A stretch of 64,000 nt of DNA from Planktothrix rubescens CCAP 1459/22 (GTDB taxonomy: Bacteria > Cyanobacteriota > Cyanobacteriia > Cyanobacteriales > Microcoleaceae). Under the pieces are notes generated by a model, which saw only the letters and a program-made list of their open reading frames with translations, searched no databases and was not told the origin of the DNA. The DNA lies in assembly GCA_904830895.1 (NCBI GenBank), contig LR882958.1:862001-926000 (forward strand), given 5' to 3'. Below, piece by piece: positions 1-64,000 of this stretch. A program made the position numbers and the translations under genes. The first letter of the stretch is position 1. Each line of letters starts with the position of its first letter.

Positions 1-741
1 CCCTTCAGTTCGCCCTTCAGTTCGCCCTTGAGCTTTACCTAACTCAATAGCACCTATTCTTTCCCGTTCAAACTGTTCCCGCTTCTCCAAATCATCTATT
101 TCCTCTAAACTTAAGTTTACCCGATCCGCGATCGCAAAAGCCTTCTCAATTTCCGGTACAATTAACATAGATTCTGGCACTACTTCTAAATCCGGTGCTT
201 TGCGTAAAAAATAAAGCCATTTATCCGTAATAGTTGTTAATTCTTCCAGAGTTTTATTAAATTTGGGTAACTCCACAAATACTAATTTTAACGGACTATG
301 TTGATAATTTAGCAGTAACTCATCTTCCTTGAGCGTAAATTGTGAAATGACTTTATTATGTTCATTAAACATAATAAAATCCGTCACCGCTACACCAATT
401 GCTGCTCTTAATTCTGGATAAACTTCCCCTAATTTTAGTTGATTAACATACATTTTTGCCGTATTATAAAGAATCCTTTTGCCAAAAGCTGGGACATTAA
501 ACGCCTGCATTTCAATTAATACATTTTCGCCGTTATTCAGTTGAGCCTTAACATCAAAATAAGTGGTTTTTAAACCAGAAATTCTGCCGGGGGCGTAGGG
601 ATCAATAATTTCTAAAGAAGTGATGAAAGTCTCACCTTGATAGACAATTGCATTCAGAAAACTAATTAAAATATCTTGACTTTGATCCGAACCAAAGATT
701 TTTTTAAAGGCGTAGTCTGTTTTGGGATTAATGAATTTCAT
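1..741 (-). CDS. Rpn-family PD-(D/E)XK nuclease-like protein, copy A (3' end outside window)
   Basis: The frame opens at ATG 741 and runs leftwards out of the window, so the C-terminal part is missing. The protein starts MKFINPKTDYAFKKIFG, the hallmark of the Rpn / PDDEXK_2 transposase-like nuclease family (recombination-promoting nucleases; cellular role poorly known). It is collinear, without indels, with the complete gene at 795-1748, differing at a handful of mostly silent bases. The visible part covers the nuclease-like domain (FDVKAQLNNGENVLIEMQA holds the candidate E-x-Q catalytic core) and the start of the Gly/Arg/Glu linker. Family assignment is from motif recognition; activity is unproven. 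Confidence 0.85.
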   Translation of the reverse strand, partial: MKFINPKTDYAFKKIFGSDQSQDILISFLNAIVYQGETFITSLEIIDPYAPGRISGLKTTYFDVKAQLNNGENVLIEMQAFNVPAFGKRILYNTAKMYVNQLKLGEVYPELRAAIGVAVTDFIMFNEHNKVISQFTLKEDELLLNYQHSPLKLVFVELPKFNKTLEELTTITDKWLYFLRKAPDLEVVPESMLIVPEIEKAFAIADRVNLSLEEIDDLEKREQFERERIGAIELGKAQGRTEGRTEG

Positions 742-794
742 AGTGTTAGTGGAAAATAATATAGGTAGGGACTTAGATAATACCTCAGTCCTGT

Positions 795-1748
795 TCAACT
801 AGGGCAATTAGTTTCTAGCCAACTGGATAAATCACCTACACTAGAAAAATCAAAAATAGCTTCAGCCAAAGCTGATAATTGCTCTGAAGTTAGTTGTGAT
901 AAACTATCTTCTATTGATTGATTTAGTTCACCTAATTGCCGTTGTAATAGGCGTTTAATCAGATTTATTTTACCCCTTTGTTCACCAATTTGTTCACCAA
1001 TTTGTATCCCTTCAGTTCGCCCTTCAGTTCGCCCTTGAGCTTTACCTAACTCAATAGCACCTATTCTTTCCCGTTCAAACTGTTCCCGCTTCTCCAAATC
1101 ATCTATTTCCTCTAAACTTAAGTTTACCCGATCCGCGATCGCAAAAGCCTTCTCAATTTCCGGTACAATTAACATAGATTCTGGCACTACTTCTAAATCC
1201 GGTGCTTTGCGTAAAAAATAAAGCCATTTATCCGTAATAGTTGTTAATTCTTCCAGAGTTTTATTAAATTTGGGTAACTCCACAAATACTAATTTTAACG
1301 GACTATGTTGATAATTTAGCAGTAACTCATCTTCCTTGAGCGTAAATTGTGAAATGACTTTATTATGTTCATTAAACATAATAAAATCTGTCACCGCTAC
1401 ACCAATTGCTGCTCTTAATTCTGGATAAACTTCCCCTAATTTTAGTTGATTAACATACATTTTTGCCGTATTATAAAGAATCCTTTTGCCAAAAGCTGGG
1501 ACATTAAACGCCTGCATTTCAATTAACACATTTTCGCCGTTATTCAGTTGAGCCTTAACATCAAAATAAGTTGTTTTCAAACCAGAAATTCTGCCGGGGG
1601 CGTAGGGATCAATAATTTCTAAAGAAGTGATGAAAGTCTCACCTTGATAGACAATTGCATTCAGAAAACTAATTAAAATATCTTGACTTTGATCCGAACC
1701 AAAGATTTTTTTAAAGGCGTAGTCTGTTTTAGGATTAATAAATTTCAT
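795..1748 (-). CDS. Rpn-family PD-(D/E)XK nuclease-like protein with DUF4351 tail, copy B
   Basis: Complete 317-residue protein. Residues 1 to about 215 match the Rpn/PDDEXK_2 nuclease-like domain (start NPKTDYAFKKIFG; core FDVKAQ then LIEMQAFN). A short charged linker with repeated GRTEG and GEQ units follows, and the last 60 residues (LIKRLLQRQLG to SSWLE) look like DUF4351, a common C-terminal partner in cyanobacteria. In E. coli, Rpn proteins promote RecA-independent recombination through DNA cleavage; here that is only a family expectation. The gene lies 53 bp downstream of the start of copy A in the same orientation. The linker repeats vary in number by family and could be a site of slippage. 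Confidence 0.88.
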   Translation of the reverse strand: MKFINPKTDYAFKKIFGSDQSQDILISFLNAIVYQGETFITSLEIIDPYAPGRISGLKTTYFDVKAQLNNGENVLIEMQAFNVPAFGKRILYNTAKMYVNQLKLGEVYPELRAAIGVAVTDFIMFNEHNKVISQFTLKEDELLLNYQHSPLKLVFVELPKFNKTLEELTTITDKWLYFLRKAPDLEVVPESMLIVPEIEKAFAIADRVNLSLEEIDDLEKREQFERERIGAIELGKAQGRTEGRTEGIQIGEQIGEQRGKINLIKRLLQRQLGELNQSIEDSLSQLTSEQLSALAEAIFDFSSVGDLSSWLETNCPS

Positions 1749-2034
1749 AGTATCACCTGGAAATAATATAGTAAAGATTAACGCAGATGGTTATTTATAT
1801 TTACTTTTTTTGACTATAACACAAACACATAAAATTAATAATATCATAAACCTGCCCCATGCCCACGTCAAATCGCTGCGACTTTTTTATGATTTCTGTA
1901 AAATAACCCAGAGAAATATAAAGATTTGTCATTGAGCGGCTAAACCATTGACAACCGAAAAGAACCTTGTTAGGTTATTTATATTGAAAGTGTCGCGTGT
2001 CATCTGTCCAAAGGTATAAATACCGCCTTTTAAC

Positions 2035-2103
2035 TTAATTCGATTTATTCACGACAAATTTGCTAAAGATTACCTAGAAGAATTACTAATATTAGGTATG
2101 TAA
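2035..2103 (+). pseudogene. Short remnant of an Rpn/DUF4351-type gene start
   Basis: This stretch reads LIRFIHDKFAKDYLEELLI then GM and a stop. RFIHDKFAKDYLEELL is the typical N-terminal motif of another cyanobacterial Rpn-like group. Neither an ATG start nor the rest of the gene is present, so it looks like a relic. It sits between intact Rpn-like genes and the large surface-protein gene. The remainder of 1749-2268 holds no other coding signal that I can support. Confidence 0.4.
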
Positions 2104-2170
2104 ATCTACCTTTCGATAGATTTACAATATCATGGTTAGGGTTCTCACGCAGTTGGGGTGCATTGAACAA

Positions 2171-2230
2171 TAGGTACATAGTTGAACTTGGGCGCTTCTT
2201 AAGAGCGCTGAAGCGCAACTACATACCTAA
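2171..2230. repeat. Long imperfect palindrome upstream of the DUF4347 gene
   Basis: TAGGTACATAGTT (2171-2183) pairs imperfectly with AACTACATACCTAA (2217-2230), and inside it GCGCTTC pairs with GAAGCGC around an 11-nt loop. It lies about 40 bp before the ATG at 2269, so it could sit in the 5' leader. It may be an interspersed palindromic element or a regulatory hairpin; the sequence alone does not decide. Confidence 0.5.
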
Positions 2231-2268
2231 GAATCAAATCCCTTCTCAAAAAAATCGGCTAATCCACT

Positions 2269-4445
2269 ATGACTAAGCAAATCATTTTTGTTGACTCCTC
2301 AGTACAAGACTATCAAAGCTTAATTAATAACGCCGATGATACTCAAATCGTCATTTTAAATAAAAATTTGAGCGGTATCGAACAAATTACCAATACCTTA
2401 GCCAATCAAAAAGACATTTCAGCCCTACACATCCTTTCACACGGTAGCGAAGGCAGCCTCAACCTCAGCACCGAAGCCCTCAATAGCAATAATATAGAAA
2501 AATTCAGCCCCCAAATCAAACAATGGGGAAAAGCCCTCACCCAAAACGCCGACATCCTATTATATGGATGCGAAGTCGCCAAAGGAGAAACCGGCCAAAA
2601 CTTCCTCAAACGACTCAGTGAAATCACCGAAGCCAACATCGCCGCCTCAGCCACCCCCACCGGTAGCACCGAATTAGGCGGAGACTGGAAACTAGAAGTC
2701 CAAACAGGCGACATCAAAGCCACCATACCCTTTAACGCCAAAGCCCTCAACACTTACAGCGGCATACTAGGCTTCGCCCCCAAAGTTGACTTCTCAACTG
2801 GCTTTAACCCCCAGTCCGTCAGCATCGGTGACTTCAACGGCGACGGCAAACTGGACTTAGCAACGGCGAACTTCAACGACAACACCGCCTCCATCCTGCT
2901 AAACACCACCGCCAACGGAGCCACCACCCCCACTTTCGCCACCAAAGTTAACTTCACAACTGGCAGTACCCCCCGCTCCGTCAGCATCGGCGACTTCAAC
3001 GGCGACGGCAAACTGGACTTAGCAGTGGCGAACTACACCAACAGCAACAACGCCTCCATCCTGCTCAACACCACCGCAACAGGAGCCACCACCCCCACCT
3101 TCAACCCTAAAGTTGACTTCACAACTGGCTCTGGCTCCACCTCCGTCAGTATCGGCGACTTCAACAGCGACAACAAACCCGACTTAGCCGTGTCGAACCA
3201 GAACGGCGCCAGCGTCTCCATCCTGCTCAACACCACCACCAACGCCACCACCCCCACCTTCGCCACCAAAGTAGACTTCACAGTTGGCTCACAGGCCACC
3301 TCCGTCAGCATCGGTGACTTCAACGGCGACGGCAAACTGGACTTAGCAACGGCGAACACCAACAGCAGCACCGTCTCCATCCTGCTAAACACCACCGCCA
3401 ACGGAGCCACCACCCCCACTTTCGCCCCCAAAGTTGACTTCTCAACTGGCTTTAACCCCCAGTCCGTCAGCATCGGCGACATCAACGGCGACGGTAAACC
3501 CGACTTAGCTGTGGCGAACAGTCTCAGCGCCACCGTCTCCATCCTGCTAAACACCACCGCCAACGGAGCCACCACCCCCACTTTCGCCACCAAAGTTGAC
3601 TTCACAACTGGCAGTCGCCCCTTATCCGTCAGTATCGGCGATCTCAACGGCGACGGAAAACCGGACTTAGCAGTGGCGAACTACTCCAGCAGCACCGTCT
3701 CCATCCTGCTAAACACCACCGCCAACGGAGCCACCACCCCCACTTTCGCCCCCAAAGTTGACTCCACAACTGGCAGTCGCCCCACCTCCGTCAGCATCGG
3801 CGACATCAACGGCGACGGAAAACCGGACTTAGCAGTGGCGAACTACTCCAGCTACACCGCCTCCATCTTCCTCAACACCGCTCCCAAGGTTACGGCTGTC
3901 ACTGCCACCACTGCTGACGGTAGCTACAAAGCAGGTGATACTATCGCCATCACCGCCACCTTCGATGCTGCTGTGAATGTCACTGGCACACCTCAACTGC
4001 AATTAGAAACAGGTACAACTGACCAATTTGCCACTTATGCTAGTGGTAGCGGTGGTACAGCCCTCACCTTCAATTATGTAGTCCAAGCCGGGGATTCTGC
4101 TGCTGATTTAGAATATCTTGCCACAACTGCCCTTACTCTCAACGGCGGCACAATTAAAGATAATTTGGCTACGAATGCTGTTTTAACCCTCCCCGCCTTA
4201 GCCACAGCTAATTCCCTCGGTGGTAGTAAAGCCATAGTTGTTGATACCGTTGCACCAACTGTTGCCTTAACCTCCCCATCCGCCACCACCGTTAACGGTT
4301 TATTTAACGTCATTGCCACCTTTAGCGAAGATGTCACAGGATTTGATAATACTGATATCACCGTAGCCAATGCAACTGTTGGTAACTTTGCCACAGTTAA
4401 TGCTAAAACCTACACCTTTGATGTGACTCCAACTGCGGATGGAAA
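2269..4445 (+). CDS. Large DUF4347 / FG-GAP / Ig-like / RTX protein, exon 1 (interrupted by group II intron)
   Basis: First part of a 1228-residue protein whose second part is 6896-8405. Residues 1-165 form a DUF4347 domain (starts MTKQIIFVDSSVQDYQ, with HILSHGSEG and ILLYGCEVA), common at the N-terminus of large cyanobacterial adhesins and cadherin-like proteins. Seven FG-GAP/VCBS-like repeats of about 50 residues follow, each with SVSIGDxNGDGKxDLAxAN, likely calcium-binding beta-propeller blades. From about residue 540 come two Ig-like modules (TVTATTADGSYKAGDTIAI-type and the VAPTVALTSPS segment). The repeats are very similar at DNA level, which favours recombination. Without splicing the frame would add 8 residues of intron sequence and stop at 4470. 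No signal peptide; secretion by a type I system is expected from the RTX tail in exon 2. Confidence 0.88.
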
Positions 4446-5047
4446 GTGCGATTCGTTTAACCTAAAGTAAGTTAAAAGACTTACGGGACGGTTAACCCAG
4501 TTGATGAAACTGGTGATAACTGATTACATTTATGGGTGAAACTCTGTGAGTTAAGTCCCATCCCTCAAGTGCTGAGGTGAAAGCATAACCCCTAGTTTGT
4601 TCGGGTAGCAACCAACAGATTAAAGCGGGGTTAAAAGGTAGAACTACTGGTAGCCAAATCCGGTAACTATCGAGCAAGAAGTCCATGCGTAGCGTAAGCA
4701 AAGATGTGTCCGAACCACCGTTATGTAGAATGGTGAAATGGCTAAATCAAGATTTTTATCTTGATTAACACCAAGCCAAAAGGCAAGGATAGGGCATAAG
4801 CAATTTTTGCATTGACTTATAAGCACCGCCCAATAAACCCGGTGGAAAGCATCACGCTAAAGACTTCAAACAAATGTGTAATCGGAACGAAATAACCCCT
4901 ATATATCTCTGGAAAAGGTCGAAAATCCAGTAAGTAGCTAACGAATGATATATAGGGACGGGATGGCGTTAAAAGCGAATGCCCTTGGTAATACAAGGGA
5001 TATGCTAACAAACGCTCGGTAATTCCAAAGAAATAGAACAAGTAGCA

Positions 5048-6787
5048 ATGAATATATCTAAAACGCAGAATAATCTGACGGTGGAGTGGAAAGACCTTAA
5101 CTGGCGCAAGCTAGAAAAGGTAACTTTTAAGTTGCAAAAGCGCATATTTCAAGCGAGTGAACGAGGCGATGTTAAAGCAGTTCGCAAACTTCAGAAAACC
5201 CTGATTAATTCCTGGAGTGCAAAATGTATCGCGGTTCGACGGGTAACACAAGATAATCAAGGTAAAAATACGGCGGGTGTGGATGGAGTTAAATCTCTGA
5301 CCCCAAAGCAACGTATGAGCCTTGTAGGACGACTAAAGTTAACCGGAAAGGTAAAACCAACTCGTAGAGTTAACATTCCCAAATCCGGAACAACCGAAAC
5401 CCGTCCATTAGGAATACCCACAATAAACGACCGTGCATTACAAGCGTTAGTCAAACTAGCGTTAGAACCCGAATGGGAGGCTAAATTCGAGCCAAACAGT
5501 TACGGTTTTAGACCAGGACGTTCCTGTCACGACGCAATCGAAGCAATATATACCAGTATCAATAAAAAACCCAAATATGTACTTGATGCTGATATCTCAA
5601 AATGCTTCGACCGTATAAACCACAAAGCACTAATCTCCAAAATACACACATATCCCACATTAAGCCGAATAATAAAAAAATGGCTCAAAGCAGGATACTG
5701 TGACGGAAAAGAACTTTTTCCTACCCAAGAAGGTACACCACAAGGAGGGGTTATATCACCCTTACTTGCTAATATTGCCCTACATGGTATGGAAGAAAGA
5801 GTTAAGCAATATGCAGAAACTCTAAAAGGGAAAAAACGGGATAACCGCCAAACCCTAAGTCTAATCCGATACGCCGATGATTTCGTAATAATCCATAAGG
5901 ATTTATACGTAGTCAAGGAATGTCAAGAGATAATAGCTGATTGGTTAAGTGATATGGGATTGGAATTAAAACCAAGTAAAACAAAACTAACTCACACCCT
6001 CAATGAAATTGATGGAAATGTTGGGTTTGAGTTTCTAGGATTCCATACTCAACAACACAAAGTAGGAAACTACAGAGGGGCTTATAGCTCTGAAGGAATC
6101 CCGTTAGGTTTTAAAACATTAATTACACCCTCAAAAACCAAAACCAAAGCTCATCTTGTCAAAATAGCTGAAGTAATAGACAACCATAAAAATTCACCTC
6201 AAGCTGCCTTAATTAGCAAGCTGAATCCAATTATTAGAGGTTGGGCAAATTATTACTCAACAGTGATTAGCAAAGAATGCTTCTCAAAAGTAGATAATCT
6301 AATCTACGACAAACTAAGAGCATGGGCAAGAACGAGGGGAAAAGGGAACATCAATAAAGACAAATACTGGAGAGCAGTAGGCGACAAAAATTGGTGTTTC
6401 AGTACAGAAAACGGAATGGAATTACTCACCCATGCTAGTACGCCAATCGTAAGGCATATAAAGGTTAAGGGCGAAGTTAGTCCGTTTGATGGTAACTGGA
6501 TTTACTGGAGTAAACGACGTGGAGAATACCCAGGAACTTCTACAAGAGTTTCCAAATTAATCAATAAACAAAAGGGTATTTGTCCTCACTGTGGTTTGTA
6601 TTTCACAAGTACAGACATTGTAGAAGTTGACCATATCAAACCAACATCATTAGGTGGGAAAGACACTTATGACAACCTACAACTTCTACACAAACATTGT
6701 CACGACACAAAGACGGCAAACGATGGTTCTCTAATGAAAAGTAAGCAATTACCAATAGTTGAGAATTATGAAAATAACCCGTTTTGA
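5048..6787 (+). CDS. ltrA: Group II intron-encoded reverse transcriptase / maturase with HNH endonuclease
   Basis: A 579-residue intron-encoded protein that assists splicing and drives retrohoming. RT domain about residues 60-330: RPLGIPTINDRALQ, YGFRPGRSCHDAI, GTPQGGVISPLL, and the catalytic motif IRYADDFVI. The maturase X domain follows (INPIIRGWANYYS-type segment, around residues 385-460). The C-terminus has an HNH nuclease: CPHCG, VEVDHIKP, GGKDTYDNLQLLHKHCHD. All modules look intact, and length is in the usual 550-620 range, so the intron may still be mobile. It lies wholly inside intron domain IV on the sense strand, as expected. Confidence 0.95.
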   Translation: MNISKTQNNLTVEWKDLNWRKLEKVTFKLQKRIFQASERGDVKAVRKLQKTLINSWSAKCIAVRRVTQDNQGKNTAGVDGVKSLTPKQRMSLVGRLKLTGKVKPTRRVNIPKSGTTETRPLGIPTINDRALQALVKLALEPEWEAKFEPNSYGFRPGRSCHDAIEAIYTSINKKPKYVLDADISKCFDRINHKALISKIHTYPTLSRIIKKWLKAGYCDGKELFPTQEGTPQGGVISPLLANIALHGMEERVKQYAETLKGKKRDNRQTLSLIRYADDFVIIHKDLYVVKECQEIIADWLSDMGLELKPSKTKLTHTLNEIDGNVGFEFLGFHTQQHKVGNYRGAYSSEGIPLGFKTLITPSKTKTKAHLVKIAEVIDNHKNSPQAALISKLNPIIRGWANYYSTVISKECFSKVDNLIYDKLRAWARTRGKGNINKDKYWRAVGDKNWCFSTENGMELLTHASTPIVRHIKVKGEVSPFDGNWIYWSKRRGEYPGTSTRVSKLINKQKGICPHCGLYFTSTDIVEVDHIKPTSLGGKDTYDNLQLLHKHCHDTKTANDGSLMKSKQLPIVENYENNPF

Positions 6788-6819
6788 ATCGTACCTATAA
6801 CAAAGGTGGAGTTATCAAG

Positions 6820-6895
6820 GAGCCGTGTGAAGCGAAAGTTTCATGCACGGTTCTGAAGGAGAGGTTAGGGGGGTAACTCCCTAATCGACTCTAAC
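6820..6895 (+). ncRNA. Group II intron domains V and VI
   Basis: Domain V: stem GAGCCGTGTG.. paired with ..CATGCACGGTTC, with the AGC/GAAAG-type internal features (6820-6853). Domain VI: GAGAGGTTAGGGGGG pairs with CTCCCTAATCGACTCT; an unpaired A near the 3' side is the candidate branch point. Intron ends in AC at 6895. Confidence 0.85.
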
Positions 6896-8405
6896 TGTCA
6901 CCGTAGATATTCCGGCTGCTAAAGCTATTGATACTGCGGGTAATAATAATACCGCAGCAACTCAACTAACTCGTATTGTTGATATTACTCCGACACCAAG
7001 TCCTACGGTTGCTCCGACACCAAGTCCTACGGTAACTCCTACCCCAGTTCCAACCGTAACTCCAACCCCAGTTCCAACGGTAACTCCGACACCGGAACCA
7101 ACGGTAACTCCGACCCCAGTTCCAACAGTTGCACCGACACCGGAACCAACGGTAACTCCGACCCCAGTTCCAACAGTTGCACCGACACCGGAACCAACGG
7201 TAACTCCGACACCAGTTCCAACAGTTGCACCTACCCCAGTTCCAACCGTAGCACCGACCCCGGAACCAACGGTAACTCCAACCCCAATTCCAACAGTTGC
7301 ACCGACACCAATTCCAACAGTTGCACCGACACCAGTTCCAACAGTTGCACCTACCCCAGTTCCAACAGTTGCACCTACCCCAGTTCCAACAGTTGCACCG
7401 ACCCCAGTTCCAACAGTTGCACCTACCCCAGTTCCAACAGTTGCACCGACACCAGTTCCAACCGTAACTCCAACACCGGAACCAATACCGAGTCCCACAC
7501 CGGAACGAATTCCCGAAACTCCGGTATTCAATGGCAGTGTGGATATCTATGACTCCACCAATTTTATAACAACCATCGAATTTCCTACCCAAGAAGTCAA
7601 GGTTCCTGGCGATGAACCCATATCAGGTAAAGCAGAAGCCGATGTCATCTTTGCCTTAGAAGGTAACGATACCGTCCTCGGTGGCAAAGATAACGACCAA
7701 ATCATCGTAAATGATGGAGCAGATGAACTCTACGGGAACCTGGGTAACGATATCATTACGGGTAATGGCGGGAATGATTGGATTAACGGCAACCTAGGAG
7801 AAGACCTGATTGATGGAGGTGATGGAGAGGATGAACTCTTTGGAGGTCAAGAGAATGACTTAATTAAAGGTGGCAACGGAGATGATACTATCTTGGGAAA
7901 CAAAGGAGAAGACATAACAGAAGGAAACGAAGGTGATGATCTTCTCTCTGGTAACGAAGCCAATGACACCATTTCGGGTAACTCAGGAGACGACATGATT
8001 TATGGCGGTCAGGGCAATGACCTTCTCGACGGCAGCGAAGGCAATGATTTGCTCTCGGGTGATCAAGGTGATGATACCCTCGATGGCGGAGAAGGCAACG
8101 ATATCTTAACCGGAGGTCAGGGTAATGACTGGTTAGTTGGAGCCGAGGGCGATGACACCCTAACTGGTGGTGCGGGTAATGACCGCTTCTATCTGGCCAG
8201 TAGTTTTGGGAATGAGCTAATTACCGACTTTACTAACGGAGCGGATATTATCGCTTTAACCGGAGGTTTAACTTTTGAACAGTTACAAATCACCTCTTTT
8301 AACGACTCCACCCTAATTAAAATAGCCAGTAGTCAACAACAGTTGGCTGAACTGTTGGGAGTCGATAGTAGATTGATAGGTAAGAGTAATTTTGTTCTAG
8401 GATAA
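6896..8405 (+). CDS. Large DUF4347 / FG-GAP / Ig-like / RTX protein, exon 2
   Basis: Second part of the gene begun at 2269; base 6896 completes a split Asn codon. It starts VTVDIPAAKAIDTAGNNNT, the end of the Ig-like module. About 170 residues of Pro-Thr repeats (PTPVPTVAPTPEPTV-like, 6990-7505) act as a stalk. The C-terminal 230 residues are RTX nonapeptide repeats (GGxGNDxLxGxxGDD; about 7660-8190), which bind calcium and mark type I secretion substrates, closing with a RTX-terminal segment FYLASSFGNELITDFTNGAD. The protein is probably exported and surface-attached or released; partner secretion genes are not in the window. Expression depends on intron splicing. Confidence 0.88.
6990..7505 (+). 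repeat. 24-bp Pro-Thr coding tandem repeats
   Basis: About twenty 24-bp units of the form CCAACAGTTGCACCGACACC (plus AGTT or GGAA) encode PTVAPTPV/E. The units are nearly identical, so the array can change length by slippage or recombination. It produces long open frames on the other strand that I regard as artefacts of composition. Confidence 0.9.
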
Positions 8406-8417
8406 CAGTCATTATTG

Positions 8418-8443
8418 TAGAGACGTGCCACGGCGCGTCTCTC
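8418..8443. repeat. Hairpin repeat of the GTAGAGACG family
   Basis: AGAGACGTGCC (8419-8429) pairs with GGCGCGTCTCT (8432-8442) around a tiny loop, 13 bp after the RTX gene stop. A related GTAGAGACG element occurs at 33582-33614. It may serve as a terminator here, though no strong T-run follows directly. Confidence 0.6.
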
Positions 8444-8575
8444 TAATACTGATCTTTCCCGATGCAGTCCAACCTTGCTCAATCCCCTCATCAACATATC
8501 AACAGCTAACACCTGTACGCTTCAAAAACTGTTATGATGGAGTTTTAAGGTCTTTTTTATCAAACTGCGAATTGT

Positions 8576-9040
8576 ATGTCATCTTCGTCGGAATTTGCGA
8601 GTATTACTTCCTCTGAGTCCGATTTAATCACGGTCGATTTGGCTAATAAGGTACAGACTTTAGGATTAAATCAAATTGAACGTCATATTTTTATTTGTGC
8701 GGATCAGACTAAGCCCCTCTGTTGTTCCAAAGAACAAAGTTTAGAGGCGTGGGACTATTTAAAAAAACGATTGACTGAGTTAAAACTAGATCAGGTGACT
8801 GAGGGTAAACCCAGTTGTACCTTTAGAACCAAGGCAAATTGTCTGCGTGTTTGTACTCATGGCCCTATTTTAGTAGTTTATCCCGATGGGGTTTGGTATC
8901 ATTCTGCAACATCGGAGGTGATTGAACGAATTCTTCAAGAACATATTTTAGGTTCTCAAGTAGTGCAAGAGTATGTGTTTTTAACCCCTCCTCTAACCCA
9001 TCCATTACAAATTACGAATGACAAATTGCTTAATTCTTAA
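8576..9040 (+). CDS. Thioredoxin-like [2Fe-2S] ferredoxin family protein
   Basis: A 154-residue protein. The segment HIFICADQTKPLCCSKEQ, then CTFRTKANCLRVCTHGPI and VVYPDGVWY, matches the thioredoxin-fold [2Fe-2S] ferredoxins related to the NuoE/HoxE domain; Cys residues at the CC pair, NCLRVC and neighbours would hold the cluster. In cyanobacteria this stand-alone family is conserved, with electron transfer assumed and partners unknown. The first ~30 residues (Ser-rich) are variable. No clear Shine-Dalgarno; ATG at 8576 is the first usable start. It is monocistronic as far as can be seen. Confidence 0.8.
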   Translation: MSSSSEFASITSSESDLITVDLANKVQTLGLNQIERHIFICADQTKPLCCSKEQSLEAWDYLKKRLTELKLDQVTEGKPSCTFRTKANCLRVCTHGPILVVYPDGVWYHSATSEVIERILQEHILGSQVVQEYVFLTPPLTHPLQITNDKLLNS

Positions 9041-9195
9041 TTAATTGTTGGGTAATCTATTATACTTGCTGATATATCTATATTTTGGTGAAAACTGTTT
9101 GTCTAAATAAACCTATAAAGAGATATCACCGAACTAGATATAAAAAATTGACCTTGATGTTGTTACGCCGATTCCCCATTGGAACAGATTTTAAA

Positions 9196-9843
9196 ATGAA
9201 GGATAGAAACGGAGATCAAAAACGACTGATGCTTGTGGATGATGACCCTAACCTGATTTTATTGGTCAGGGACTATTTGGAATTTCGGGGATATGATGTG
9301 GTCACGGCAGAAAACGGTGTAATTGCGTTGGAGATTCTCGAAGATGAACTTCCTGATCTGATGATCTGCGATATTATGATGCCAGAAATGGACGGTTATA
9401 GTCTGGTGAAAAAAATTCGAGAAGACCCCCGCACCGGATGGATTCCTGTTCTATTTCTATCGGCTAAAGGTCAAAGTCAGGATAAAGTTAAAGGCTTAAA
9501 TACCGGAGCCGATGTCTATATTGTCAAACCCTTTGAGCCAGAAGAATTAGTGGCTCAAGTCGAGTCTTCCCTGCGCCAAGCATCCCGTTTGACCAACGGC
9601 CACAGTGCCAATCTTAATAGTAATGGCCCTAAGTTGCGGGTGCGTCGGAATGTACAACTAACTCCAACGGAGTTAAAGGTTGTCCGCCTAGTTACTCAAG
9701 GTTTAGCTAACCGTGATATTGCTCGGATTATGAAAATCAGTCAACGCACGATTGAAAGTCATATCAGTAATATTTTGGGAAAAACCGGCCTCCATAATCG
9801 GACAGAACTGGCCCGATGGGCACTAGAAAGCAAAAAATTTTAG
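9196..9843 (+). CDS. NarL/LuxR-type response regulator (Ycf29-like)
   Basis: Receiver domain (RLMLVDDDPNLILLVRDYL; phospho-acceptor Asp in LMICDIMMPEMDGY; switch Thr/Ser in LFLSAKG; Lys in IVKPFEPEEL) joined to a LuxR/GerE helix-turn-helix (LTPTELKVVRLVTQGLANR, RTIESHISNIL). It should bind DNA on phosphorylation. The organisation resembles the chloroplast/cyanobacterial Ycf29 (TctD-like) group; the partner kinase is not obvious nearby. The open frame extends upstream to TTG 9085 and ATG 9157, but family N-termini begin shortly before RLMLVDDD, so ATG 9196 (MKDRNGDQK) is my choice; this is uncertain. Confidence 0.85.
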   Translation: MKDRNGDQKRLMLVDDDPNLILLVRDYLEFRGYDVVTAENGVIALEILEDELPDLMICDIMMPEMDGYSLVKKIREDPRTGWIPVLFLSAKGQSQDKVKGLNTGADVYIVKPFEPEELVAQVESSLRQASRLTNGHSANLNSNGPKLRVRRNVQLTPTELKVVRLVTQGLANRDIARIMKISQRTIESHISNILGKTGLHNRTELARWALESKKF

Positions 9844-10221
9844 CCCCGTCAGTCACCAGATCGAGGTCTTGAGTTCAGAAAAATGTCAGATGAGTTTCTC
9901 CATCAGGGATATAGACTTTGAGGGTTTTCAAGAGATTTTCCCAAAATGGCTGGGATTATTGTAAATTTTCGTTAAACTTATAATTAAATATAATCATATA
10001 TGGTATTTTATAAACATAAAATTATATGAATAACCAAGATATATTAGTGTTGAGTGCCAAATTAATGCAGTAGGATCAAATTATATCTTTACATCTATCG
10101 AATAAAATATTTATGGCGAGACAACAGCCTTTGTTGATGCCTATACTTTATTTGATTATGGATGTTAAGATAGAATATTTAGATTAAATTCATTTCTACA
10201 AATATTAGGTCTTAATTTTCT
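9844..10221. other. AT-rich intergenic region, nothing recognised
   Basis: 378 bp without a supported gene. It is strongly AT-rich between 9960 and 10210 and probably contains the promoter of the LabA-like gene, but I see no defined site. Confidence 0.5.
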
Positions 10222-10743
10222 ATGCCTAACGTAAAAAACCGTCTTTCTATTTTTGTGGACGGTAACAATATGTTCTATGCTCAACAAAAAAATGGTTGGT
10301 TTTTTGATCCCCGTAGGGTTTTGACCTATTTCAAAACAGAACAAGTGGATATCACCCTAGTCAATGCCTTCTGGTATACAGGACTCAAAGACCCCCAAGA
10401 TCAACGAGGATTCCGGGATGCTCTGATCAGTTTAGGTTATACAGTTCGCACTAAAATTCTCAAGGAATATTACGATGATAGTTCCGGTCGGTATTCCCAA
10501 AAAGCTAATTTAGATATTGAAATTGTTGTAGATATGTTTAATACCGTAGAACAATATGATCGGGTCGTCCTCTTTAGTGGAGATGGGGACTTTGAACGAG
10601 CGATTGAACTGTTACGATCTAAAAATACTCATATTACCGTTGTTTCTACAGAAGGAATGATCGCTAGAGAACTGCGGAATGCCACCGATCGTTATATCGA
10701 TCTCAACGATATTCGAGAACAGATTGAAAAAACAGACTATTAA
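10222..10743 (+). CDS. LabA-like NYN-domain protein
   Basis: A 173-residue protein of the LabA/DUF88 NYN family, PIN-like metal-dependent RNase folds. The acidic residues expected in the active site are visible: Asp in IFVDGNNMFYAQ, Asp in NLDIEIVVDM and the pair in LFSGDGDFERAIE. LabA of Synechococcus takes part in clock-related negative feedback on KaiC-dependent expression; whether this protein is the same orthologue is not decided by sequence reading. Starts at ATG 10222; stands alone, upstream of leuA, from which it is separated by short tandem repeats. Confidence 0.85.
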   Translation: MPNVKNRLSIFVDGNNMFYAQQKNGWFFDPRRVLTYFKTEQVDITLVNAFWYTGLKDPQDQRGFRDALISLGYTVRTKILKEYYDDSSGRYSQKANLDIEIVVDMFNTVEQYDRVVLFSGDGDFERAIELLRSKNTHITVVSTEGMIARELRNATDRYIDLNDIREQIEKTDY

Positions 10744-10751
10744 CGATTAGG

Positions 10752-10836
10752 GAACACCGGAACACCGGAACACCGAAACACCGGAACAGCCAAAAGTCAA
10801 CAGTCAACAGTCAACACTCAACAGTCAACAGTTAAC
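10752..10836. repeat. Short tandem repeats: AACACCGG octamers, then CAACAGT heptamers
   Basis: Several copies of GGAACACC at 10752-10787 are followed by CAACAGT/TCAACAG heptamers at 10797-10833. This is the STRR pattern of filamentous cyanobacteria. The array ends just before the leuA ribosome binding site. Confidence 0.9.
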
Positions 10837-10859
10837 GCTTACAAGGAGATTTTCCCGCG

Positions 10860-12479
10860 ATGAAATTTCAACCTAACCCCGACCGAATTATTATTTTTGA
10901 TACTACTTTGCGCGATGGCGAACAATGTCCGGGGGCTACCCTGAATGTAGATGAGAAGTTGGTAATTGCTCGACAATTAGCCCGTTTAGGGGTGGATGTA
11001 ATTGAGGCAGGATTTGCGATCGCCAGTCATGGGGATTTTGATGCGGTTTCTCGAATTGCAGAAGCAGTAGGTACGGAAGATGGCCCGGTGATTTGTAGTT
11101 TAGCCCGATCTGTGAAAGGGGATATTGAAGCAGCGGCTAAGGCGGTTTCTCCGGCTTTCCATCGCCGAATTCATACTTTTATTGCTACCAGCGATATCCA
11201 TTTGCAATATAAATTGAAAAAAACCCGGTCTGAGGTCTTGGATATTACCTCAGAAATGGTCGCCTATGCCAAATCCTTTGTCGATGATATTGAGTTTTCC
11301 CCTGAAGATGCGGGACGGTCTGACCCAGAATTTTTGTATCAAGTTTTGGAGCGAGCGATCGCAGCCGGGGCGACAACGGTTAATATACCTGATACCGTCG
11401 GTTATACCACCCCGGCGGAATTTGGGGCGATCATTAGAGGGATTAAGGAAAATGTCCCCAATATCGACCAAGCGATTATTTCCGTCCATGGCCATAATGA
11501 TTTGGGTTTGGCCGTTGCTAACTTCTTAGAAGCGGTAAAAAATGGGGCGCGACAGTTGGAATGCACGATTAATGGCATCGGAGAACGGGCTGGAAATGCC
11601 GCCTTAGAAGAACTGGTGATGGCTTTGCACGTCCGTCGGCAGTATTTTAATCCTTTTTTGGGTCGAGAGCCAGAATCAGAAGCCTCCTTGACCAATATTG
11701 ATACCCGCCAAATCTATAAAACCTCTCGCTTGGTTTCTAACTTGACGGGAATGTTAGTGCAACCGAATAAGGCGATTGTCGGGGCGAATGCTTTTGCCCA
11801 TGAGTCGGGAATTCATCAAGATGGGATATTAAAGCATAAACGCACCTATGAAATTATGGATGCTCAATCTATTGGGTTGAATGATAACCTGATTGTCTTG
11901 GGCAAACATTCCGGGCGTCATGCGTTTCAATCTCGGATGCGGGAGTTGGGATTTGAGTTAACCGACCCGGAGGTGAATAAGGCGTTTGTCCGGTTTAAGG
12001 AATTGGCCGATAAGAAAAAAGAAATCACCGATTGGGATTTGGAAGCCATTGTTAAGGATGAAATTCAACAAACCCCGGAATTATTTCACTTGGAATTTGT
12101 CCAGGTGTCCTGTGGAAATCAAGCCCGTCCCACGGCCACGGTGACAGTCCGCACCCCCGATGGTCAGGAATTAACCGATGCCGCGATTGGGACTGGCCCA
12201 GTGGATGCGGTCTATCAGGCGATTAACCGGGTCGCCAATGTGCCTAATGAGTTAATTGAGTTTTCTGTACAGTCGGTGACGGCGGGAATTGATGCGATTG
12301 GAGAAGTTACTATTCGGTTACGTTATCAAGACCGGGTATTTTCCGGTCATGCGGTTAATACCGATATTATTGTAGCCTCGGCTCAGGCCTATTTGAACGC
12401 TCTGAATCGTTTGTATGCTTCTATGCAGACCGAAAGTATACCCCAGTCTCAAGAGGTTGTCCAAAGTTCGGTGAGTTAA
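10860..12479 (+). CDS. leuA: 2-isopropylmalate synthase
   Basis: Condenses acetyl-CoA with 2-oxoisovalerate, the first committed step of leucine synthesis. The 539-residue protein has the HMGL-like TIM barrel: [16 protein letters not shown] (metal Asp and catalytic Arg), HGHNDLG (metal-binding His pair), [17 protein letters not shown]. The C-terminal LeuA regulatory domain (about residues 390-520), which usually mediates leucine feedback, is present. Length is standard. Ribosome binding site AAGGAG 8-9 nt before ATG 10860. No other leucine genes are adjacent. A stable hairpin lies just after the stop. Confidence 0.97.
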
Positions 12480-12489
12480 TTAGAAGGTA

Positions 12490-12516
12490 GTTGGCGGTTA
12501 ATGTTTAACCGTCAAC
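12490..12516 (+). terminator. Hairpin after leuA
   Basis: GTTGGCGGTTAA (12490-12501) pairs with TTAACCGTCAAC (12505-12516), 11 of 12 Watson-Crick, loop TGT, followed only by TTTC. It could end the leuA transcript, but its GTTGACGGTT-like arms also resemble the heptamer repeats of this genome. Confidence 0.5.
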
Positions 12517-12540
12517 TTTCAACCCATAATACTAAATTCC

Positions 12541-12738
12541 ATGAATCCAGAACCTTCGGAACAAGAGAAAAAAATTAAACAGGAAATGTTGTTGCAATAT
12601 GAAGCAGCAACGATGAAAACCAAAAAAGTCTTTATTGTGGTGATGGCAATTTTGACTTTATTTTTGGCTGGGTTAGGATTATTGACTTTTAAAAAGGCTA
12701 AAACGATCAATACCCCGGTAGAAAGAATACAAAATTAA
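12541..12738 (+). CDS. Small single-span membrane protein, unknown
   Basis: A 65-residue ORF with a charged N-terminal half (EPSEQEKKIKQEMLLQYE, likely helical) and one strong membrane segment, VFIVVMAILTLFLAGLGLL (about residues 29-47), then a short basic tail. No family recognised. ATG at 12541 follows the leuA terminator by 24 bp. The opposite-strand frame over the same bases is less plausible because it lacks such organised structure. Confidence 0.55.
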   Translation: MNPEPSEQEKKIKQEMLLQYEAATMKTKKVFIVVMAILTLFLAGLGLLTFKKAKTINTPVERIQN

Positions 12739-12892
12739 TTGCTAGGTCTGCTGGTTATGTAGGGAAGTTCTGAGATTAACCCAGGGTTTACTTATGAATC
12801 TGATTAAAAATTTAAACCAATGGGAAATTAGTTAATGTTAAACTGGAGGGTAGAATAAATGATAGGTAAATCATAAAAAGCCGTCATAAGTG

Positions 12893-12946
12893 GGTAATAG
12901 GTAATGGGTAATGGGTAATAGGTAATGGGTAATAAAAAGAGTTTAC
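12893..12946. repeat. GGTAATG heptamer array
   Basis: About seven copies of GGGTAAT/AGGTAAT in tandem, an STRR-type array in a 283-bp gap that has no gene. A stretch of CCCCTGCTCCCC/TGCTTCCCC units follows to 12977. Confidence 0.9.
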
Positions 12947-13021
12947 CCCCCCTGCTCCCCTGCTTCCCCTGCTTCCCCAAAAGACGGAGCTTTATAATGA
13001 ATTTTTTGGTAAGGACGAACC

Positions 13022-13462
13022 ATGTTACCCCAACCGATATCTGATGATCGTGTGCTAAGTCAGTCTTTGCATCAGGCGTTAATTAAACGTTTCTCTGACG
13101 CTCTCACTCCCTTAAACCAGTCTCAACTTTCTGAATGTAGCTTTGGTTTTGCTCCTAGTCCCACCGGAGTCAAAACCTTTTTTATTGTTACCCCTTCTTT
13201 GTTAGCGGCGGAAACATTACTCGTGGATCTCGATCAAATTCTTGAACGAGTGCAAACCTTAATGATTGGAGTTGGACAGGTGGCTGTTTGTATTCAACCT
13301 CAAAACAATCCGGCAGAAACCCCTTCCTCCTCATTGGTTTGTCACCCGTCCGGCCCCCACAAACCCCCTGTGCACGGAGAGCTTGGGGAGGGGTTTCACC
13401 CTGAATATATGATGTGTAAAGTTTTTCCTGTCAACAGTACCATCCCCTGTTTAGAAGATTAA
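13022..13462 (+). CDS. Conserved-looking hypothetical protein, 146 aa
   Basis: No family recognised. The first 105 residues look like a compact domain (FGFAPSPTGVKTFFIVTPSL, DLDQILERVQTLMIGVGQVAVC). Residues about 107-130 (VCHPSGPHKPPVHGELGEG) are encoded by a G/C-rich, partly palindromic DNA stretch at 13341-13400 that resembles the repeat at the end of the ABC ATPase gene near 42468; it looks like a repeat insertion carried in frame. ATG 13022 follows a repeat array. The stop overlaps the stop region of the convergent glycosyltransferase by 4 bp. Confidence 0.6.
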   Translation: MLPQPISDDRVLSQSLHQALIKRFSDALTPLNQSQLSECSFGFAPSPTGVKTFFIVTPSLLAAETLLVDLDQILERVQTLMIGVGQVAVCIQPQNNPAETPSSSLVCHPSGPHKPPVHGELGEGFHPEYMMCKVFPVNSTIPCLED

Positions 13463-14505
13463 TGGGCTTTTGAGTTATTGCTCTTACCATTAGATTCGAT
13501 CACTTCACGAACTCGATAGATCGGTCGATCTTGGGATTCGTGATAGGTTCGCATTGAGAGTTCGGCTAATAGACCAAAACAAAAGAGTTGAATTCCGGTA
13601 AGGGTCATGAGTACCGCCAGGGTAAGTAAGGGACGAGCGGCAATCTCTTGGCCTAAGACCAGGCGAATAAAACTCAAATAAGCACCAACAACAATTCCAA
13701 CCCCAAAAGCTGATATTCCCAACAGACCAAAAACGTGCATGGGTCGAGTTAGGAATTTTTTGATAAAAGAAATCGTTAACAGATCCATCACCACCCTAAA
13801 GGTGCGATCTAAACCATACTTACTCTGACCAAAACGACGAGCATGATGGTTAACTGGAATTTCAGTAATTTTTGCCCCTTCAATAAATGCTAAAGCGGGT
13901 AAAAATCGGTGTAATTCTCCATAGAGGTTCATATCGGCGATTAACTCAGTCCGGTAGGCTTTGAGGGAACAGCCATAGTCATGTAACTGCACTCCGGTCA
14001 TTTTGCTAATCAGCCAGTTCGCAATGCGGGAGGGAAGCAAACGGCTCAATTTATCATCCTGTCGATTTTTCCGCCAACCACTGACGACATCATACCCCTT
14101 ACCTAATTCCCTCAGCAGGAGTGCAATATCCTGGGGATCGTTTTGTAAATCACCATCCAGGGTAATGATCACCTGACCCTGGGAATACTTAAACCCCGCC
14201 GCCATGGCTGCGGTCTGACCATAATTACGCCGGAGAACAATGGCTTTAAGATTAGGATTAATTTCGGCTTGTTGTTTCAGGAGTTCCGTAGACCCATCGC
14301 TTGACCCATCATCAACACAAATCAATTCATAGGTTAAACCCAAATCGGCCATATTTGTATCAATCGCTGCAATCAGTCGGGGTAAACTTTCTACTTCATT
14401 GTAAATAGGTACAACGATTGAAATAGCTAAGGTGTGGGAATCAAAAATCAAATCTCCATATTCAGGTTCTGGAGTTTTTAAAATTGGTGCTTGTGAAATA
14501 TCCAT
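13459..14505 (-). CDS. Family 2 glycosyltransferase (GtrB/DPM1-like) with two C-terminal membrane spans
   Basis: Transfers a sugar from a nucleotide sugar to polyprenyl phosphate, judging by family. GT-A fold residues 25-250: ISIVVPIYNEVESLP, CVDDGSSDGS, the metal motif in ITLDGDLQNDP, and GYDVVSGWRKNRQD. Two membrane segments follow (about residues 255-280 and 290-315), typical of the GtrB/ArnC/YfdH group that feeds lipid-linked sugars to flippases and membrane glycosyltransferases. 348 residues, normal for the group. ATG at 14505. Divergent from the NACHT gene and convergent with the preceding small gene. Confidence 0.9.
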   Translation of the reverse strand: MDISQAPILKTPEPEYGDLIFDSHTLAISIVVPIYNEVESLPRLIAAIDTNMADLGLTYELICVDDGSSDGSTELLKQQAEINPNLKAIVLRRNYGQTAAMAAGFKYSQGQVIITLDGDLQNDPQDIALLLRELGKGYDVVSGWRKNRQDDKLSRLLPSRIANWLISKMTGVQLHDYGCSLKAYRTELIADMNLYGELHRFLPALAFIEGAKITEIPVNHHARRFGQSKYGLDRTFRVVMDLLTISFIKKFLTRPMHVFGLLGISAFGVGIVVGAYLSFIRLVLGQEIAARPLLTLAVLMTLTGIQLFCFGLLAELSMRTYHESQDRPIYRVREVIESNGKSNNSKAH

Positions 14506-14693
14506 TTTTATCTTTTTAAATCAATTATCAAATCCCAGTCCTGAATGCTTACACAGCTTTAGACTGTTTTATTGTAGAGGTTTGAAGACAAAATTCCTAT
14601 GTTTTTTTCACAGAAGATTTGGGATTGCTATATACTGGTGATATTTTCGCGGAAACGGGTAGGTTACAGTTTTTCACTTATTCTAAATTTTCA

Positions 14694-16088
14694 ATGTCAA
14701 AATTGACTTCTTCCCAGGTTCAATTACACAATCGTCAAAAGTTGCTGCTTCAAGTCCAAAATGAAGTGAGACAGTATCGCTTACAATCTTTACATCGAGG
14801 GGTATTAACTTATTTAGCTCAAGAAACGCCACCCTTGAAAATGCGACGAATCTGGGATGTGGAGTTAAAAGTTAGTCATCATCCGAGTGTTCGTTTAACG
14901 AATGATACGGGAATTATTCAAGTTTTTGATCGTTTAAATGGCAGATTATTAATTTTAGGATCGACCGGTTCGGGAAAAACTACAACCTTAATCGGATTAG
15001 CTAAAGTATTAGTTAGTCGCGCTCAAACTGATGTTGAAGAACCTATCCCTGTTTTACTGGATTTATCAACTTGGAAGAATCCCGATCAATTGATTATGGA
15101 TTGGATTGTTGAACAGCTACATATTAAGTATGGAATTTCTATTGCTGTGGTTCAAAATTGGATTCAACAGCTTCAGATTTTACCATTAATTGATGGATTA
15201 GATAAACTTTCTTTGAATCAACAAGTTAAATATATTCAACAAATTAATCAAATGTTGAATGGGGATGTTTCACCTTTACATTTGGTGATCTGTGCTAATG
15301 TTATAAGTTATCAAAAATTATCGGAACGCTTGGATTTGAATGGAGCTATTTTTTTACGTCCTTTAACGATTCCACAAATTAAAGATTATTTAATTAATTC
15401 TCGTAGTCGAGAACTTTGGCACAATATTGAAACGGATAAACCGTTATTAAATTTAGCAAAAACACCGCTATATTTAACGATGATGACATTAGCCTATGAA
15501 GAAATTTTAATCATGTCTTGGAAACATCTTAATTCCTTTGAGGAACAGCGTGATTATTTATTTAATGCTTATATTCGTCGTCAACTAAATCAGGATATTC
15601 ATAAATCCCAATATCTCCCCGGAAAAGCTCCTAAATCCGAAGGTTTTAGACGATGGTTAGGATGGTTAGCGACTCGACTAATAACCGATGAAGTCACAGA
15701 ATTTTCAGTAGAAAAAATACCGATTCATTGGTTAGATGAGAATGAACAAAAACAGCGTTATAAGTTAATATTAAAGTTAATTCTAGGTTTGATTTGGGGA
15801 ATTATTCTAATATTAATATTAGCAGGAGTTATTCTCAGAACAACTCCACTTTTAATCCTGGGGATGGGATTGGGATTATTATGGGCAATTTTATTAGAAA
15901 AATCGGGTTTAAAGCAAAAAATAGAACAGTTTGTAATTCGATGGATTTTGTGGAAAGATGGGAATATTCCTTGGAATTATCAACGATTTTTGAATGATGC
16001 TACGGATAAGTTATTATTACAAAAAAATGGCGATCGCTATCGTTTTATTAATCGTTTATTACGGGATCATTTTTATAATAAAATTTAA
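14694..16088 (+). CDS. NACHT-domain NTPase with C-terminal membrane segments
   Basis: STAND-class NTPase. Walker A is LILGSTGSGKTTTL; Walker B with the NACHT signature is ILPLIDGLDKL; a sensor-like segment HLVICANVISYQ follows, then a winged-helix-like region. Two or three hydrophobic stretches near residues 385-430 (LILGLIWGIILILILAGVI, TPLLILGMGLGLLWAILL) predict membrane anchoring. NACHT proteins are signalling or defence switches, but no effector or sensor domain is recognisable here beyond these. The frame is open from 14619, yet ATG 14694 (MSKLTSSQ) is a better start because the upstream extension has no ATG. The gene is AT-richer than the neighbouring glycosyltransferase. Confidence 0.82.
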   Translation: MSKLTSSQVQLHNRQKLLLQVQNEVRQYRLQSLHRGVLTYLAQETPPLKMRRIWDVELKVSHHPSVRLTNDTGIIQVFDRLNGRLLILGSTGSGKTTTLIGLAKVLVSRAQTDVEEPIPVLLDLSTWKNPDQLIMDWIVEQLHIKYGISIAVVQNWIQQLQILPLIDGLDKLSLNQQVKYIQQINQMLNGDVSPLHLVICANVISYQKLSERLDLNGAIFLRPLTIPQIKDYLINSRSRELWHNIETDKPLLNLAKTPLYLTMMTLAYEEILIMSWKHLNSFEEQRDYLFNAYIRRQLNQDIHKSQYLPGKAPKSEGFRRWLGWLATRLITDEVTEFSVEKIPIHWLDENEQKQRYKLILKLILGLIWGIILILILAGVILRTTPLLILGMGLGLLWAILLEKSGLKQKIEQFVIRWILWKDGNIPWNYQRFLNDATDKLLLQKNGDRYRFINRLLRDHFYNKI

Positions 16089-16161
16089 TAGTTAAACTAG
16101 AATAATTGCACTCTTTGTCATGCTGAGTGAGCGGAAAAATCAAGATAAAATTCCAAATAAT

Positions 16162-16208
16162 GCAACCCCAGAAACCCCAGATATTTGATTTATGGGGTTA
16201 TTTGGGGT
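16162..16208. repeat. Hairpin with ACCCCA arms
   Basis: ACCCCAGAAACCCCA (about 16165-16179) pairs imperfectly with TGGGGTTATTTGGGGT (16193-16208). It follows the NACHT gene by about 75 bp and could end its transcript, though there is no T-run. Confidence 0.45.
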
Positions 16209-16245
16209 AGAGTAGTGATCGCACATTATCTAATAAACAAATTCT

Positions 16246-16509
16246 ATGGAATACAATCACATCCCTCTTGATTCTGTTGAAAAGATAAGTTCATTAGGAG
16301 GGTTGCTTTCTGAATATTATCAGTATCGGGTAATTTCCGAACAAGGTAATTACTACGAACGAGCAATACCTCGCCTGGAAGAAGGTAAGCAAGGGGTCTG
16401 TAAAGAAAATATTGTTTATGATTTTGAAAAAATCCATCCGCGTATTTATAACATGAAGATGCCTTATTCTGTACACGAAATTAGAAGGCAGAAAGAAAAG
16501 CAGAAATAG
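16246..16509 (+). CDS. Small hypothetical protein, 87 aa
   Basis: Starts MEYNHIPLDSVEKISS and ends in a basic tail (RRQKEKQK). No family recognised; no membrane segment. The composition is soluble and mixed, and the ORF has an ATG start, but no clear ribosome binding site. It lies alone between the NACHT gene and the CRISPR-like repeats. Confidence 0.45.
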   Translation: MEYNHIPLDSVEKISSLGGLLSEYYQYRVISEQGNYYERAIPRLEEGKQGVCKENIVYDFEKIHPRIYNMKMPYSVHEIRRQKEKQK

Positions 16510-16613
16510 TTTTAGCGATCGCAACTCCCTCTCTTGTCACGATTTAATAGAAATTAGCAATTGATTTATTGAGTAATTTAGGATAAAATCAAGCAAACAA
16601 CAAGGAGTTAACG

Positions 16614-16670
16614 ATGCAAATTAATCCACAGGAAATCGTTTCAAATGCTTTGGATGAGACTTTCAACTAA
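16614..16670 (+). pseudogene. Gene start truncated at the CRISPR-like repeat
   Basis: AAGGAG at 16602-16607 precedes ATG 16614, giving MQINPQEIVSNALDE and then, entering the first CRISPR-like repeat, TFN and a stop. A good ribosome binding site on an 18-codon frame suggests the beginning of a real gene cut short. Downstream, 16785-16831 can be read as an end of a frame (SLQEHFADKI, stop), but in a different phase. I cannot name the original gene. Confidence 0.35.
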
Positions 16671-16768
16671 TAGAATCCCGTTCGCGGGACTGAAACATAA
16701 CAGGGAGTTATTTCACACCATTTGGAGAATACTTTCAACTAATAGAATCCCGTTCGCGGGACTGAAAA
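16660..16768. CRISPR. Minimal CRISPR-like array: two 37-bp repeats, one 35-bp spacer
   Basis: Repeats at 16660-16696 and 16732-16768 begin CTTTCAACTAATAGAATCCC and end TTCGCGGGACTGAAAC; only the last base differs (C versus A). They contain the hairpin TCCCG-TTCG-CGGGA and the ACTGAAAC-type 3' end seen in many cyanobacterial CRISPR repeats. The spacer is 16697-16731. No cas genes or leader are recognisable within the window. The array could be a relic or an isolated unit, and the lost terminal C in repeat 2 fits a degenerate last repeat. Confidence 0.75.
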
Positions 16769-16839
16769 AAATCTAGTATTTTATATCAAAATCATTGTTC
16801 ATTACAAGAACATTTTGCTGATAAAATTTAAACAGGAAA

Positions 16840-17271
16840 TTATTCAATATTCAATAATTGTTCAAGGGTGTAGGGACATTCTAAAGGAAAATCAACAGAA
16901 TTTTGAGTTTTAATTTTCACAAATCCTAACGCATCTTGATAGATAGAGTCAAATTCTGAATCTAAATAATTACGGAGATTTGTGGTAATTTTTCGTCTCA
17001 ACTGAACTCTAAAACTATAGATTTCTTCTTCCGGGTGAACTCTATTATACTCAACTTCCCCTGTCCAATATTGCAGTAATAATAAATGACGGATAATCTG
17101 TTCCAAAAGACTCACTACCGCGTTTTTCTTTTCCCTACCCAAATCCTCTAATTCCTCAATTAAATTTTCTAAATCTAGCTGTTCAAATTGGTGATTTTTA
17201 ATCAATTTAACCGTTTCTTGTAACCATTCAACATCATCGGTTTCATAGAGTGTTTTTAAATCCATGATCAT
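16840..17271 (-). CDS. DUF29 family protein
   Basis: A 143-residue protein of the DUF29 family, abundant in cyanobacteria and of unknown function; typical features are LYETDDVEWLQETVKLIKN at the start, the NLIEELEDLGREKKNAVVS helix and the RHLLLLQYW segment. Possible starts are ATG 17271 (MIMDLK) and ATG 17265 (MDLK); GGAGG lies about 10 nt before 17271, favouring that one. Stands alone on the minus strand downstream of lpxA, 36 bp apart, so it may be co-transcribed with the lipid A genes. Confidence 0.85.
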   Translation of the reverse strand: MIMDLKTLYETDDVEWLQETVKLIKNHQFEQLDLENLIEELEDLGREKKNAVVSLLEQIIRHLLLLQYWTGEVEYNRVHPEEEIYSFRVQLRRKITTNLRNYLDSEFDSIYQDALGFVKIKTQNSVDFPLECPYTLEQLLNIE

Positions 17272-17307
17272 CAATCATTCACCTCCCTAAATTGGATAAA
17301 ATTGTGC

Positions 17308-18123
17308 TTAATCTTCCTTTGTTTTGCGTTTTCCCCCCGGAGTCATTCCCCGACGTCCGGGATCGTTTTGAGAACGTTTAATAAACTGGCGTAAATGTTG
17401 AATCGCCGCATGATCCGGTAATAAATCTAACTGTTCTAATCCTTGGGTAAAAGAATATTCAGAACGATATAATAACCGAAAGGCTTTCTTTAATAAAGAA
17501 AAATCATCGGAAGTAAATCCCGCCCGTTTTAACCCGACTAAATTAAGCGATCGCACCCGAGAAGGATTCCCCTCAACTAACACAAACGGAGGTACATCTC
17601 GATCAATCCTGGTCATGCCGCCAATCATGGCTAATTGCCCAATATGCACAAATTGATGCACCCCTAAAACCCCACTTAATCGGGCTTTTGATTCAATATA
17701 AACATGACCCGCTAGGGCGACAGAATTGGCAATTACCACCTGATCTTCAATCACACAATTATGGGCCACATGAACATAGGCCATTAATAGATTTTGATTC
17801 CCAATAATCGTAGCGTCCCCGGCATTTGTAGCGCGATTAATTGTGACATATTCCCGAATCAGATTATCATTACCAATTTTAACTAAACTCAAAGAACCAT
17901 CATATTTGAGATCTTGAGGTTCCGAACCAATTACCGCCCCCGGAAAAAATTGATTGCGATCGCCAATTTCCGTGCGGCCATGAATCACAACATGGGAACC
18001 AATGACCGTATCCGCACCGACCTTAACATATTCCCCAATTACAGCATAAGCGCCAACTTGAACTGTAGGATGGAGTTCTGCACCAGGATGAATCACAGCA
18101 GTGGGGTGAATTAAGGTCGTCAT
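17308..18123 (-). CDS. lpxA: UDP-N-acetylglucosamine O-acyltransferase
   Basis: First step of lipid A synthesis: moves an R-3-hydroxyacyl chain from ACP to UDP-GlcNAc in the cytosol. The 271-residue protein is a left-handed beta-helix with hexapeptide repeats (IHPTAVIHPGAELHP, VGAYAVIGEYVKVG) and the catalytic His in AYVHVAHNCVIED. The C-terminal helical domain is present, and the tail is basic. Third gene of lpxC-fabZ-lpxA, 40 bp after fabZ, transcribed together by position. lpxB, often next in this cluster, is not here. Confidence 0.96.
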   Translation of the reverse strand: MTTLIHPTAVIHPGAELHPTVQVGAYAVIGEYVKVGADTVIGSHVVIHGRTEIGDRNQFFPGAVIGSEPQDLKYDGSLSLVKIGNDNLIREYVTINRATNAGDATIIGNQNLLMAYVHVAHNCVIEDQVVIANSVALAGHVYIESKARLSGVLGVHQFVHIGQLAMIGGMTRIDRDVPPFVLVEGNPSRVRSLNLVGLKRAGFTSDDFSLLKKAFRLLYRSEYSFTQGLEQLDLLPDHAAIQHLRQFIKRSQNDPGRRGMTPGGKRKTKED

Positions 18124-18163
18124 AGAAATTAAAATGGGTTAAAACCTAACAAGGTATAAGAAT

Positions 18164-18625
18164 TCAGTCTACAAGAGAGAACATTAGTTCTCCTTCACAG
18201 GCCAGTTTACCATCGACTTCGGCGCGAGCTTGCATTTTACCGAAACGGCGTTGTTTCACGACCAATAATTCTGTAGTCATGATCAATTGATCCCCCGGAA
18301 CTACGGGACGACGGAATCGGACTTTATCAATTCCCGCAAATAAAAACAAACTACCTTTTAAATCAGGAAGTTGAGTTAAAACCACTCCTCCGACTTGGGC
18401 CATGGCTTCCACAATTAAAACTCCGGGCATAATTGGACGTCCGGGGAAGTGGCCTTGAAAATGGGGTTCATTAATGGTGACATTTTTGAGGCCCACGGCC
18501 TTTTTACCCGGGACATATTCAATAATTCGATCCACCAACGCAAAGGGATAGCGATGGGGTAATAGATTTTGAATCTCCTCAATCATCAATACTGTTTCAG
18601 CGTTCAACACAGGGGCGTCGTCCAT
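18164..18625 (-). CDS. fabZ: 3-hydroxyacyl-ACP dehydratase
   Basis: Dehydrates 3-hydroxyacyl-ACP in fatty acid elongation, competing with LpxA for the same substrate. The hot-dog fold signature is clear: [14 protein letters not shown] and [17 protein letters not shown], which holds the catalytic His; the catalytic Glu is in [11 protein letters not shown]. 153 residues, standard. Middle gene of the lpxC-fabZ-lpxA group. Confidence 0.97.
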
Positions 18626-18661
18626 ATCCGATGAATTTAAGTTAACGTTAGTGGTAGAAAG

Positions 18662-18677
18662 AAGCCCTAAAGGGCTT
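18662..18677. repeat. Short palindrome between lpxC and fabZ
   Basis: AAGCCC-TAAA-GGGCTT, in the 53-bp gap between the two genes. On the transcribed strand it is followed by CTTTCT, a weak T-run, so partial attenuation between lpxC and fabZ is possible. Confidence 0.5.
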
Positions 18678-18678
18678 A

Positions 18679-19515
18679 CTACTTTGATATTTCCTGAACC
18701 AGTTGAACATGGAGATGGTGTCCGGCTTTGTATGCTAAGTAATGAGCTTGAGGCAGAAAACCCAATAAACTCAAATCCCCTACTAAGTCTAAAATTTTAT
18801 GACGCACGGGTTCATTTGCATATCTCAAAGGTGGATTTAACCATCCTGATTTTCCGCACACAATCGCATTATCCAGACTACCTCCTTGAATCAGTCCCGC
18901 TCTTGCTAACTGTTCCACCTGTGCTTCTAGGGTGAAGGTTCTGGCCGGAGCAATTTCCCGCGCAAAGATTTCAGGATCAGCCGTGTAACTATACCATTGA
19001 TTGCCAATGGCTGGAACTGAAAAATCAATCCCGTAGGTAAATCGGGTTTCGGATGCGGGAAAGGCGGCGACAAAACCATCGCCCTGCTGGACGGATAGGG
19101 GTTTGGTAATTTGAACAGTAGGGACGTCCTGGGAGGGAATATCGAGGGGTTGACGTCCAACGGTTGCGATCGCCTCTACCCAATTTTGAGCCGAACCATC
19201 TAATAAGGGGACTTCTGGGCCATCAATTTCAATTCTAACGTGATCAATTCCCATTCCAGTTAAGGCGGCCAACAAATGTTCAACGGTTCTAACTTTAGCG
19301 TTTTTAGTGCCTAATTCTGTGGATAAAGTGGTGGATAATACCGATTCTAATCTAGCCGGAATTTGAGGATTTTCCGGTAAATCAACTCGCACAAAATAGC
19401 GTCCTTCCCCTGGATTTGCAGGTAAAACTCTAACCGTTGTATTCACACCAGTATGTAATCCTACCCCAGAACAACTAAACCCTGCTTTTAGGGTATATTC
19501 GCTGTGATTAATCAA
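18679..19515 (-). CDS. lpxC: UDP-3-O-acyl-N-acetylglucosamine deacetylase
   Basis: Zinc enzyme for the committed step of lipid A synthesis. Zinc ligands and catalytic residues are visible: VEHLLAAL (His), [11 protein letters not shown] (His, Asp) and KAGHHLH (catalytic His). 278 residues, as in other cyanobacteria, which lack the longer insertions of some proteobacterial forms. The start appears to be TTG 19515, with GGAG 9 nt upstream; no ATG fits the family's N-terminus ([20 protein letters not shown]). First gene of the lpxC-fabZ-lpxA group. Confidence 0.95.
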
Positions 19516-19654
19516 TGTTCAATTCTCCTAATTTTTATGGATTTGTATGTTTAATTATGGCATCGTTTTTGTTATAACTTATTTTTAGTTTAATCCCCTT
19601 TGAGAATTTTTTTTGACTTGGGGGAGCAAAATTAAGTATAATCTTGGTAAGTTC

Positions 19655-19700
19655 GTTGTTGGGCTTTAGCCCCAACAAAAATTGGCTAAAGCCCAACAAC
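19655..19700. repeat. 17-bp perfect inverted repeat GTTGTTGGGCTTTAGCC
   Basis: Arms 19655-19671 and 19684-19700 around a 12-nt loop. A diverged copy of the same element lies at 33104-33155. Interspersed palindromic repeat, perhaps transcribed as a hairpin. Confidence 0.85.
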
Positions 19701-19732
19701 CCTAATTAATCATTCTATCAAAACTTTAATCT

Positions 19733-20590
19733 ATGCCAGAAAAATCATCTCCAATGTTATCTAATATGGAAGAAAATCAAGACTATAATAGCAATTTTGA
19801 TCAGATTTTAAACCAAGCCTTAGATATTGTCAAATCCAGTCTAAATCAACCGGACATCACCTACGAACAAAGGCTAAATGCCGCATTAAAAATATTAGAA
19901 ATAGGAATATTATCTCAGCAGAAAGATTTTAATTCAAATTTATCAGAAGTTATTCCATCTCCTGATAATTCGTCTAATATTACCGAACCAAAAGCAATTA
20001 TTATAAATCCTGATTATGTCCAAATTGATAACTTTTTCTCAGAAGAAGATTATCAAAAACTTTTAAATTCAACCCTTGCTAATCAAAATAATTTCTTTTC
20101 CTCGGAAGTGATTAATAATGAATCAGAATATCGTCAATCCTATATTTTACTTCCTGAACACTTTGCCGAATTTCATGAACTTATCACCCATAAACTTCTC
20201 ACCGCTAGACCGCAGGTGATGGAACAATTACAAATACAAATGTTTTTAGTTGCTTATTTAGAAATCCAAATTACGGCTCATTTACATGGAGGATATTATA
20301 AAATTCATCAAGATGTGGATGGGGGAAAAGCAGCTAATCGTAAATTAACCTATGTGTACTATTTTTATCAAGAACCTCAAGGTTTTTATGGTGGAGATTT
20401 GAGATTATATCAAACAAAAATTCAAGGAGAAGAAGCCATCATTTACGAAAATTTTACTCAGATTAAACCGCTTAATAATAGTATTATATTTTTTGATAGT
20501 CGGTGTAAACATGAAGTTTTACCCGTGTATTGTCCCTCTGAAAAGTTTACTGATAGTCGATTTACTCTCAATGGTTGGATTCATGGTTAA
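19733..20590 (+). CDS. 2-oxoglutarate/Fe(II)-dependent oxygenase (prolyl 4-hydroxylase-like)
   Basis: 285 residues. The C-terminal half (about 95-285) is a 2OG-Fe(II) oxygenase: YYKIHQDVDGG carries the His-x-Asp iron ligands, RCKHEVLPV the distal His, and RFTLNGWIHG the Arg that binds 2-oxoglutarate. The N-terminal 90 residues are acidic and helical with no recognised domain. The YYKIHQD and PQGFYGGDLRLY segments resemble P4Hc proteins; the substrate is unknown. Monocistronic, AT-rich; begins at ATG 19733 after a palindromic repeat. Confidence 0.85.
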   Translation: MPEKSSPMLSNMEENQDYNSNFDQILNQALDIVKSSLNQPDITYEQRLNAALKILEIGILSQQKDFNSNLSEVIPSPDNSSNITEPKAIIINPDYVQIDNFFSEEDYQKLLNSTLANQNNFFSSEVINNESEYRQSYILLPEHFAEFHELITHKLLTARPQVMEQLQIQMFLVAYLEIQITAHLHGGYYKIHQDVDGGKAANRKLTYVYYFYQEPQGFYGGDLRLYQTKIQGEEAIIYENFTQIKPLNNSIIFFDSRCKHEVLPVYCPSEKFTDSRFTLNGWIHG

Positions 20591-20639
20591 CTAAGATTTT
20601 TGGATTATATTTTCCAAGACATTAAAAATTAAATCGAAC

Positions 20640-20822
20640 CTAAAATGATTCACCCAATATTCTAATTCTTCCGATAACGCGATTATAAATAGGTTCTAAG
20701 GCGCTTATGAGTAAACTCGGTTCTAAAAAGGAAATAAACACATCACTCCAAGATGATTTTCCTGATTTAACTGCTTTCTGATAACTGGGATGTTGACGCA
20801 GATCATAATTTTTGACAATCAA
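20640..20822 (-). CDS. Small ORF, perhaps a gene fragment, 60 aa
   Basis: Reads MIVKNYDLRQHPSYQKAVKS and ends RIRILGESF. It has an ATG and an amphipathic character with a weakly hydrophobic middle, but I recognise no family. It may be a short real gene or the tail of a decayed one; convergent with the oxygenase gene. Confidence 0.3.
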   Translation of the reverse strand: MIVKNYDLRQHPSYQKAVKSGKSSWSDVFISFLEPSLLISALEPIYNRVIGRIRILGESF

Positions 20823-20900
20823 ATTTCCCGTGGTACGAGTGATCTTGCATAATTTTCCCTTATTAATATTGCTTATTCCCTGTTTTTAGACAAAGACACA

Positions 20901-20929
20901 CCCCCTCTATACCATTCGGTTAGAGGGGG
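20901..20929. terminator. Hairpin CCCCCTCTA / TAGAGGGGG
   Basis: A 9-bp perfect stem with an 11-nt loop, 54 bp beyond the stop of the CBS-CP12 gene. Placed to end that minus-strand transcript, but without an adjacent T-run. Confidence 0.5.
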
Positions 20930-20982
20930 AAATTGTTGCAATTAGTGAGAAAACTTCTCATCTAAATCACTTTGATTAATGA

Positions 20983-21600
20983 TTAGGTATCATAGAACCG
21001 AGCTTCTGCCGCGTCGGGATTTTCTTCACAGTACAAATCAAAGGCACTTTTTTCTAAACGTTCGGCTTTTTGGTGAGCCGCTTCTGCTTCTAATTCCTCT
21101 ACAATATCCCAAGCCGCGGCACATTCTTTTGAGGTTGCTCCTTTCTCAGCACAAATCGCCCGGGCTTCATCAATCGACTCTTGAATCCGTTCTTCTAATA
21201 GAATGCTTTTAGGATTTTCTACAAAGTCTCCCTTAGTCAGAATATCAGTTACAGAAATAATTCCTAGGAGTTGATCCTGAATCACAGGAGCGCGACGAAT
21301 TTTAGTTTGAGCAAAAAGTCGAGCTACATATTCCACACCCAGGTCAGGATTGACGGAAATACAAGGTTTAGTCATAATTTCATAAACCCGGATTTTTTTA
21401 GGATCTTTGCCGTAGGCGGTGACTTTATAAACAATATCGGTCTCGGTGACGATTCCATAAGCATCCTGTGGATAACGGCGTTCAACAATCAAGGCGCGTA
21501 AACACAGAGTACTCATTTGTTCAAAGGCTTCGGCAACGGTGGCGGAACCCTTGATGGTGACCACCTCGGCGGTCATAATATCTCTAGCTTTCAGCATCAT
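20983..21600 (-). CDS. CBS-domain protein fused to a CP12 module
   Basis: Residues 1-125 carry two CBS motifs (RDIMTAEVVTIKGSATVAEA; YEIMTKPCISVNPDLGVEY), which bind adenine nucleotides. Residues about 135-205 are CP12-like: ARAICAEKGATSKECAAAWD, then VEELEAEAAHQK, then YCEENPDAAEARFYD. CP12 tethers GAPDH and phosphoribulokinase in the dark; CBS-CP12 fusions are known in cyanobacteria and thought to add energy sensing to Calvin-cycle control. Oddity: the N-terminal Cys pair is kept, but in the C-terminal pair only one Cys remains (EAR in place of ECR), so the second disulfide cannot form. ATG-ATG start at 21600. Confidence 0.88.
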   Translation of the reverse strand: MMLKARDIMTAEVVTIKGSATVAEAFEQMSTLCLRALIVERRYPQDAYGIVTETDIVYKVTAYGKDPKKIRVYEIMTKPCISVNPDLGVEYVARLFAQTKIRRAPVIQDQLLGIISVTDILTKGDFVENPKSILLEERIQESIDEARAICAEKGATSKECAAAWDIVEELEAEAAHQKAERLEKSAFDLYCEENPDAAEARFYDT

Positions 21601-21724
21601 AGTGGCTAATTCACAAAAAACTCTATACTTCTATTTTACCTTGAATTGGCAATAAAAAAAAGGGTTGTTTTATTTATTCTAAAATGTTGAAATATGGAAA
21701 TTTAAAACCTTAAAAAACTAGGAT

Positions 21725-21937
21725 TTAAGGAGATTCAGAAAGTCTGACTGGGAACAGTTCATGAAGTATAGCCCTAGTTAAATCTGCCCGATCTAAGGAG
21801 GCTCCGATTAAATTAGCCCCAACCAAATTGACTTGACATAGATGGGCACCAATCAAGTTAATATGGTTAAAATCTCGTTCTCCAGCTAAATAACGACGCA
21901 ACAGTTCTTGAGAATCAATGGTTGATTGTATTTGCAC
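21725..21937 (-). CDS. Short pentapeptide-repeat protein, 70 aa
   Basis: N-terminal motif QELLRRYLAGERDFNHINL, then a few A(D/N)Lxx units (NLVGANLIGASLDRADLTRA). It starts 12 bp after the stop of the larger pentapeptide protein on the same strand and shares the LLxRYxxGERxF opening, so the two probably form an operon and arose by duplication. It carries too few repeats for a full quadrilateral helix; it may be a truncated paralogue. No function known. Confidence 0.75.
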   Translation of the reverse strand: MQIQSTIDSQELLRRYLAGERDFNHINLIGAHLCQVNLVGANLIGASLDRADLTRAILHELFPVRLSESP

Positions 21938-21949
21938 AGAACCTATCCA

Positions 21950-22777
21950 TTATTTATTCGGTAAAATTGCACCTCGGGTATCCGCATCTCTCAAATTTGC
22001 TTGATCTAATTTAGTATCAATCATAATCGCTTCAATCAGATTAACACCACTCAAATTAGACCAGGATAATTTAGTGCGGTAGAGTCTAGCTCGGCTCATA
22101 TTAGCCCCGCGTAAAGTTGTCCAAGTTACATTTGCCCCTCGAAAGTTGGCTTCACTCAGGTTAGCTTCGCTTAAATCAGCCCCAATCATCGTGACTCGGG
22201 TTAAATCCGCTTCATGAAAATTAGCCCCAATCATCATTCCCCCACTCAGGGTCGCATTCGTTAAATTTGCCCCTTCTAGGATGCTTTCTCGCATAATCAC
22301 GTTGGTTAGGTTAGCGCTTTCTAAAATCGCTCCGGTGAGATTAGCTTTCATCAAATTAGTTCGGACTAGGGTAGCGTGGGTTAAATTCGCGCCCACAAAA
22401 TTAGCACTGGCAAAATTCGATTCCGTCAGGTTAGCTTCGGTGAGATTAGCTTGAGTGAAGCTAACATTTTTGGAAGAAGACCCGCGCAAACTCGACCCGC
22501 TTAAGTTGGCTCGATTGAACTTGGTATCGCCTAAATAGCTCCCAATTAAGTTAACATCGCTTAAATCCGCATCGGTGAAGTCAACACCCGTAAACTTAGT
22601 TTCTCGAAAATTTACCCCAATTAAGTTCGCCCCCACGAAGGAGGTATTTTCCAAGTTAGCCCGAGCAATTGTGGCTTCCCGGAGGTCAACACCCCTTAAA
22701 TCCACTCCGACGAGGCTAACGGCTCGAAATAGGCGCTCTCCTTCTGCATAGCGTTTTAATAATTCATCAACCTCCAT
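21950..22777 (-). CDS. Pentapeptide-repeat protein, 275 aa
   Basis: About 45 consecutive A(D/N)LxX pentapeptides form a right-handed quadrilateral beta-helix (SLVGVDLRGVDLREA, ANLTEANLTESNFASANF and so on). The opening MEVDELLKRYAEGERLF is typical of cyanobacterial members. Such proteins often act as interaction rods; the molecular role here is unknown. No signal peptide or membrane span, so cytoplasmic. First gene of a two-gene group. Confidence 0.9.
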   Translation of the reverse strand: MEVDELLKRYAEGERLFRAVSLVGVDLRGVDLREATIARANLENTSFVGANLIGVNFRETKFTGVDFTDADLSDVNLIGSYLGDTKFNRANLSGSSLRGSSSKNVSFTQANLTEANLTESNFASANFVGANLTHATLVRTNLMKANLTGAILESANLTNVIMRESILEGANLTNATLSGGMMIGANFHEADLTRVTMIGADLSEANLSEANFRGANVTWTTLRGANMSRARLYRTKLSWSNLSGVNLIEAIMIDTKLDQANLRDADTRGAILPNK

Positions 22778-22906
22778 ATCATTAGCCTCACGAATAGTCC
22801 CAGTATTAATTTAGAATGACACAGCCACAGAATACTCCCTCCATCATCCCAGATTACTTAGGTTTTGGGGAGTCTGTCTTTAATCTCAATCTCTAGGAAA
22901 TGGGCA

Positions 22907-23539
22907 TCACAGGCCATAATACCCTAATTGTTCATTGCTAAATTCAGTAAAAACTAAATCTTCAGGACGATCAATATCTAATAATACAGGTAATTTACCG
23001 ACGGATAAATTCAAGGTTTCACAAATATTGAGGGTGATATCACAAACCGTTGCTGTACCCCAAGGAATATCTTTAAATAATTCAGGAATATAACTCTTTA
23101 AACCAATTAAATAATATCCCCCATCTTTAGCAGGGCCGACCACAATATCATGATCTTGCAATAGCTTAAATCCTTGATATAAAATATCAACAGTTAATTC
23201 TGGGCAATCGGTGCCAATCATCATAATCTGGGTTTTTTCCTCATAAAATGCCATTTGAAATGCCTTTCCCATCCGATTTCCCAAATCCCCAAAACTTTGG
23301 GCATCATAAATTAAATCTGCCCCTAACCAATTTTGCATCACATCTAAATTGCCTCCAGTAAATCTAATTTCAATAGATAAAGGCTCTATTTTTTGTAATT
23401 TTCGGACTGTATTTAGGGTTTTTTCCGTCATTTGACGATGTAAATTTGCCGCTCCAATTTCTCCCACAACCGGAATTAATCTGGTTTTTGTTTTTCCTGG
23501 TTCGGGATAACGGGTGAAAATAATTAAATGTTTATCCAT
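22907..23539 (-). CDS. TIGR04282-family glycosyltransferase-like protein (DUF2064)
   Basis: 210 residues. Begins LIIFTRYPEPGKTKTRLIP, the signature of this GT-A-like nucleotidyl/glycosyltransferase family; further marks are IMMIGTDCPELT and VVGPAKDGGYYLIGL. Often found with a family 2 glycosyltransferase partner, which is not adjacent here. Substrate unknown. ATG at 23539. Confidence 0.88.
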   Translation of the reverse strand: MDKHLIIFTRYPEPGKTKTRLIPVVGEIGAANLHRQMTEKTLNTVRKLQKIEPLSIEIRFTGGNLDVMQNWLGADLIYDAQSFGDLGNRMGKAFQMAFYEEKTQIMMIGTDCPELTVDILYQGFKLLQDHDIVVGPAKDGGYYLIGLKSYIPELFKDIPWGTATVCDITLNICETLNLSVGKLPVLLDIDRPEDLVFTEFSNEQLGYYGL

Positions 23540-23624
23540 GATAAATTTATCCGTTTGATCTTAAGAAAGAGATTTTTGATCTAGGTTTTATATTGCAATC
23601 ATAAGTGATTCCTGAAAAAAAATG

Positions 23625-23682
23625 TAGGAGTTCACTCTCTAAACTAGACCTCAAATCGGGTTTAGAGAACAAACTCCTACCA
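23625..23682. repeat. Interspersed hairpin GTAGGAGTT ... AACTCCTAC
   Basis: Outer arms GTAGGAGTT and AACTCCTAC plus inner arms CTCTAAAC and GTTTAGAG form a long imperfect hairpin between the nadA stop and the upstream gene, possibly a transcript end or an interspersed palindrome. Confidence 0.65.
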
Positions 23683-23729
23683 TAGAATATTACAATTTTG
23701 ACAAAAATTGTAATTTTGCTGACTCCTTC

Positions 23730-24725
23730 CTATCCTTTGGAAACATTAATATTTTGACTCATTTCTAACATTCTTTGAATCGGACGTAAAGCCGCGATTC
23801 TGATTTCTTCGGAAAGGATAATTTCGGGAGAACAATTTTTCATCGCTAAATAAAGTTTTTCTAAGGTATTTAACCTCATGTGCGGGCATTCATTACAAGC
23901 ACAATTACTCATGGGCGGGGCAGGAATAAAAGATTTTCCCTGGGTTTCTTTCTCCATTTGATGAATAATTCCCGGCTCCGTTGCCACAATAAAACTTAAC
24001 TTAGGACTACTTTTGACATAGTTTAATAATGCCGTAGTCGAACCAATATAATCCGCCTGGTCTAAAACCGGAAGTTCACATTCAGGATGGGCAATAATTT
24101 CCGCTTCAGGATGTTCAATTTTTAGCTGCACTAACTTCTTCTGGGAAAAGTTTTCATGCACCATACAAGCCCCTTCCCATAATACCATTTCCCGCCCCGT
24201 TTCTGCCATCACATATCGGCCCAAATTGCGATCGGGCGCAAAAATAATCGGCTGATTTTCAGGAATTTGCCGAACAAGCTCCACCGCATTAGAACTGGTG
24301 CAAATAATATCACTCATCGCCTTAATTTCGGCGGTACAATTAATATAAGACACCACAATATGATCGGGATATTGGGCTTTAAATTGAGCAAAAGCATCGG
24401 GGGGACAACTTTCGGCCAAGGAACACCCCGCATCCAAATCCGGTAACAACACCAACTTATCAGGATTCAAAATTTTAGCTGTTTCTGCCATAAAGTGAAC
24501 CCCAGCAAAAACAATCACATCGGCATCGGTCTGGGCCGCTTGTCGCGCTAGTCCCAGGGAATCTCCAATATAATCAGCAATATCTTGAATATCAGGATCT
24601 TGATAGTAATGCGCCAAAATAACCGCGTTCAATTTTTGCTTAAGCTCTTGAATAGCTGCAAACAAATCTTCGGGTAAATCGGTAACAGTCGAACGGTTTG
24701 TCGCGGAAAGGGTGGATGTAAACAT
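23730..24725 (-). CDS. nadA: Quinolinate synthase
   Basis: Condenses iminoaspartate with dihydroxyacetone phosphate to quinolinate in NAD synthesis, using a [4Fe-4S] cluster. 331 residues. Diagnostic parts: [45 protein letters not shown] (cluster Cys), HPECE and the C-terminal [19 protein letters not shown] (cluster Cys). ATG 24725. Monocistronic as far as seen; the divergent neighbour is a phosphoesterase. Confidence 0.97.
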
Positions 24726-24851
24726 AGGAACAACCTTATCGGAACTCTCAATATTGTTCAGGGTAGTTTAATTATAGTTGAATTCACCAAAAACGGGTAT
24801 TCACGATCGCCCCCAAAATTGCTTATTCTTAGGTTAGGAACCTTTGAAACC

Positions 24852-25775
24852 ATGACCATTGTGAATACCAAACCCCTGAAAATTGCTGTTGTTGGAGATA
24901 TTCATGATCAATGGGAACAGGCCGACGCCCTAGCATTGAAGTCTTTAGAGGTCGATTTAGTTCTATTTGTCGGGGATTTTGGCAATGAAGCGGTAGACGT
25001 CGTGAAAACCATCGCCGCCGTAGATACTCCCAAAGCCGTCGTTTTCGGCAACCATGACGCCTGGTACACCGCCACCGAATGGGGGCGTCAAAAATGTCCC
25101 TATAATCGCAAAATAGAAGATCGCGTCCAAGAGCAACTGGAAATCATCGGGGAAGATCATGTTGGCTACGGAAAACGGGATTTTCCCGATTTACAATTAA
25201 CCGTAGTCGGAGGGCGTCCCTTTAGTTGGGGGGGGCCAGAATGGAAATATCACGATTTTTATACGGAGCGATTTGGTGTGGATGGTTTTGCAGCATCCGC
25301 CCAACGCATGATTCAGGCGGTAGAAACGGCAACTTATGATCGGATTCTGTTTTTAAGTCACAACGGCCCCACGGGTTTAGGAGAGGCAGCAGAGGCCCCT
25401 TGCGGGAAGGATTGGAACCCGATCGGTGGGGATTATGGTGATCCAGATTTGGCTGAAGCGATCGCCCACGCCCGCACCCTGGGTAAAACCATTCCCTTAG
25501 TCGCTTTTGGCCATATGCACCATCACCTGCGTCATACTAAAAGCCGTGAGCGTCAACGGTTAGTAACCAGTCCAGAAGGGACGGTGTATCTGAATTCAGC
25601 CTGCGTTAATCGGATTAGAACAACCCCCCAAGGGAAGCAACGGAATTTTTCGATTGCGAGTTTGGAACAAAATCAAGTATCGGAAGTGTCGTTAGTTTGG
25701 ATAGGTGAGGACTTCCAGGTCGTTGAAACAGAATTATTGTCTCAGCACTTGGCACAATCATCATTCATGTTATAA
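24852..25775 (+). CDS. Calcineurin-like phosphoesterase, TIGR04168 family
   Basis: Metallophosphoesterase motifs in order: KIAVVGDIHDQW, LFVGDFGNEAV, VVFGNHDAWY, FLSHNGPTGLG and FGHMHHHLRH. The family is shared by cyanobacteria and plants and has no established substrate. The frame is open from TTG 24819, but ATG 24852 (MTIVNTKPLKIAVVGD) matches the family start. 307 residues. The neighbouring tRNA-Ser gene starts 25 bp after the stop on the same strand. Confidence 0.9.
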   Translation: MTIVNTKPLKIAVVGDIHDQWEQADALALKSLEVDLVLFVGDFGNEAVDVVKTIAAVDTPKAVVFGNHDAWYTATEWGRQKCPYNRKIEDRVQEQLEIIGEDHVGYGKRDFPDLQLTVVGGRPFSWGGPEWKYHDFYTERFGVDGFAASAQRMIQAVETATYDRILFLSHNGPTGLGEAAEAPCGKDWNPIGGDYGDPDLAEAIAHARTLGKTIPLVAFGHMHHHLRHTKSRERQRLVTSPEGTVYLNSACVNRIRTTPQGKQRNFSIASLEQNQVSEVSLVWIGEDFQVVETELLSQHLAQSSFML

Positions 25776-25800
25776 TTGTTTAGCTCAACAATGAGCAACT

Positions 25801-25885
25801 GGAGAGGTGGCAGAGTGGTCGAATGCGCCTGACTTGAAATCAGGTGAGCCGCAAGGTTCCGGGGGTTCGAATCCCCCCCTCTCCG
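25801..25885 (+). tRNA. tRNA-Ser (UGA anticodon)
   Basis: Acceptor stem GGAGAGG/CCTCTCC with discriminator G; anticodon stem-loop CCTGA-CTTGAAA-TCAGG gives anticodon TGA; long variable arm (GTGAGCCGCAAGGTTCC region) and T-loop GTTCGAATCC, all typical of class II tRNA-Ser. CCA is not encoded. Confidence 0.97.
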
Positions 25886-25932
25886 TTCTGAAGAAGATAG
25901 AAACCTTCACTGGTATGGATGTGTCCCGATAA

Positions 25933-26178
25933 TTTTCCTTCAACTTAGGTTGGGGGAATTTTTTTTTGAGAATATCCCGATCAGAAATAATCCTAAAGGA
26001 ATAAACAAAAATAGATGCACCCTGATGGTTTTCCTTCAACTTAGGTTGGGGGAATTTTTTTTTGAGAATATCCTGATTATAAATAATCCTCAAGGAATAA
26101 ACAAAAGTAGATGCACCCTGATGGTTTCCTTCAACTTAGGTTGGGGGAATTTTTTTTTAAGAATATCCCGATCAGAAT
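25933..26178 (+). repeat. Three tandem 95-96-bp repeats, each with a terminator-like hairpin
   Basis: Units begin near 25933, 26029 and 26125 (the third truncated). Each contains CCTTCAAC-TTAG-GTTGGGGG (hairpins 25937-25956, 26033-26052, 26128-26147) followed by AA and about nine T residues, the form of an intrinsic terminator on the plus strand. They follow tRNA-Ser(UGA) by about 50 bp. The intervening 45 bp (AGAATATCCCGATCAGAAAT, then TAATCCT..) is also conserved, so the whole block was duplicated. Confidence 0.92.
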
Positions 26179-26191
26179 TATGCGTTAAAAT

Positions 26192-26818
26192 TTAATGATG
26201 TTCAAAAATACCATTAAATTGTAACAAATCCAAGGTCACAAGCACAGGTAAACAGGAAAAACATTGTTGTGCGAGTTCTAAACGGTCTTCTCGCGCTAAC
26301 ATAGAAACCAGCTTTTTCTGTACATTCAATAAATAGCGAACATCATTGGCGGCATAATTTAATTGATTTTCCGATAAGTTACTCGCATTTCCCCAGTCGG
26401 AACTTTGGGAAGTTTTATCTAGTTCGACTTTTTCCAATTCCTGAACTAACTCTTTCAGTCCGTGTTTTCCGGTATAAGTTCTAACTAATTTACTAGCAAT
26501 TTTAGTACAAAAAATCGGATTAACTTCAATCCCTAAATAATAACGAATTGTAGCAATATCAAATCGAGCAAAATGGAATACCTTCAGAATATTAGGAGCT
26601 TCTAGGAGTTGTTTTAAATTAGGAGCTTCTTTTTGACCCTTGGCAATTCTAATGGCGGTCACTTGACCATTGGGGTCGCAAATTTGAATTAAGCAAAGGC
26701 GATCGCGCCAAGGTAATAACCCCATTGTTTCCGTATCTACCGCTAAAGCATCTGCGGTCAGATATTCAGATAATAATGCTTCGGAAATATCCCCATCACA
26801 AACTTGAAAGTTAGACAT
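26192..26818 (-). CDS. rnd: Ribonuclease D-like 3'-5' exonuclease
   Basis: DEDDy exonuclease: ALAVDTETMGLLPWRD (Exo I), VFHFARFDIATI (Exo II) and NYAANDVRYLL (Exo III with Tyr). At 208 residues it consists of the catalytic domain only; the HRDC domains of E. coli RNase D are absent, as is common in cyanobacteria. Expected to trim 3' ends of tRNA precursors or other RNAs. ATG 26818. It is convergent with the tRNA-Ser region. Confidence 0.92.
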   Translation of the reverse strand: MSNFQVCDGDISEALLSEYLTADALAVDTETMGLLPWRDRLCLIQICDPNGQVTAIRIAKGQKEAPNLKQLLEAPNILKVFHFARFDIATIRYYLGIEVNPIFCTKIASKLVRTYTGKHGLKELVQELEKVELDKTSQSSDWGNASNLSENQLNYAANDVRYLLNVQKKLVSMLAREDRLELAQQCFSCLPVLVTLDLLQFNGIFEHH

Positions 26819-26933
26819 ATTATTTTAAAACAGTTTTAATTAATTTTACCCTATTGAGGATTAGGCAGATTAACACAGATTAAAATCCGTGAAATCCGTG
26901 AAATCCTCTTAAATCCGTGATCCCCATTCCCAA

Positions 26934-27449
26934 CTATCTTTTCCTAACAAAAATCTGAGTAAAATAATACTCTCCCTTGGCATTTTTAACAATACCTACT
27001 CCAGTTAAGTCAAAATTTCCCACCATATTTCGTTGATGACCCGGACTTTCTATCCATCCTTCAACTGCTTCTTTTCCTGGGTTAGAATAACCAGAATTAA
27101 AAGCCACATTCTCGGCAATTTCTCGCCATGGAGCAAACTTACTAATGTTTTGAAACCGAGCTTCTGCACCCCCATGACCAAAAGCAACTTTCCCATTAGC
27201 CATTGAATAGCTATGAATTCGGGACTGTTCACTAATATTAGGGTCAAGTTTTAACGGAAGTAAATTCTTGGATTTGCGATATTCATTGACTTGCTGATAA
27301 ACCGATAATTCTAATTGCTCAATATTAGAAGAATTTGAAGCTAAAATAGGTTTTACCTCCGGTAATGATGGGGAGATTAAGTTAGTTTTCGATAAAAATG
27401 TACACCCTCCCAATAATAAGACTATTCCCATTACAGGTAACTTAAACAT
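26934..27449 (-). CDS. CAP/SCP-domain lipoprotein
   Basis: 171 residues. The lipobox LLLGGC at about residues 11-16 predicts lipid modification at Cys16 and envelope location. CAP (SCP/PR-1) domain at residues 45-170: YRKSKNLLPLKLDPNISEQS, FGHGGAEAR (putative active His), EIAENVAFN, GWIESPGHQRNM and YYFTQIFV. Bacterial CAP proteins are abundant, with unclear enzymatic role. ATG 27449. Confidence 0.92.
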   Translation of the reverse strand: MFKLPVMGIVLLLGGCTFLSKTNLISPSLPEVKPILASNSSNIEQLELSVYQQVNEYRKSKNLLPLKLDPNISEQSRIHSYSMANGKVAFGHGGAEARFQNISKFAPWREIAENVAFNSGYSNPGKEAVEGWIESPGHQRNMVGNFDLTGVGIVKNAKGEYYFTQIFVRKR

Positions 27450-27971
27450 AGTTTATTCTGGCTATATTGTTGACGCGGTATTGTTGCGAGAGGTCTGGGA
27501 AATTGCGATCGCTTTTTTTGGCATACATCACAAATTTTGATTTTTGTCAAGACCCTTATTTGTGGCTTCCGGTTTCGTTGCTAAAATTTGTTTCTGATCA
27601 AGCTAAAATTTCGTCAGAAAACCCTAATATTTTAGGAAAGAATAAGAGCTTTAGCTTAATTTTTTGCCTTTAGATAAAGTAACCCCTTGAGAGATACTTC
27701 TCTAAGTGTACCAGAACCCCCATAATCTCGTCAACTATGAATTTCGGGAGTTTTATACAGAAGTTTTCCGTATATAGCAGTCGCCAGACCTATTAGGACA
27801 AAGAGTGATGCAGCAAAGCTAGACGGTGAAGTCTTTTCCTCCGGTGTTCCCTGTTCCCTGTTCCCCGCTATAATGTGTAGTTAGACCTCAGTTTTAATTT
27901 CCTCCTCTGACCACAAGGTATTGAATTTGCTAGTATAAATTTTGCAAATAGGTTTTATATCCGATAAAGAA
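27450..27971. other. Intergenic region with short repeats, no supported gene
   Basis: 522 bp. A CTGTTCC heptamer run at about 27843-27868 is a short STRR. A 68-codon open frame at 27467-27673 looks non-coding (no family, odd composition). Promoters of both flanking genes are presumably here. Confidence 0.5.
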
Positions 27972-28727
27972 ATGACCGAAAAAACTCTCCTAGATGAAAT
28001 TGTTAATTGCTCCCATGCACAACAATGCTTAGGGGATTCTGCTGCTGAAAACCCTTGTCGTGCAATTGTTGAGTATCAAAATACCCTCAGCTTAAAAAAA
28101 TTCCAAGTTCCTGAACCGTGGAGTGGGCAAATAGAGGAAGCACCCATTCTATTTCTCAGTTCCAATCCATCAATTGGTGGTGATGAGGTGTATCCTACTT
28201 GGGATTGGTCATCGAAAGAAGTCCATGATTATTTTAATCATCGTTTTGGAGGCGGACATAAAACCTGGATTCGGGATGGGACAAAATCGTTGCGAACAGA
28301 TGGAACTTATAGTCGCGTTACTCAATTTTGGGCAGCAGTGAGGAAACGTGCGATTGAACTTCTTCAACGAGATGTTATCCCAGGATTCGATTATGCGCTG
28401 ACAGAAATTGTGCATTGCAAATCCCATCACGAATTCGGTGTGGAACAAGCGCAAGAGCAATGTGTACAAGCCTATTTAATGAGAATTTTAGAACTAGCAA
28501 AAGCAAGGGTGATAGTCGTCTTAGGAGCACGTGCAAGACAATTTATTCAAAGGGAATTTAAAATTCCCCCAGAAAAATTGCTATCTGAATTGATTGAAAT
28601 AGGGCGGAATCAAAGATTGTTTACATTTCTTCCCCATCCAAATGCGCGAGCTAATCGTTCTTTTGCTAAGTGTTTACAAAACGATGAACTTGAAAGGCTA
28701 CGTTCTGCTTTGCGACATAACCAATAA
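27972..28727 (+). CDS. Uracil-DNA glycosylase superfamily-like protein
   Basis: 251 residues. Motif 1 resembles UDG-like enzymes (ILFLSSNPSIGGDEVYP), the middle has ALTEIVHCKSHHE (cf. the TNxVKC pattern), VIVVLGARAR matches the strand before motif 2, and FTFLPHPNARANRS resembles the terminal H-x(3)-N/R motif. The N-terminal Cys-rich stretch (NCSHAQQCLGDSAAENPCR) could bind metal. This suggests a DNA repair or nucleic-acid-related role, but the subfamily is not identified. Open frame extends to 27942; ATG 27972 is preferred. Confidence 0.65.
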   Translation: MTEKTLLDEIVNCSHAQQCLGDSAAENPCRAIVEYQNTLSLKKFQVPEPWSGQIEEAPILFLSSNPSIGGDEVYPTWDWSSKEVHDYFNHRFGGGHKTWIRDGTKSLRTDGTYSRVTQFWAAVRKRAIELLQRDVIPGFDYALTEIVHCKSHHEFGVEQAQEQCVQAYLMRILELAKARVIVVLGARARQFIQREFKIPPEKLLSELIEIGRNQRLFTFLPHPNARANRSFAKCLQNDELERLRSALRHNQ

Positions 28728-28780
28728 AGTTCTAGTATCACCCATCCTTCCTACAAACGATTTTGCTTTTATTGCTGAAT

Positions 28781-30031
28781 TTAACTGTTAGGATGATTCA
28801 AGAATTTTTGTACCGTTTGAACATCTTTATCCCCCCGTCCTGAACAATTTAAAATAATCCGAGGACTACCTTTTAATTGAGGACAAAGGGTTTCTAAATA
28901 GGCGATCGCATGGGCTGTTTCCAAGGCTGGAATAATCCCTTCTAAACGGGATAACCGTTGAAACGCATCCAAGGCTTGCTGGTCAGTCACACTATAATAT
29001 TCCGCCCGACCCAAATCCTTTAAATAACTATGTTCTGGCCCCACCCCCGGATAATCTAACCCGGCACTAATCGAATGGGCTTCCATAATTTGGCCATCAT
29101 CATCTTGTAAAAGATAACTCATCGCCCCGTGTAACACTCCCACCCGGCCATGGGTAAGGGTAGCAGCGTGTTTTCCCGTTTCCACCCCCGACCCGGCGGC
29201 TTCGACTCCAATGAGGCGAAGGTCAGTTTCCTGAATAAACTCATTAAACAGCCCCATGGCGTTAGAACCACCTCCGACACAGGCTAATAAAATATCAGGT
29301 AAACCACCCCATTTTTCTAAACATTGGGCGCGGGTTTCTACCCCAATCACATTATGGAAATCCCGAACAATCATGGGATAGGGATGAGGGCCAGCAACGG
29401 AACCGAGAATATAATGGGTTGTTTCAACATTAGTTACCCAGTCGCGGATGGCTTCAGAGGTGGCATCTTTTAAGGTTCCCGTACCCGCTTCCACCGGGCG
29501 AACTTCCGCCCCTAATAGTCGCATTCTAAAAACATTTAGGGCTTGACGTTCCATGTCATGAATACCCATATAAATCACACAGTCTAAGCCATAGCGGGCG
29601 CAAACCGTCGCCGTGGCTACCCCATGTTGACCCGCCCCGGTTTCGGCAATAATGCGCTGTTTGCCCATTTTTTTGGCTAATAGGGCTTGGGCGAGGGCGT
29701 TATTAATTTTATGGGCGCCAGTGTGGTTGAGGTCTTCCCGTTTCAGATAAATTTGTGGGCCCGTGCCGTCGGGTCTGGCATAATATTGGGTCAGGCGTTC
29801 GGCAAAATATAGGGGGCTAGGTCGTCCCACATAGTCTTTCAGCAGGCTTTGTAGTTCGGCTTGGAATTCAGGATCTTGACGATAATGATTATAGGCTGTT
29901 TCCAGTTCAGCTAAGGCGGGCATTAGGGTTTCTGGGACATATTTGCCCCCAAATTGTCCGAAGCGTCCGAGCAGGTCTGGGCGTTGTGTGGCGGGGCGTT
30001 GGGGGTTGGGAGGTAAGGGAGTGGTAGTCAC
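28781..30031 (-). CDS. trpB: Tryptophan synthase beta chain
   Basis: Forms tryptophan from indole and serine with PLP. Diagnostic parts: [19 protein letters not shown], the PLP lysine in [27 protein letters not shown], and the phosphate-binding [10 protein letters not shown]. No ATG fits: GTG 30031 (VTTTPLPPN) is the probable start, giving 416 residues, the usual length; another GTG at 30085 is less likely. trpA is not adjacent, as is common in cyanobacteria. Confidence 0.96.
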
Positions 30032-30502
30032 GGCGATTGGGAAATAATTACTGAAGAACAATTTTATAATTATAGATCGACCCACCCTGTTTTTTCGATA
30101 TAGAAATTGACATCCTCCCCGGCGTAAACGGGCAGGGATTCCATCTATAATTTAGCAGGTCAAAAAATAATTATAACCTCAGCACGGATTGCTATAAATT
30201 TCTATTAATCTTTAAAAGAGATCTAAAAAATTACTTCGAGATGCTTGATCAGTTGCTAGTCATGTTCTCAAAACGAAAGCTGATCTTAGGGTTTAAATCA
30301 TTATCAATTAGTCAATCCTTGCTCCAGGGAATTGTGGGGTTGATTGTAAAGTCTTAACAGAATCTAATATTTTCCTTAAATTTTGGAAAATTTGTCCAAC
30401 TTCAGGCATTTTAGTGTTTATATATTCCTAAATTGTGAGATAATTAATTTCGATATTGAATTGCTGAAATGGCTGTATCCATGAGTTTAGGAGGGAATAC
30501 CA
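30032..30502. other. Intergenic region between trpB and cphA
   Basis: 471 bp shared by divergent trpB and cphA promoters. Apart from the IS200/IS605-like hairpin at 30108-30142, no site is recognisable; I looked for an NtcA box (GTA-N8-TAC) before cphA and did not find one. Confidence 0.5.
30108..30142. mobile_element. Possible solo end of an IS200/IS605-type element
   Basis: GACATCCTCCCCGGCGTAAA followed by CGGGCAGGGATTCC resembles the subterminal hairpin found at ends of IS200/IS605-family elements in cyanobacteria. No TnpA or TnpB gene is near, so this would be a relic. Weak evidence. Confidence 0.35.
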
Positions 30503-33100
30503 ATGAAAATTATAAAAACTCAAACCTTATCAGGGCCTAATTATTGGAGTATTGATGTTCACAATCTGATTATTATTCACCTCGATTTAGAAAAGGATAA
30601 TCGCTACACCAATGAAATTCCAGATTTCTGCGATGGACTTTGTGAAATTTTACCCAATTTAACTCAACCAAAATATCAAGATTTCCTGACAAATCTAAAG
30701 ACCGGAATCTTGATGAGTGATGTAGTTCTACAAGTTGCCTTAGAATTGCAAAGATTAGTCGGAATGCCCGTAGACTTTGGCTGTACTCGTCCGAGTTCCC
30801 AACCCGGAGTCTATCGAGTGATCTTTGAATATAAAATAGCCAAAGCTGGACGCTATGTATCCAGGTCGGCACTGCGGTTATGCCATCGTTTAATTGATCA
30901 TGGATTTTATCGGGAAACCGAACTGCGGCAGGATTTAGAAGACTTACAAGAAATTTTCTCAGAGGCTCAACTTGGCCCGACAACGGAGGCAATTGTTCAA
31001 GAAGCTGAAGCTCGTGGAATTCCCTGGAAAGAATTACCCGCCCGCCATGTAATTCAACTTGGTTATGGCAAAAAACAACGACGAATTCAATCTTCCCAAA
31101 CCGACGGCACCAGTATTTTAGGAATTGAATTTGCTGGAGATAAAGAAGGCACAAAAACCCTTTTGGATGCAGCCCGTTTACCCGTTCCCAAAGGAACCGT
31201 TATTGATAGTTTAGATGATTTAGAAAAAGCTATTGATGATATTGGTGGATTTCCGATTGTTTTAAAACCCCTAGATGGGAATCATGGTCGAGGTATTACC
31301 CTAGACATTCAAACCTGGAGTGAGGCGGAAAACGCCTACGAAATGGCTAAAAGTGAATCAAAAATTGGCACTATAATTGTTGAAAGGTACTATCAAGGAA
31401 ATGATTATCGGGTGTTAGTTGTGGATGGAAAAGTTGTGGCGGTAGCTCAACGGGTTCCGGCCCATGTTATTGGAGATGGTCGCTCAAATTTAGTAGAATT
31501 AGTCGAAGAAACAAACCTTGATCCTCGTCGAGGTAGTGGTCACGAAAATATGTTAACTCGGATTGAAATTGATCGCAATAGTATTGATATTTTAAAACAA
31601 CAAGGCTATCGGTTAGAAAGTATTCCCAAAAAAGGAGATATTTGTTATCTAAAGGCAACTGCTAATTTAAGTACGGGTGGCATTGCCATTGATAAAACCG
31701 ATGAAATTCACCCGGAAAATATTTGGATTGCCGAACGCGCCGCCCAAATTATTGGCTTAGATATTGCCGGAATTGATATTACCGCCCCCGATATTAGTCG
31801 CCCCCTGCGAGAAGTGGACGGGGTGATTGTGGAAGTGAATGCCGCCCCTGGGTTACGGATGCACATTCACCCCAATGAAGGCAAACCCCGAAACGTTGCA
31901 GTTCCGATTGTGAATATGCTGTATCCCCCTGGAACTTCCAGCCAGATTCCGATTACCGCCATTACCGGAACTAACGGTAAAACTACTACCACCCGCTTAA
32001 TCGCCCATATCCTTAAAAAAACTAAAAAAGTTGTGGGTTTTACTACCACTGATGGTACTTATATCGGAGATTTTTTAGCAGAAGCCGGAGATAATACCGG
32101 GCCTCAAAGTGCCGCCTTAATTTTAAATGATCCCACCGTGGAACTAGCCGTATTAGAAGCCGCCCGGGGGGGGATTCTCCGGTCTGGGTTGGGGTTTAAT
32201 CGCTGTGATGTCGGAGTGGTGTTGAATGTTTCCGAAGACCATCTGGGGTTACAGGATATTAACACCGTGGAGGAGATGGCAGAGGTGAAAAGCGTTGTGG
32301 CAAAGGCGGCTAGTGAATATGCGGTGTTAAATGCCGATGATCCTTTAGTTGTAGCCATGGCATCACAGGTAAAAGCAAAAGTGGCTTATTTTTCACTAAA
32401 TGCTGATAACCCAATTATTAGTGAGCACGTTGCTCAGGGAGGAGTTGCCGCGATTTATGAATCGGGTTATTTATCCTTTTTAAAAGCAGATCAAATGATT
32501 CGGGTGGAACAGATGGCGAATGTTCCCCTCACCTTACGGGGGTTAGCTCCCTTTATGATTGCTAATGCTCTGGCCGCTAGTTTAGCGGCCTATGTCCAGG
32601 GAGTCACCATTGAGGAGATTAGTCAGGCTTTGCGGACATTCCAGATGTCGGTGGAACAAACCCCCGGACGGATGAATTTAATTCCCTACCAGTCTTTCCA
32701 TGTTTTATTGGATTATGCCCATAACCGTGCGAGTTTTCAAGCAATTCTGGAGTTTGTTCGCAATTGGCCCGATGGGAAACGAATTGGGGTGGTCTGTGCA
32801 CCCGGAGACCGTCGCCCGGAGGATTTTATCGAATTAGGACGATTATCAGCCCAAATGTTCGAGCGGATTATTATTAAGGAAGATGAGGATAACCGAGGAT
32901 CTCAACGGGGAGAAGTCGCTAAATATATTGAAATTGGGGTTAAACAGGAAAATCCTGATTTTGATTATGAGATTATTCTCGAAGAAGTGCAAGCTATTCA
33001 AACTGCTCTGGGTGAAGCAACTCCGGGTAGTTTGGTGGTGATTTTCCCCGAAGGTGTGAAGAAAGTTTTAGCTCTGCTTCAGTCACATAATTGCCCTTAA
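30503..33100 (+). CDS. cphA: Cyanophycin synthetase
   Basis: Makes the nitrogen store multi-L-arginyl-poly-L-aspartate from Asp, Arg and ATP. 865 residues: an N-terminal domain, an ATP-grasp domain (about 220-470; GGFPIVLKPLDGNHGRGIT, VEVNAAPGLRMHIHP) adding Asp, and a Mur-ligase-like domain (480-865; AITGTNGKTTTTRLIAHIL, VCAPGDRRPEDF) adding Arg. Ribosome binding site AGGAGG before ATG 30503. Cyanophycinase (cphB), often adjacent, is absent from the window. The nearby guanidine operon is a separate nitrogen route. Confidence 0.97.
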   Translation: MKIIKTQTLSGPNYWSIDVHNLIIIHLDLEKDNRYTNEIPDFCDGLCEILPNLTQPKYQDFLTNLKTGILMSDVVLQVALELQRLVGMPVDFGCTRPSSQPGVYRVIFEYKIAKAGRYVSRSALRLCHRLIDHGFYRETELRQDLEDLQEIFSEAQLGPTTEAIVQEAEARGIPWKELPARHVIQLGYGKKQRRIQSSQTDGTSILGIEFAGDKEGTKTLLDAARLPVPKGTVIDSLDDLEKAIDDIGGFPIVLKPLDGNHGRGITLDIQTWSEAENAYEMAKSESKIGTIIVERYYQGNDYRVLVVDGKVVAVAQRVPAHVIGDGRSNLVELVEETNLDPRRGSGHENMLTRIEIDRNSIDILKQQGYRLESIPKKGDICYLKATANLSTGGIAIDKTDEIHPENIWIAERAAQIIGLDIAGIDITAPDISRPLREVDGVIVEVNAAPGLRMHIHPNEGKPRNVAVPIVNMLYPPGTSSQIPITAITGTNGKTTTTRLIAHILKKTKKVVGFTTTDGTYIGDFLAEAGDNTGPQSAALILNDPTVELAVLEAARGGILRSGLGFNRCDVGVVLNVSEDHLGLQDINTVEEMAEVKSVVAKAASEYAVLNADDPLVVAMASQVKAKVAYFSLNADNPIISEHVAQGGVAAIYESGYLSFLKADQMIRVEQMANVPLTLRGLAPFMIANALAASLAAYVQGVTIEEISQALRTFQMSVEQTPGRMNLIPYQSFHVLLDYAHNRASFQAILEFVRNWPDGKRIGVVCAPGDRRPEDFIELGRLSAQMFERIIIKEDEDNRGSQRGEVAKYIEIGVKQENPDFDYEIILEEVQAIQTALGEATPGSLVVIFPEGVKKVLALLQSHNCP

Positions 33101-33103
33101 TTC

Positions 33104-33155
33104 GTTGTTGGGCTTTAGCCCGCCTAAATTCTTGGGCTTTAGCAGCAACAACAAA
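33104..33155. repeat. Diverged copy of the GTTGTTGGGCTTTAGCC palindrome
   Basis: GTTGTTGGGCTTTAGCCCG then TTGGGCTTTAGCAGCAACAACAA. Here the second arm is partly in direct rather than inverted orientation, so the palindrome is degraded relative to 19655-19700. Just after the cphA stop. Confidence 0.7.
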
Positions 33156-33232
33156 TTAAGATTAAAGACAATTTCTGATAAAATGTTATAAAACTTAAAA
33201 TTATTCACAACTCAAATTAGCGGGAGAGTCAG

Positions 33233-33535
33233 ATGGCATTATTTGGTTTGTTTGGCAGAAAAGGGGATTCTAAACCCCAGGAAGAAACGGGAAGTGGTTT
33301 CTATCTCGACGGTAATGCAGCCCAAGGTCTGGGGGATATGGACAGATTCAAGGATTTACCTCCAGTCAAGAAGACTTTCCCCGTTGAAGTTGAGGCTCCT
33401 AAATCTACAACGCCAAAAGCACAGGTATCTTTTAATCCTGTGGCTGAGGAATCTTCTAGCAAAACTGAACGCCGTCGAGCCGATAGCAGCATGGATATGT
33501 ACCGAAATCTGGCCAAGGAAATCAAAAAACCGTAA
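33233..33535 (+). CDS. Small conserved cyanobacterial protein, 100 aa
   Basis: Begins MALFGLFGRKGDSKPQEE, continues SGFYLDGNAAQGLGDMDRFK (a YxLDxxxAxxxGDxDxxR pattern I associate with conserved cyanobacterial small proteins of unknown function) and ends MDMYRNLAKEIKKP. The middle is Pro/Lys/Ser-rich and probably disordered. Ribosome binding site GGGAGAG near ATG 33233. No function assigned. Confidence 0.7.
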   Translation: MALFGLFGRKGDSKPQEETGSGFYLDGNAAQGLGDMDRFKDLPPVKKTFPVEVEAPKSTTPKAQVSFNPVAEESSSKTERRRADSSMDMYRNLAKEIKKP

Positions 33536-33578
33536 CCTCTAGCCAAAAATAATTTAACGATTCATCGGGTTGAGAATT

Positions 33579-33614
33579 GTAGTAGAGACGTTAAAAACTC
33601 GTCTAGTAGCTACT
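33579..33614. repeat. GTAGAGACG-family hairpin, second copy
   Basis: GTAGTAGAGACG pairs with CGTCTAGTAGCTAC around TTAAAAACT. Related to the element at 8418. About 45 bp after the small protein's stop. Confidence 0.55.
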
Positions 33615-33764
33615 GTTCTTAACCCTATTTTAATTTTATGGGAGAGAAATACCCCCTATAGCAGTGTAATAATAGATACAAATAATAGATCAATAAGTTT
33701 AGACAATTGAGATATAGGGAATCAGGATTAGTCTTTGTTGATTAATTCAAGGACGTAACCAATT

Positions 33765-35255
33765 ATGAGCAAGTGGGGGATACCGATGATTAAGCTTGAT
33801 GATTATTTTAATCTCGATGAAATTCATGCTGTTCAAAATATTAGTGCAGCGATCATTAATCTCAGTGGTCGTCAACGAATGTTATCCCAACGAATTGCTT
33901 TATTTTGTTTGAGGTTAGTTAATCATAAAAGTTTGGCAGAACGAGAGCAGATTATCAGGATTTTACAAGATAATCTCCTCAGTTTTGAGGAATCTCATCA
34001 AATGTTAATTTTGGGTCAGTTTAATCACGGTTTAAAATCTACTCTATCCTCAGACATTCATAAAATATATTATTTACCTCCCTATCATCTGGATCAACAG
34101 GTTCGCGATTATATAGCTGCGGTTAAATCCTTGTTAAATACACCGGATCATAATTTAGGACTGGATAATTTGGATCTAAACTTGATTTTAAGCTCGGCTT
34201 CAGATCAATTATTAGATGCTTTAGATGCCGTTGTTAGTCAATATCAGCTTGAAAGTGAGGAAGAACAATTAGAAGTAGAAAAACAGCAAATTTTATTGTA
34301 TAAAAAAAGCTGTGAAACCACTGCGATCACCTATGCTCAAGCCCAACAACTATCTCATACCTTAAAACAACTCAAAGAAACCCAAGCCCAAATGTTCCAT
34401 CAGGAAAAAATGGCTTCTTTGGGTCAACTGATTGCCAGTTTAGCCCATGAAATCAATAATCCTGTTAACTGTATTTACGGAAATATTAATTGTATTGATA
34501 ACTATATTCAAGATTTGATTTATCTCCTGCGACTCTATCAAAAACAATGTCCTCAACCCATTCCAGAGATTACAAGCTATATGCAAGGGGTGAGTTTGGA
34601 TTTTGTGATTGAGGATTTACCGGAAGTTTTTAAGTCAGTAAAAATATCTGCGGATCAGATTTTTGAAATTTCCCGATCGCTGAGAAATTTTTCACGAAAA
34701 GATGAATTGACGGTGCAACCTAGTAATTTACATGAAGGCTTAGAAAGTACATTATTAATTTTAAAAAATCGGTTGAAGGCAAAATCTAATCGCCCGGAAA
34801 TTATGATTCAAAAAGACTATGGAAATTTACCTTTAGTTGAATGTTATGGCGGCAAAATCAATCAGGTGTTTATGAATGTTTTAGGTAATGCTATTGATGC
34901 TTTGGAAGAATCAACAGAAAAATGGGAAAAGGGTCAGGAAACCCCCATAATTCATATTAAAACAGAGGTAATTCAAACTAATACCGTTCGGGTACGAATC
35001 ACCGATAATGGGTTAGGAATGGATGCGGATGTAAAAATGCGACTGTTTGAAAAGTTTTTTACAACAAAAGTAATCGGAAAAGGTACGGGACTTGGACTCG
35101 TTATTAGTCGCGAAATTGTTGAAGATTATCACGAAGGGATGCTATCCTTTGAATCTGAATTTGGACAAGGAACCGAATTTATGATTACTATTCCGATTCA
35201 ATATCATTCCTCTGTATCCCTCAATCCTTGCTTAGATTCTATGACCTGTTCTTAA
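33765..35255 (+). CDS. Soluble sensor histidine kinase with PilJ-like N-terminal domain
   Basis: 496 residues. The N-terminal ~130 residues (NISAAIINLSGRQRMLSQRIA) match the PilJ-type (type IV pilus MCP) sensory domain, here without flanking membrane spans. A coiled coil leads to HisKA with phospho-acceptor His in GQLIASLAHEINNPVNCIYG, then HATPase: NQVFMNVLGNAIDAL (N box), ITDNGLGMD (G1), FEKFFTTK (F) and GKGTGLGLVIS (G2). No receiver domain; the partner is unknown. Starts possible at ATG 33765 and ATG 33789. Convergent with ftsW. Confidence 0.9.
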   Translation: MSKWGIPMIKLDDYFNLDEIHAVQNISAAIINLSGRQRMLSQRIALFCLRLVNHKSLAEREQIIRILQDNLLSFEESHQMLILGQFNHGLKSTLSSDIHKIYYLPPYHLDQQVRDYIAAVKSLLNTPDHNLGLDNLDLNLILSSASDQLLDALDAVVSQYQLESEEEQLEVEKQQILLYKKSCETTAITYAQAQQLSHTLKQLKETQAQMFHQEKMASLGQLIASLAHEINNPVNCIYGNINCIDNYIQDLIYLLRLYQKQCPQPIPEITSYMQGVSLDFVIEDLPEVFKSVKISADQIFEISRSLRNFSRKDELTVQPSNLHEGLESTLLILKNRLKAKSNRPEIMIQKDYGNLPLVECYGGKINQVFMNVLGNAIDALEESTEKWEKGQETPIIHIKTEVIQTNTVRVRITDNGLGMDADVKMRLFEKFFTTKVIGKGTGLGLVISREIVEDYHEGMLSFESEFGQGTEFMITIPIQYHSSVSLNPCLDSMTCS

Positions 35256-35273
35256 CTGAAATGGAATAATTGT

Positions 35274-36482
35274 TTAACGGATTGGCGATCGCCCAATTCC
35301 GCGACGTGGGTTTGGGGTTGACCGATGATCAGCTAAAGAAATTACCTGGGCTTGATTTTCTTCTCTAGCTACCCGAATTAATAACCCAGCTAAAGCTAAA
35401 CTAGCAATCATGGAACTTCCCCCATAACTAAATAGGGGTAAAGGTAAACCTGTAGTTGGTAAAACCCCCGTGGCTACCCCAATATTTAATAAAGATTGTC
35501 CCACCATCACTACCATCACTCCCACCGCTACTAATTGATGTTCAATTTGTTGTGCTTTCATCGCCACTCTTAGGGCTAGGGTTGCATAAATTGTTAACAA
35601 TAATAACAATAATATCCCCCCAATAAAGCCAAATTCTTCCGCATAAACCGAGAAAATAAAATCACTATATTGAATCGGTAAATAATATAATTTTTGGTGA
35701 GATAATCCTAATCCCGTTCCCCAAAACCCTCCAGAACCTACCGCTAAAAGACTTTGAACTAACTGATATCCGTCTCCCATTGCATCAGACCAAGGATTTA
35801 AAAAAGATAAAATTCGTCGTCTTTGATATTCTTTAATAGTAACACTTAAAATAGCTAAAAGTACCCCGCCTAAAGCTGTTCCTCCTAAATAAGAAAAAGG
35901 CAGTCCCGCCGCTAAAGCCACTAACCAAAGAGTCATCCCACAAAGGGCGGTGGTACTGAGGTTTGGTTGGGTAAGAATAGATAATAAAACTATCCCAAAA
36001 ATTCCTAACCAAATTAACCGAACTTGCCAATTTAAACGATACCAATTGCCAAAAAAACGAGCACTTTGTAAGACCAAAAAAGGCTTCATTAACTCCGAAG
36101 GTTGAATCGGAATCGGCCCAATTGAAATCCAGCGTGTAGCTCCATTAATAGTAGTTCCTAATCCGGGAACTAAAGTCAGAAATAATAATCCCAGAACAAT
36201 TAAAACCCCCCATTGGGCAATTTTTAACCAAAATCTCAGGGAAGATTGAACAATAAAACTAAATCCGACTAATCCTACGGCTGTCCAAATTAATTGACGT
36301 TTAAAATAATATAATCCATCTCCTTGTTCAGCATAGGCGATGGGATAGGAAGCAGAAAACATCACAATTAAGCCTACAAATAACCAGAGAAAGGTTATCC
36401 AGTGTAACCATCTTGCTTCCGTTGACCAATGGGTCAAAAAAGAGGTAGAAAAAGGGAAAATTTGTTTTAAGTTCATCAGCAA
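35274..36482 (-). CDS. ftsW: FtsW/RodA-type lipid II polymerase (SEDS protein), probably FtsW
   Basis: SEDS-family peptidoglycan glycosyltransferase working with a class B PBP at the septum. 402 residues with about ten membrane spans. Family marks: VMFSASYPIAY near the start, IPIQPSELMKP, GDGYQLVQSLLAVGSGG, YSDFIFSVYAEEFG and LFSYGGSSMIA. The C-terminus is short and basic. FtsW is preferred over RodA because of the GTGLGLSHQKLYYLPIQYSD segment, but the distinction is not certain. ATG 36482 or ATG 36476. Confidence 0.9.
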   Translation of the reverse strand: MLMNLKQIFPFSTSFLTHWSTEARWLHWITFLWLFVGLIVMFSASYPIAYAEQGDGLYYFKRQLIWTAVGLVGFSFIVQSSLRFWLKIAQWGVLIVLGLLFLTLVPGLGTTINGATRWISIGPIPIQPSELMKPFLVLQSARFFGNWYRLNWQVRLIWLGIFGIVLLSILTQPNLSTTALCGMTLWLVALAAGLPFSYLGGTALGGVLLAILSVTIKEYQRRRILSFLNPWSDAMGDGYQLVQSLLAVGSGGFWGTGLGLSHQKLYYLPIQYSDFIFSVYAEEFGFIGGILLLLLLTIYATLALRVAMKAQQIEHQLVAVGVMVVMVGQSLLNIGVATGVLPTTGLPLPLFSYGGSSMIASLALAGLLIRVAREENQAQVISLADHRSTPNPRRGIGRSPIR

Positions 36483-36573
36483 GAAAATTAATGAGTTAGG
36501 CTTAGGGTTAATAATTTAGGATTTGGCGTTCAGGACAATTAAAATAATATCGAACTCAGGATAGCCAGTGGAT

Positions 36574-36787
36574 ATGTTCACTCGCAGAAGTCATCCTGAT
36601 CAACCCCTGATGGTTCAGCATAGTCCCAATTGTCGCACAATTCGGTTAATTGCGGGCCCAGAAGAATTTGTTCCTAGAGATCAAATCCGGGCTTTAGTGA
36701 TGGAGAAGAAAACAAGTAGAAACTCAATTTAGTTGGCAAGGTGTCGCCTTAAAATTAAGCGATCTTTATACTCAAATTCTGAGGTGA
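36574..36787 (+). pseudogene. Small gene with a frameshift
   Basis: ATG 36574 opens MFTRRSHPDQPLMVQHSPNC and continues TIRLIAGPEEFVPRDQIRAL to EKKTSRNSI and a stop at 36730. Just at the AAGAAAACAAG run (about 36709-36716) the other frame takes over with KQVETQFSWQGVALKLSDLY and TQILR, stop at 36785. Together the two halves read like one 70-residue protein with a one-base frameshift in an A-rich run. Family not recognised. Could be a true pseudogene or a sequencing error. Confidence 0.6.
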
Positions 36788-36824
36788 ATCTGCATAACTC
36801 TTAAAAACAGGAAATGAGACTTCT

Positions 36825-36866
36825 GTAACTTTTGATACTGTCTTTCGATTCAGAACTTGTTAATTT
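36825..36866 (+). promoter_or_regulatory. NtcA-activated promoter of the guanidine operon
   Basis: GTA-ACTTTTGA-TAC (GTAN8TAC, 36825-36838) stands exactly 22 nt before TAATTT (TAN3T -10 box, 36861-36866), matching the canonical class II NtcA promoter GTAN8TAC-N22-TAN3T. Transcription would start near 36873, about 17 nt before the riboswitch aptamer. It implies activation under nitrogen shortage. Confidence 0.8.
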
Positions 36867-36889
36867 CAGGACAAGTTTTAACTCAAATT

Positions 36890-37068
36890 AATTGCTTCTA
36901 GGGTTCCGGTTTGCTGCAAATTGCTGAAAACGACAGGTCCGAGAGAAGCAAGCTATCCTGGATTCAGATTTTAGGAATCCGTTCTTCAAAGAGGGTAGCT
37001 ACACGGCGGGAAAAAAGCCCGGGAGAAGTTTGTGAGTGGACGTACCTCGCAACGGCTCTCGGCTTTTT
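36890..37068 (+). promoter_or_regulatory. Guanidine-I (ykkC) riboswitch
   Basis: Conserved aptamer blocks occur in order: CTAGGGTTCCGG (36898-36909), GGTCCGAGAG (36936-36945), ACACGGCGGGA (37001-37011) and AAAAAGCCCGGGAGA (37012-37026). P1 can form between TTGCTTCT and AGAAGTT. Expression platform: CTCTCGG (37056-37062) is the exact complement of CCGAGAG in the aptamer (36939-36945) and is followed by CTTTTT, suggesting a terminator that ligand binding prevents. The gdmH ribosome binding site (AGGAG) lies at 37097-37101. Confidence 0.92.
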
Positions 37069-37108
37069 GCATGGTACGGATTGATCTGCATCTAACAGGA
37101 GTTATTCC

Positions 37109-38302
37109 ATGAGTGAGCAATCTGTTTTTCAACCTCCCGATGAAAATTTCAATGGATTTTCAACTGAAGCTCAACGCGCATTAGAACGGGAAAATCGCTT
37201 ACCTTTAACAGGTTGGCAACAGGAAGTAGATCGCGGTTTAGAATACGGTTTAGAAGCCGCAGAAAGTATCAAAGATCGCAGAATTCCGACGTTTTCCAGA
37301 GGAGAATTACCCCATTATGCGGGGATTAATACGTTTCTAAAAGCTCCTTATTTAGAAGATGTTCGTTTAGTCGGAAATTATGATGTTGCGATTATTGGAG
37401 TTCCCCATGATTCGGGTACAACCTATCGCCCCGGAACTCGTTTTGGCCCCCAAGGAATTCGCCGAATTTCTGCTCTTTATACCCCCTACAATTTTGAATT
37501 AGGGGTTGATTTACGCGAACAAATTACGGTTTGTGATGTCGGGGATATTTTTACGATTCCCGCTAATAATGAAAAATCCTTTGATCAGATTTCTAAAGGC
37601 ATTGCTCATGTTTTTAGTTCCGGTGCATTTCCGATTATTTTAGGCGGAGATCATTCCATTGGTTTCCCCACTGTTCGGGGTATTTGTCGGCATTTAGGCG
37701 ATAAAAAAGTTGGGATTATTCATTTTGATCGTCACGTTGATACCCAGGAAACCGACTTAGATGAACGGATGCACACTTGTCCCTGGTTTCATGCCACAAA
37801 TATGAAGAATGCCCCAGCTAAAAATTTAGTTCAATTGGGCATTGGTGGTTGGCAAGTTCCCCGTGAAGGCGTTAAGGTTTGTCGAGAACGAGCAACTAAT
37901 ATTCTCACGGTAACTGATATTATGGAAATGGGGTTAGATGCGGCGGCAAACTTTGCTTTAGAACGGGCATTAGATGGCACGGATTGTGTGTATATTAGTT
38001 TCGATATTGACTGTATTGATGCGGGTTTTGTCCCTGGGACAGGATGGCCGGAACCTGGGGGTTTATTACCTCGTGAAGTCTTACATTTACTCAAAAAAAT
38101 TGTTCAAAATGCTCCCGTTTGTGGCTTAGAAGTTGTTGAAGTTTCGCCCCCTTACGATATCAGCGATATTACTTCTTTAATGGCAACTCGCGTCATTTGC
38201 GATACCCTCGCTCATTTAGTGGTTTCAGGTCAATTACCCCGCAAACAAAAATCCTCCTATATTTACCCCGAATCTCAACCCGAACTCGTTCAATGGTCAT
38301 AG
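37109..38302 (+). CDS. gdmH: Nickel-dependent guanidine hydrolase (ureohydrolase family)
   Basis: Hydrolyses guanidine to ammonia and urea. 397 residues of the arginase/agmatinase fold: ILGGDHSIGFPTVRG, IIHFDRHVDTQETD and ISFDIDCIDAGFVPGTGWPE supply the dinuclear metal ligands. Three features separate it from agmatinase: a long N-terminal extension (residues 1-75), DRH in place of DAH, and GTGWPEPGG where most agmatinases have GTGTPEPGG. These match Synechocystis Sll1077, shown to be a Ni2+ guanidine hydrolase. Context agrees: guanidine riboswitch upstream, HypA/HypB nickel chaperones downstream. Often mis-annotated agmatinase (speB). AGGAG ribosome binding site before ATG 37109. Confidence 0.93.
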   Translation: MSEQSVFQPPDENFNGFSTEAQRALERENRLPLTGWQQEVDRGLEYGLEAAESIKDRRIPTFSRGELPHYAGINTFLKAPYLEDVRLVGNYDVAIIGVPHDSGTTYRPGTRFGPQGIRRISALYTPYNFELGVDLREQITVCDVGDIFTIPANNEKSFDQISKGIAHVFSSGAFPIILGGDHSIGFPTVRGICRHLGDKKVGIIHFDRHVDTQETDLDERMHTCPWFHATNMKNAPAKNLVQLGIGGWQVPREGVKVCRERATNILTVTDIMEMGLDAAANFALERALDGTDCVYISFDIDCIDAGFVPGTGWPEPGGLLPREVLHLLKKIVQNAPVCGLEVVEVSPPYDISDITSLMATRVICDTLAHLVVSGQLPRKQKSSYIYPESQPELVQWS

Positions 38303-38304
38303 TT

Positions 38305-38366
38305 GACGGTTGACAGTTGACAGTTGACAGTTGACGGTTGACGGTTGACGGTTGACGGTTGACTGC
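38305..38366. repeat. GTTGACGG/GTTGACA heptamer array
   Basis: About nine tandem TTGACGG/TTGACAG heptamers between gdmH and hypA; the reverse complement (CAACTGTCAA) is the same type as the array before leuA. Followed by CTCCCCCTGC units to 38425. Confidence 0.92.
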
Positions 38367-38430
38367 AAGCGAGGGAGGACGCTCCCACTCTCCCCCTGCC
38401 TCCTGCCCTGCTCCCCCTGCTCCCCTAATT

Positions 38431-38847
38431 ATGCACGAAACTGACATGACAAAGGCGTTAATTCTAACCGTAAAAGACTGGTGGAATTCACAGCCTGAAC
38501 CTTATAAAATTGATAAAATTCATTTGATTGTGGGCAAATTTACCTGTGTTGAACCTGTTAGTTTGCAGTTTGCTTTTGAAGTGCAAACCCGCAATACTTT
38601 TTTAGAAGGGGTAATCCTAGAAATTCAAGAAACTCCATTAATTGCCTATTGTCATACTTGTCAAACGGAATATTCCCCAGAAATCGGTTTACATTATGCT
38701 TGTCCGACCTGTCAGTCACCGATGGAAGATATTTGTTCAGGACGAGAATTAAAAATTGATCGCATTGAATATTCTATAGCAGGGAACAGGGAACAGGGAA
38801 CAGGGAACAGGGAGGAAAAGAGTTTACCTTCTGGTTTGTGCCCTTAG
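38431..38847 (+). CDS. hypA: HypA-type nickel chaperone for guanidine hydrolase
   Basis: 138 residues. Starts MHETDMTKALI, where the N-terminal Met-His-Glu binds nickel; the zinc site is CHTCQTEYS and CPTCQSP. Known homologues beside gdmH (GhaA) are needed for nickel loading of the hydrolase; no hydrogenase genes are present here, which supports this role. The last ~22 residues (AGNREQGTGNREEKSLPSGL) are encoded by GGGAACA heptamer repeats and look like an accidental extension past the normal end (RIEYSI). The frame is open further upstream through repeats; ATG 38431 is right because of the MHE motif. Confidence 0.92.
   Translation: MHETDMTKALILTVKDWWNSQPEPYKIDKIHLIVGKFTCVEPVSLQFAFEVQTRNTFLEGVILEIQETPLIAYCHTCQTEYSPEIGLHYACPTCQSPMEDICSGRELKIDRIEYSIAGNREQGTGNREEKSLPSGLCP
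38780..38814. repeat. GGGAACA heptamer array inside the hypA 3' end
   Basis: Four to five tandem GGGAACA units. Since 7 is not a multiple of 3, gain or loss of one unit shifts the reading frame of the HypA tail. Confidence 0.92.
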
Positions 38848-38896
38848 TCTCTGTCCTAACTGCCAGCACAACTTTAATTAACAATAGGAGAACAAA

Positions 38897-39610
38897 ATGC
38901 ACCAAACCTTTGATGTTAGTTTAGGAATTAATTTACTCCATGCGAATCAACATTTAGCCGATGATAACCGTTCCCATTTTGATCAATGGGGAATCACCTG
39001 TTTAAATATTATGAGTAGTCCAGGGGCGGGAAAAACGGTATTATTAGAAAAAACCCTAGAAGCTTTAAATTTAGAGTTAAAATTTGCGGTCATAGAAGGA
39101 GATATGACCACAGAATTAGATGCAGAACGATTGCGTCAATATAACGTTCCCGTGATTGCAATTAATACCGGGCGTTCCTGTCATTTAGATGCTAAAATGG
39201 TCTGGGGTGGAATTCATAAATTAGAACAAGATTATGATCCTCAAAGCTTTGATTTAGTCTTTGTGGAAAATGTGGGAAATTTAGTTTGTCCGGCCGAATT
39301 TGAAGTTGGAGAACACGCTAAAATTGCGTTATTAAGTATCACAGAAGGAGAAGATAAACCCTTGAAATATCCCATTATGTTTCAGGAAGCCGATTGTTTA
39401 TTAATCACAAAAATGGACTTAGCCCCCTATTTAGAGATTGATGTTGAACGCATCGCTGCTAATGTTCGACAAATGAATCCTCACGTTAAAATTATTCCGG
39501 TTTCTGCGAAAACGGGAGAAGGGTTAGAAACTTGGTTTGCATGGGTAAGAACACAAGTCAAAGCCAAGCAAACCCTAACCCCAGAAGCCTTAAATCTTCA
39601 GTCCATTTAA
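38897..39610 (+). CDS. hypB: HypB-type GTPase, nickel insertion
   Basis: 237 residues. G-motifs: [18 protein letters not shown] (P-loop), [13 protein letters not shown] and [10 protein letters not shown] (G4); the metal site typical of HypB is [12 protein letters not shown] plus [16 protein letters not shown]. The N-terminal CxxCGC and His-rich stretches of some HypB proteins are absent. Partner of the HypA protein 50 bp upstream (GhaB in published systems), delivering nickel to GdmH at the expense of GTP. AGGAG ribosome binding site. Same strand and operon. Confidence 0.94.
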
Positions 39611-39649
39611 CCCTCAAAACTTAACCACTCAATCATCTGGTAAAAATCG

Positions 39650-40687
39650 ATGAAACGCAGAAAAATTTTATCCTTATTTGGGGTATTTGTAGCGAGTTTA
39701 GCGTTAATTGTAAGTTGTAATCAAGCCCAAAATTCCACACCGAATAATAACGCTTCAACTCCGACAACACCCCCCCTAATTATAGGATATAGTAATTGGT
39801 CTGGATGGTGGCCTTGGGCGATCGCAGAATCTGAAGGATTATTTAAAGCCAATGGCTTGAACGTTGAATTAAAATGGTTTGATGGCTATTTAGAATCCTT
39901 ACAAGCAATGGCGGCGGGACAATTAGATGGGAATTGTCAAACCTTAAATGATACGATTGCCTTTGTAGGTGATTCTAAAAATGGTCAAGTGGCGGTTTTA
40001 ATTAATGATAACTCTGCCGGAAATGATAAGATTATTGTAGCAGAAAATATCAATAAAATTCAAGATTTAAAAGCCAAAAAAGTCGCCGTTGAAGAAGGTT
40101 TAGTGGATGATTTCTTATTGGCGTTAGCTTTAGAAAAAGAGGGAATGTCTCGTCAAGATGTAGAAATTGTTAACTTAGAAACGGGGGCTGCATCTGCCGC
40201 CTTCGTAGCGGGACAAGTTGATGCAGTGGGGGCATTTCCTCCCTTTTGGTTAACAGCATTACAACGAAAAGGCAGTAAAGAGTTAATCAGTTCTAAAGAA
40301 TTTCCGGGGGCTATTCCCGATTTATTAGTGGTGAGTCAAAAATTGATTCAAGACCGTCCTGAACAGGTGCAAGGATTAGTTAAAACTTGGTTTGATATTC
40401 GAGAATTTATGGCAAAAAATCCTGAAAAAGCCAATGAAATTATGGCAAAACGGGCGGGAGTTTCTGGTGAGGAGTTCAAAATGTTTAATGATGGGACTAA
40501 ATTTTTTACCATTCAAGACAATTTAGAAGCCTTTAATTCTGGAAATTCCATGAAACATTTACCCTTTGCCGCCAAAAAAATGAGTGACTTTATGTTACAA
40601 GTGGGACTCCTCAAAACCAAACCCAATTTAGAACCCATTTTAGATGCTCAATTTGTTAAAAAATATGCAGAAGCTCTCAAACAATAA
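39650..40687 (+). CDS. ABC importer substrate-binding lipoprotein, probably for guanidine
   Basis: 345 residues. Signal peptide with lipobox (SLALIVSCN, Cys at about 24), then a Ser/Thr/Asn linker and a SsuA/TauA/NMT1-like periplasmic binding fold (LIIGYSNWSGWWPWAIAESE, DGYLESLQAMAAGQLDGN, GAASAAFVAGQVDAVGA). Such transporters are recurrent under guanidine-I riboswitch control. The many Trp residues near the N-terminus (NWSGWWPW) would suit cation binding. Substrate assignment is by context. 39 bp after hypB, 4 bp before the permease. Confidence 0.88.
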   Translation: MKRRKILSLFGVFVASLALIVSCNQAQNSTPNNNASTPTTPPLIIGYSNWSGWWPWAIAESEGLFKANGLNVELKWFDGYLESLQAMAAGQLDGNCQTLNDTIAFVGDSKNGQVAVLINDNSAGNDKIIVAENINKIQDLKAKKVAVEEGLVDDFLLALALEKEGMSRQDVEIVNLETGAASAAFVAGQVDAVGAFPPFWLTALQRKGSKELISSKEFPGAIPDLLVVSQKLIQDRPEQVQGLVKTWFDIREFMAKNPEKANEIMAKRAGVSGEEFKMFNDGTKFFTIQDNLEAFNSGNSMKHLPFAAKKMSDFMLQVGLLKTKPNLEPILDAQFVKKYAEALKQ

Positions 40688-40691
40688 TTCA

Positions 40692-41501
40692 ATGGAACCC
40701 AAACCTCGCCAAGCTTTAAAACCCACTGTTTTTTGGCGTATTGCTGAAAACATTCCTCCCGCTCTCAATTGGGTATTAGTCACCCTTTCCATTGTTATTC
40801 CTTTCTGTTTATGGTGGGTCTTAGCGTTAATTCTTAATTCTCGCTTTCTTCCCACTCCTCCCCAAGTTTTACAAGCGGGTTTTGGACTCTGGGAAAAAGG
40901 GTATTTAGTACAGGATACCGTAGCCAGTATTACACGGGTGACGTTGGGATTTTTCTTGGGGGCAATGTTAGCAATTCCGTTAGGAATTTCGATGGGATCT
41001 TTTGCCAGTATTCGGGCATTAACTGAACCCTTAATTGGGATTTTACGCTATATGCCCGCCCCGGCATTTATTCCCCTTTTAGTTTTATATCTCGGTATTA
41101 ATGAAGCTCCGAAAATCATGTTAATTTTTATCGGAACATTGTTTTTCAATACCTTGATGGTTATGGATGCGGTGAAATTCGTTCCCAAGGATTTAATTGA
41201 AACCACCTATACTTTAGGAGGAAATCGTCAACAGGTGTTAACGCAAGTGATTATTCCTGCCATTATTCCTAATATTATTGATGCCTTACGAATTAATATG
41301 GCAGCAGGTTGGAATTTAGTCGTTGTAGCCGAATTAATTGCCGCCGAAGTGGGGTTAGGCAAACGCATTGTTATTGCTCAAAAATTCCTGAGAACCGATG
41401 AAATTTTTGCCTGTTTAATCATTCTAGGTTTAATTGGGTTTGCCATTGATTTATCTTTTCGACTCCTATTAAAAACAACCTGCAAATGGGCTGTTGATTA
41501 A
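40692..41501 (+). CDS. ABC importer permease
   Basis: 269 residues, BPD_transp_1 family related to SsuC/TauC, with about six membrane spans. The cytoplasmic EAA loop is visible: ETTYTLGGNRQQVLTQVIIP. The frame is open from 40644, overlapping the binding-protein gene, but ATG 40692 (MEPKPRQALKPTVFW) lies 4 bp after the previous stop and gives a normal N-terminus. Acts with the neighbouring lipoprotein and ATPase. Confidence 0.9.
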   Translation: MEPKPRQALKPTVFWRIAENIPPALNWVLVTLSIVIPFCLWWVLALILNSRFLPTPPQVLQAGFGLWEKGYLVQDTVASITRVTLGFFLGAMLAIPLGISMGSFASIRALTEPLIGILRYMPAPAFIPLLVLYLGINEAPKIMLIFIGTLFFNTLMVMDAVKFVPKDLIETTYTLGGNRQQVLTQVIIPAIIPNIIDALRINMAAGWNLVVVAELIAAEVGLGKRIVIAQKFLRTDEIFACLIILGLIGFAIDLSFRLLLKTTCKWAVD

Positions 41502-41518
41502 TCAACTGTATTCTAACC

Positions 41519-41560
41519 GTAGGATGGGCTTTGCCCATTATCTAAAATAATGTATCCTAC
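41519..41560. repeat. Palindrome GTAGGATGGGCTTTGCCCAT ... ATCCTAC
   Basis: Inner TGGGC-TTT-GCCCA hairpin and outer GTAGGAT/ATCCTAC arms, in the 179-bp gap between permease and ATPase genes; it might modulate expression of the ATPase gene. Confidence 0.65.
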
Positions 41561-41680
41561 TTAACAGTTCATGAATTAACTGTTAGTTACAATTAACTCT
41601 CAGTTAGAAAGAATTGCCATAGAATTTATAAAAATTTAATTGATACTAACGATAGTATAATTCAGTTTGGACTCAAAAAA

Positions 41681-42499
41681 ATGCACCTAGAAATAAATAA
41701 TCTTCATAAACAATTTCCCACCCGAACAGGGTTTTTAGTCGCCTTACAAAATATTAATCTGCACGTTGAAACCGGAGAATTAGTCTGTGCTGTTGGCGCA
41801 TCCGGTTCAGGAAAATCCACCCTATTAAGAATGATTGCCGGGTTAGATTATCCCACTTCGGGTAAAATTATCGTGGATGGAATGGAAGTCACCGGGCCTG
41901 GAGCAGACCGGGGAATGGTATTTCAACGCTATACCTTATATCCCTGGTTAACCGTCCAAAAAAATGTAGAATTTGGCTTAAAATTACAGGGGGTTTCCCA
42001 TCAACAACGCCGAGAACAAACCTCCTATTATTTAGATGTTGTTAGCTTAACTCCCTTTGCCCAATGTTATCCCAAACAACTCTCAGGAGGTATGAAACAA
42101 CGGGTAGCCATTGCCCGTGCTTTAGCCACACAACCGAAAATTTTGTTAATGGATGAACCCTTTGGGGCGTTAGATATTCAAAGCAAAGAAACCATGCAAC
42201 AATTTTTACGGCAACTGTGGCAAAAAACAGGTTGTACAATTTTAATGATTACCCACGACGTTGAAGAAGCGGTATTTCTATCCCAAAGAATTTATGTATT
42301 AAGTACCAGACCCGGACAAATCCAAGATGAATTTATAATTAATTTACCCGAAGAACGTAATTATAAAATCAAACGTCAATTAGAATTTCAAAAATATGTC
42401 GGTGATATTATGGATTTACTGCGGGGAAGCAAAGAAGAATCTGTTATAGCAGGGAACACCGGAACAGCCCCCCCCAATCCCCCGTGCACGAGGGGCTAG
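41681..42499 (+). CDS. ABC importer ATPase
   Basis: 272 residues, SsuB/TauB-like. Walker [19 protein letters not shown]-loop FQRYTLYPW, signature [16 protein letters not shown], Walker [13 protein letters not shown], switch ITHDVEEAV. It energises the neighbouring permease. The last ~18 residues ([18 protein letters not shown]) are encoded by short repeat DNA like that found in intergenic STRRs, so the natural end was probably earlier. The stop codon (42497-42499) lies in the target-site duplication of the following ISAs1-type element. Confidence 0.94.
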
Positions 42500-42501
42500 G
42501 G

Positions 42502-43924
42502 CAGGGCTGTTTCATGTTTGAAAATTATAGCCTACTTTTGGGTCATAATTCTCAAACATGATAGCTATTTTCCGAATAATTAATATTTCATATAATTGCT
42601 ATATTAATATTAATTATAGGAGGTATTATCTAAGCAGCATAAATATTCTTATTCCCTATGGAGTAAGACTTACATTCCCGATTTTTATCTATTTTTCCTA
42701 AATTAATTGCTCTATTTTTTCATTTTTAACCTTCGGATTAAGAGATAGCCACTAATTTCTCCCAATGATTTCCTAACCACCTTCTTCCCTCTGTTATTGA
42801 CAAAAATCCTAAACCTCTGAAAATATTCAATCCTAGGGTGTTGAGCAGTGCCCAATTAGTCGCGGCTTGTACTTGATGAATTTTCATACTATCCTCTTTA
42901 AATAACACATCTTTTACCCAATGAACTTGATTCTCAATCCCCCAATGCCCTTTAATTTTTTTGGAAAAAAAATCCGCCTTTTCCCAGATACTACTTATAT
43001 AATAAACCGTTTCTCTATAAGGCTTTTTTCCTCTGTATCCCCACCTTTCTACCTGAATTATACTTTGAATATGTTCCCAAGGGCTTTCAATTTTTATCGA
43101 ATTTTTAAACACTGATACCCGACGAGTTATTTCTCGTCCATGACCCCTCTCTTTTTGAGTATCTATACTTTCAGCTTTCGTCGTTTTTGTAATTTTTTCA
43201 ATTTGATTATACAGTTTGATTTGATTCTTTTTAACCGCGATTAAATAATCGTTTTCACTCTCGATAATCTTTCGGACTGTGGTGACATTACAATGTAACG
43301 CATCCGCAGTTATTAACTTTCCTTTTAGACCACATTCTTCTATTATCCCTTGGGCTACAGCTTGTTCTGAACCGGTTTTACTCTCGAACTTTTCCGTCGC
43401 TAATACTAATCCGGTTTCTTGACTAAATAGAGATACCATTATTACCATGTTTTGCTGCTGATTGCCTGGGTCTTTTACCGTACTTCTTAAACTTTTTCCA
43501 TCTATTGCTAATCCCTCTATTCCCTTTAATTTAGGAGAATTCTCTCTTGACCATTCTTTTACTATTTTGCTTAAATCCTTCTCGTCTACTCCTCTCATCA
43601 CCCTCCTTATTGTTGAATAAGATGGCATTCCTTGGCTATAGATATTGAATGTTCTTTTCAGGATAACTTCGTTGGCTTTGACAAAATATTCCATCTCTCG
43701 ATATCCTTGATGCCCTGACATCACCCCTAAAACTACTACTAATAGCACTTCCCATAAACTATACCTTTTTCCCTGATTTTTTCGGAAATCCTTGACTTCT
43801 TTTAAATTTTCTATTAAACTTGTTAGCATCTTTATTTTAGAAAAAAATGGTGATCGCTCTCCATTTTATCAGGTGGCGATCGCTCTTTCTTTACTCTTTT
43901 TCACCTGACTTTGAAACAGCCCTG
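42502..43924 (-). mobile_element. ISAs1-family insertion sequence, 1423 bp
   Basis: Perfect 13-bp terminal inverted repeats CAGGGCTGTTTCA (42502-42514) and TGAAACAGCCCTG (43912-43924), flanked by a 10-bp direct repeat GGGGCTAGGG (42492-42501 and 43925-43934). The transposase is complete on the minus strand. The left 236 bp are non-coding and contain an imperfect palindrome (CATGTTTGA..TCAAACATG). Intact ends and target duplication indicate a fairly recent insertion. Confidence 0.95.
42738..43829 (-). CDS. ISAs1-family DDE transposase
   Basis: 363 residues, full length. N-terminal DDE_Tnp_1-associated domain (KEVKDFRKNQGKRYSLWEVL), then the DDE core: GLAIDGKSLRST (first Asp), LITADALHCNVTTVRKII (second Asp) and the WGIENQVHWVKDVLFKED region (Glu). 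H-repeat-associated proteins of E. coli belong to this family. ATG 43829. No frameshift seen, so possibly active. Confidence 0.95.
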   Translation of the reverse strand: MLTSLIENLKEVKDFRKNQGKRYSLWEVLLVVVLGVMSGHQGYREMEYFVKANEVILKRTFNIYSQGMPSYSTIRRVMRGVDEKDLSKIVKEWSRENSPKLKGIEGLAIDGKSLRSTVKDPGNQQQNMVIMVSLFSQETGLVLATEKFESKTGSEQAVAQGIIEECGLKGKLITADALHCNVTTVRKIIESENDYLIAVKKNQIKLYNQIEKITKTTKAESIDTQKERGHGREITRRVSVFKNSIKIESPWEHIQSIIQVERWGYRGKKPYRETVYYISSIWEKADFFSKKIKGHWGIENQVHWVKDVLFKEDSMKIHQVQAATNWALLNTLGLNIFRGLGFLSITEGRRWLGNHWEKLVAIS

Positions 43925-44042
43925 GGGGCTAGGGGGGGAGGAAACAGGGGGGAAAATACTTCACCGTCTGGGTTCTAAGATCCGTCTGGTGTCCTAACTA
44001 CCTTGGCGGTTGCTATACTGTTTATGTAGTTACACAAGACGG

Positions 44043-44065
44043 AAAAAGGTGGGTCTAGCCCACCT
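44043..44065 (-). terminator. Intrinsic terminator of tkt
   Basis: On the minus strand AGGTGGG-CTAGA-CCCACCT is followed directly by TTTTTCC, 25 bp beyond the tkt stop. Good Rho-independent form. Confidence 0.85.
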
Positions 44066-44089
44066 CAATCAATCTAATTGATTTCTGGC

Positions 44090-46096
44090 TTAACCCAATA
44101 ACGCTTTCGCCTTAGCCAAAACATTATCAACGGTGTAACCGAATTTCTCCATCAACACACCACCCGGAGCCGAGGCACCAAAGGTATCAATGCTGATGCT
44201 GTCGCCTTCGCTACCCGTGTAACGTTGCCAACCAAAACTACAACCCGCTTCCACAGCTAGACGTTTGGTAACAGCTTTAGGTAACACAGACTCTTTATAA
44301 GCAGCATCTTGTTCTTCAAACAGTTCCCAACAAGGCATAGAAACCACCCGAACTTTTTTCCCAACCTGGGTTAATTTTTCGGCGACTTCCACACACAGAG
44401 AAACCTCGCTTCCAGTTCCGATTAGAATTAAATCGGGAGTTCCTTCGCTATCGGACAGAACATAAGCCCCTTTGCCGACCACATCAATAGAACTACCGTT
44501 TAAGTTCGGTAATGCTTGGCGAGTTAAGGCTATCAATGTGGGACGATGACGGTTTTCCACAGCGATTTTATACGCACCAGACGTTTCGTTACCATCCGCC
44601 GGACGCATCACCAACAAGTTAGGAATCACCCGCAAGGAGGCAATGGTTTCCACAGGTTGGTGGGTAGGGCCATCTTCCCCAAGGGCAATCGAGTCATGGG
44701 TCATCACATAGATCACACCAATTTCCGATAAAGCAGCTAAACGAATCGCCGCCCGCATATAGTCGGCAAAGACTAGGAAGGTAGCACAATAGGGAACTAA
44801 CCCCGAACCATGCAAGCCAATACCATTACAAATTGCCCCCATTCCGTGTTCCCGAACACCGAAACGCAGGTTACGATTTTGATATTGTCCTTTTTGGAAA
44901 TTACCAAAACCCTTGATCTCCGTTAAGTTGGAGTGGGTTAAGTCCGCCGAACCCCCAATTAATTCGGGAATAGCCGGAGCTAAGGCATTCAGACATCCTT
45001 CGGAATATTGGCGAGTGGCTTTACCTTTTTCATCGGGAGTGAATGTCGGTAAGGATTTTTCCCAACCTTCGGGGAGTATTCCACTGGTGCGGCGTTCAAA
45101 TTCCGCAGCTTCTTGGGGATATTTGGCTTTATAGTCAGCCCAAGTTTTATTCCATTCAGTTTCCAGATTAGCCCCACGTTCAACGGCTTTGCGGGTATGG
45201 GCTAAGGCATCTTCAGGAATTTCAAAGGGTTCATAGTTCCAACCCAGGTTTTTCCGAGTCGCGGCCACTTCATCTGCGCCCAAAGCGGCTCCGTGAACTC
45301 CAGCAGTATTTTGTCTGTTGGGAGAACCGTAACCAATGATGGTGGTAACTTTAATGAAAGTGGGTTTATCGGTGACAGCCTTGGCTTTAGCAATGGCGTC
45401 GGCGATACCATCTAAGTCGGTATTCCCATTTTCAACGTGCAGAACGTGCCAGCCGTAGGCTTCAAACCGTTTGCTCACATCTTCGGTAAAGGAAATCTCG
45501 GTATTTCCATCAATAGAAATATGATTATCGTCATAAAGGGCAATTAATTTACCCAGTCCCAGATGTCCCGCTAAGGAACAGGCTTCACCAGAAACCCCTT
45601 CCATGTTGCAACCATCACCCAGGATCACATAGGTATAGTGGTCTACCAGTGCAGCATCGGGTTTATTGAAGGTCGCCGCGTCATGAGCTTCGGCCATCGC
45701 TAACCCAACGCCATTGGCAATCCCTTGACCTAAAGGGCCAGTGGTAACTTCCACACCCTCAGTTTCAAAGTTTTCTGGGTGGCCAGGAGTCCGAGAACCC
45801 CACTGACGGAATTGTTTAATATCATCTAAGGTGACGCTATCATATCCCGTTAAATAAAGGAGGGCATACTGCAACATACAGCCATGACCTGCGGATAGGA
45901 CGAAGCGATCGCGGTTATACCATTTAGGATTTTTGGGATTGAACCGCATAAACCGATCCCACAACACAAAGGCCATGGGCGCGGCACCCATTGGTAATCC
46001 TGGGTGGCCGGATTTAGCTTTTTCTACCGCATCAATGGCTAGGAAGCGAATCGAATTAATGCAAAGTTCTTCAAGTGATTGGGCTGGATCAACCAT
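44090..46096 (-). CDS. tkt: Transketolase
   Basis: 668 residues; ThDP enzyme of the Calvin cycle and pentose phosphate pathway. Marks: [36 protein letters not shown], ThDP motif [14 protein letters not shown], pyrimidine domain [11 protein letters not shown] and [16 protein letters not shown]-terminal [14 protein letters not shown]. Standard length. ATG 46096; intrinsic terminator follows. No clustered Calvin-cycle genes. Confidence 0.98.
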
Positions 46097-46352
46097 AATT
46101 ATTGTTATCTGTAAACTTTAGTGAGTGCGTGAGCGCTCATTTTATAGAATCTCAACAAGTGATTCTCTGCCATAAGTCGCTCTGGAATTACCCTTAGACC
46201 GCATCACAATCATCTCATCACTTGAGACACGCAAGCAACCCAATTCTTGATTTTTGGTCAAAGTTTATTTTCTTGCCTATGCACAAATTGTCAATTTTGT
46301 CAATACCCTACCCGTTACTTGCCATTTTCCCCAATTTAAGATTGCTATATCT

Positions 46353-46928
46353 TTAAAAATGTTTATCAATTAACACTGGAATTTGTTTTGATTCAACTTT
46401 GCTATAATGGATTTTATCGGGTAACATCACAAGATTAGGGCCAGATTTACATTTTTTCAGACATCCTGTTTTTTGAATCGTGACTTGATCTTCTAATCCC
46501 CGTTGGGCTAACTCTTTTTCTAATAACGAACAAACCCGATCTCCTCCCCGTTTGCGACAATCGGATTTTTGACAAATTAGGATTTTTGCAGGTTTAACAG
46601 GAATAACTGAAGGTTGAGTTAAGGGAATTTCGCCGTCTTGATCAATCTGAGAATTAAAAGAAACTGATGGAGTTAAAGTTGATATCGGTTTTGAACTTGA
46701 AAGCACTTGCGTTGCTTTTAGCTTAATTTTTCCGGTTTTAAAATCTTGTTTTTTCTGGCCTGTAACCTTGACTTGATAACCCGGAGCTAAATCAGAAATT
46801 CCAATAATTCTGACTTGTTTGGAAATTTTAATCAATAATAATCCCAAAGAAGTCATCAAGGTAATTACTTTAGGTCTTCCATCTTTAATCCCCACATTTT
46901 GGATTGTTCCAGTGAGATTGAATTCCAT
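46353..46928 (-). CDS. [2Fe-2S] thioredoxin-like ferredoxin with N-terminal OB-like domain
   Basis: 191 residues. The N-terminal 75 residues (MEFNLTGTIQNVGIKDGRPK) look like a small beta-barrel of the OB type; a Ser/Thr/Pro linker follows; the C-terminal 75 residues (ILICQKSDCRKRGGDRVC and KTGCLKKCKSGPNLVMLP) form the [2Fe-2S] thioredoxin-like ferredoxin with four Cys. Related to the stand-alone protein at 8576. Start chosen at ATG 46928 since the upstream extension begins at GTG and lacks family similarity. Role unknown; electron transfer assumed. Confidence 0.78.
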   Translation of the reverse strand: MEFNLTGTIQNVGIKDGRPKVITLMTSLGLLLIKISKQVRIIGISDLAPGYQVKVTGQKKQDFKTGKIKLKATQVLSSSKPISTLTPSVSFNSQIDQDGEIPLTQPSVIPVKPAKILICQKSDCRKRGGDRVCSLLEKELAQRGLEDQVTIQKTGCLKKCKSGPNLVMLPDKIHYSKVESKQIPVLIDKHF

Positions 46929-47219
46929 ATTTAATGAATGGGATGATTGAACTCTATTTTGAATCATGGGGACAAACCAGCCCACAGATCAAGCCCTAGA
47001 CTCTGATCGGTGAACCTCTATAGACTAGGATACCTCAAATGAAAATTATTCTCAATAGATCAAATAAAATTTTTCTCAATTCTGACGAGATGGCGATCGC
47101 CAGTTGTGGCCAGGGATAAACCCCGATCTTAAATACTGAGAAATGCTAAGTTTATAAAAATTTCTGTTACTTAGGATACATTTTGCTAAAAATATGTAAA
47201 AATTTTAGATAGAGAAATC

Positions 47220-47489
47220 ATGGAGTCGATTAATATGAATCTGGAAGACAAAGCCCGGGAACTCTTGGTACAAGATCGCCAACACCAAGAACACATCAGT
47301 GAAAATATGCTCAACCGAGTAGCCGAAGAAGAACAAGCGGTGGAACAAACCCACGAACAAGCGCGAGAGTTATTAGCTCAAGATCGTCTACATGACGACC
47401 ATCTCCAAGAAGCGATGTTGACTCGGGCTGAGGAAAAATCAAGTCATTTTCCGGTGTTCCTTCCTATACTTTCAACTTTCCCCAGTTAA
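47220..47489 (+). CDS. Small helical protein with two internal repeats, 89 aa
   Basis: Two similar halves: ARELLVQDRQHQEHISENML and ARELLAQDRLHDDHLQEAML, each followed by R-A/V-EE. Highly charged and helical, no membrane segment. The last residues (HFPVFLPILSTFPS) overlap the 3' end of the convergent gene by 26 bp and may not be the native end. ATG 47220 or 47235. Not recognised. Confidence 0.55.
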   Translation: MESINMNLEDKARELLVQDRQHQEHISENMLNRVAEEEQAVEQTHEQARELLAQDRLHDDHLQEAMLTRAEEKSSHFPVFLPILSTFPS

Positions 47490-48699
47490 GACCAAAAGCA
47501 ATATTGAGATTTTCCAAAGATTCCACTAGCCAAAATACTTTATCTCGGGGAAAAGTGGCATAATGGTTAAATAGAATCGAGAACCGTTTTTCTAAATCTG
47601 ATTTAACCTTCCGACAAATTAAGACAATTTTTAAGAGTAACCCAATTGAACGAGTCACACCCAAGTTACTGCTTAAATCTAAAAACACAAAGTGATGGGG
47701 TTGTTGGGGACTTTCTACGACTAGGAAATTTAATAACTTGCGACAGGTTCCCGCTATCAGAGTATCATTCACTTTCTGACTATCATTGTGTGAGAGCGTC
47801 CCTTGAAGTTCTCGGTACAAGCGATTATTAAAATGTTTTTTTGCATATTTAGTATCAACTGCATCCGTTAAATATTCATACAATTCTTCTTTAAACGTCC
47901 GATAAGTACGAGCGTTTTGAATTTGATTGACAAAAATTTTGGCTAAATCATCATAGGTATGATAACCGTCAATTCTCCCCGTAAAATGTTTGAGGGAAAA
48001 ATTCAATTTTTTATCCGTTAATAGGGTAGGGTTTTCCACAGTTGGTAAGATTAACCGTTGTTCCCGATGAATATTTTTAAAGGTGAGATATTGAGATAAA
48101 TCATGTTCAAAAGTTTCTTGAGCCTGCGTCCGCATATCCCGAATTTCCTGGCGTTGTTCATCGGGACTATCATCGGTTAAAAAACAATGATCATATAAAT
48201 AGGGATAGGGATAACGACTAATTAAACCCTCGACATTATCACTTTTTTTATCTTCTTCCGCTTTGATTTTTTCTTCAAAAACCATACTCAAACGGCGCAG
48301 AGCTTGGTATTGTTCGGTTTGAGTAAATCGTTTAACTAATGAACGGAGGCGTTTTGCTGTCCAACAGGAGGGTAAACCCGAGGGTGTTTGTTCAAAACTA
48401 TGAATCAGTTCAGGAATCGCCCACTGATCCCTGGGATGTTTGCGCCATCGGTTAATTAAAATATAGCAACTGCGGTTCAGAACATACTGAAATTCTATAT
48501 TAGCTAAATCGGAATCAACAATCCGACCGACGGCTAAATTAACTCCTAAATCGGGGTATTCCCCACCTTGGATAAACAGATTAAAGAAACGCTGAATCAG
48601 TTGTCGGGGTGCTTCAAGATCAACACAGCATTGCAGATGAACATAAATGACTTGCTCATCTGACGAATGGTAATACTGGCTGAACCCCAAACTATTCAC
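47464..48699 (-). CDS. Conserved hypothetical protein, 411 aa
   Basis: Not recognised by name. Soluble, mixed helical protein; regions worth noting are YVHLQCCVDLEAPRQLIQRF, CYILINRWRKHPRDQWAIPE, YPYLYDHCFLTDDS and HFVFLDLSSNLGVTRSIGLL. The charged middle segment (EEKIKAEEDKKSDN) is probably a loop. Start is GTG 48699. Overlaps the end of the small convergent gene. The residue pattern suggests a conserved cyanobacterial family rather than a transferred gene. Confidence 0.7.
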   Translation of the reverse strand: MNSLGFSQYYHSSDEQVIYVHLQCCVDLEAPRQLIQRFFNLFIQGGEYPDLGVNLAVGRIVDSDLANIEFQYVLNRSCYILINRWRKHPRDQWAIPELIHSFEQTPSGLPSCWTAKRLRSLVKRFTQTEQYQALRRLSMVFEEKIKAEEDKKSDNVEGLISRYPYPYLYDHCFLTDDSPDEQRQEIRDMRTQAQETFEHDLSQYLTFKNIHREQRLILPTVENPTLLTDKKLNFSLKHFTGRIDGYHTYDDLAKIFVNQIQNARTYRTFKEELYEYLTDAVDTKYAKKHFNNRLYRELQGTLSHNDSQKVNDTLIAGTCRKLLNFLVVESPQQPHHFVFLDLSSNLGVTRSIGLLLKIVLICRKVKSDLEKRFSILFNHYATFPRDKVFWLVESLENLNIAFGLNWGKLKV

Positions 48700-49091
48700 G
48701 GTACAACCCCTCTTTTTCTAGGGACAGATCGAACACAACAAGAAAACTATTACAACCCCAAACTGTCACCCAACATCATAACCTGCTTGAGTCCGTTTTC
48801 CTAACCGTCCCAATGTTCGAACAAGTGAGATTTCAATTTTCCCTCCCGTCTCTTTCGGAGTATGCTCCTACTGGTATCGAGGCAAGTACAACGTCCAGTT
48901 ATCTTTAACCCACTTCTTCTGTAACAACAAAAGAAATTTGAATAAGAATCAACCAAGGATGACTGAAAACTTGAGGCAGAGTGTGGCTTACGTAAGAATA
49001 CATATATTCTATAGATAAATCATTACAACTTCTATAAAGATTTAGCAAAAATCAACGATAAATTGTAAAGATTCGGTAAAGCTATTTCTTA
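48700..49091. other. Intergenic region, nothing recognised
   Basis: 392 bp between the 411-aa hypothetical and the WD40 gene, AT-rich towards 49000-49080. No gene, repeat or clear terminator identified. Confidence 0.5.
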
Positions 49092-52000
49092 TCAGCTTTG
49101 ATCACGGTTAAGATCGATGGCTCCCAGGGCTTTAAGTGTAACTTTTTGTGCCGTTGTGATTCCGGTCACACCTGTAATATTTAAGCCATTGTAGGGCTTA
49201 TCAGCGCGTAAGGTTTTTAAACATTCATTAGTGTGTAAATCCCACACCTTAATCCCTTGATCATGACTTCCACTCGCCAAAAAATTTCCTTGAGGATCAC
49301 CATGAACTGACCAAACGGGGTGATCATGACCCTTGAGGTTTTTCACACATTCCCCGGTGGCAATATCCCACAATTTAACATTATGATCATAGCTGCCACT
49401 TACCCAAACTTCTTTCTGAAGATAGAATAAAATTCCTTGGACTCGTTCAAGTTCACCTCGCCAGGTTTGCAGACATTCACCAGTTTCAACATTCCAACAT
49501 TTCACCGAACGATCATAACTCCCACTGACTAAAACAGAACCCTTGTCCGTAAACCCCAAAACATGAACCCGATCACTGTGACCTTCGAGAACCGCCAAAC
49601 ATTCTCCCGTTAGTACATTCCAAACTCGGATCTGATGGTCATTACTCCCACTGGCTAAAATCCGATCCCGGGGACTAAAAGCCACCGAACCCACCCAACG
49701 CCGATGACCTTCTAAGGTTTGTAACAGTTCTCCGGTCTGTACATCCCAGACTTTCACCGTTTGGTCATCACTAGCACTGGCGAGTAGCATACCTTCGGAA
49801 CTAAAGGTCACAGCTTGAATCCGATCGCTATGACCATGTAAGGTTTTGAGACATTCCCCCGTCTGTGCATCCCAAACTTTGACCGTTTGGTCATAACTCC
49901 CAGTGGCGATTAACCCGCCATCGGGACTAAAGACCACTGACCATACCCAATCCCGATGACCGGGTAAATGCTTGAGACAACGACCTGTCCCCACATCCCA
50001 CAGTCGCACCTTATTGTCATCACTACCAATAGCCAAACGCCGACCATCAGGACTCACAACAAACGACCAAACCTGATGACGATGACCCCGTAAGGTTCGT
50101 AACCGTTGCCCAGTTTGCACATCCCATAACTGCACTATCCGATCTACACTTCCAGTGGCGAGGGTTTGACCATCGGGACTAAAGGCTAAGGAACAGACCT
50201 GACTTTCCAGTCCGGTTAAAGTCTTTAAACACATTCCCGTTCGGATATTCCAGAGTTTCACGGTTTGGTCATCGCTGCTACTGGCTAATAGTTCTCCATC
50301 GGGACTAAAAACCACGATCCAAACCGAGTCTTGATGACCTTCAAAGGTATGGAAACTGTTACCAGTATTGGCATCCCATAGATGAACTGTTTTTTCCTGG
50401 GTACTACTGGCGATCAAATGAATTTTACCAGGAGTTAATCCCGAAGCAACGAAGGTAACGGCCCAATTCCAGGCCTCATTGCCATAGAAAGTGTGTACAC
50501 AGGTTGCGGTTTGAATATCCCAGAGTTTGACCGTCTGATCCTCACTGGTGCTGGCGATCTGTTCACCATTGGGACTCCAGGTGAGGGTGGATAGACGGTC
50601 AGTATGACCGATGAACTGATGCACAGATTGTCCCGAATCAATATCCCAGATCCGAATCTTTTGGTCATCGCTACCACTGGCTAATAAATCCCCTTGGGGG
50701 CTAAAACCCACGCAATTTACCGTTCCTTGATGGTCTGACCAACGGTTTAGGCATTCTCCGGTTGAGACTTTCCACAGTCGCACAGTTCGATCCTCACTAC
50801 CACTGGCGAGTAAAGTACCATCAGAATTGAAACTGAGGGACTTGACGCTTCCGGTTTGACCTTGACAGACTAATAATAGTTGACCTTCTTCGACTGTCCA
50901 TAAAATAATTTTGCCTTCTGTATCTCCGGTGGCTAGAATTCCGTTATTTCCCAGGGCGACGGTGAGGGAATTTCCTAGGGTTTTGGCAAACACTGATCGA
51001 GATAAATCGGAACCGGAAAAGTTAACGTTTTGTAAGTTAGCATCTTGTAAATAGGCTTGCCAGAGTGTTAATTGAGAAAAGTCATACTCTGCTAAATCGA
51101 GATCTAAGTGGTGACAAAGATTCAGAATATTCCCGCCTCCATAACCGGAGGAATGACGGTCTTGTTTTAACCGTTCAATTAGGGTTTTAAATTTTTGATT
51201 GAGTTCTCCTGAAATTCGATAACGGTTGAGGAGTTTTTGAACAATCGGTTGCAGGATTAAACGGGTTTGACTTTCTCTAATATAATCTTTGGCTTGGGAT
51301 TTTATTATGGGATATTGATTAAGAATATTAATGGTTTCTGTTTCGATTTCTTCGATAACTTTTTCAATCAATTTTTCAATTATATATTCCATGACTACGG
51401 GTTGTTGGGTGAAACTCCCACTACTTTTTTCAATTAGCGATCGCCGACTCAAGGATTCTAGGGCTTCGATCAGTTTTACGGGGGAAATAATTGATAACAA
51501 ATCTTTCCTTAAATCCACTATTGTAGAAGGTTCTCGATTAATCGCTAACCAGTACATGGTTTCTAATTCCAGTTCAGAAATTCGCCCCAATTGTTGTTCT
51601 AATAAATCCCTAATATCCCCAAATATCGCCGTTCCTTCCCGGATTTGGTCTAAAAAATCACTAACATTCCCAGCAAATAAATCATAAATAGTAGTGGTGA
51701 CAATTTTCAATGCTAGGGGATTTCCGGCATAGCGTTCAATTAATTCTTGCCATTGTTCTAAGTAACTATAAACTCCTTTAGCTTGAATGATTTCTTGGCA
51801 ATTTTTTGTATCTAATCCCGGTAAAGGTAAACAACGAACTTTCAGAGTTTGACCTTCTAATGCTGATATTTCTCTGGGTTTTTCTCGACTGGTAATCAAT
51901 AGACAACTTTTGTGTTGGGTTTCTCCTAAACGTTTAAATAGATCCCCGTAATTTTCATAACCTGGATAGTAGCGTCCAACTCGATTTCCTTCTTGTAAAA

Positions 52001-52745
52001 TTGATTCTAAATTATCTAAAATAATTAAGCATTGAGAGGTTCTTAATAATTCCATCAATTGAGAAATTTGACGGGCAGGATCGGTCGACAAGTTATATTC
52101 AGTCTTATTAGCAAAAAATTGAATTAAATCGATTAAAATTTCAGTTAATGGCGGTGCATTTCTGAGCGATCGCCAAATCACATAATCAAAATTAGGATGA
52201 ATTTGTTGAGCAAATTTTACTGATAAAGAGGTTTTTCCCATTCCCCCCATTCCTAATAACGCAATCACCCGACAATCTTCCTGCAAAGTCCACTGTTCAA
52301 GTTGAGCGAGTTCTTGAAGGCGTCCATAGAACTGAGACACATCCGGTGCTTCTCCCCAGTCCACATTTGAGGGGGTTGACTTTTGAGGATTAAGGTTTGA
52401 GGGTTGAGGGTTGACGGTTAAGAGCAAACTAGGGAGAACAATTGTACTACTGACTTCTCCATCTTCCTCTAATAAAGCGTCTAAGGAACGACGTTCAATG
52501 ACGGCGCGAAAATTCTTTTTCCCAACTTTTTCACCTAACTCATCTGATAATAACTTCCATAATTTTGGCCCTACGTCCTGCTTCAGATATTCAGGAGTAC
52601 AGCGATATTCTAAAGCAATTTCATGATATTTCTGACAGTACCAAGTTCCTTGAATAACGGCGGTTTGTGCGTCAGTCAAGTGTTTTCCGGTTTTGTTAAA
52701 AACCAATGTATCGGTAATTGCAAGTGCCTGTTCAAAGTTCATCAT
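49092..52745 (-). CDS. vMAP-HTH / NB-ARC / 14x WD40 STAND protein
   Basis: About 1217 residues. N-terminal helix-turn-helix domain of vWA-MoxR-associated proteins (MNFEQALAITDTLVFNKTGK to FRAVIERRS), then a linker encoded by CAACCCT heptamers (TVNPQPSNLNPQKS), an NB-ARC ATPase (FYGRLQELAQL, P-loop ALLGMGGMGKTSLSVKFA, Walker B CLIILDNLES, sensor LLITSREKP, GNPLALKI), a few pentapeptide units (AYLQDANLQNVNFSG) and 14 WD40 repeats, enough for two seven-blade propellers. Such STAND proteins act as signal-triggered switches, and vMAP types belong to predicted conflict systems. The frame opens at 52859, but ATG 52745/52742 begins the conserved domain. No separate effector gene is adjacent. Confidence 0.93.
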   Translation of the reverse strand: MMNFEQALAITDTLVFNKTGKHLTDAQTAVIQGTWYCQKYHEIALEYRCTPEYLKQDVGPKLWKLLSDELGEKVGKKNFRAVIERRSLDALLEEDGEVSSTIVLPSLLLTVNPQPSNLNPQKSTPSNVDWGEAPDVSQFYGRLQELAQLEQWTLQEDCRVIALLGMGGMGKTSLSVKFAQQIHPNFDYVIWRSLRNAPPLTEILIDLIQFFANKTEYNLSTDPARQISQLMELLRTSQCLIILDNLESILQEGNRVGRYYPGYENYGDLFKRLGETQHKSCLLITSREKPREISALEGQTLKVRCLPLPGLDTKNCQEIIQAKGVYSYLEQWQELIERYAGNPLALKIVTTTIYDLFAGNVSDFLDQIREGTAIFGDIRDLLEQQLGRISELELETMYWLAINREPSTIVDLRKDLLSIISPVKLIEALESLSRRSLIEKSSGSFTQQPVVMEYIIEKLIEKVIEEIETETINILNQYPIIKSQAKDYIRESQTRLILQPIVQKLLNRYRISGELNQKFKTLIERLKQDRHSSGYGGGNILNLCHHLDLDLAEYDFSQLTLWQAYLQDANLQNVNFSGSDLSRSVFAKTLGNSLTVALGNNGILATGDTEGKIILWTVEEGQLLLVCQGQTGSVKSLSFNSDGTLLASGSEDRTVRLWKVSTGECLNRWSDHQGTVNCVGFSPQGDLLASGSDDQKIRIWDIDSGQSVHQFIGHTDRLSTLTWSPNGEQIASTSEDQTVKLWDIQTATCVHTFYGNEAWNWAVTFVASGLTPGKIHLIASSTQEKTVHLWDANTGNSFHTFEGHQDSVWIVVFSPDGELLASSSDDQTVKLWNIRTGMCLKTLTGLESQVCSLAFSPDGQTLATGSVDRIVQLWDVQTGQRLRTLRGHRHQVWSFVVSPDGRRLAIGSDDNKVRLWDVGTGRCLKHLPGHRDWVWSVVFSPDGGLIATGSYDQTVKVWDAQTGECLKTLHGHSDRIQAVTFSSEGMLLASASDDQTVKVWDVQTGELLQTLEGHRRWVGSVAFSPRDRILASGSNDHQIRVWNVLTGECLAVLEGHSDRVHVLGFTDKGSVLVSGSYDRSVKCWNVETGECLQTWRGELERVQGILFYLQKEVWVSGSYDHNVKLWDIATGECVKNLKGHDHPVWSVHGDPQGNFLASGSHDQGIKVWDLHTNECLKTLRADKPYNGLNITGVTGITTAQKVTLKALGAIDLNRDQS

Positions 52746-52961
52746 GACCAACAGATACAACCGAGTTTGTTTTTGCTGTTTATCCCGCACCTTTACTATA
52801 CCGTCGCAGGAATTGTAACAGAAAGTGGTTATATCGGAACTTATCTTTGATCTTCTCAAGGTCAGAATTTTATTTTTTATATAGAAGATATCATATCCAT
52901 TAACATCAATGAACTTTGAAAGTTTTCTTTTTGAGGCGGTTGTAATTCTTAACTAAAATTA

Positions 52962-52988
52962 AAGTCAGCCTTGTATTAAAGCTGACTT
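52962..52988 (-). terminator. Hairpin AAGTCAGC / GCTGACTT
   Basis: 8-bp perfect stem with an 11-nt loop, followed on the minus strand by TTAATTTTAG. Lies 120 bp beyond the DUF2949 gene stop; possible terminator. Confidence 0.45.
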
Positions 52989-53107
52989 AGTAATTATTGA
53001 ATTGAGATTGTGGTCGTTGAAATCTTCTAATTAAACATCGTGACATAGACAGAATTTAAAAAATGGGATTTAAGACATTTTCTCAAAATAGTTTAAGCCA
53101 GAGGAAA

Positions 53108-53398
53108 CTACGCTGCCAGCGAAACAGAGATATGTATAGTTTCATCCATTGAAGACTGGGAATAATCAGGATAAGAATACATGACGGATTTCGCTTCCAT
53201 GATGCTTCCAAATCGTTCCAACCAATCAAAAATTCGATCCAGTTGTTCTAGTGTAATTAATCCATACTGCCATAGGATCATCGGTAACTGACCTGAATCG
53301 TTTTCAGGGTGGCGCAAAGCTGTAGCAATTGAGGACGCGGGGATCGCTAACTCCCAACGTAAAAACTGAATTAGTTGTGCTTGTTTGGGTGAAATCAT
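53108..53398 (-). CDS. DUF2949 family protein
   Basis: 96 residues. The core QLIQFLRWELAIPASSIATA, then LPMILWQYGLITLEQLDRIF and DWLE, is characteristic of DUF2949, a cyanobacterial family of unknown function. The C-terminal 25 residues are variable. ATG 53398. Alone on its strand, upstream of the vMAP gene. Confidence 0.85.
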   Translation of the reverse strand: MISPKQAQLIQFLRWELAIPASSIATALRHPENDSGQLPMILWQYGLITLEQLDRIFDWLERFGSIMEAKSVMYSYPDYSQSSMDETIHISVSLAA

Positions 53399-53764
53399 TT
53401 TGAGGTTCCTAGAAATCGGGCATAAAAAGTTAGATTCTGGTAGAAATTAAGTTCCACATTATTAATCTTACCGAAAATCTAGGGCTACTCAGTGACAGAT
53501 ATCTGGCGAAATCTGTGATTAAATCTGGTTAATGATGTGATCATCATCACAGGGCAAATAATCACTACACTCAGTCTCTACAAGATTTTATTTTCGGAGT
53601 TGAATTGAGATAATGCTACCACTCTTTGGGTGAACATCGCTTTTTGATGGTATTTTAGTTATGGAAGTTTGAGTACCTTTGCTAAAAATGGTTTAATAAA
53701 AATCGATTCATTAAAAAAATATTAAAAATTCCCGAATTTGGTTAATCGTTGAAATGTAGGTTTT
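53399..53764. other. Intergenic region, nothing recognised
   Basis: 366 bp between divergent DUF2949 and DUF362 genes; presumably both promoters. No repeat or RNA recognised. Confidence 0.5.
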
Positions 53765-54541
53765 ATGAGAAATTCTATCGTTCAGGGCGTCAAAACAGCA
53801 GAATTCGTCTATTACCCCCCCCAAATCGCATTAACGGCAAAACGGATTTTGGTCAAACCCAATTTAGGATATCCCGTTGGGCCGCCCGTTACCGTCAGTT
53901 TGCAGGTCTTAACCACGGTAATCCAAACCCTGCGACATCAAAACCCTGATGCGGAAATTTTAATAGTAGAAGGGGTTTGTTCTCCGGTGTCTCTGGGTGA
54001 AATTGTTCGTCGTCATGGGATAGATCAAATTTTAGGGGACGGAATGCGGATTTTGGATGCGGATATCCTCCCTTTAACTGAATATCCAAATTTGTCCCCC
54101 CAACCCGTGCGGTTTAAATCGATGTTCGCCCCCAGTTTATTGACAGAGGTGGACTGTCGAATTAGTATCGGGGCATTTAAACGAACTATTCTAAATGGAA
54201 ACCCTTTAATTTCTGCATCCTTAAAAAATTTATATGGTTTGTTTCCCAGGGCGCATTATCGCGCGAGAAGTCCCCATTCACGAGGACAATTACACCGTCC
54301 TTCTGTTCCGTTAATCTTACAGGATGTTTATTTTTGTATCGGACATTTATTTGATGGGGCTATTGTAGATGGCGATCGCCAATTTATCAGTCCTAATTGG
54401 AAACCCGACCGAGGTGAATCAATCCCATTAGGAAAAGTATTTTGGGGGGAAGATTTAATCAGCGTTGATCGAGAAGCCTGTAGGGTTGCAGGGGAAATAA
54501 TTCCCAGTTATTTAGGCCGGATTGATCAACTGCGTTCGTAA
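53765..54541 (+). CDS. DUF362 family protein
   Basis: 258 residues. DUF362 pattern: RILVKPNLGYPVGPPVTVS, ILIVEGVCSPVSLGEIVRR, DCRISIGAFKRTILNGNPL, SLKNLYGLFPRAHY and CRVAGEIIPSYLGRI. The family is widespread, sometimes fused to ferredoxin domains, which are absent here. No function established. ATG 53765. The 3' end overlaps an opposite-strand gene relic by 30 bp. Confidence 0.87.
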   Translation: MRNSIVQGVKTAEFVYYPPQIALTAKRILVKPNLGYPVGPPVTVSLQVLTTVIQTLRHQNPDAEILIVEGVCSPVSLGEIVRRHGIDQILGDGMRILDADILPLTEYPNLSPQPVRFKSMFAPSLLTEVDCRISIGAFKRTILNGNPLISASLKNLYGLFPRAHYRARSPHSRGQLHRPSVPLILQDVYFCIGHLFDGAIVDGDRQFISPNWKPDRGESIPLGKVFWGEDLISVDREACRVAGEIIPSYLGRIDQLRS

Positions 54542-54664
54542 AATAATACCCCCATTTTGACCACACAAATGAAAGGCTTTTTGGGTAGCTAAAATATGTT
54601 CTGGGGTTTCGGCAATCGGAACCGTTAGCGCACAATTATCGACTAGATAATCATGTAACTTTGA
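54512..54664 (-). pseudogene. C-terminal fragment of an unidentified gene
   Basis: Minus-strand frame reads SKLHDYLVDNCALTVPIAET, then PEHILATQKAFHLCGQNGG and IILRTQLINPA to a stop at 54512. It has no start codon, and a stop lies just upstream, but the composition and regular amphipathic pattern look coding. Probably the tail of a lost gene, overlapping the end of the DUF362 gene. Family not recognised. Confidence 0.35.
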
Positions 54665-54917
54665 TTAAAATTGTTCCAGAAATCTATTGAAAACGAGGAA
54701 CGGTTTGATTAAGATATAGTTTAACAGGGGATAGAGCAAGGGATTGTCACTGAGGGAATAGAAGAATAATTTTTATGTTTAGGTTTGATGATTTTATAGT
54801 ATTTAAGGATATTCTAAAGAAGTGTTAGAATCAAGGAATAGCCATACCACACCGGACGGGGTTGCTCCCAAGTCAAATCAAAGGGTAAATTCCTGATACC
54901 TAAAAAATCCTAATTCA

Positions 54918-55655
54918 ATGAGGACTATGATGCTAAACCGATTCAAAGCGATTTATAGGATAGTAATTTTAAGTTTAGGGTTGGTTTTCCTACTGGGAAT
55001 CACACCTACTTGGGCTGCTCAACCCCTCCCTGAACCCAATGCTCAAGGTAACTATGTGAGCCTATCTTCCCATCTATATTGGCAAGTTGTTGATTCCGAT
55101 CCTAATGGGTTGAATTGTCGCATGGGAAATTCAAGCATTGAAGAAATTTGGAATCCTGATAACCCTGGATTTCCTAGTATTAGTAATTGGCCGGTAGTTG
55201 CCACATTTAAACCCGATGAGATTTTTCGAGCGCAAGTGAGTTATAGTGGCTTTGTTTTCACCAGAGATGCTCAATTTTTACCTTGGATTTTTGTTAAGAA
55301 AAAACTTGATGGCACACCTACAAACTGTTTTATACGGGCGAATAGTGCATTAATTAAACCCGTTGAAGAACCAATGAATAATAATATTTCAACTCCCACT
55401 GTTGAACAACCAACAGATAATAATATTATTTCAACTCCCACTGTTGAACAACCAACAGATAATAATATTATTTCAACTCCCACTGTTGAACAACCAAAGG
55501 ATAATATTTCAACTCCACCCGTTGAACAACCAAAGGATAATAATATTTCAACTCCAACTGTTGAACAACCAACGGATAATAATATTTCAACTCCAACTGT
55601 TGAAACGCTTCCTGATACTAGCAGTGACAACACTGAACCCTTTATTGATTTGTAG
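54918..55655 (+). CDS. Secreted protein with STPTVEQP tandem repeats
   Basis: 245 residues. Signal peptide (VILSLGLVFLLGITPTWAA; cleavage after about residue 34). Residues 40-150 form a compact domain with YWQVVDSDPNGLNCRMG and the WPVVATFKPDEIF and GFVFTRDAQFLPWIFVKK strands, resembling bacterial SH3-like folds (inference). The C-terminal 90 residues hold six 12-14-residue repeats of ISTPTVEQPTDNN, encoded by 39-42-bp near-identical units (55375-55610). Probably exported to the periplasm or cell surface. A strong hairpin follows the stop. Confidence 0.8.
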   Translation: MRTMMLNRFKAIYRIVILSLGLVFLLGITPTWAAQPLPEPNAQGNYVSLSSHLYWQVVDSDPNGLNCRMGNSSIEEIWNPDNPGFPSISNWPVVATFKPDEIFRAQVSYSGFVFTRDAQFLPWIFVKKKLDGTPTNCFIRANSALIKPVEEPMNNNISTPTVEQPTDNNIISTPTVEQPTDNNIISTPTVEQPKDNISTPPVEQPKDNNISTPTVEQPTDNNISTPTVETLPDTSSDNTEPFIDL

Positions 55656-55660
55656 GTATC

Positions 55661-55693
55661 TCTCGTTTCTAGGTAGAACCTAGAAACAAGAGA
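55661..55693 (+). terminator. Hairpin terminator after the secreted-repeat protein gene
   Basis: TCTCGTTTCTAGG pairs with CCTAGAAACAAGAGA (one bulge) around TAGAA, and a T-run (55709-55718 region) follows at a distance. Confidence 0.7.
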
Positions 55694-55745
55694 TAGGAGT
55701 TACTAATTTTTTTTTTTGGGTTTTTTTGGTGGGATTTAATAGTAT

Positions 55746-56469
55746 TTAATCTGGCAAATCTGGATCAATTCCCAATTCCCGCAACTTAGCCGCCAATCGT
55801 TCTGCCCGTTGTTGTTCTTGGTCTGCTCGTTGGCGTTCTTGAATAGCTTCTTCTGAACTCCACAGTAACAAATTACCTGAATTATCCCACCAACGCAGCC
55901 AATTCATAGTTTGTTGCAACCGTTCCCCCGACCAAATTCCCAGATATAATTCTAGTTGTGGAATCCATACCCGTCCCTGATCATTTGCTGGGTGTAAAAC
56001 ATATCGCCCATCTTGCAAATAACGGACTTCTAAACTTCTATCGTAGGGGTCATAAGTGATGTATGTAGGAACTTGAAGAATCTGTTCATAAAAGTGGAAT
56101 TTGCCATAGGGAGGAGTTGAGCGGATAGATAATTCTCCTCCATCTGCTTCTGATAGAAATTCCATCACAATCTCAATATTAGCGCCATCAATATTAGGGC
56201 TATAACTTCGACGAATTACTCCTTGGGGTAGAGGATGGACTTGAGGCACATAAAACCAGTCTGGAGCTTTGACAACAGTGTTTTTATTAACAGTTGCAAC
56301 TAGCCCTAAATTAGAAGCAATTAGCATTTCTGGCTGAATATATCCGGCGGCTCCGAGTGCATCGGTCAGAGCCGCAGCCAGAACGGGCTGCTCAAGTTCT
56401 GTTTTGCCGTCAGCAAAGCTTTGGATTACCTGAAGCGCAACTTCAATCTCGGTGTGGCAATCTTTATTA
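55746..56469 (-). pseudogene. Uma2-type endonuclease-like gene, 5' end split off by an IS1634-family element
   Basis: PDDEXK Uma2-like protein: EVALQVIQSFADGKTELEQP, the VVKAPDWFYVPQV region, NIDGANIEIVMEFLSEADGG, TPPYGKFHFYEQIL, YITYDPYDRSLEVRYL and a C-terminal coiled coil (QERQRADQEQQRAERL). The native start (MEENYPSQLNKDCHTEIEV, by comparison with 60188-60269) now lies at 58558, beyond the element. The remaining frame reads on into the IS to ATG 56549, giving MPYNDLGFYLFQFNWQ in place of the first nine residues, so a chimeric 267-residue protein could still be made if transcribed. Confidence 0.85.
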
Positions 56470-58526
56470 CCCACATTCCGCAGATATTTAAGCCAATTGA
56501 ATTGCCAATTAAATTGGAATAAATAAAAGCCCAAATCATTATATGGCAATCATTTGGGCTATTTTCAATGTAGAATAATAATTAGAGTAGCTGAACAAAT
56601 AAAAATATGAAAAACCCCCTAGAAGCGATAGAAATCGTGAATTTAGACCATTTAGGAATAGTAGCAGGCGTAATAGATGAGATGGAATTAGTAGAAGAAG
56701 TGAATAAAAAAGTGGGATTAAGAGGAAAAGAAGCCATAAGCCCAGGACAGGTAATGAAAGCAATGATTTTGAATGGATTAGGGTTTTTGAGCGCGCCGCT
56801 GTACCTATTCGAGAACTTTTTCGTAGGGAAAGCAACAGAACATTTAATAGGAGAAGGAGTAATAGCAGAGCAACTAAATGATGACAGAATCGGGAGAGCA
56901 TTAGATAAATATTATGAAGTAGGAACAACAAATCTATTCACAGCAATAGCCCTAAAAGCCGCCCAAAAATTCCAAGTAGAAAAGGAAAGCGTACACCTAG
57001 ATAGCAGTTCGATATCAGTAGAGGGAGAATACAAAAGTAAAGAAGAAGAAAATCAGGAAATAGAAGAAGAAATGAAAGCCATAAAAATAGTGCATGGATA
57101 CTCAAGAGATAAAAGACCAGATCTGAAACAATTTATAATAGATATGGTAGTAAGCGGAGACGGAGATGTGCCATTATATCTAAAAATAGATGACGGAAAC
57201 GCCGATGATAAAAGCGTATTTGTAGAAAGACTAAAAGAATTTAAAAAGCAATGGACATTTGAAGGAATATGTGTAGCAGACAGTGCATTATACACAGCAG
57301 AGAATATAGGAGCAATGGCAGGAATGAAATGGATAACAAGAGTACCATTAAGTATAAAAGAAGCGCAAAATAAGATTGTAGAGATAGAAGAGGAAGAATG
57401 GGAGCAGAGTCAAATAAAAGGATATAGAATAGCAACGAAATCAAGTGAGTACGCAAACATAAAACAAAGATGGTTAGTAGTAGAAAGTGAAGCCAGGAAA
57501 AAAGCAGCCCTAAAAAAAATATCAGAGCAAGTAGAAAAACAGTTAGAGAACGCCAAAGCATCACTGCGGAAGCTATTGAAACAAGAGTATGCTTGCATAG
57601 CGGATGCAGAGATTGGGATAAAAATGTTATCAGATTCGTGGAAATATCACGAAATAAAAGAAATAAAATGCACAGAAAAAGCCAGTAAAAAAAGCCAAAG
57701 TAAAACAGAAAAAGGGAATCAAGAAAAGACAATAGTTTATCAAGTAACAGGAGAGATAGAACCTAGAGAATCAGTGATAGAAGCGGAAAAAATCAAAGCC
57801 GGAAGATTTATATTAGCGACAAATATATTAGACAAGAAAGAGGTGAGTAATGAAAAGCTATTAGCCGAATACAAAGCGCAGCAAAGTAACGAGAGAGGAT
57901 TTAGATTTTTAAAAGATCCGTTATTTTTCACAGCAAGTGTATTCGTGAAAAAACCAGAGAGAGTGGAAGCAATAGCGATGATAATGGGATTGTGCTTGTT
58001 AGTGTATAACCTAGCTCAAAGAAAATTGAGAAAACAATTAGAAACAGCCCAAGAAGGGGTAAGAAATCAGGTCAAGAAATTAACGAATAAACCGACGATG
58101 CGGTGGATATTTCAAATGTTCCAAGCGGTGCATTTAGTCAGGATAAATGGAGAAAACCAAGTGAGTAACTTAACCCAAGAACGTCAAGAAATATTGCAGC
58201 ATTTAGGGAAAGATTGCTGTCAATACTATTTAATGATTCCTGGGGGATAAAGATTAAAAGAAAGGGGGAAATAGTTGTAAAAAATCTAAGTTATGAGTCA
58301 AGATGAGAACTCTTGGCTGAAAAGAATTTGGTGATAAAATACAAATATATTAAAAAAATGGAGTTCTATTTCTATTAAAAAATAGTAATTATTTATGTTT
58401 AGTTAAATAGCGGTAAACTAGCTATATAATTTGATAGTAAAGCCTCGGAAGTTCACCGAAAAATTGGAATAGGTTTCTATTTTTTAGAATTAGTGGAAAA
58501 TTTGACCCCTATCTGCGGAATGTGGG
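56470..58526 (+). mobile_element. IS1634-family insertion sequence, 2057 bp
   Basis: Perfect 17-bp terminal inverted repeats CCCACATTCCGCAGATA (56470-56486) and TATCTGCGGAATGTGGG (58510-58526), with a 6-bp target duplication TTATTA (56464-56469, 58527-58532). The empty site is preserved at 60236-60246 in a partial copy of the target gene, confirming both boundaries. The transposase gene is intact. Confidence 0.96.
56607..58250 (+). CDS. IS1634-family DDE transposase
   Basis: 547 residues. N-terminal DUF4277-type domain (LDHLGIVAGVIDEMELVEEV), ISPGQVMKAMILNGLGF, catalytic core with VHLDSSSISVEGEY (Asp), GICVADSALYTAENIG (Asp) and the C-terminal FRFLKDPLFFTASVFVKKPE region (Glu region of this family). 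Complete, no frameshift; very A-rich codon use compared with the flanking genes, which marks it as a mobile gene. ATG 56607. Confidence 0.95.
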   Translation: MKNPLEAIEIVNLDHLGIVAGVIDEMELVEEVNKKVGLRGKEAISPGQVMKAMILNGLGFLSAPLYLFENFFVGKATEHLIGEGVIAEQLNDDRIGRALDKYYEVGTTNLFTAIALKAAQKFQVEKESVHLDSSSISVEGEYKSKEEENQEIEEEMKAIKIVHGYSRDKRPDLKQFIIDMVVSGDGDVPLYLKIDDGNADDKSVFVERLKEFKKQWTFEGICVADSALYTAENIGAMAGMKWITRVPLSIKEAQNKIVEIEEEEWEQSQIKGYRIATKSSEYANIKQRWLVVESEARKKAALKKISEQVEKQLENAKASLRKLLKQEYACIADAEIGIKMLSDSWKYHEIKEIKCTEKASKKSQSKTEKGNQEKTIVYQVTGEIEPRESVIEAEKIKAGRFILATNILDKKEVSNEKLLAEYKAQQSNERGFRFLKDPLFFTASVFVKKPERVEAIAMIMGLCLLVYNLAQRKLRKQLETAQEGVRNQVKKLTNKPTMRWIFQMFQAVHLVRINGENQVSNLTQERQEILQHLGKDCCQYYLMIPGG

Positions 58527-58640
58527 TTATTAAGTTGTGAGGGGTAATTCTCCTCCATGTGATCGCATTTTCCAGAAACAAAAAAAGCGATCACGCTCCT
58601 TCGGGAAAGATACGCGATCGCCCTTCATCAAAAAGCAGCA
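58527..58640 (-). pseudogene. Detached 5' end and leader of the Uma2-type gene
   Basis: On the minus strand ATG 58558 reads MEENYPSQL and then meets the IS1634 element; the rest is at 55746-56469. The upstream leader to about 58640 (TTCCAGAAACAAAAAAAGCG, GCGATCGC) matches 60247-60352 almost exactly, marking a duplicated segment. Confidence 0.85.
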
Positions 58641-58697
58641 TCCACGCATTCTCTGACGGTTTGAAATTCGTTTAATCTCTGTTTCATCCAGGTCATC

Positions 58698-58719
58698 AAA
58701 AAACCCGCCTAAGCGGGTT
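58698..58719 (-). terminator. Intrinsic terminator of the DUF4231 gene
   Basis: Minus strand: AACCCGC-TTAG-GCGGGTT followed by TTTT, 31 bp after the stop at 58750. Confidence 0.85.
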
Positions 58720-58749
58720 GATTTCCTAGGATTAAACAAGGAACGTAAA

Positions 58750-59616
58750 TTAGGCTTTAGTTGGGGGAGTTAATTCTATAGTAGGGGTTGAATCTGGGGG
58801 TTGTTCTTGTTTGTTCTCACTTGCGGATTGAACTTGTTTGAGATGAATTGTATTCACCTGAACAATAAAGTTTTCTATGGCTCTTTGAGCTTTTTTAGAA
58901 AGTTGACCATCTTCCATCGCATCATATTGATACAAGGTACTTACTCCTAAGATGAATTTTTCCTGTTCCGCCTCTAATAATTCCACAGCAGTGTTCGCCG
59001 CTACCCAATTTTCTTGAAACGGAAAAGAGGTGACAATACTAGCAACAATAGCTGCAATTGCGGGACAAATTACAGGCAACCATTTTAACCAAGATACCCC
59101 AGCTTCTAGTTTATCCACTAACACTAAAATAGGAGTGACACCCGATAAAACAATTGTGGCAGTTTGTGAAATATAGTAAATACTGCGACAGTCTCTTCGG
59201 GTTTTTTTATAGTCTTCAATTAACTCCTGAGCATATTCTAATGCTTGGATTCTCGCGGCGGTAATCACCGACTTATCCATAGGACTATTCTCACCTGTTA
59301 AATTACCTGTTAAAATTGTATACAGTGCAGCATTTTTCTTTATTTTGGAGAGTTTGTCTGCCTGTTGATAGTTCTGAAAAACTTGTCGGTTAATTAAGAA
59401 CAAACAAATCCAGGTTGCTGCTAAAATAATTTCATAGATTTTAGCGACTTGCAACTCAGAAACAAAAATGTTAATGAAAGCTGCACCTACAAAACCTGCC
59501 AAGGAAAAATACTCAACAATTTTTAGCAGCAGTAGGAGGCTGGAGTTGGGTGAACTGGAAGAATCCTCAAGGGTAATGATCATCGACGCTGGGTTCGTCT
59601 CTGTAACATTAGTCAT
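58750..59616 (-). CDS. DUF4231 (SLATT-like) membrane protein
   Basis: 288 residues with four likely membrane segments in two pairs (about 35-52, 60-78, then TATIVLSGVTPILVLVDKL and WLPVICPAIAAIVASIVTSF), and between and after them long amphipathic helices (RIQALEYAQELIEDYKKTRR, ANTAVELLEAEQEKFILGVS). This layout and the C-terminal helices fit DUF4231, a member of the SLATT superfamily; some SLATT proteins are predicted pore-forming effectors of nucleotide-signalling defence systems. No partner nucleotidyltransferase gene is intact nearby, although a nucleotidyltransferase fragment lies 260 bp upstream. ATG 59616; clear terminator. Confidence 0.8.
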   Translation of the reverse strand: MTNVTETNPASMIITLEDSSSSPNSSLLLLLKIVEYFSLAGFVGAAFINIFVSELQVAKIYEIILAATWICLFLINRQVFQNYQQADKLSKIKKNAALYTILTGNLTGENSPMDKSVITAARIQALEYAQELIEDYKKTRRDCRSIYYISQTATIVLSGVTPILVLVDKLEAGVSWLKWLPVICPAIAAIVASIVTSFPFQENWVAANTAVELLEAEQEKFILGVSTLYQYDAMEDGQLSKKAQRAIENFIVQVNTIHLKQVQSASENKQEQPPDSTPTIELTPPTKA

Positions 59617-59874
59617 GGCTTAAAGGCTAACGGAATAAGCAGAATAACTTTCATCAATATTATACACCATCTGGAAGGGTAACATTTTTAAATTATCTAA
59701 GAAATGAGAATACTGTTTCAGCAGTGGAAACCTGATCAAAAGCTCTGTAGTCAGTTAAATTTTATGGGTTCTTGACAATTGGGTGTTAATATACTACATT
59801 AATAGTATAAAATAAAACCACAGAAGGGAAATGGGTCGAAATTCTGCCTATCAATGATCTATTAAAAACCCACT

Positions 59875-59982
59875 ATGAAGCGTTTAGAGATTGAAAACCG
59901 TACTATTTTACTCGCCTTAACAGGTTCCAGAGGCTATGGAGTGGCAACAACCACCTCAGATATTGAGGGTATTTTTATCAGG
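59875..59982 (+). pseudogene. 5' fragment of a nucleotidyltransferase gene
   Basis: ATG 59875 reads MKRLEIENRTILLALTGSRG, YGVATTTSDIEGIFI. GSRGYG-x(5)-SDIE/D is the nucleotide-binding/metal motif of the MNT/pol-beta-like nucleotidyltransferases (DNA polymerase beta superfamily). The homology stops abruptly at about 59980, where an SLH fragment on the other strand begins. Only ~36 codons remain. Confidence 0.75.
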
Positions 59983-60190
59983 ATAATTAACGACTAATCC
60001 CGCTTCTGTGGCGGTGGCAACACCCTCAATTGCCCAGGGAGGAATTTGATTAGCATCTTTGAATATTTTCAGGGTTTGTTGAGGATTTGTATGGGGTTTT
60101 AACTCTAACCCACTTGCTAAAGCGACTAACACTTGAACCCGGGAAATTTCTTGTTTAGGTCGGAAGATATCCCCTGGATATCCTACTAAA
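59980..60190 (-). pseudogene. Internal fragment of an SLH-domain protein gene
   Basis: Minus strand reads LLVGYPGDIFRPKQEISRVQ, VLVALASGLELKPH.., then IFKDANQIPPWAIEGVATAT and EAGLVVNYP, which is one S-layer homology domain of cyanobacterial type. It has neither start nor stop; both ends abut other gene fragments. Confidence 0.8.
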
Positions 60191-60352
60191 AGCTTTGGAT
60201 TACCTGAAGCGCAACTTCAATCTCGGTGTGGCAATCTTTATTAAGTTGTGAGGGGTAATTCTCCTCCATGTGATCGCATTTTCCAGAAACAAAAAAAGCG
60301 ATCACGCTCCTTCGGGAAAGATACGCGATCGCCCTTCATCAAAAAACAGCTT
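60188..60352 (-). pseudogene. Second copy of the 5' end of the Uma2-type gene (uninterrupted site)
   Basis: ATG 60269 reads MEENYPSQLNKDCHTEIEVA then LQVIQS and is cut off at about 60188. Its first part matches 58527-58640 and its second part matches 56416-56469, so it represents the target gene as it was before the IS1634 insertion. About 165 bp. Confidence 0.9.
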
Positions 60353-60403
60353 AACAATAGCAAATGGTGATTGAGCAACTAACTCAAATTCACCCCAAAT
60401 TTT

Positions 60404-60825
60404 TTAATTCCAACTTTCTCGGAATCTGTTGACATAATTCTCAAATTCTTGATCGCTATCGAAATGCGCTCTGAACTCTTGATCTGCTCTCATCTCGCTA
60501 ATAATTCTTTCTACATCCTCATTAACCTCAGCCTCATTAAATGCAACGGGTTCATCTGTTGGTTCACTGGTGTATTTTAGTTCTCCATCAATGTTTTCAA
60601 TGCCATTTAGGCGTAGGCTGGTTGAGACATATCGGCCTGATCGGGTTCGACATTGGGCCGATATGACATCTCCACGAATTGAGATATCATCACAAGATTG
60701 ATCAAAATTAGCAGGTCTCCAAGAAGAAGTGACCTTGAGAGTTCCATCAATATTTTCAATCCCTTCCAACAATAAATGAGTCTGATTTACTGATTGGTCC
60801 CTTCTTCTGCAATTCGCTTCTAATA
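60404..60825 (-). pseudogene. Cyanovirin-N homologue gene, 3' part (split by IS630-family element)
   Basis: Continues the gene begun at 62118. The minus frame reads ILEANCRRRDQSVNQTHLLL, EGIENIDGTLKV.., FDQSCDDISIRGDVISAQCR, GRYVSTSLRLNGIENIDGEL, i.e. the end of the first and the whole second CVNH half-repeat, then an acidic helical tail ending NYVNRFRESWN. Cyanovirin-N family proteins bind mannose-rich glycans. An internal TTG at 60772 (LEGIENIDG) could in principle start a short product lacking the first half-repeat. Confidence 0.88.
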
Positions 60826-60827
60826 TA

Positions 60828-61976
60828 TAGCAATCCTAAATGATTTTCTATATATAAGTATACTGATGAATTTTGGGAAAATCAAATTTATGTTCCTTAG
60901 TAAAAAACTCGAACAAAAATTTGATAATCTTAAACGACCTGCATAAATACCAATACTTCCTCAAAAAGTTTTTCGCTTGTAACCAAATATCTTCAACCGG
61001 ATTTTGTTGCGGAGCATTAGGAGCAAATAAAATACAAGTAATTAAAAAATCATCAGGTTCTTTATCACCATTTATTTCTGATAAAAATTCTCTAAATTCT
61101 CCAAATCTATGATAGCTCGCTCCATCCCAAATTAAGATAATTCTCTTGTTTTTATATTGGTTTTGTAAGTATTTTATAAATTCAATTGTTGATTTTCCAT
61201 CCCCAGATGGGTAACTTTTAACATGGAATCTTTTGCTTTGATAATTCAGTGCTCCAAAATAAGTTTGTCGCTCTTTTTCATTGGTAATTGGAACTTCAAT
61301 TCTTAGATTTGATTGACCCCAAACGTAGCCATTAACATCTCCATGAAGTAGATGACATTCATCTAAAAAAAATACTATTACTTCCCCCGATTCTATGCCA
61401 GCCTTTTGTTTTGATAACATCTCATTAATTTCTTCTCTCTTTTTTTTTACTTGCTCTTCGTTAAATTTTGGATTCACCTTTTGAGACTTCTTCCAACTAA
61501 TATTTGCCTGGTCAAAAAGTTTATAGTAGCTTTGTTTCGATTTATATATTACCCCAAATTCTTGATCCACATAAGTAACTAATTCATCTAAATCCCAATA
61601 CTTTTTATTCTTTAACCACTCAATTACTTCTGTTTTTTCTTGAATACTTAAATACCCTTTTGAGCCTTTATATCCTAGTTTTAATCCAGCGATTCCTTTG
61701 ACTTTAAAAACTTTTTTCCAATGCCCAACAAAAAATTCGCTTACACCTAAAATTTGGCTGATTTCACGGTAAATTTTACCGGTGAGTGCCATCCTGACAG
61801 CTATTGCTCGTTTTAGTTCTCTTGCCGAAAGATTACTCTCAATTAAAATTTCTAATTCAGCTATTTCTTTGTTCCGCTCTTTTTCTGCCTGTTGTAAGTC
61901 ATTCATAATTTTTATTGTCATAATCAAGTAGTGTATATCATTATATCATGCTCTTGATAATGATTTAGGACTGCTA
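60828..61976 (-). mobile_element. IS630-family insertion sequence, about 1149 bp
   Basis: Imperfect terminal inverted repeats: TAGCAATCCTAAATGATTTTC (left) versus TAGCAGTCCTAAATCATTATC (right, reverse complement). Flanked by TA on both sides (60826-60827, 61977-61978), the target duplication of IS630/Tc1. Deleting the element and one TA rejoins the host gene in frame (GGT TCT ATA TTA GAA). Boundaries may shift by two bases because of TATA ambiguity. Confidence 0.93.
60848..61921 (-). CDS. IS630-family transposase
   Basis: 357 residues. N-terminal helix-turn-helix (RELKRAIAVRMALTGKIYRE, ISQILGVSEFFVGHWKKVFK), a winged-helix segment, then the DDE domain: VFFLDECHLLHG (first Asp), IILIWDGASYHR (second Asp) and LFAPNAPQQNPVEDIWLQAK (third acidic, Glu). 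Complete in one frame. ATG 61921; a TTG two codons upstream is also possible. Confidence 0.94.
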   Translation of the reverse strand: MTIKIMNDLQQAEKERNKEIAELEILIESNLSARELKRAIAVRMALTGKIYREISQILGVSEFFVGHWKKVFKVKGIAGLKLGYKGSKGYLSIQEKTEVIEWLKNKKYWDLDELVTYVDQEFGVIYKSKQSYYKLFDQANISWKKSQKVNPKFNEEQVKKKREEINEMLSKQKAGIESGEVIVFFLDECHLLHGDVNGYVWGQSNLRIEVPITNEKERQTYFGALNYQSKRFHVKSYPSGDGKSTIEFIKYLQNQYKNKRIILIWDGASYHRFGEFREFLSEINGDKEPDDFLITCILFAPNAPQQNPVEDIWLQAKNFLRKYWYLCRSFKIIKFLFEFFTKEHKFDFPKIHQYTYI

Positions 61977-61978
61977 TA

Positions 61979-62118
61979 GAACCGTAAATATTAATATCTT
62001 CGCAGGTGAGTTGATAACTACTTGAAGCAGCATTAGCAGGCAAGGGACTGGTAATCAGTGCCAAGCTAAAAACAAATATTAAGACGGAGATTGCCTTAAT
62101 CCAACGATTTAAGATCAC
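61979..62118 (-). pseudogene. Cyanovirin-N homologue gene, 5' part with signal peptide
   Basis: Begins at GTG 62118: signal peptide ISVLIFVFSLALITSPLPAN-AA, then SSSYQLTCEDINIYGS, the start of a CVNH domain (cf. LGKFSQTCYNSAIQGS of cyanovirin-N). The frame then enters the IS630 element and stops. Joined to 60825, the gene encodes a secreted two-half CVNH lectin of about 185 residues. Confidence 0.85.
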
Positions 62119-62275
62119 TTTAATTACTCCTTGTCTTTGTGAGTTTTTACCTATAGATTGAGGTTTGTGTTTCCTCTCTACACTAATAAGACGTTTCCCA
62201 AGCTCAATTTCTGAATTTTTTGAGTTAGAGGCATTTTTTCTAAATTAATCCACCCATAAACTCTCTTGTGTCACT

Positions 62276-63358
62276 TTATACGTTCGTGGTTAAATTTGCC
62301 ACCATTTTATTGAGTTCGCTAATTTCACCTAAGATATCCGGGTCACTAAAAGATTTAAGTGCATCCGCATATTCTTTGACGTTCCCGGCTTTTTGTGTTG
62401 CCAGGTTGATTCGCTTTTCTAGGTGATCAGACAATTGGGAGATTTTATTGGTTAATACGATTGCCTTCTGTAACACAGGAGTTTCTCTGCGTAAAGTTCT
62501 TAAACTTTTCTCAATATAATAGGCTTCTAAAAACCGGATTGTTTCCGGCTTTCGCGTTATAGCTCCTGCGGCTTTGATGTAATATGTTCCACTGTTAGCC
62601 AAATTGGGCCCACCGGCAGTGGCTTGATCAAGGGCGGGGACGGCGCAGTCCATGAATTCTTTGGCGCTAAGGTCTGTTTTGCAACCTTTGTAAACCGCCA
62701 CTTGATAGATTCGGTCTATTATATAGTAAAGTTTCATCGCTTCTTTAAAGCTTTTTAGATTATCATCATTATCATATCCAACAAGTCTTTCTACGCATGG
62801 AAGAAATTTAAAAAATATATAGCCAGTGTCACCTTCAGGTACAGGTTTATCAGCTTCACAATGGTTGATAACAAAGTCAAAAAAGTATACATACTTATTA
62901 TCGCCGAATATACTGATGTCGCGTGTTATAGGGTTTCGAGAAAAAACTTTATATTCCAGAGTGATATTTTCATTATATCCTTGATTTGCCTGCTCTTTTT
63001 GTAGCTGATTGATTCTATTAAGACGATTTTCGTACTCTCTCTGAGATTCATCGCTAAAATTCCCATATTTTACAGCATTTTGCCTAGCATCAATTTGAAT
63101 TTTTTGTAATTTATTGTCTATCTCTGACAGTGTTGTTTTCCCATTTTCATAAGACAGATTGGGAAGTTTTTGGATTGCTGTCAATACACTATCTAACTCT
63201 ACTTTAACGTTAGATACATAGGACTGTATTGCGCTATTATAGTTCAATGCCAATGCTGGTTTTGGAGCCAAAAGCAGTGCAGATAGAAGCAAAATGACTA
63301 AAGTTTTAAACACAATCTTGGCTTGAAATAATAAGCTTTTGCTGGATAAAAGTCTCAT
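62276..63358 (-). CDS. Exported coiled-coil protein sharing a C-terminal module with its neighbour
   Basis: 360 residues. Signal peptide IVFKTLVILLLSALLLAPKP-ALA. Start ATG 63358 is preferred because GGAG lies 7 nt upstream; the same GGAG is too close to ATG 63364. The N-terminal 120 residues are helical (YENRLNRINQLQKEQANQ), the middle has paired Cys (NHCEADKP, LPCVERL, YKGCKTDL, FMDCAVPAL) that may form disulfides, and the last 55 residues (LSDHLEKRINLATQKAGNV, LKSFSDPDILGEISELNKMV) are nearly identical to the end of the next gene upstream. Family not recognised; tandem paralogue. Confidence 0.75.
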   Translation of the reverse strand: MRLLSSKSLLFQAKIVFKTLVILLLSALLLAPKPALALNYNSAIQSYVSNVKVELDSVLTAIQKLPNLSYENGKTTLSEIDNKLQKIQIDARQNAVKYGNFSDESQREYENRLNRINQLQKEQANQGYNENITLEYKVFSRNPITRDISIFGDNKYVYFFDFVINHCEADKPVPEGDTGYIFFKFLPCVERLVGYDNDDNLKSFKEAMKLYYIIDRIYQVAVYKGCKTDLSAKEFMDCAVPALDQATAGGPNLANSGTYYIKAAGAITRKPETIRFLEAYYIEKSLRTLRRETPVLQKAIVLTNKISQLSDHLEKRINLATQKAGNVKEYADALKSFSDPDILGEISELNKMVANLTTNV

Positions 63359-63487
63359 TTCCATACTCCGGTAGTTTTTGGTGCCCATAAATTAACTCAG
63401 TAGTTTTTGGGTTTAATTTTACAGAAGAATAGATGGCTGTTATTGCCATCTATTGTGTGAAGATCTAAACTTACTGAACCAAACCTG

Positions 63488-64000
63488 TTATAAGTTCGTG
63501 GTTAAATTCGCAACCATTTCATTGAGTTCGCTAATTTCACCTAAGATATCCGGGTCACTGAAAGACTTAAGTTCTTCCCCATACCCTGTGACGTTCCCGG
63601 CTTTTTGTGTTGCCAAGTTAATTCGCTTTTCGAGGTGATCAGAAAATTGGGAGATGTCTTGGGTTAATTTTATGCCCTCGGACAACTTCTGGTTATCTTT
63701 CTCTAACTTGGTTCTACTGTCTATTAAAGCGTTCAGCCTAGACCGGATTAATAATAGATTTGACTTATTTGTTTCCAAATACTTCCTGAAATTATCGGCT
63801 CCTTGGATAAACTGATTGTCCACTTGCGATCCCAGTTTTTTTGCAGCCCGTTCAATGCGCTCTAGTTCACTTTGTTTTTTCTGGTATTCCGCTTCATTTC
63901 TCTGCACTTCCTTCTCCATAGCTTGTTGGGAGGCATATAGCTTGTTGATCTCATTAAGAACATTTTTGTACTCTTTCTCACCTTCATCCCTCAACTTCTG
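63488..64000 (-). CDS. Coiled-coil protein, paralogue of the preceding gene (5' end outside window)
   Basis: The frame is open to the right edge of the window, so the N-terminus is missing. Visible part: long heptad-like coiled coil (NEINKLYASQQAMEKEVQRN, EYQKKQSELERIERAAKKLG) followed by the shared C-terminal module (FSDHLEKRINLATQKAGNV, SFSDPDILGEISELNEMVAN, LTTNL). The two genes are 130 bp apart on the same strand. By analogy the missing start should encode a signal peptide. No family recognised. Confidence 0.75.
   Translation of the reverse strand, partial: QKLRDEGEKEYKNVLNEINKLYASQQAMEKEVQRNEAEYQKKQSELERIERAAKKLGSQVDNQFIQGADNFRKYLETNKSNLLLIRSRLNALIDSRTKLEKDNQKLSEGIKLTQDISQFSDHLEKRINLATQKAGNVTGYGEELKSFSDPDILGEISELNEMVANLTTNL

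Follow-up and report, generated by a model that had tools for sequence, protein, structure and literature searches.

The window, a 64,000-nucleotide stretch of the Planktothrix rubescens CCAP 1459/22 genome, contains a 626-nt gap (36483–37108) between a ftsW-like gene on the minus strand (35274–36482) and a divergent, plus-strand gene that encodes a GdmH-like guanidine hydrolase of the arginase family (37109–38302). The hydrolase protein is nearest to PDB chains 7esr and 7oi1 (deposited title 'probable agmatinase 2', E = 5.5e-233), which we take to be the Synechocystis GdmH. On the same strand follow a HypA-like nickel chaperone (GhaA-like; 38431–38847, start codon picked by eye; TIGR00100 and PF01155), a HypB-like nickel GTPase (GhaB-like; 38897–39610; TIGR00073), an ABC substrate-binding protein of the SsuA family (39650–40687; TIGR01728), an ABC permease (starting at 40644 or 40689 and ending at 41501; PF00528) and an ABC ATPase (41681–42499; PF00005). 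By analogy with sll1080–1082, the SsuA-family protein is a probable part of a guanidine importer. An ISAs1-family transposase gene lies on the minus strand directly past the ABC genes (42738–43829). The genome also carries a urease alpha gene and ntcA (TIGR03697, 381.9 bits compared to a cut-off of 244.95).

Two other features of the window are recorded here as separate observations. A group II intron match of 62 bits lies at 6818–6895. At 25919–26156, three tandem NsiR1-like hairpins with a T run, spaced about 96 nt apart and the first of them degenerate, can be seen by eye; the NsiR1 model (RF02399) scores 41 bits at 26105–26156 and 34.9 bits, below its cut-off, at 26009–26062, with two more matches elsewhere in the genome, one of them above the cut-off. 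NsiR1 is a heterocyst-linked RNA, and its copies are therefore odd in a genome where no nifH was found above cut-off.

The leader of the hydrolase gene is arranged as an NtcA-type box, a 22-nt spacer, the hexamer TAATTT, a guanidine-I aptamer, a hairpin with a T run, the ribosome-binding site AGGAG (plus strand, 37097–37101) and the ATG at 37109. The box, GTAACTTTTGATAC, has the form GTAN8TAC (plus strand, 36825–36838) and the spacer (36839–36860) separates it from a −10 element of the form TAN3T (36861–36866), so that the box and the exact 22-nt distance of a canonical NtcA-activated promoter are both in the sequence, as the earlier note had stated. Using the canonical rule that places such boxes near −41.5 (PMC3898017), the box centre at 36831.5 predicts a transcription start at 36873 on the plus strand, which is an inferred start that derives from the spacing rule itself. 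The Rfam match to the aptamer begins 14 nt past this position and its P1 stem about 20 nt past it, in agreement with the 'about 17 nt' given previously. A promoter scan of 36483–37200 found no sigma-70 type −35/−10 pair. We also considered the box as serving the divergent ftsW-like gene; on the minus strand, the six bases at the 22-nt distance do not, by eye, read TAN3T.

The aptamer matches the full guanidine-I model (RF00442, model positions 1–107) at 36887–37027 on the plus strand, with a score of 83 bits compared to a gathering threshold of 63 (E = 2.7e-13), and is the only guanidine-I match in the genome. Genes of guanidine metabolism (the GdmH-like hydrolase, nickel chaperone and ABC genes) lie behind it. 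Its conserved motif CCGAGAG (plus strand, 36939–36945) resembles a second one, CCGGGAG, at the aptamer's 3′ end (37019–37025). An intrinsic terminator is predicted at 37014–37068 on the plus strand, consisting of a 5′ arm (37014–37025) that overlaps the aptamer's 3′ strand, an inner stem, a 3′ arm (37056–37066) and a T run (37064–37068); such competition with the aptamer's 3′ strand is usual, but not universal, for RF00442. The predicted fold has a free energy of −23.8 kcal/mol (z = −3.39), and none of 200 shuffled sequences was equally stable. The same local hairpin appears when either 36939–37068 or the whole leader is folded, and in the former 36939 is not paired with 37056. A hairpin scan of 36483–37200 with loops restricted to 3–8 nt did not find the terminator.

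A lone GTAN8TAC is uninformative, since the window contains 8 of them compared to 8.55 expected, and we therefore gathered the guanidine-I leaders of relatives. A guanidine-I match is present in 120 of 386 genomes of the phylum. The leader set combined 67 listed matches from the window's class, not counting the window's own, with contigs coding close relatives of the hydrolase (the best 80 of at least 569), giving 148 sequences with the window included. The aptamer core was located by pattern in 135 of these and was absent from 13. Rfam, run on 30 of the 80 hydrolase-relative loci including all 13 without the pattern, recovered one of the 13 (L117), while two loci with the core pattern (L112 and L157) did not reach the gathering score. 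Clustering reduced the 135 sequences to 120 non-redundant leaders, 118 of which have 250 nt of upstream sequence.

We found a strict GTAN8TAC box within 250 nt upstream at 80 of the 118 guanidine-I sites, compared to 4.2 on average and never more than 10 across 200 dinucleotide shuffles, and we rejected a chance box on this ground. The complete arrangement of box, 22 nt and TAN3T occurs at 28 of 118 sites, compared to 0.125 expected from the shuffles. In control stretches, the box appears in 5 of 114 leaders when located 550 to 300 nt upstream, and in 0, 1 and 6 of 120 for three stretches between 400 and 1250 nt downstream; a box with a −10 element 21–23 nt beyond it appears 0, 0, 0 and 2 times across these four stretches, the latter being 2 of 120 in an in-gene stretch, a result that counts against our best explanation. 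When only the phylum-drawn sample is considered, 42 of 68 sites carry the strict box, spread over 19 of the 21 families.

The spacing between box and −10 element, whose comparison in related genomes had been suggested beforehand, is similarly constrained. Base frequencies past 81 boxes reveal a T-rich flank and a TGnTA at +19 to +23, and TAN3T is located at an offset of 22 nt in 28 of these boxes; elsewhere between 5 and 44 nt, no single offset accounts for more than 7. The agreement is partial: TAN3T is found at 21–23 nt for just 36 of the 81 boxes, which counts against NtcA-type activation. The distance from the start of the box to the aptamer's CTAGGG core varies from 55 to 234 nt, and none of 84 strict boxes lies closer than 55 nt, even though the search ran to the core, as would be needed for an RNA that begins ahead of P1.

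Several groups of sites depart from the strict arrangement. Using a leave-one-cluster-out matrix, 94 of 120 sites score above the 99% level of 595 shuffles; the 26 failures count against our best explanation. Of these, 13 come from one family (f25), a further 10 are hydrolase sites, 9 of them lacking the strict box and 1 possessing it, and the last 3 are other sites. Family f25 has the strict box at 0 of 13 sites, and in all 13 there is a GTAN9AC at 58–62 nt, compared to 0.12 expected from single-base shuffles. At 16 of 120 sites, no hydrolase of more than 60% identity was found downstream of the aptamer; judged by eye, their first open frames resemble, among others, urea-carboxylase-associated-like and ABC substrate-binding proteins, and 9 of the 16 have a strict box. 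In one genome, two guanidine-I sites (L033 and L034) lie about 3.5 kb from each other, each with a strict box, one ahead of a urea-carboxylase-associated-like gene and the other ahead of an ABC substrate-binding gene, as judged by eye. Eleven close gdmH relatives (L101, L118, L119, L129, L133, L142, L143, L150, L163, L171 and L174) have neither an aptamer, by pattern or Rfam gathering score, nor a strict box within 500 nt upstream, and one further relative (L103) has the box and no aptamer. Box and aptamer seem mostly to have been lost together in gdmH relatives.

We performed the same calculation on other riboswitches. For cobalamin riboswitches, 116 genomes of the window's class were searched, and of the 30 best-scoring loci, each from a different genome, 0 have the box. 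A distant family of guanidine-I sites (f31; 22 of 23 fetched loci usable) has the box at 3 of 22 and the box with a −10 element at 0 of 22, a comparison that is blind to the presence of ntcA there; the 3 of 22 exceed the shuffle expectation and count against our best explanation. In leaders with a glutamine riboswitch (L215–L244), the box is present in 19 of 30, in each case 21–29 nt before the aptamer, and the box with a −10 element 21–23 nt beyond it is present in 0 of 30. A box this close to the aptamer should cover the core promoter, which fits the repression of gif genes by NtcA (PMC6316151). The positions therefore suggest that NtcA has an activator's place before guanidine-I and, as it seems, a repressor-like place before the glutamine switch. 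Together, the box at 80 of 118 sites, the peak at a spacing of 22 nt and the absence of the box from the 30 cobalamin loci indicate that NtcA-type activation ahead of guanidine-I recurs across cyanobacteria.

The same leaders bear on which strand the terminator's 3′ arm captures. The earlier note had proposed that CTCTCGG (37056–37062), the exact complement of CCGAGAG (36939–36945), suggests how the switch works. The complementarity is real, but goes along with the likeness of the aptamer's two motifs. Of 120 leaders, 83 satisfy an automatic rule for terminators, 36 fail it and one lacks the motif; 12 of the failures belong to f25, and several others have, by eye, a hairpin ahead of a short T run. 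As this rule picks the arm by its pairing to the 3′ motif, it is biased toward that motif, and we rescored 117 of the 120 leaders (3 lack a motif) by the best 7-mer located 8–70 nt downstream against each motif, with the arm not fixed. The 3′ motif scores better in 90 leaders, the 5′ motif in 25, the window among them, and 2 are ties. With G-U pairs allowed, full 7-mer complements match only the 3′ motif in 49 leaders, both motifs in 24, only the 5′ motif in 0 and neither in 44. CTCCTGG and CTTCTGG are frequent arm sequences, and both leave the second A of GAGAG in CCGAGAG mismatched. Within the window, the 5′ motif pairs slightly better (seven Watson-Crick pairs, compared to a pairing with one G-U at 37019–37025), so the window is indecisive when considered alone and the relatives decide. 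The arm comparison and predicted folds indicate that CTCTCGG probably serves as the 3′ arm of a local terminator, capturing aptamer strand 37016–37025; the proposed partner at 36939 was probably wrong, and its complementarity is judged incidental.

Family f25 differs here as well. Its 13 sites (L078, L081, L084, L086–L089, L092 and L094–L098) have no convincing terminator, the one that passes the rule doing so at just −9.5 kcal/mol. Their start codons lie 17–38 nt past CGGGAG, and in several a CTCCC-like stretch in between could pair with GGGAG. At these sites the switch may operate at the level of translation.

The arrangement of the window's leader suggests the following mechanism. Under nitrogen shortage, NtcA together with 2-oxoglutarate would bind to 36825–36838 and bring the polymerase to the −10 element at 36861. 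Transcription would begin near 36873, and the guanidine-I aptamer would be the first RNA made. Without guanidine, 37056–37066 would capture aptamer strand 37016–37025 and form the terminator with its T run at 37064–37068. With guanidine, the folded aptamer would keep its 3′ strand, the terminator would fail and the gdmH-hypA-hypB-ABC operon would be made. The sign of the switch would then be that of most guanidine-I riboswitches, which are usually transcriptional ON switches that prevent a terminator (PMC12186494; PMC8390497). On sequence comparisons, we consider it very likely that a putative NtcA promoter and a terminator switch together make this leader an AND-type gate for scavenging guanidine; the strictness of the AND forms a separate matter. 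The reading of a putative class II NtcA promoter stacked on a guanidine-I riboswitch as a two-input gate, first made from the window's letters, thus gains support from the comparison, with ntcA present in the genome and the arrangement recurring across cyanobacteria. Considering that the same pairing of promoter and riboswitch is found in many cyanobacteria, the operon is probably fully on only when nitrogen shortage and guanidine coincide.

A less strict version, nested within the proposed mechanism, is a possibility that we hold with some reserve: NtcA binds, but guanidine alone is a strong inducer and nitrogen status sets only the ceiling. Guanidine is toxic to cyanobacteria (PMC8390497), so some response would be useful even in nitrogen-rich cells, and an inducible system cited in PMC13226834 joins a constitutive promoter to a guanidine riboswitch. 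The class II placement of the box, together with the lack of a recognizable −35 element, instead suggests that the promoter depends on its activator. It is unlikely that the promoter is constitutive or driven by another factor, with an inert GTAN8TAC and guanidine as the sole control. The chance-level count of boxes in the window would allow it, as would the −10 elements of many relatives, which stray from TAN3T; against it stand the recurrence of the box, its spacing and its place upstream of the aptamer, and the outcome of the sigma-70 scan. Least probable of all, and rejected on the arm comparison and the local fold, is a switch formed by the long-range pairing of 37056–37062 with 36939–36945, for all its exactness.

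Taken more broadly, the comparisons tilt us slightly toward a general rule whereby cyanobacteria yoke riboswitches for nitrogen compounds to NtcA, with a sign set by the ligand, while switches for other ligands (cobalamin) remain uncoupled. If so, guanidine would be an outside nitrogen source that is wanted only in hunger, hence an activator's placement, and glutamine would be a signal of plenty, hence a promoter-blocking placement before its riboswitch; the AND gate in the window would be one case of a phylum-wide design. Guanidine-I and glutamine riboswitches would form a pair served by a single transcription factor, seemingly with opposite signs. For most of the leaders examined, the data also point to guanidine-I as a nitrogen-assimilation switch under global nitrogen control, rather than a stand-alone sensor. 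Guanidine alone is then predicted not to be a full inducer in nitrogen-rich medium, a point that matters when the switch and its native promoter are used together to control genes.

The operon and its guanidine-I riboswitch are already known. A literature search, from which a key 2025 paper fell outside, returned no description of an NtcA site on a guanidine riboswitch in the accessible texts, which is no proof of novelty. The closest system is the gdmH operon sll1077–1082 of Synechocystis sp. PCC 6803, which shares the aptamer family (guanidine-I, ykkC subtype 1) and the gene set of a hydrolase, two nickel-delivery proteins and an ABC importer (PMC10094980). The accessible texts on this operon describe no NtcA promoter ahead of its riboswitch, unlike the predicted one here, and the sll1077 leader was not identified among the sequences compared. 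Excess ammonium lowers sll1077–1082, which agrees with NtcA activation; the effect disappears when a protease gene is mutated, and the accessible text does not list the operon among the targets of NtcA (PMC10094980).

Two other groups of promoters offer comparisons. The gifB gene of Synechocystis, and likewise PMM1846 of Prochlorococcus MED4, combines NtcA with a glutamine riboswitch (PMC6316151). Like the leader studied here, these place a riboswitch for a nitrogen ligand behind a promoter with an NtcA site, bringing two nitrogen inputs to one leader; according to the accessible text, NtcA represses the gif genes, whereas the box here has an activator's place. The class II NtcA promoters of urtA, nirA, ntcB and glnA have a GTAN8TAC near −41.5 and a TAN3T −10 element (PMC3898017). 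The predicted promoter shares both of these elements with them, as well as nitrogen-scavenging genes downstream, but differs in that a riboswitch lies between its start site and the gene.
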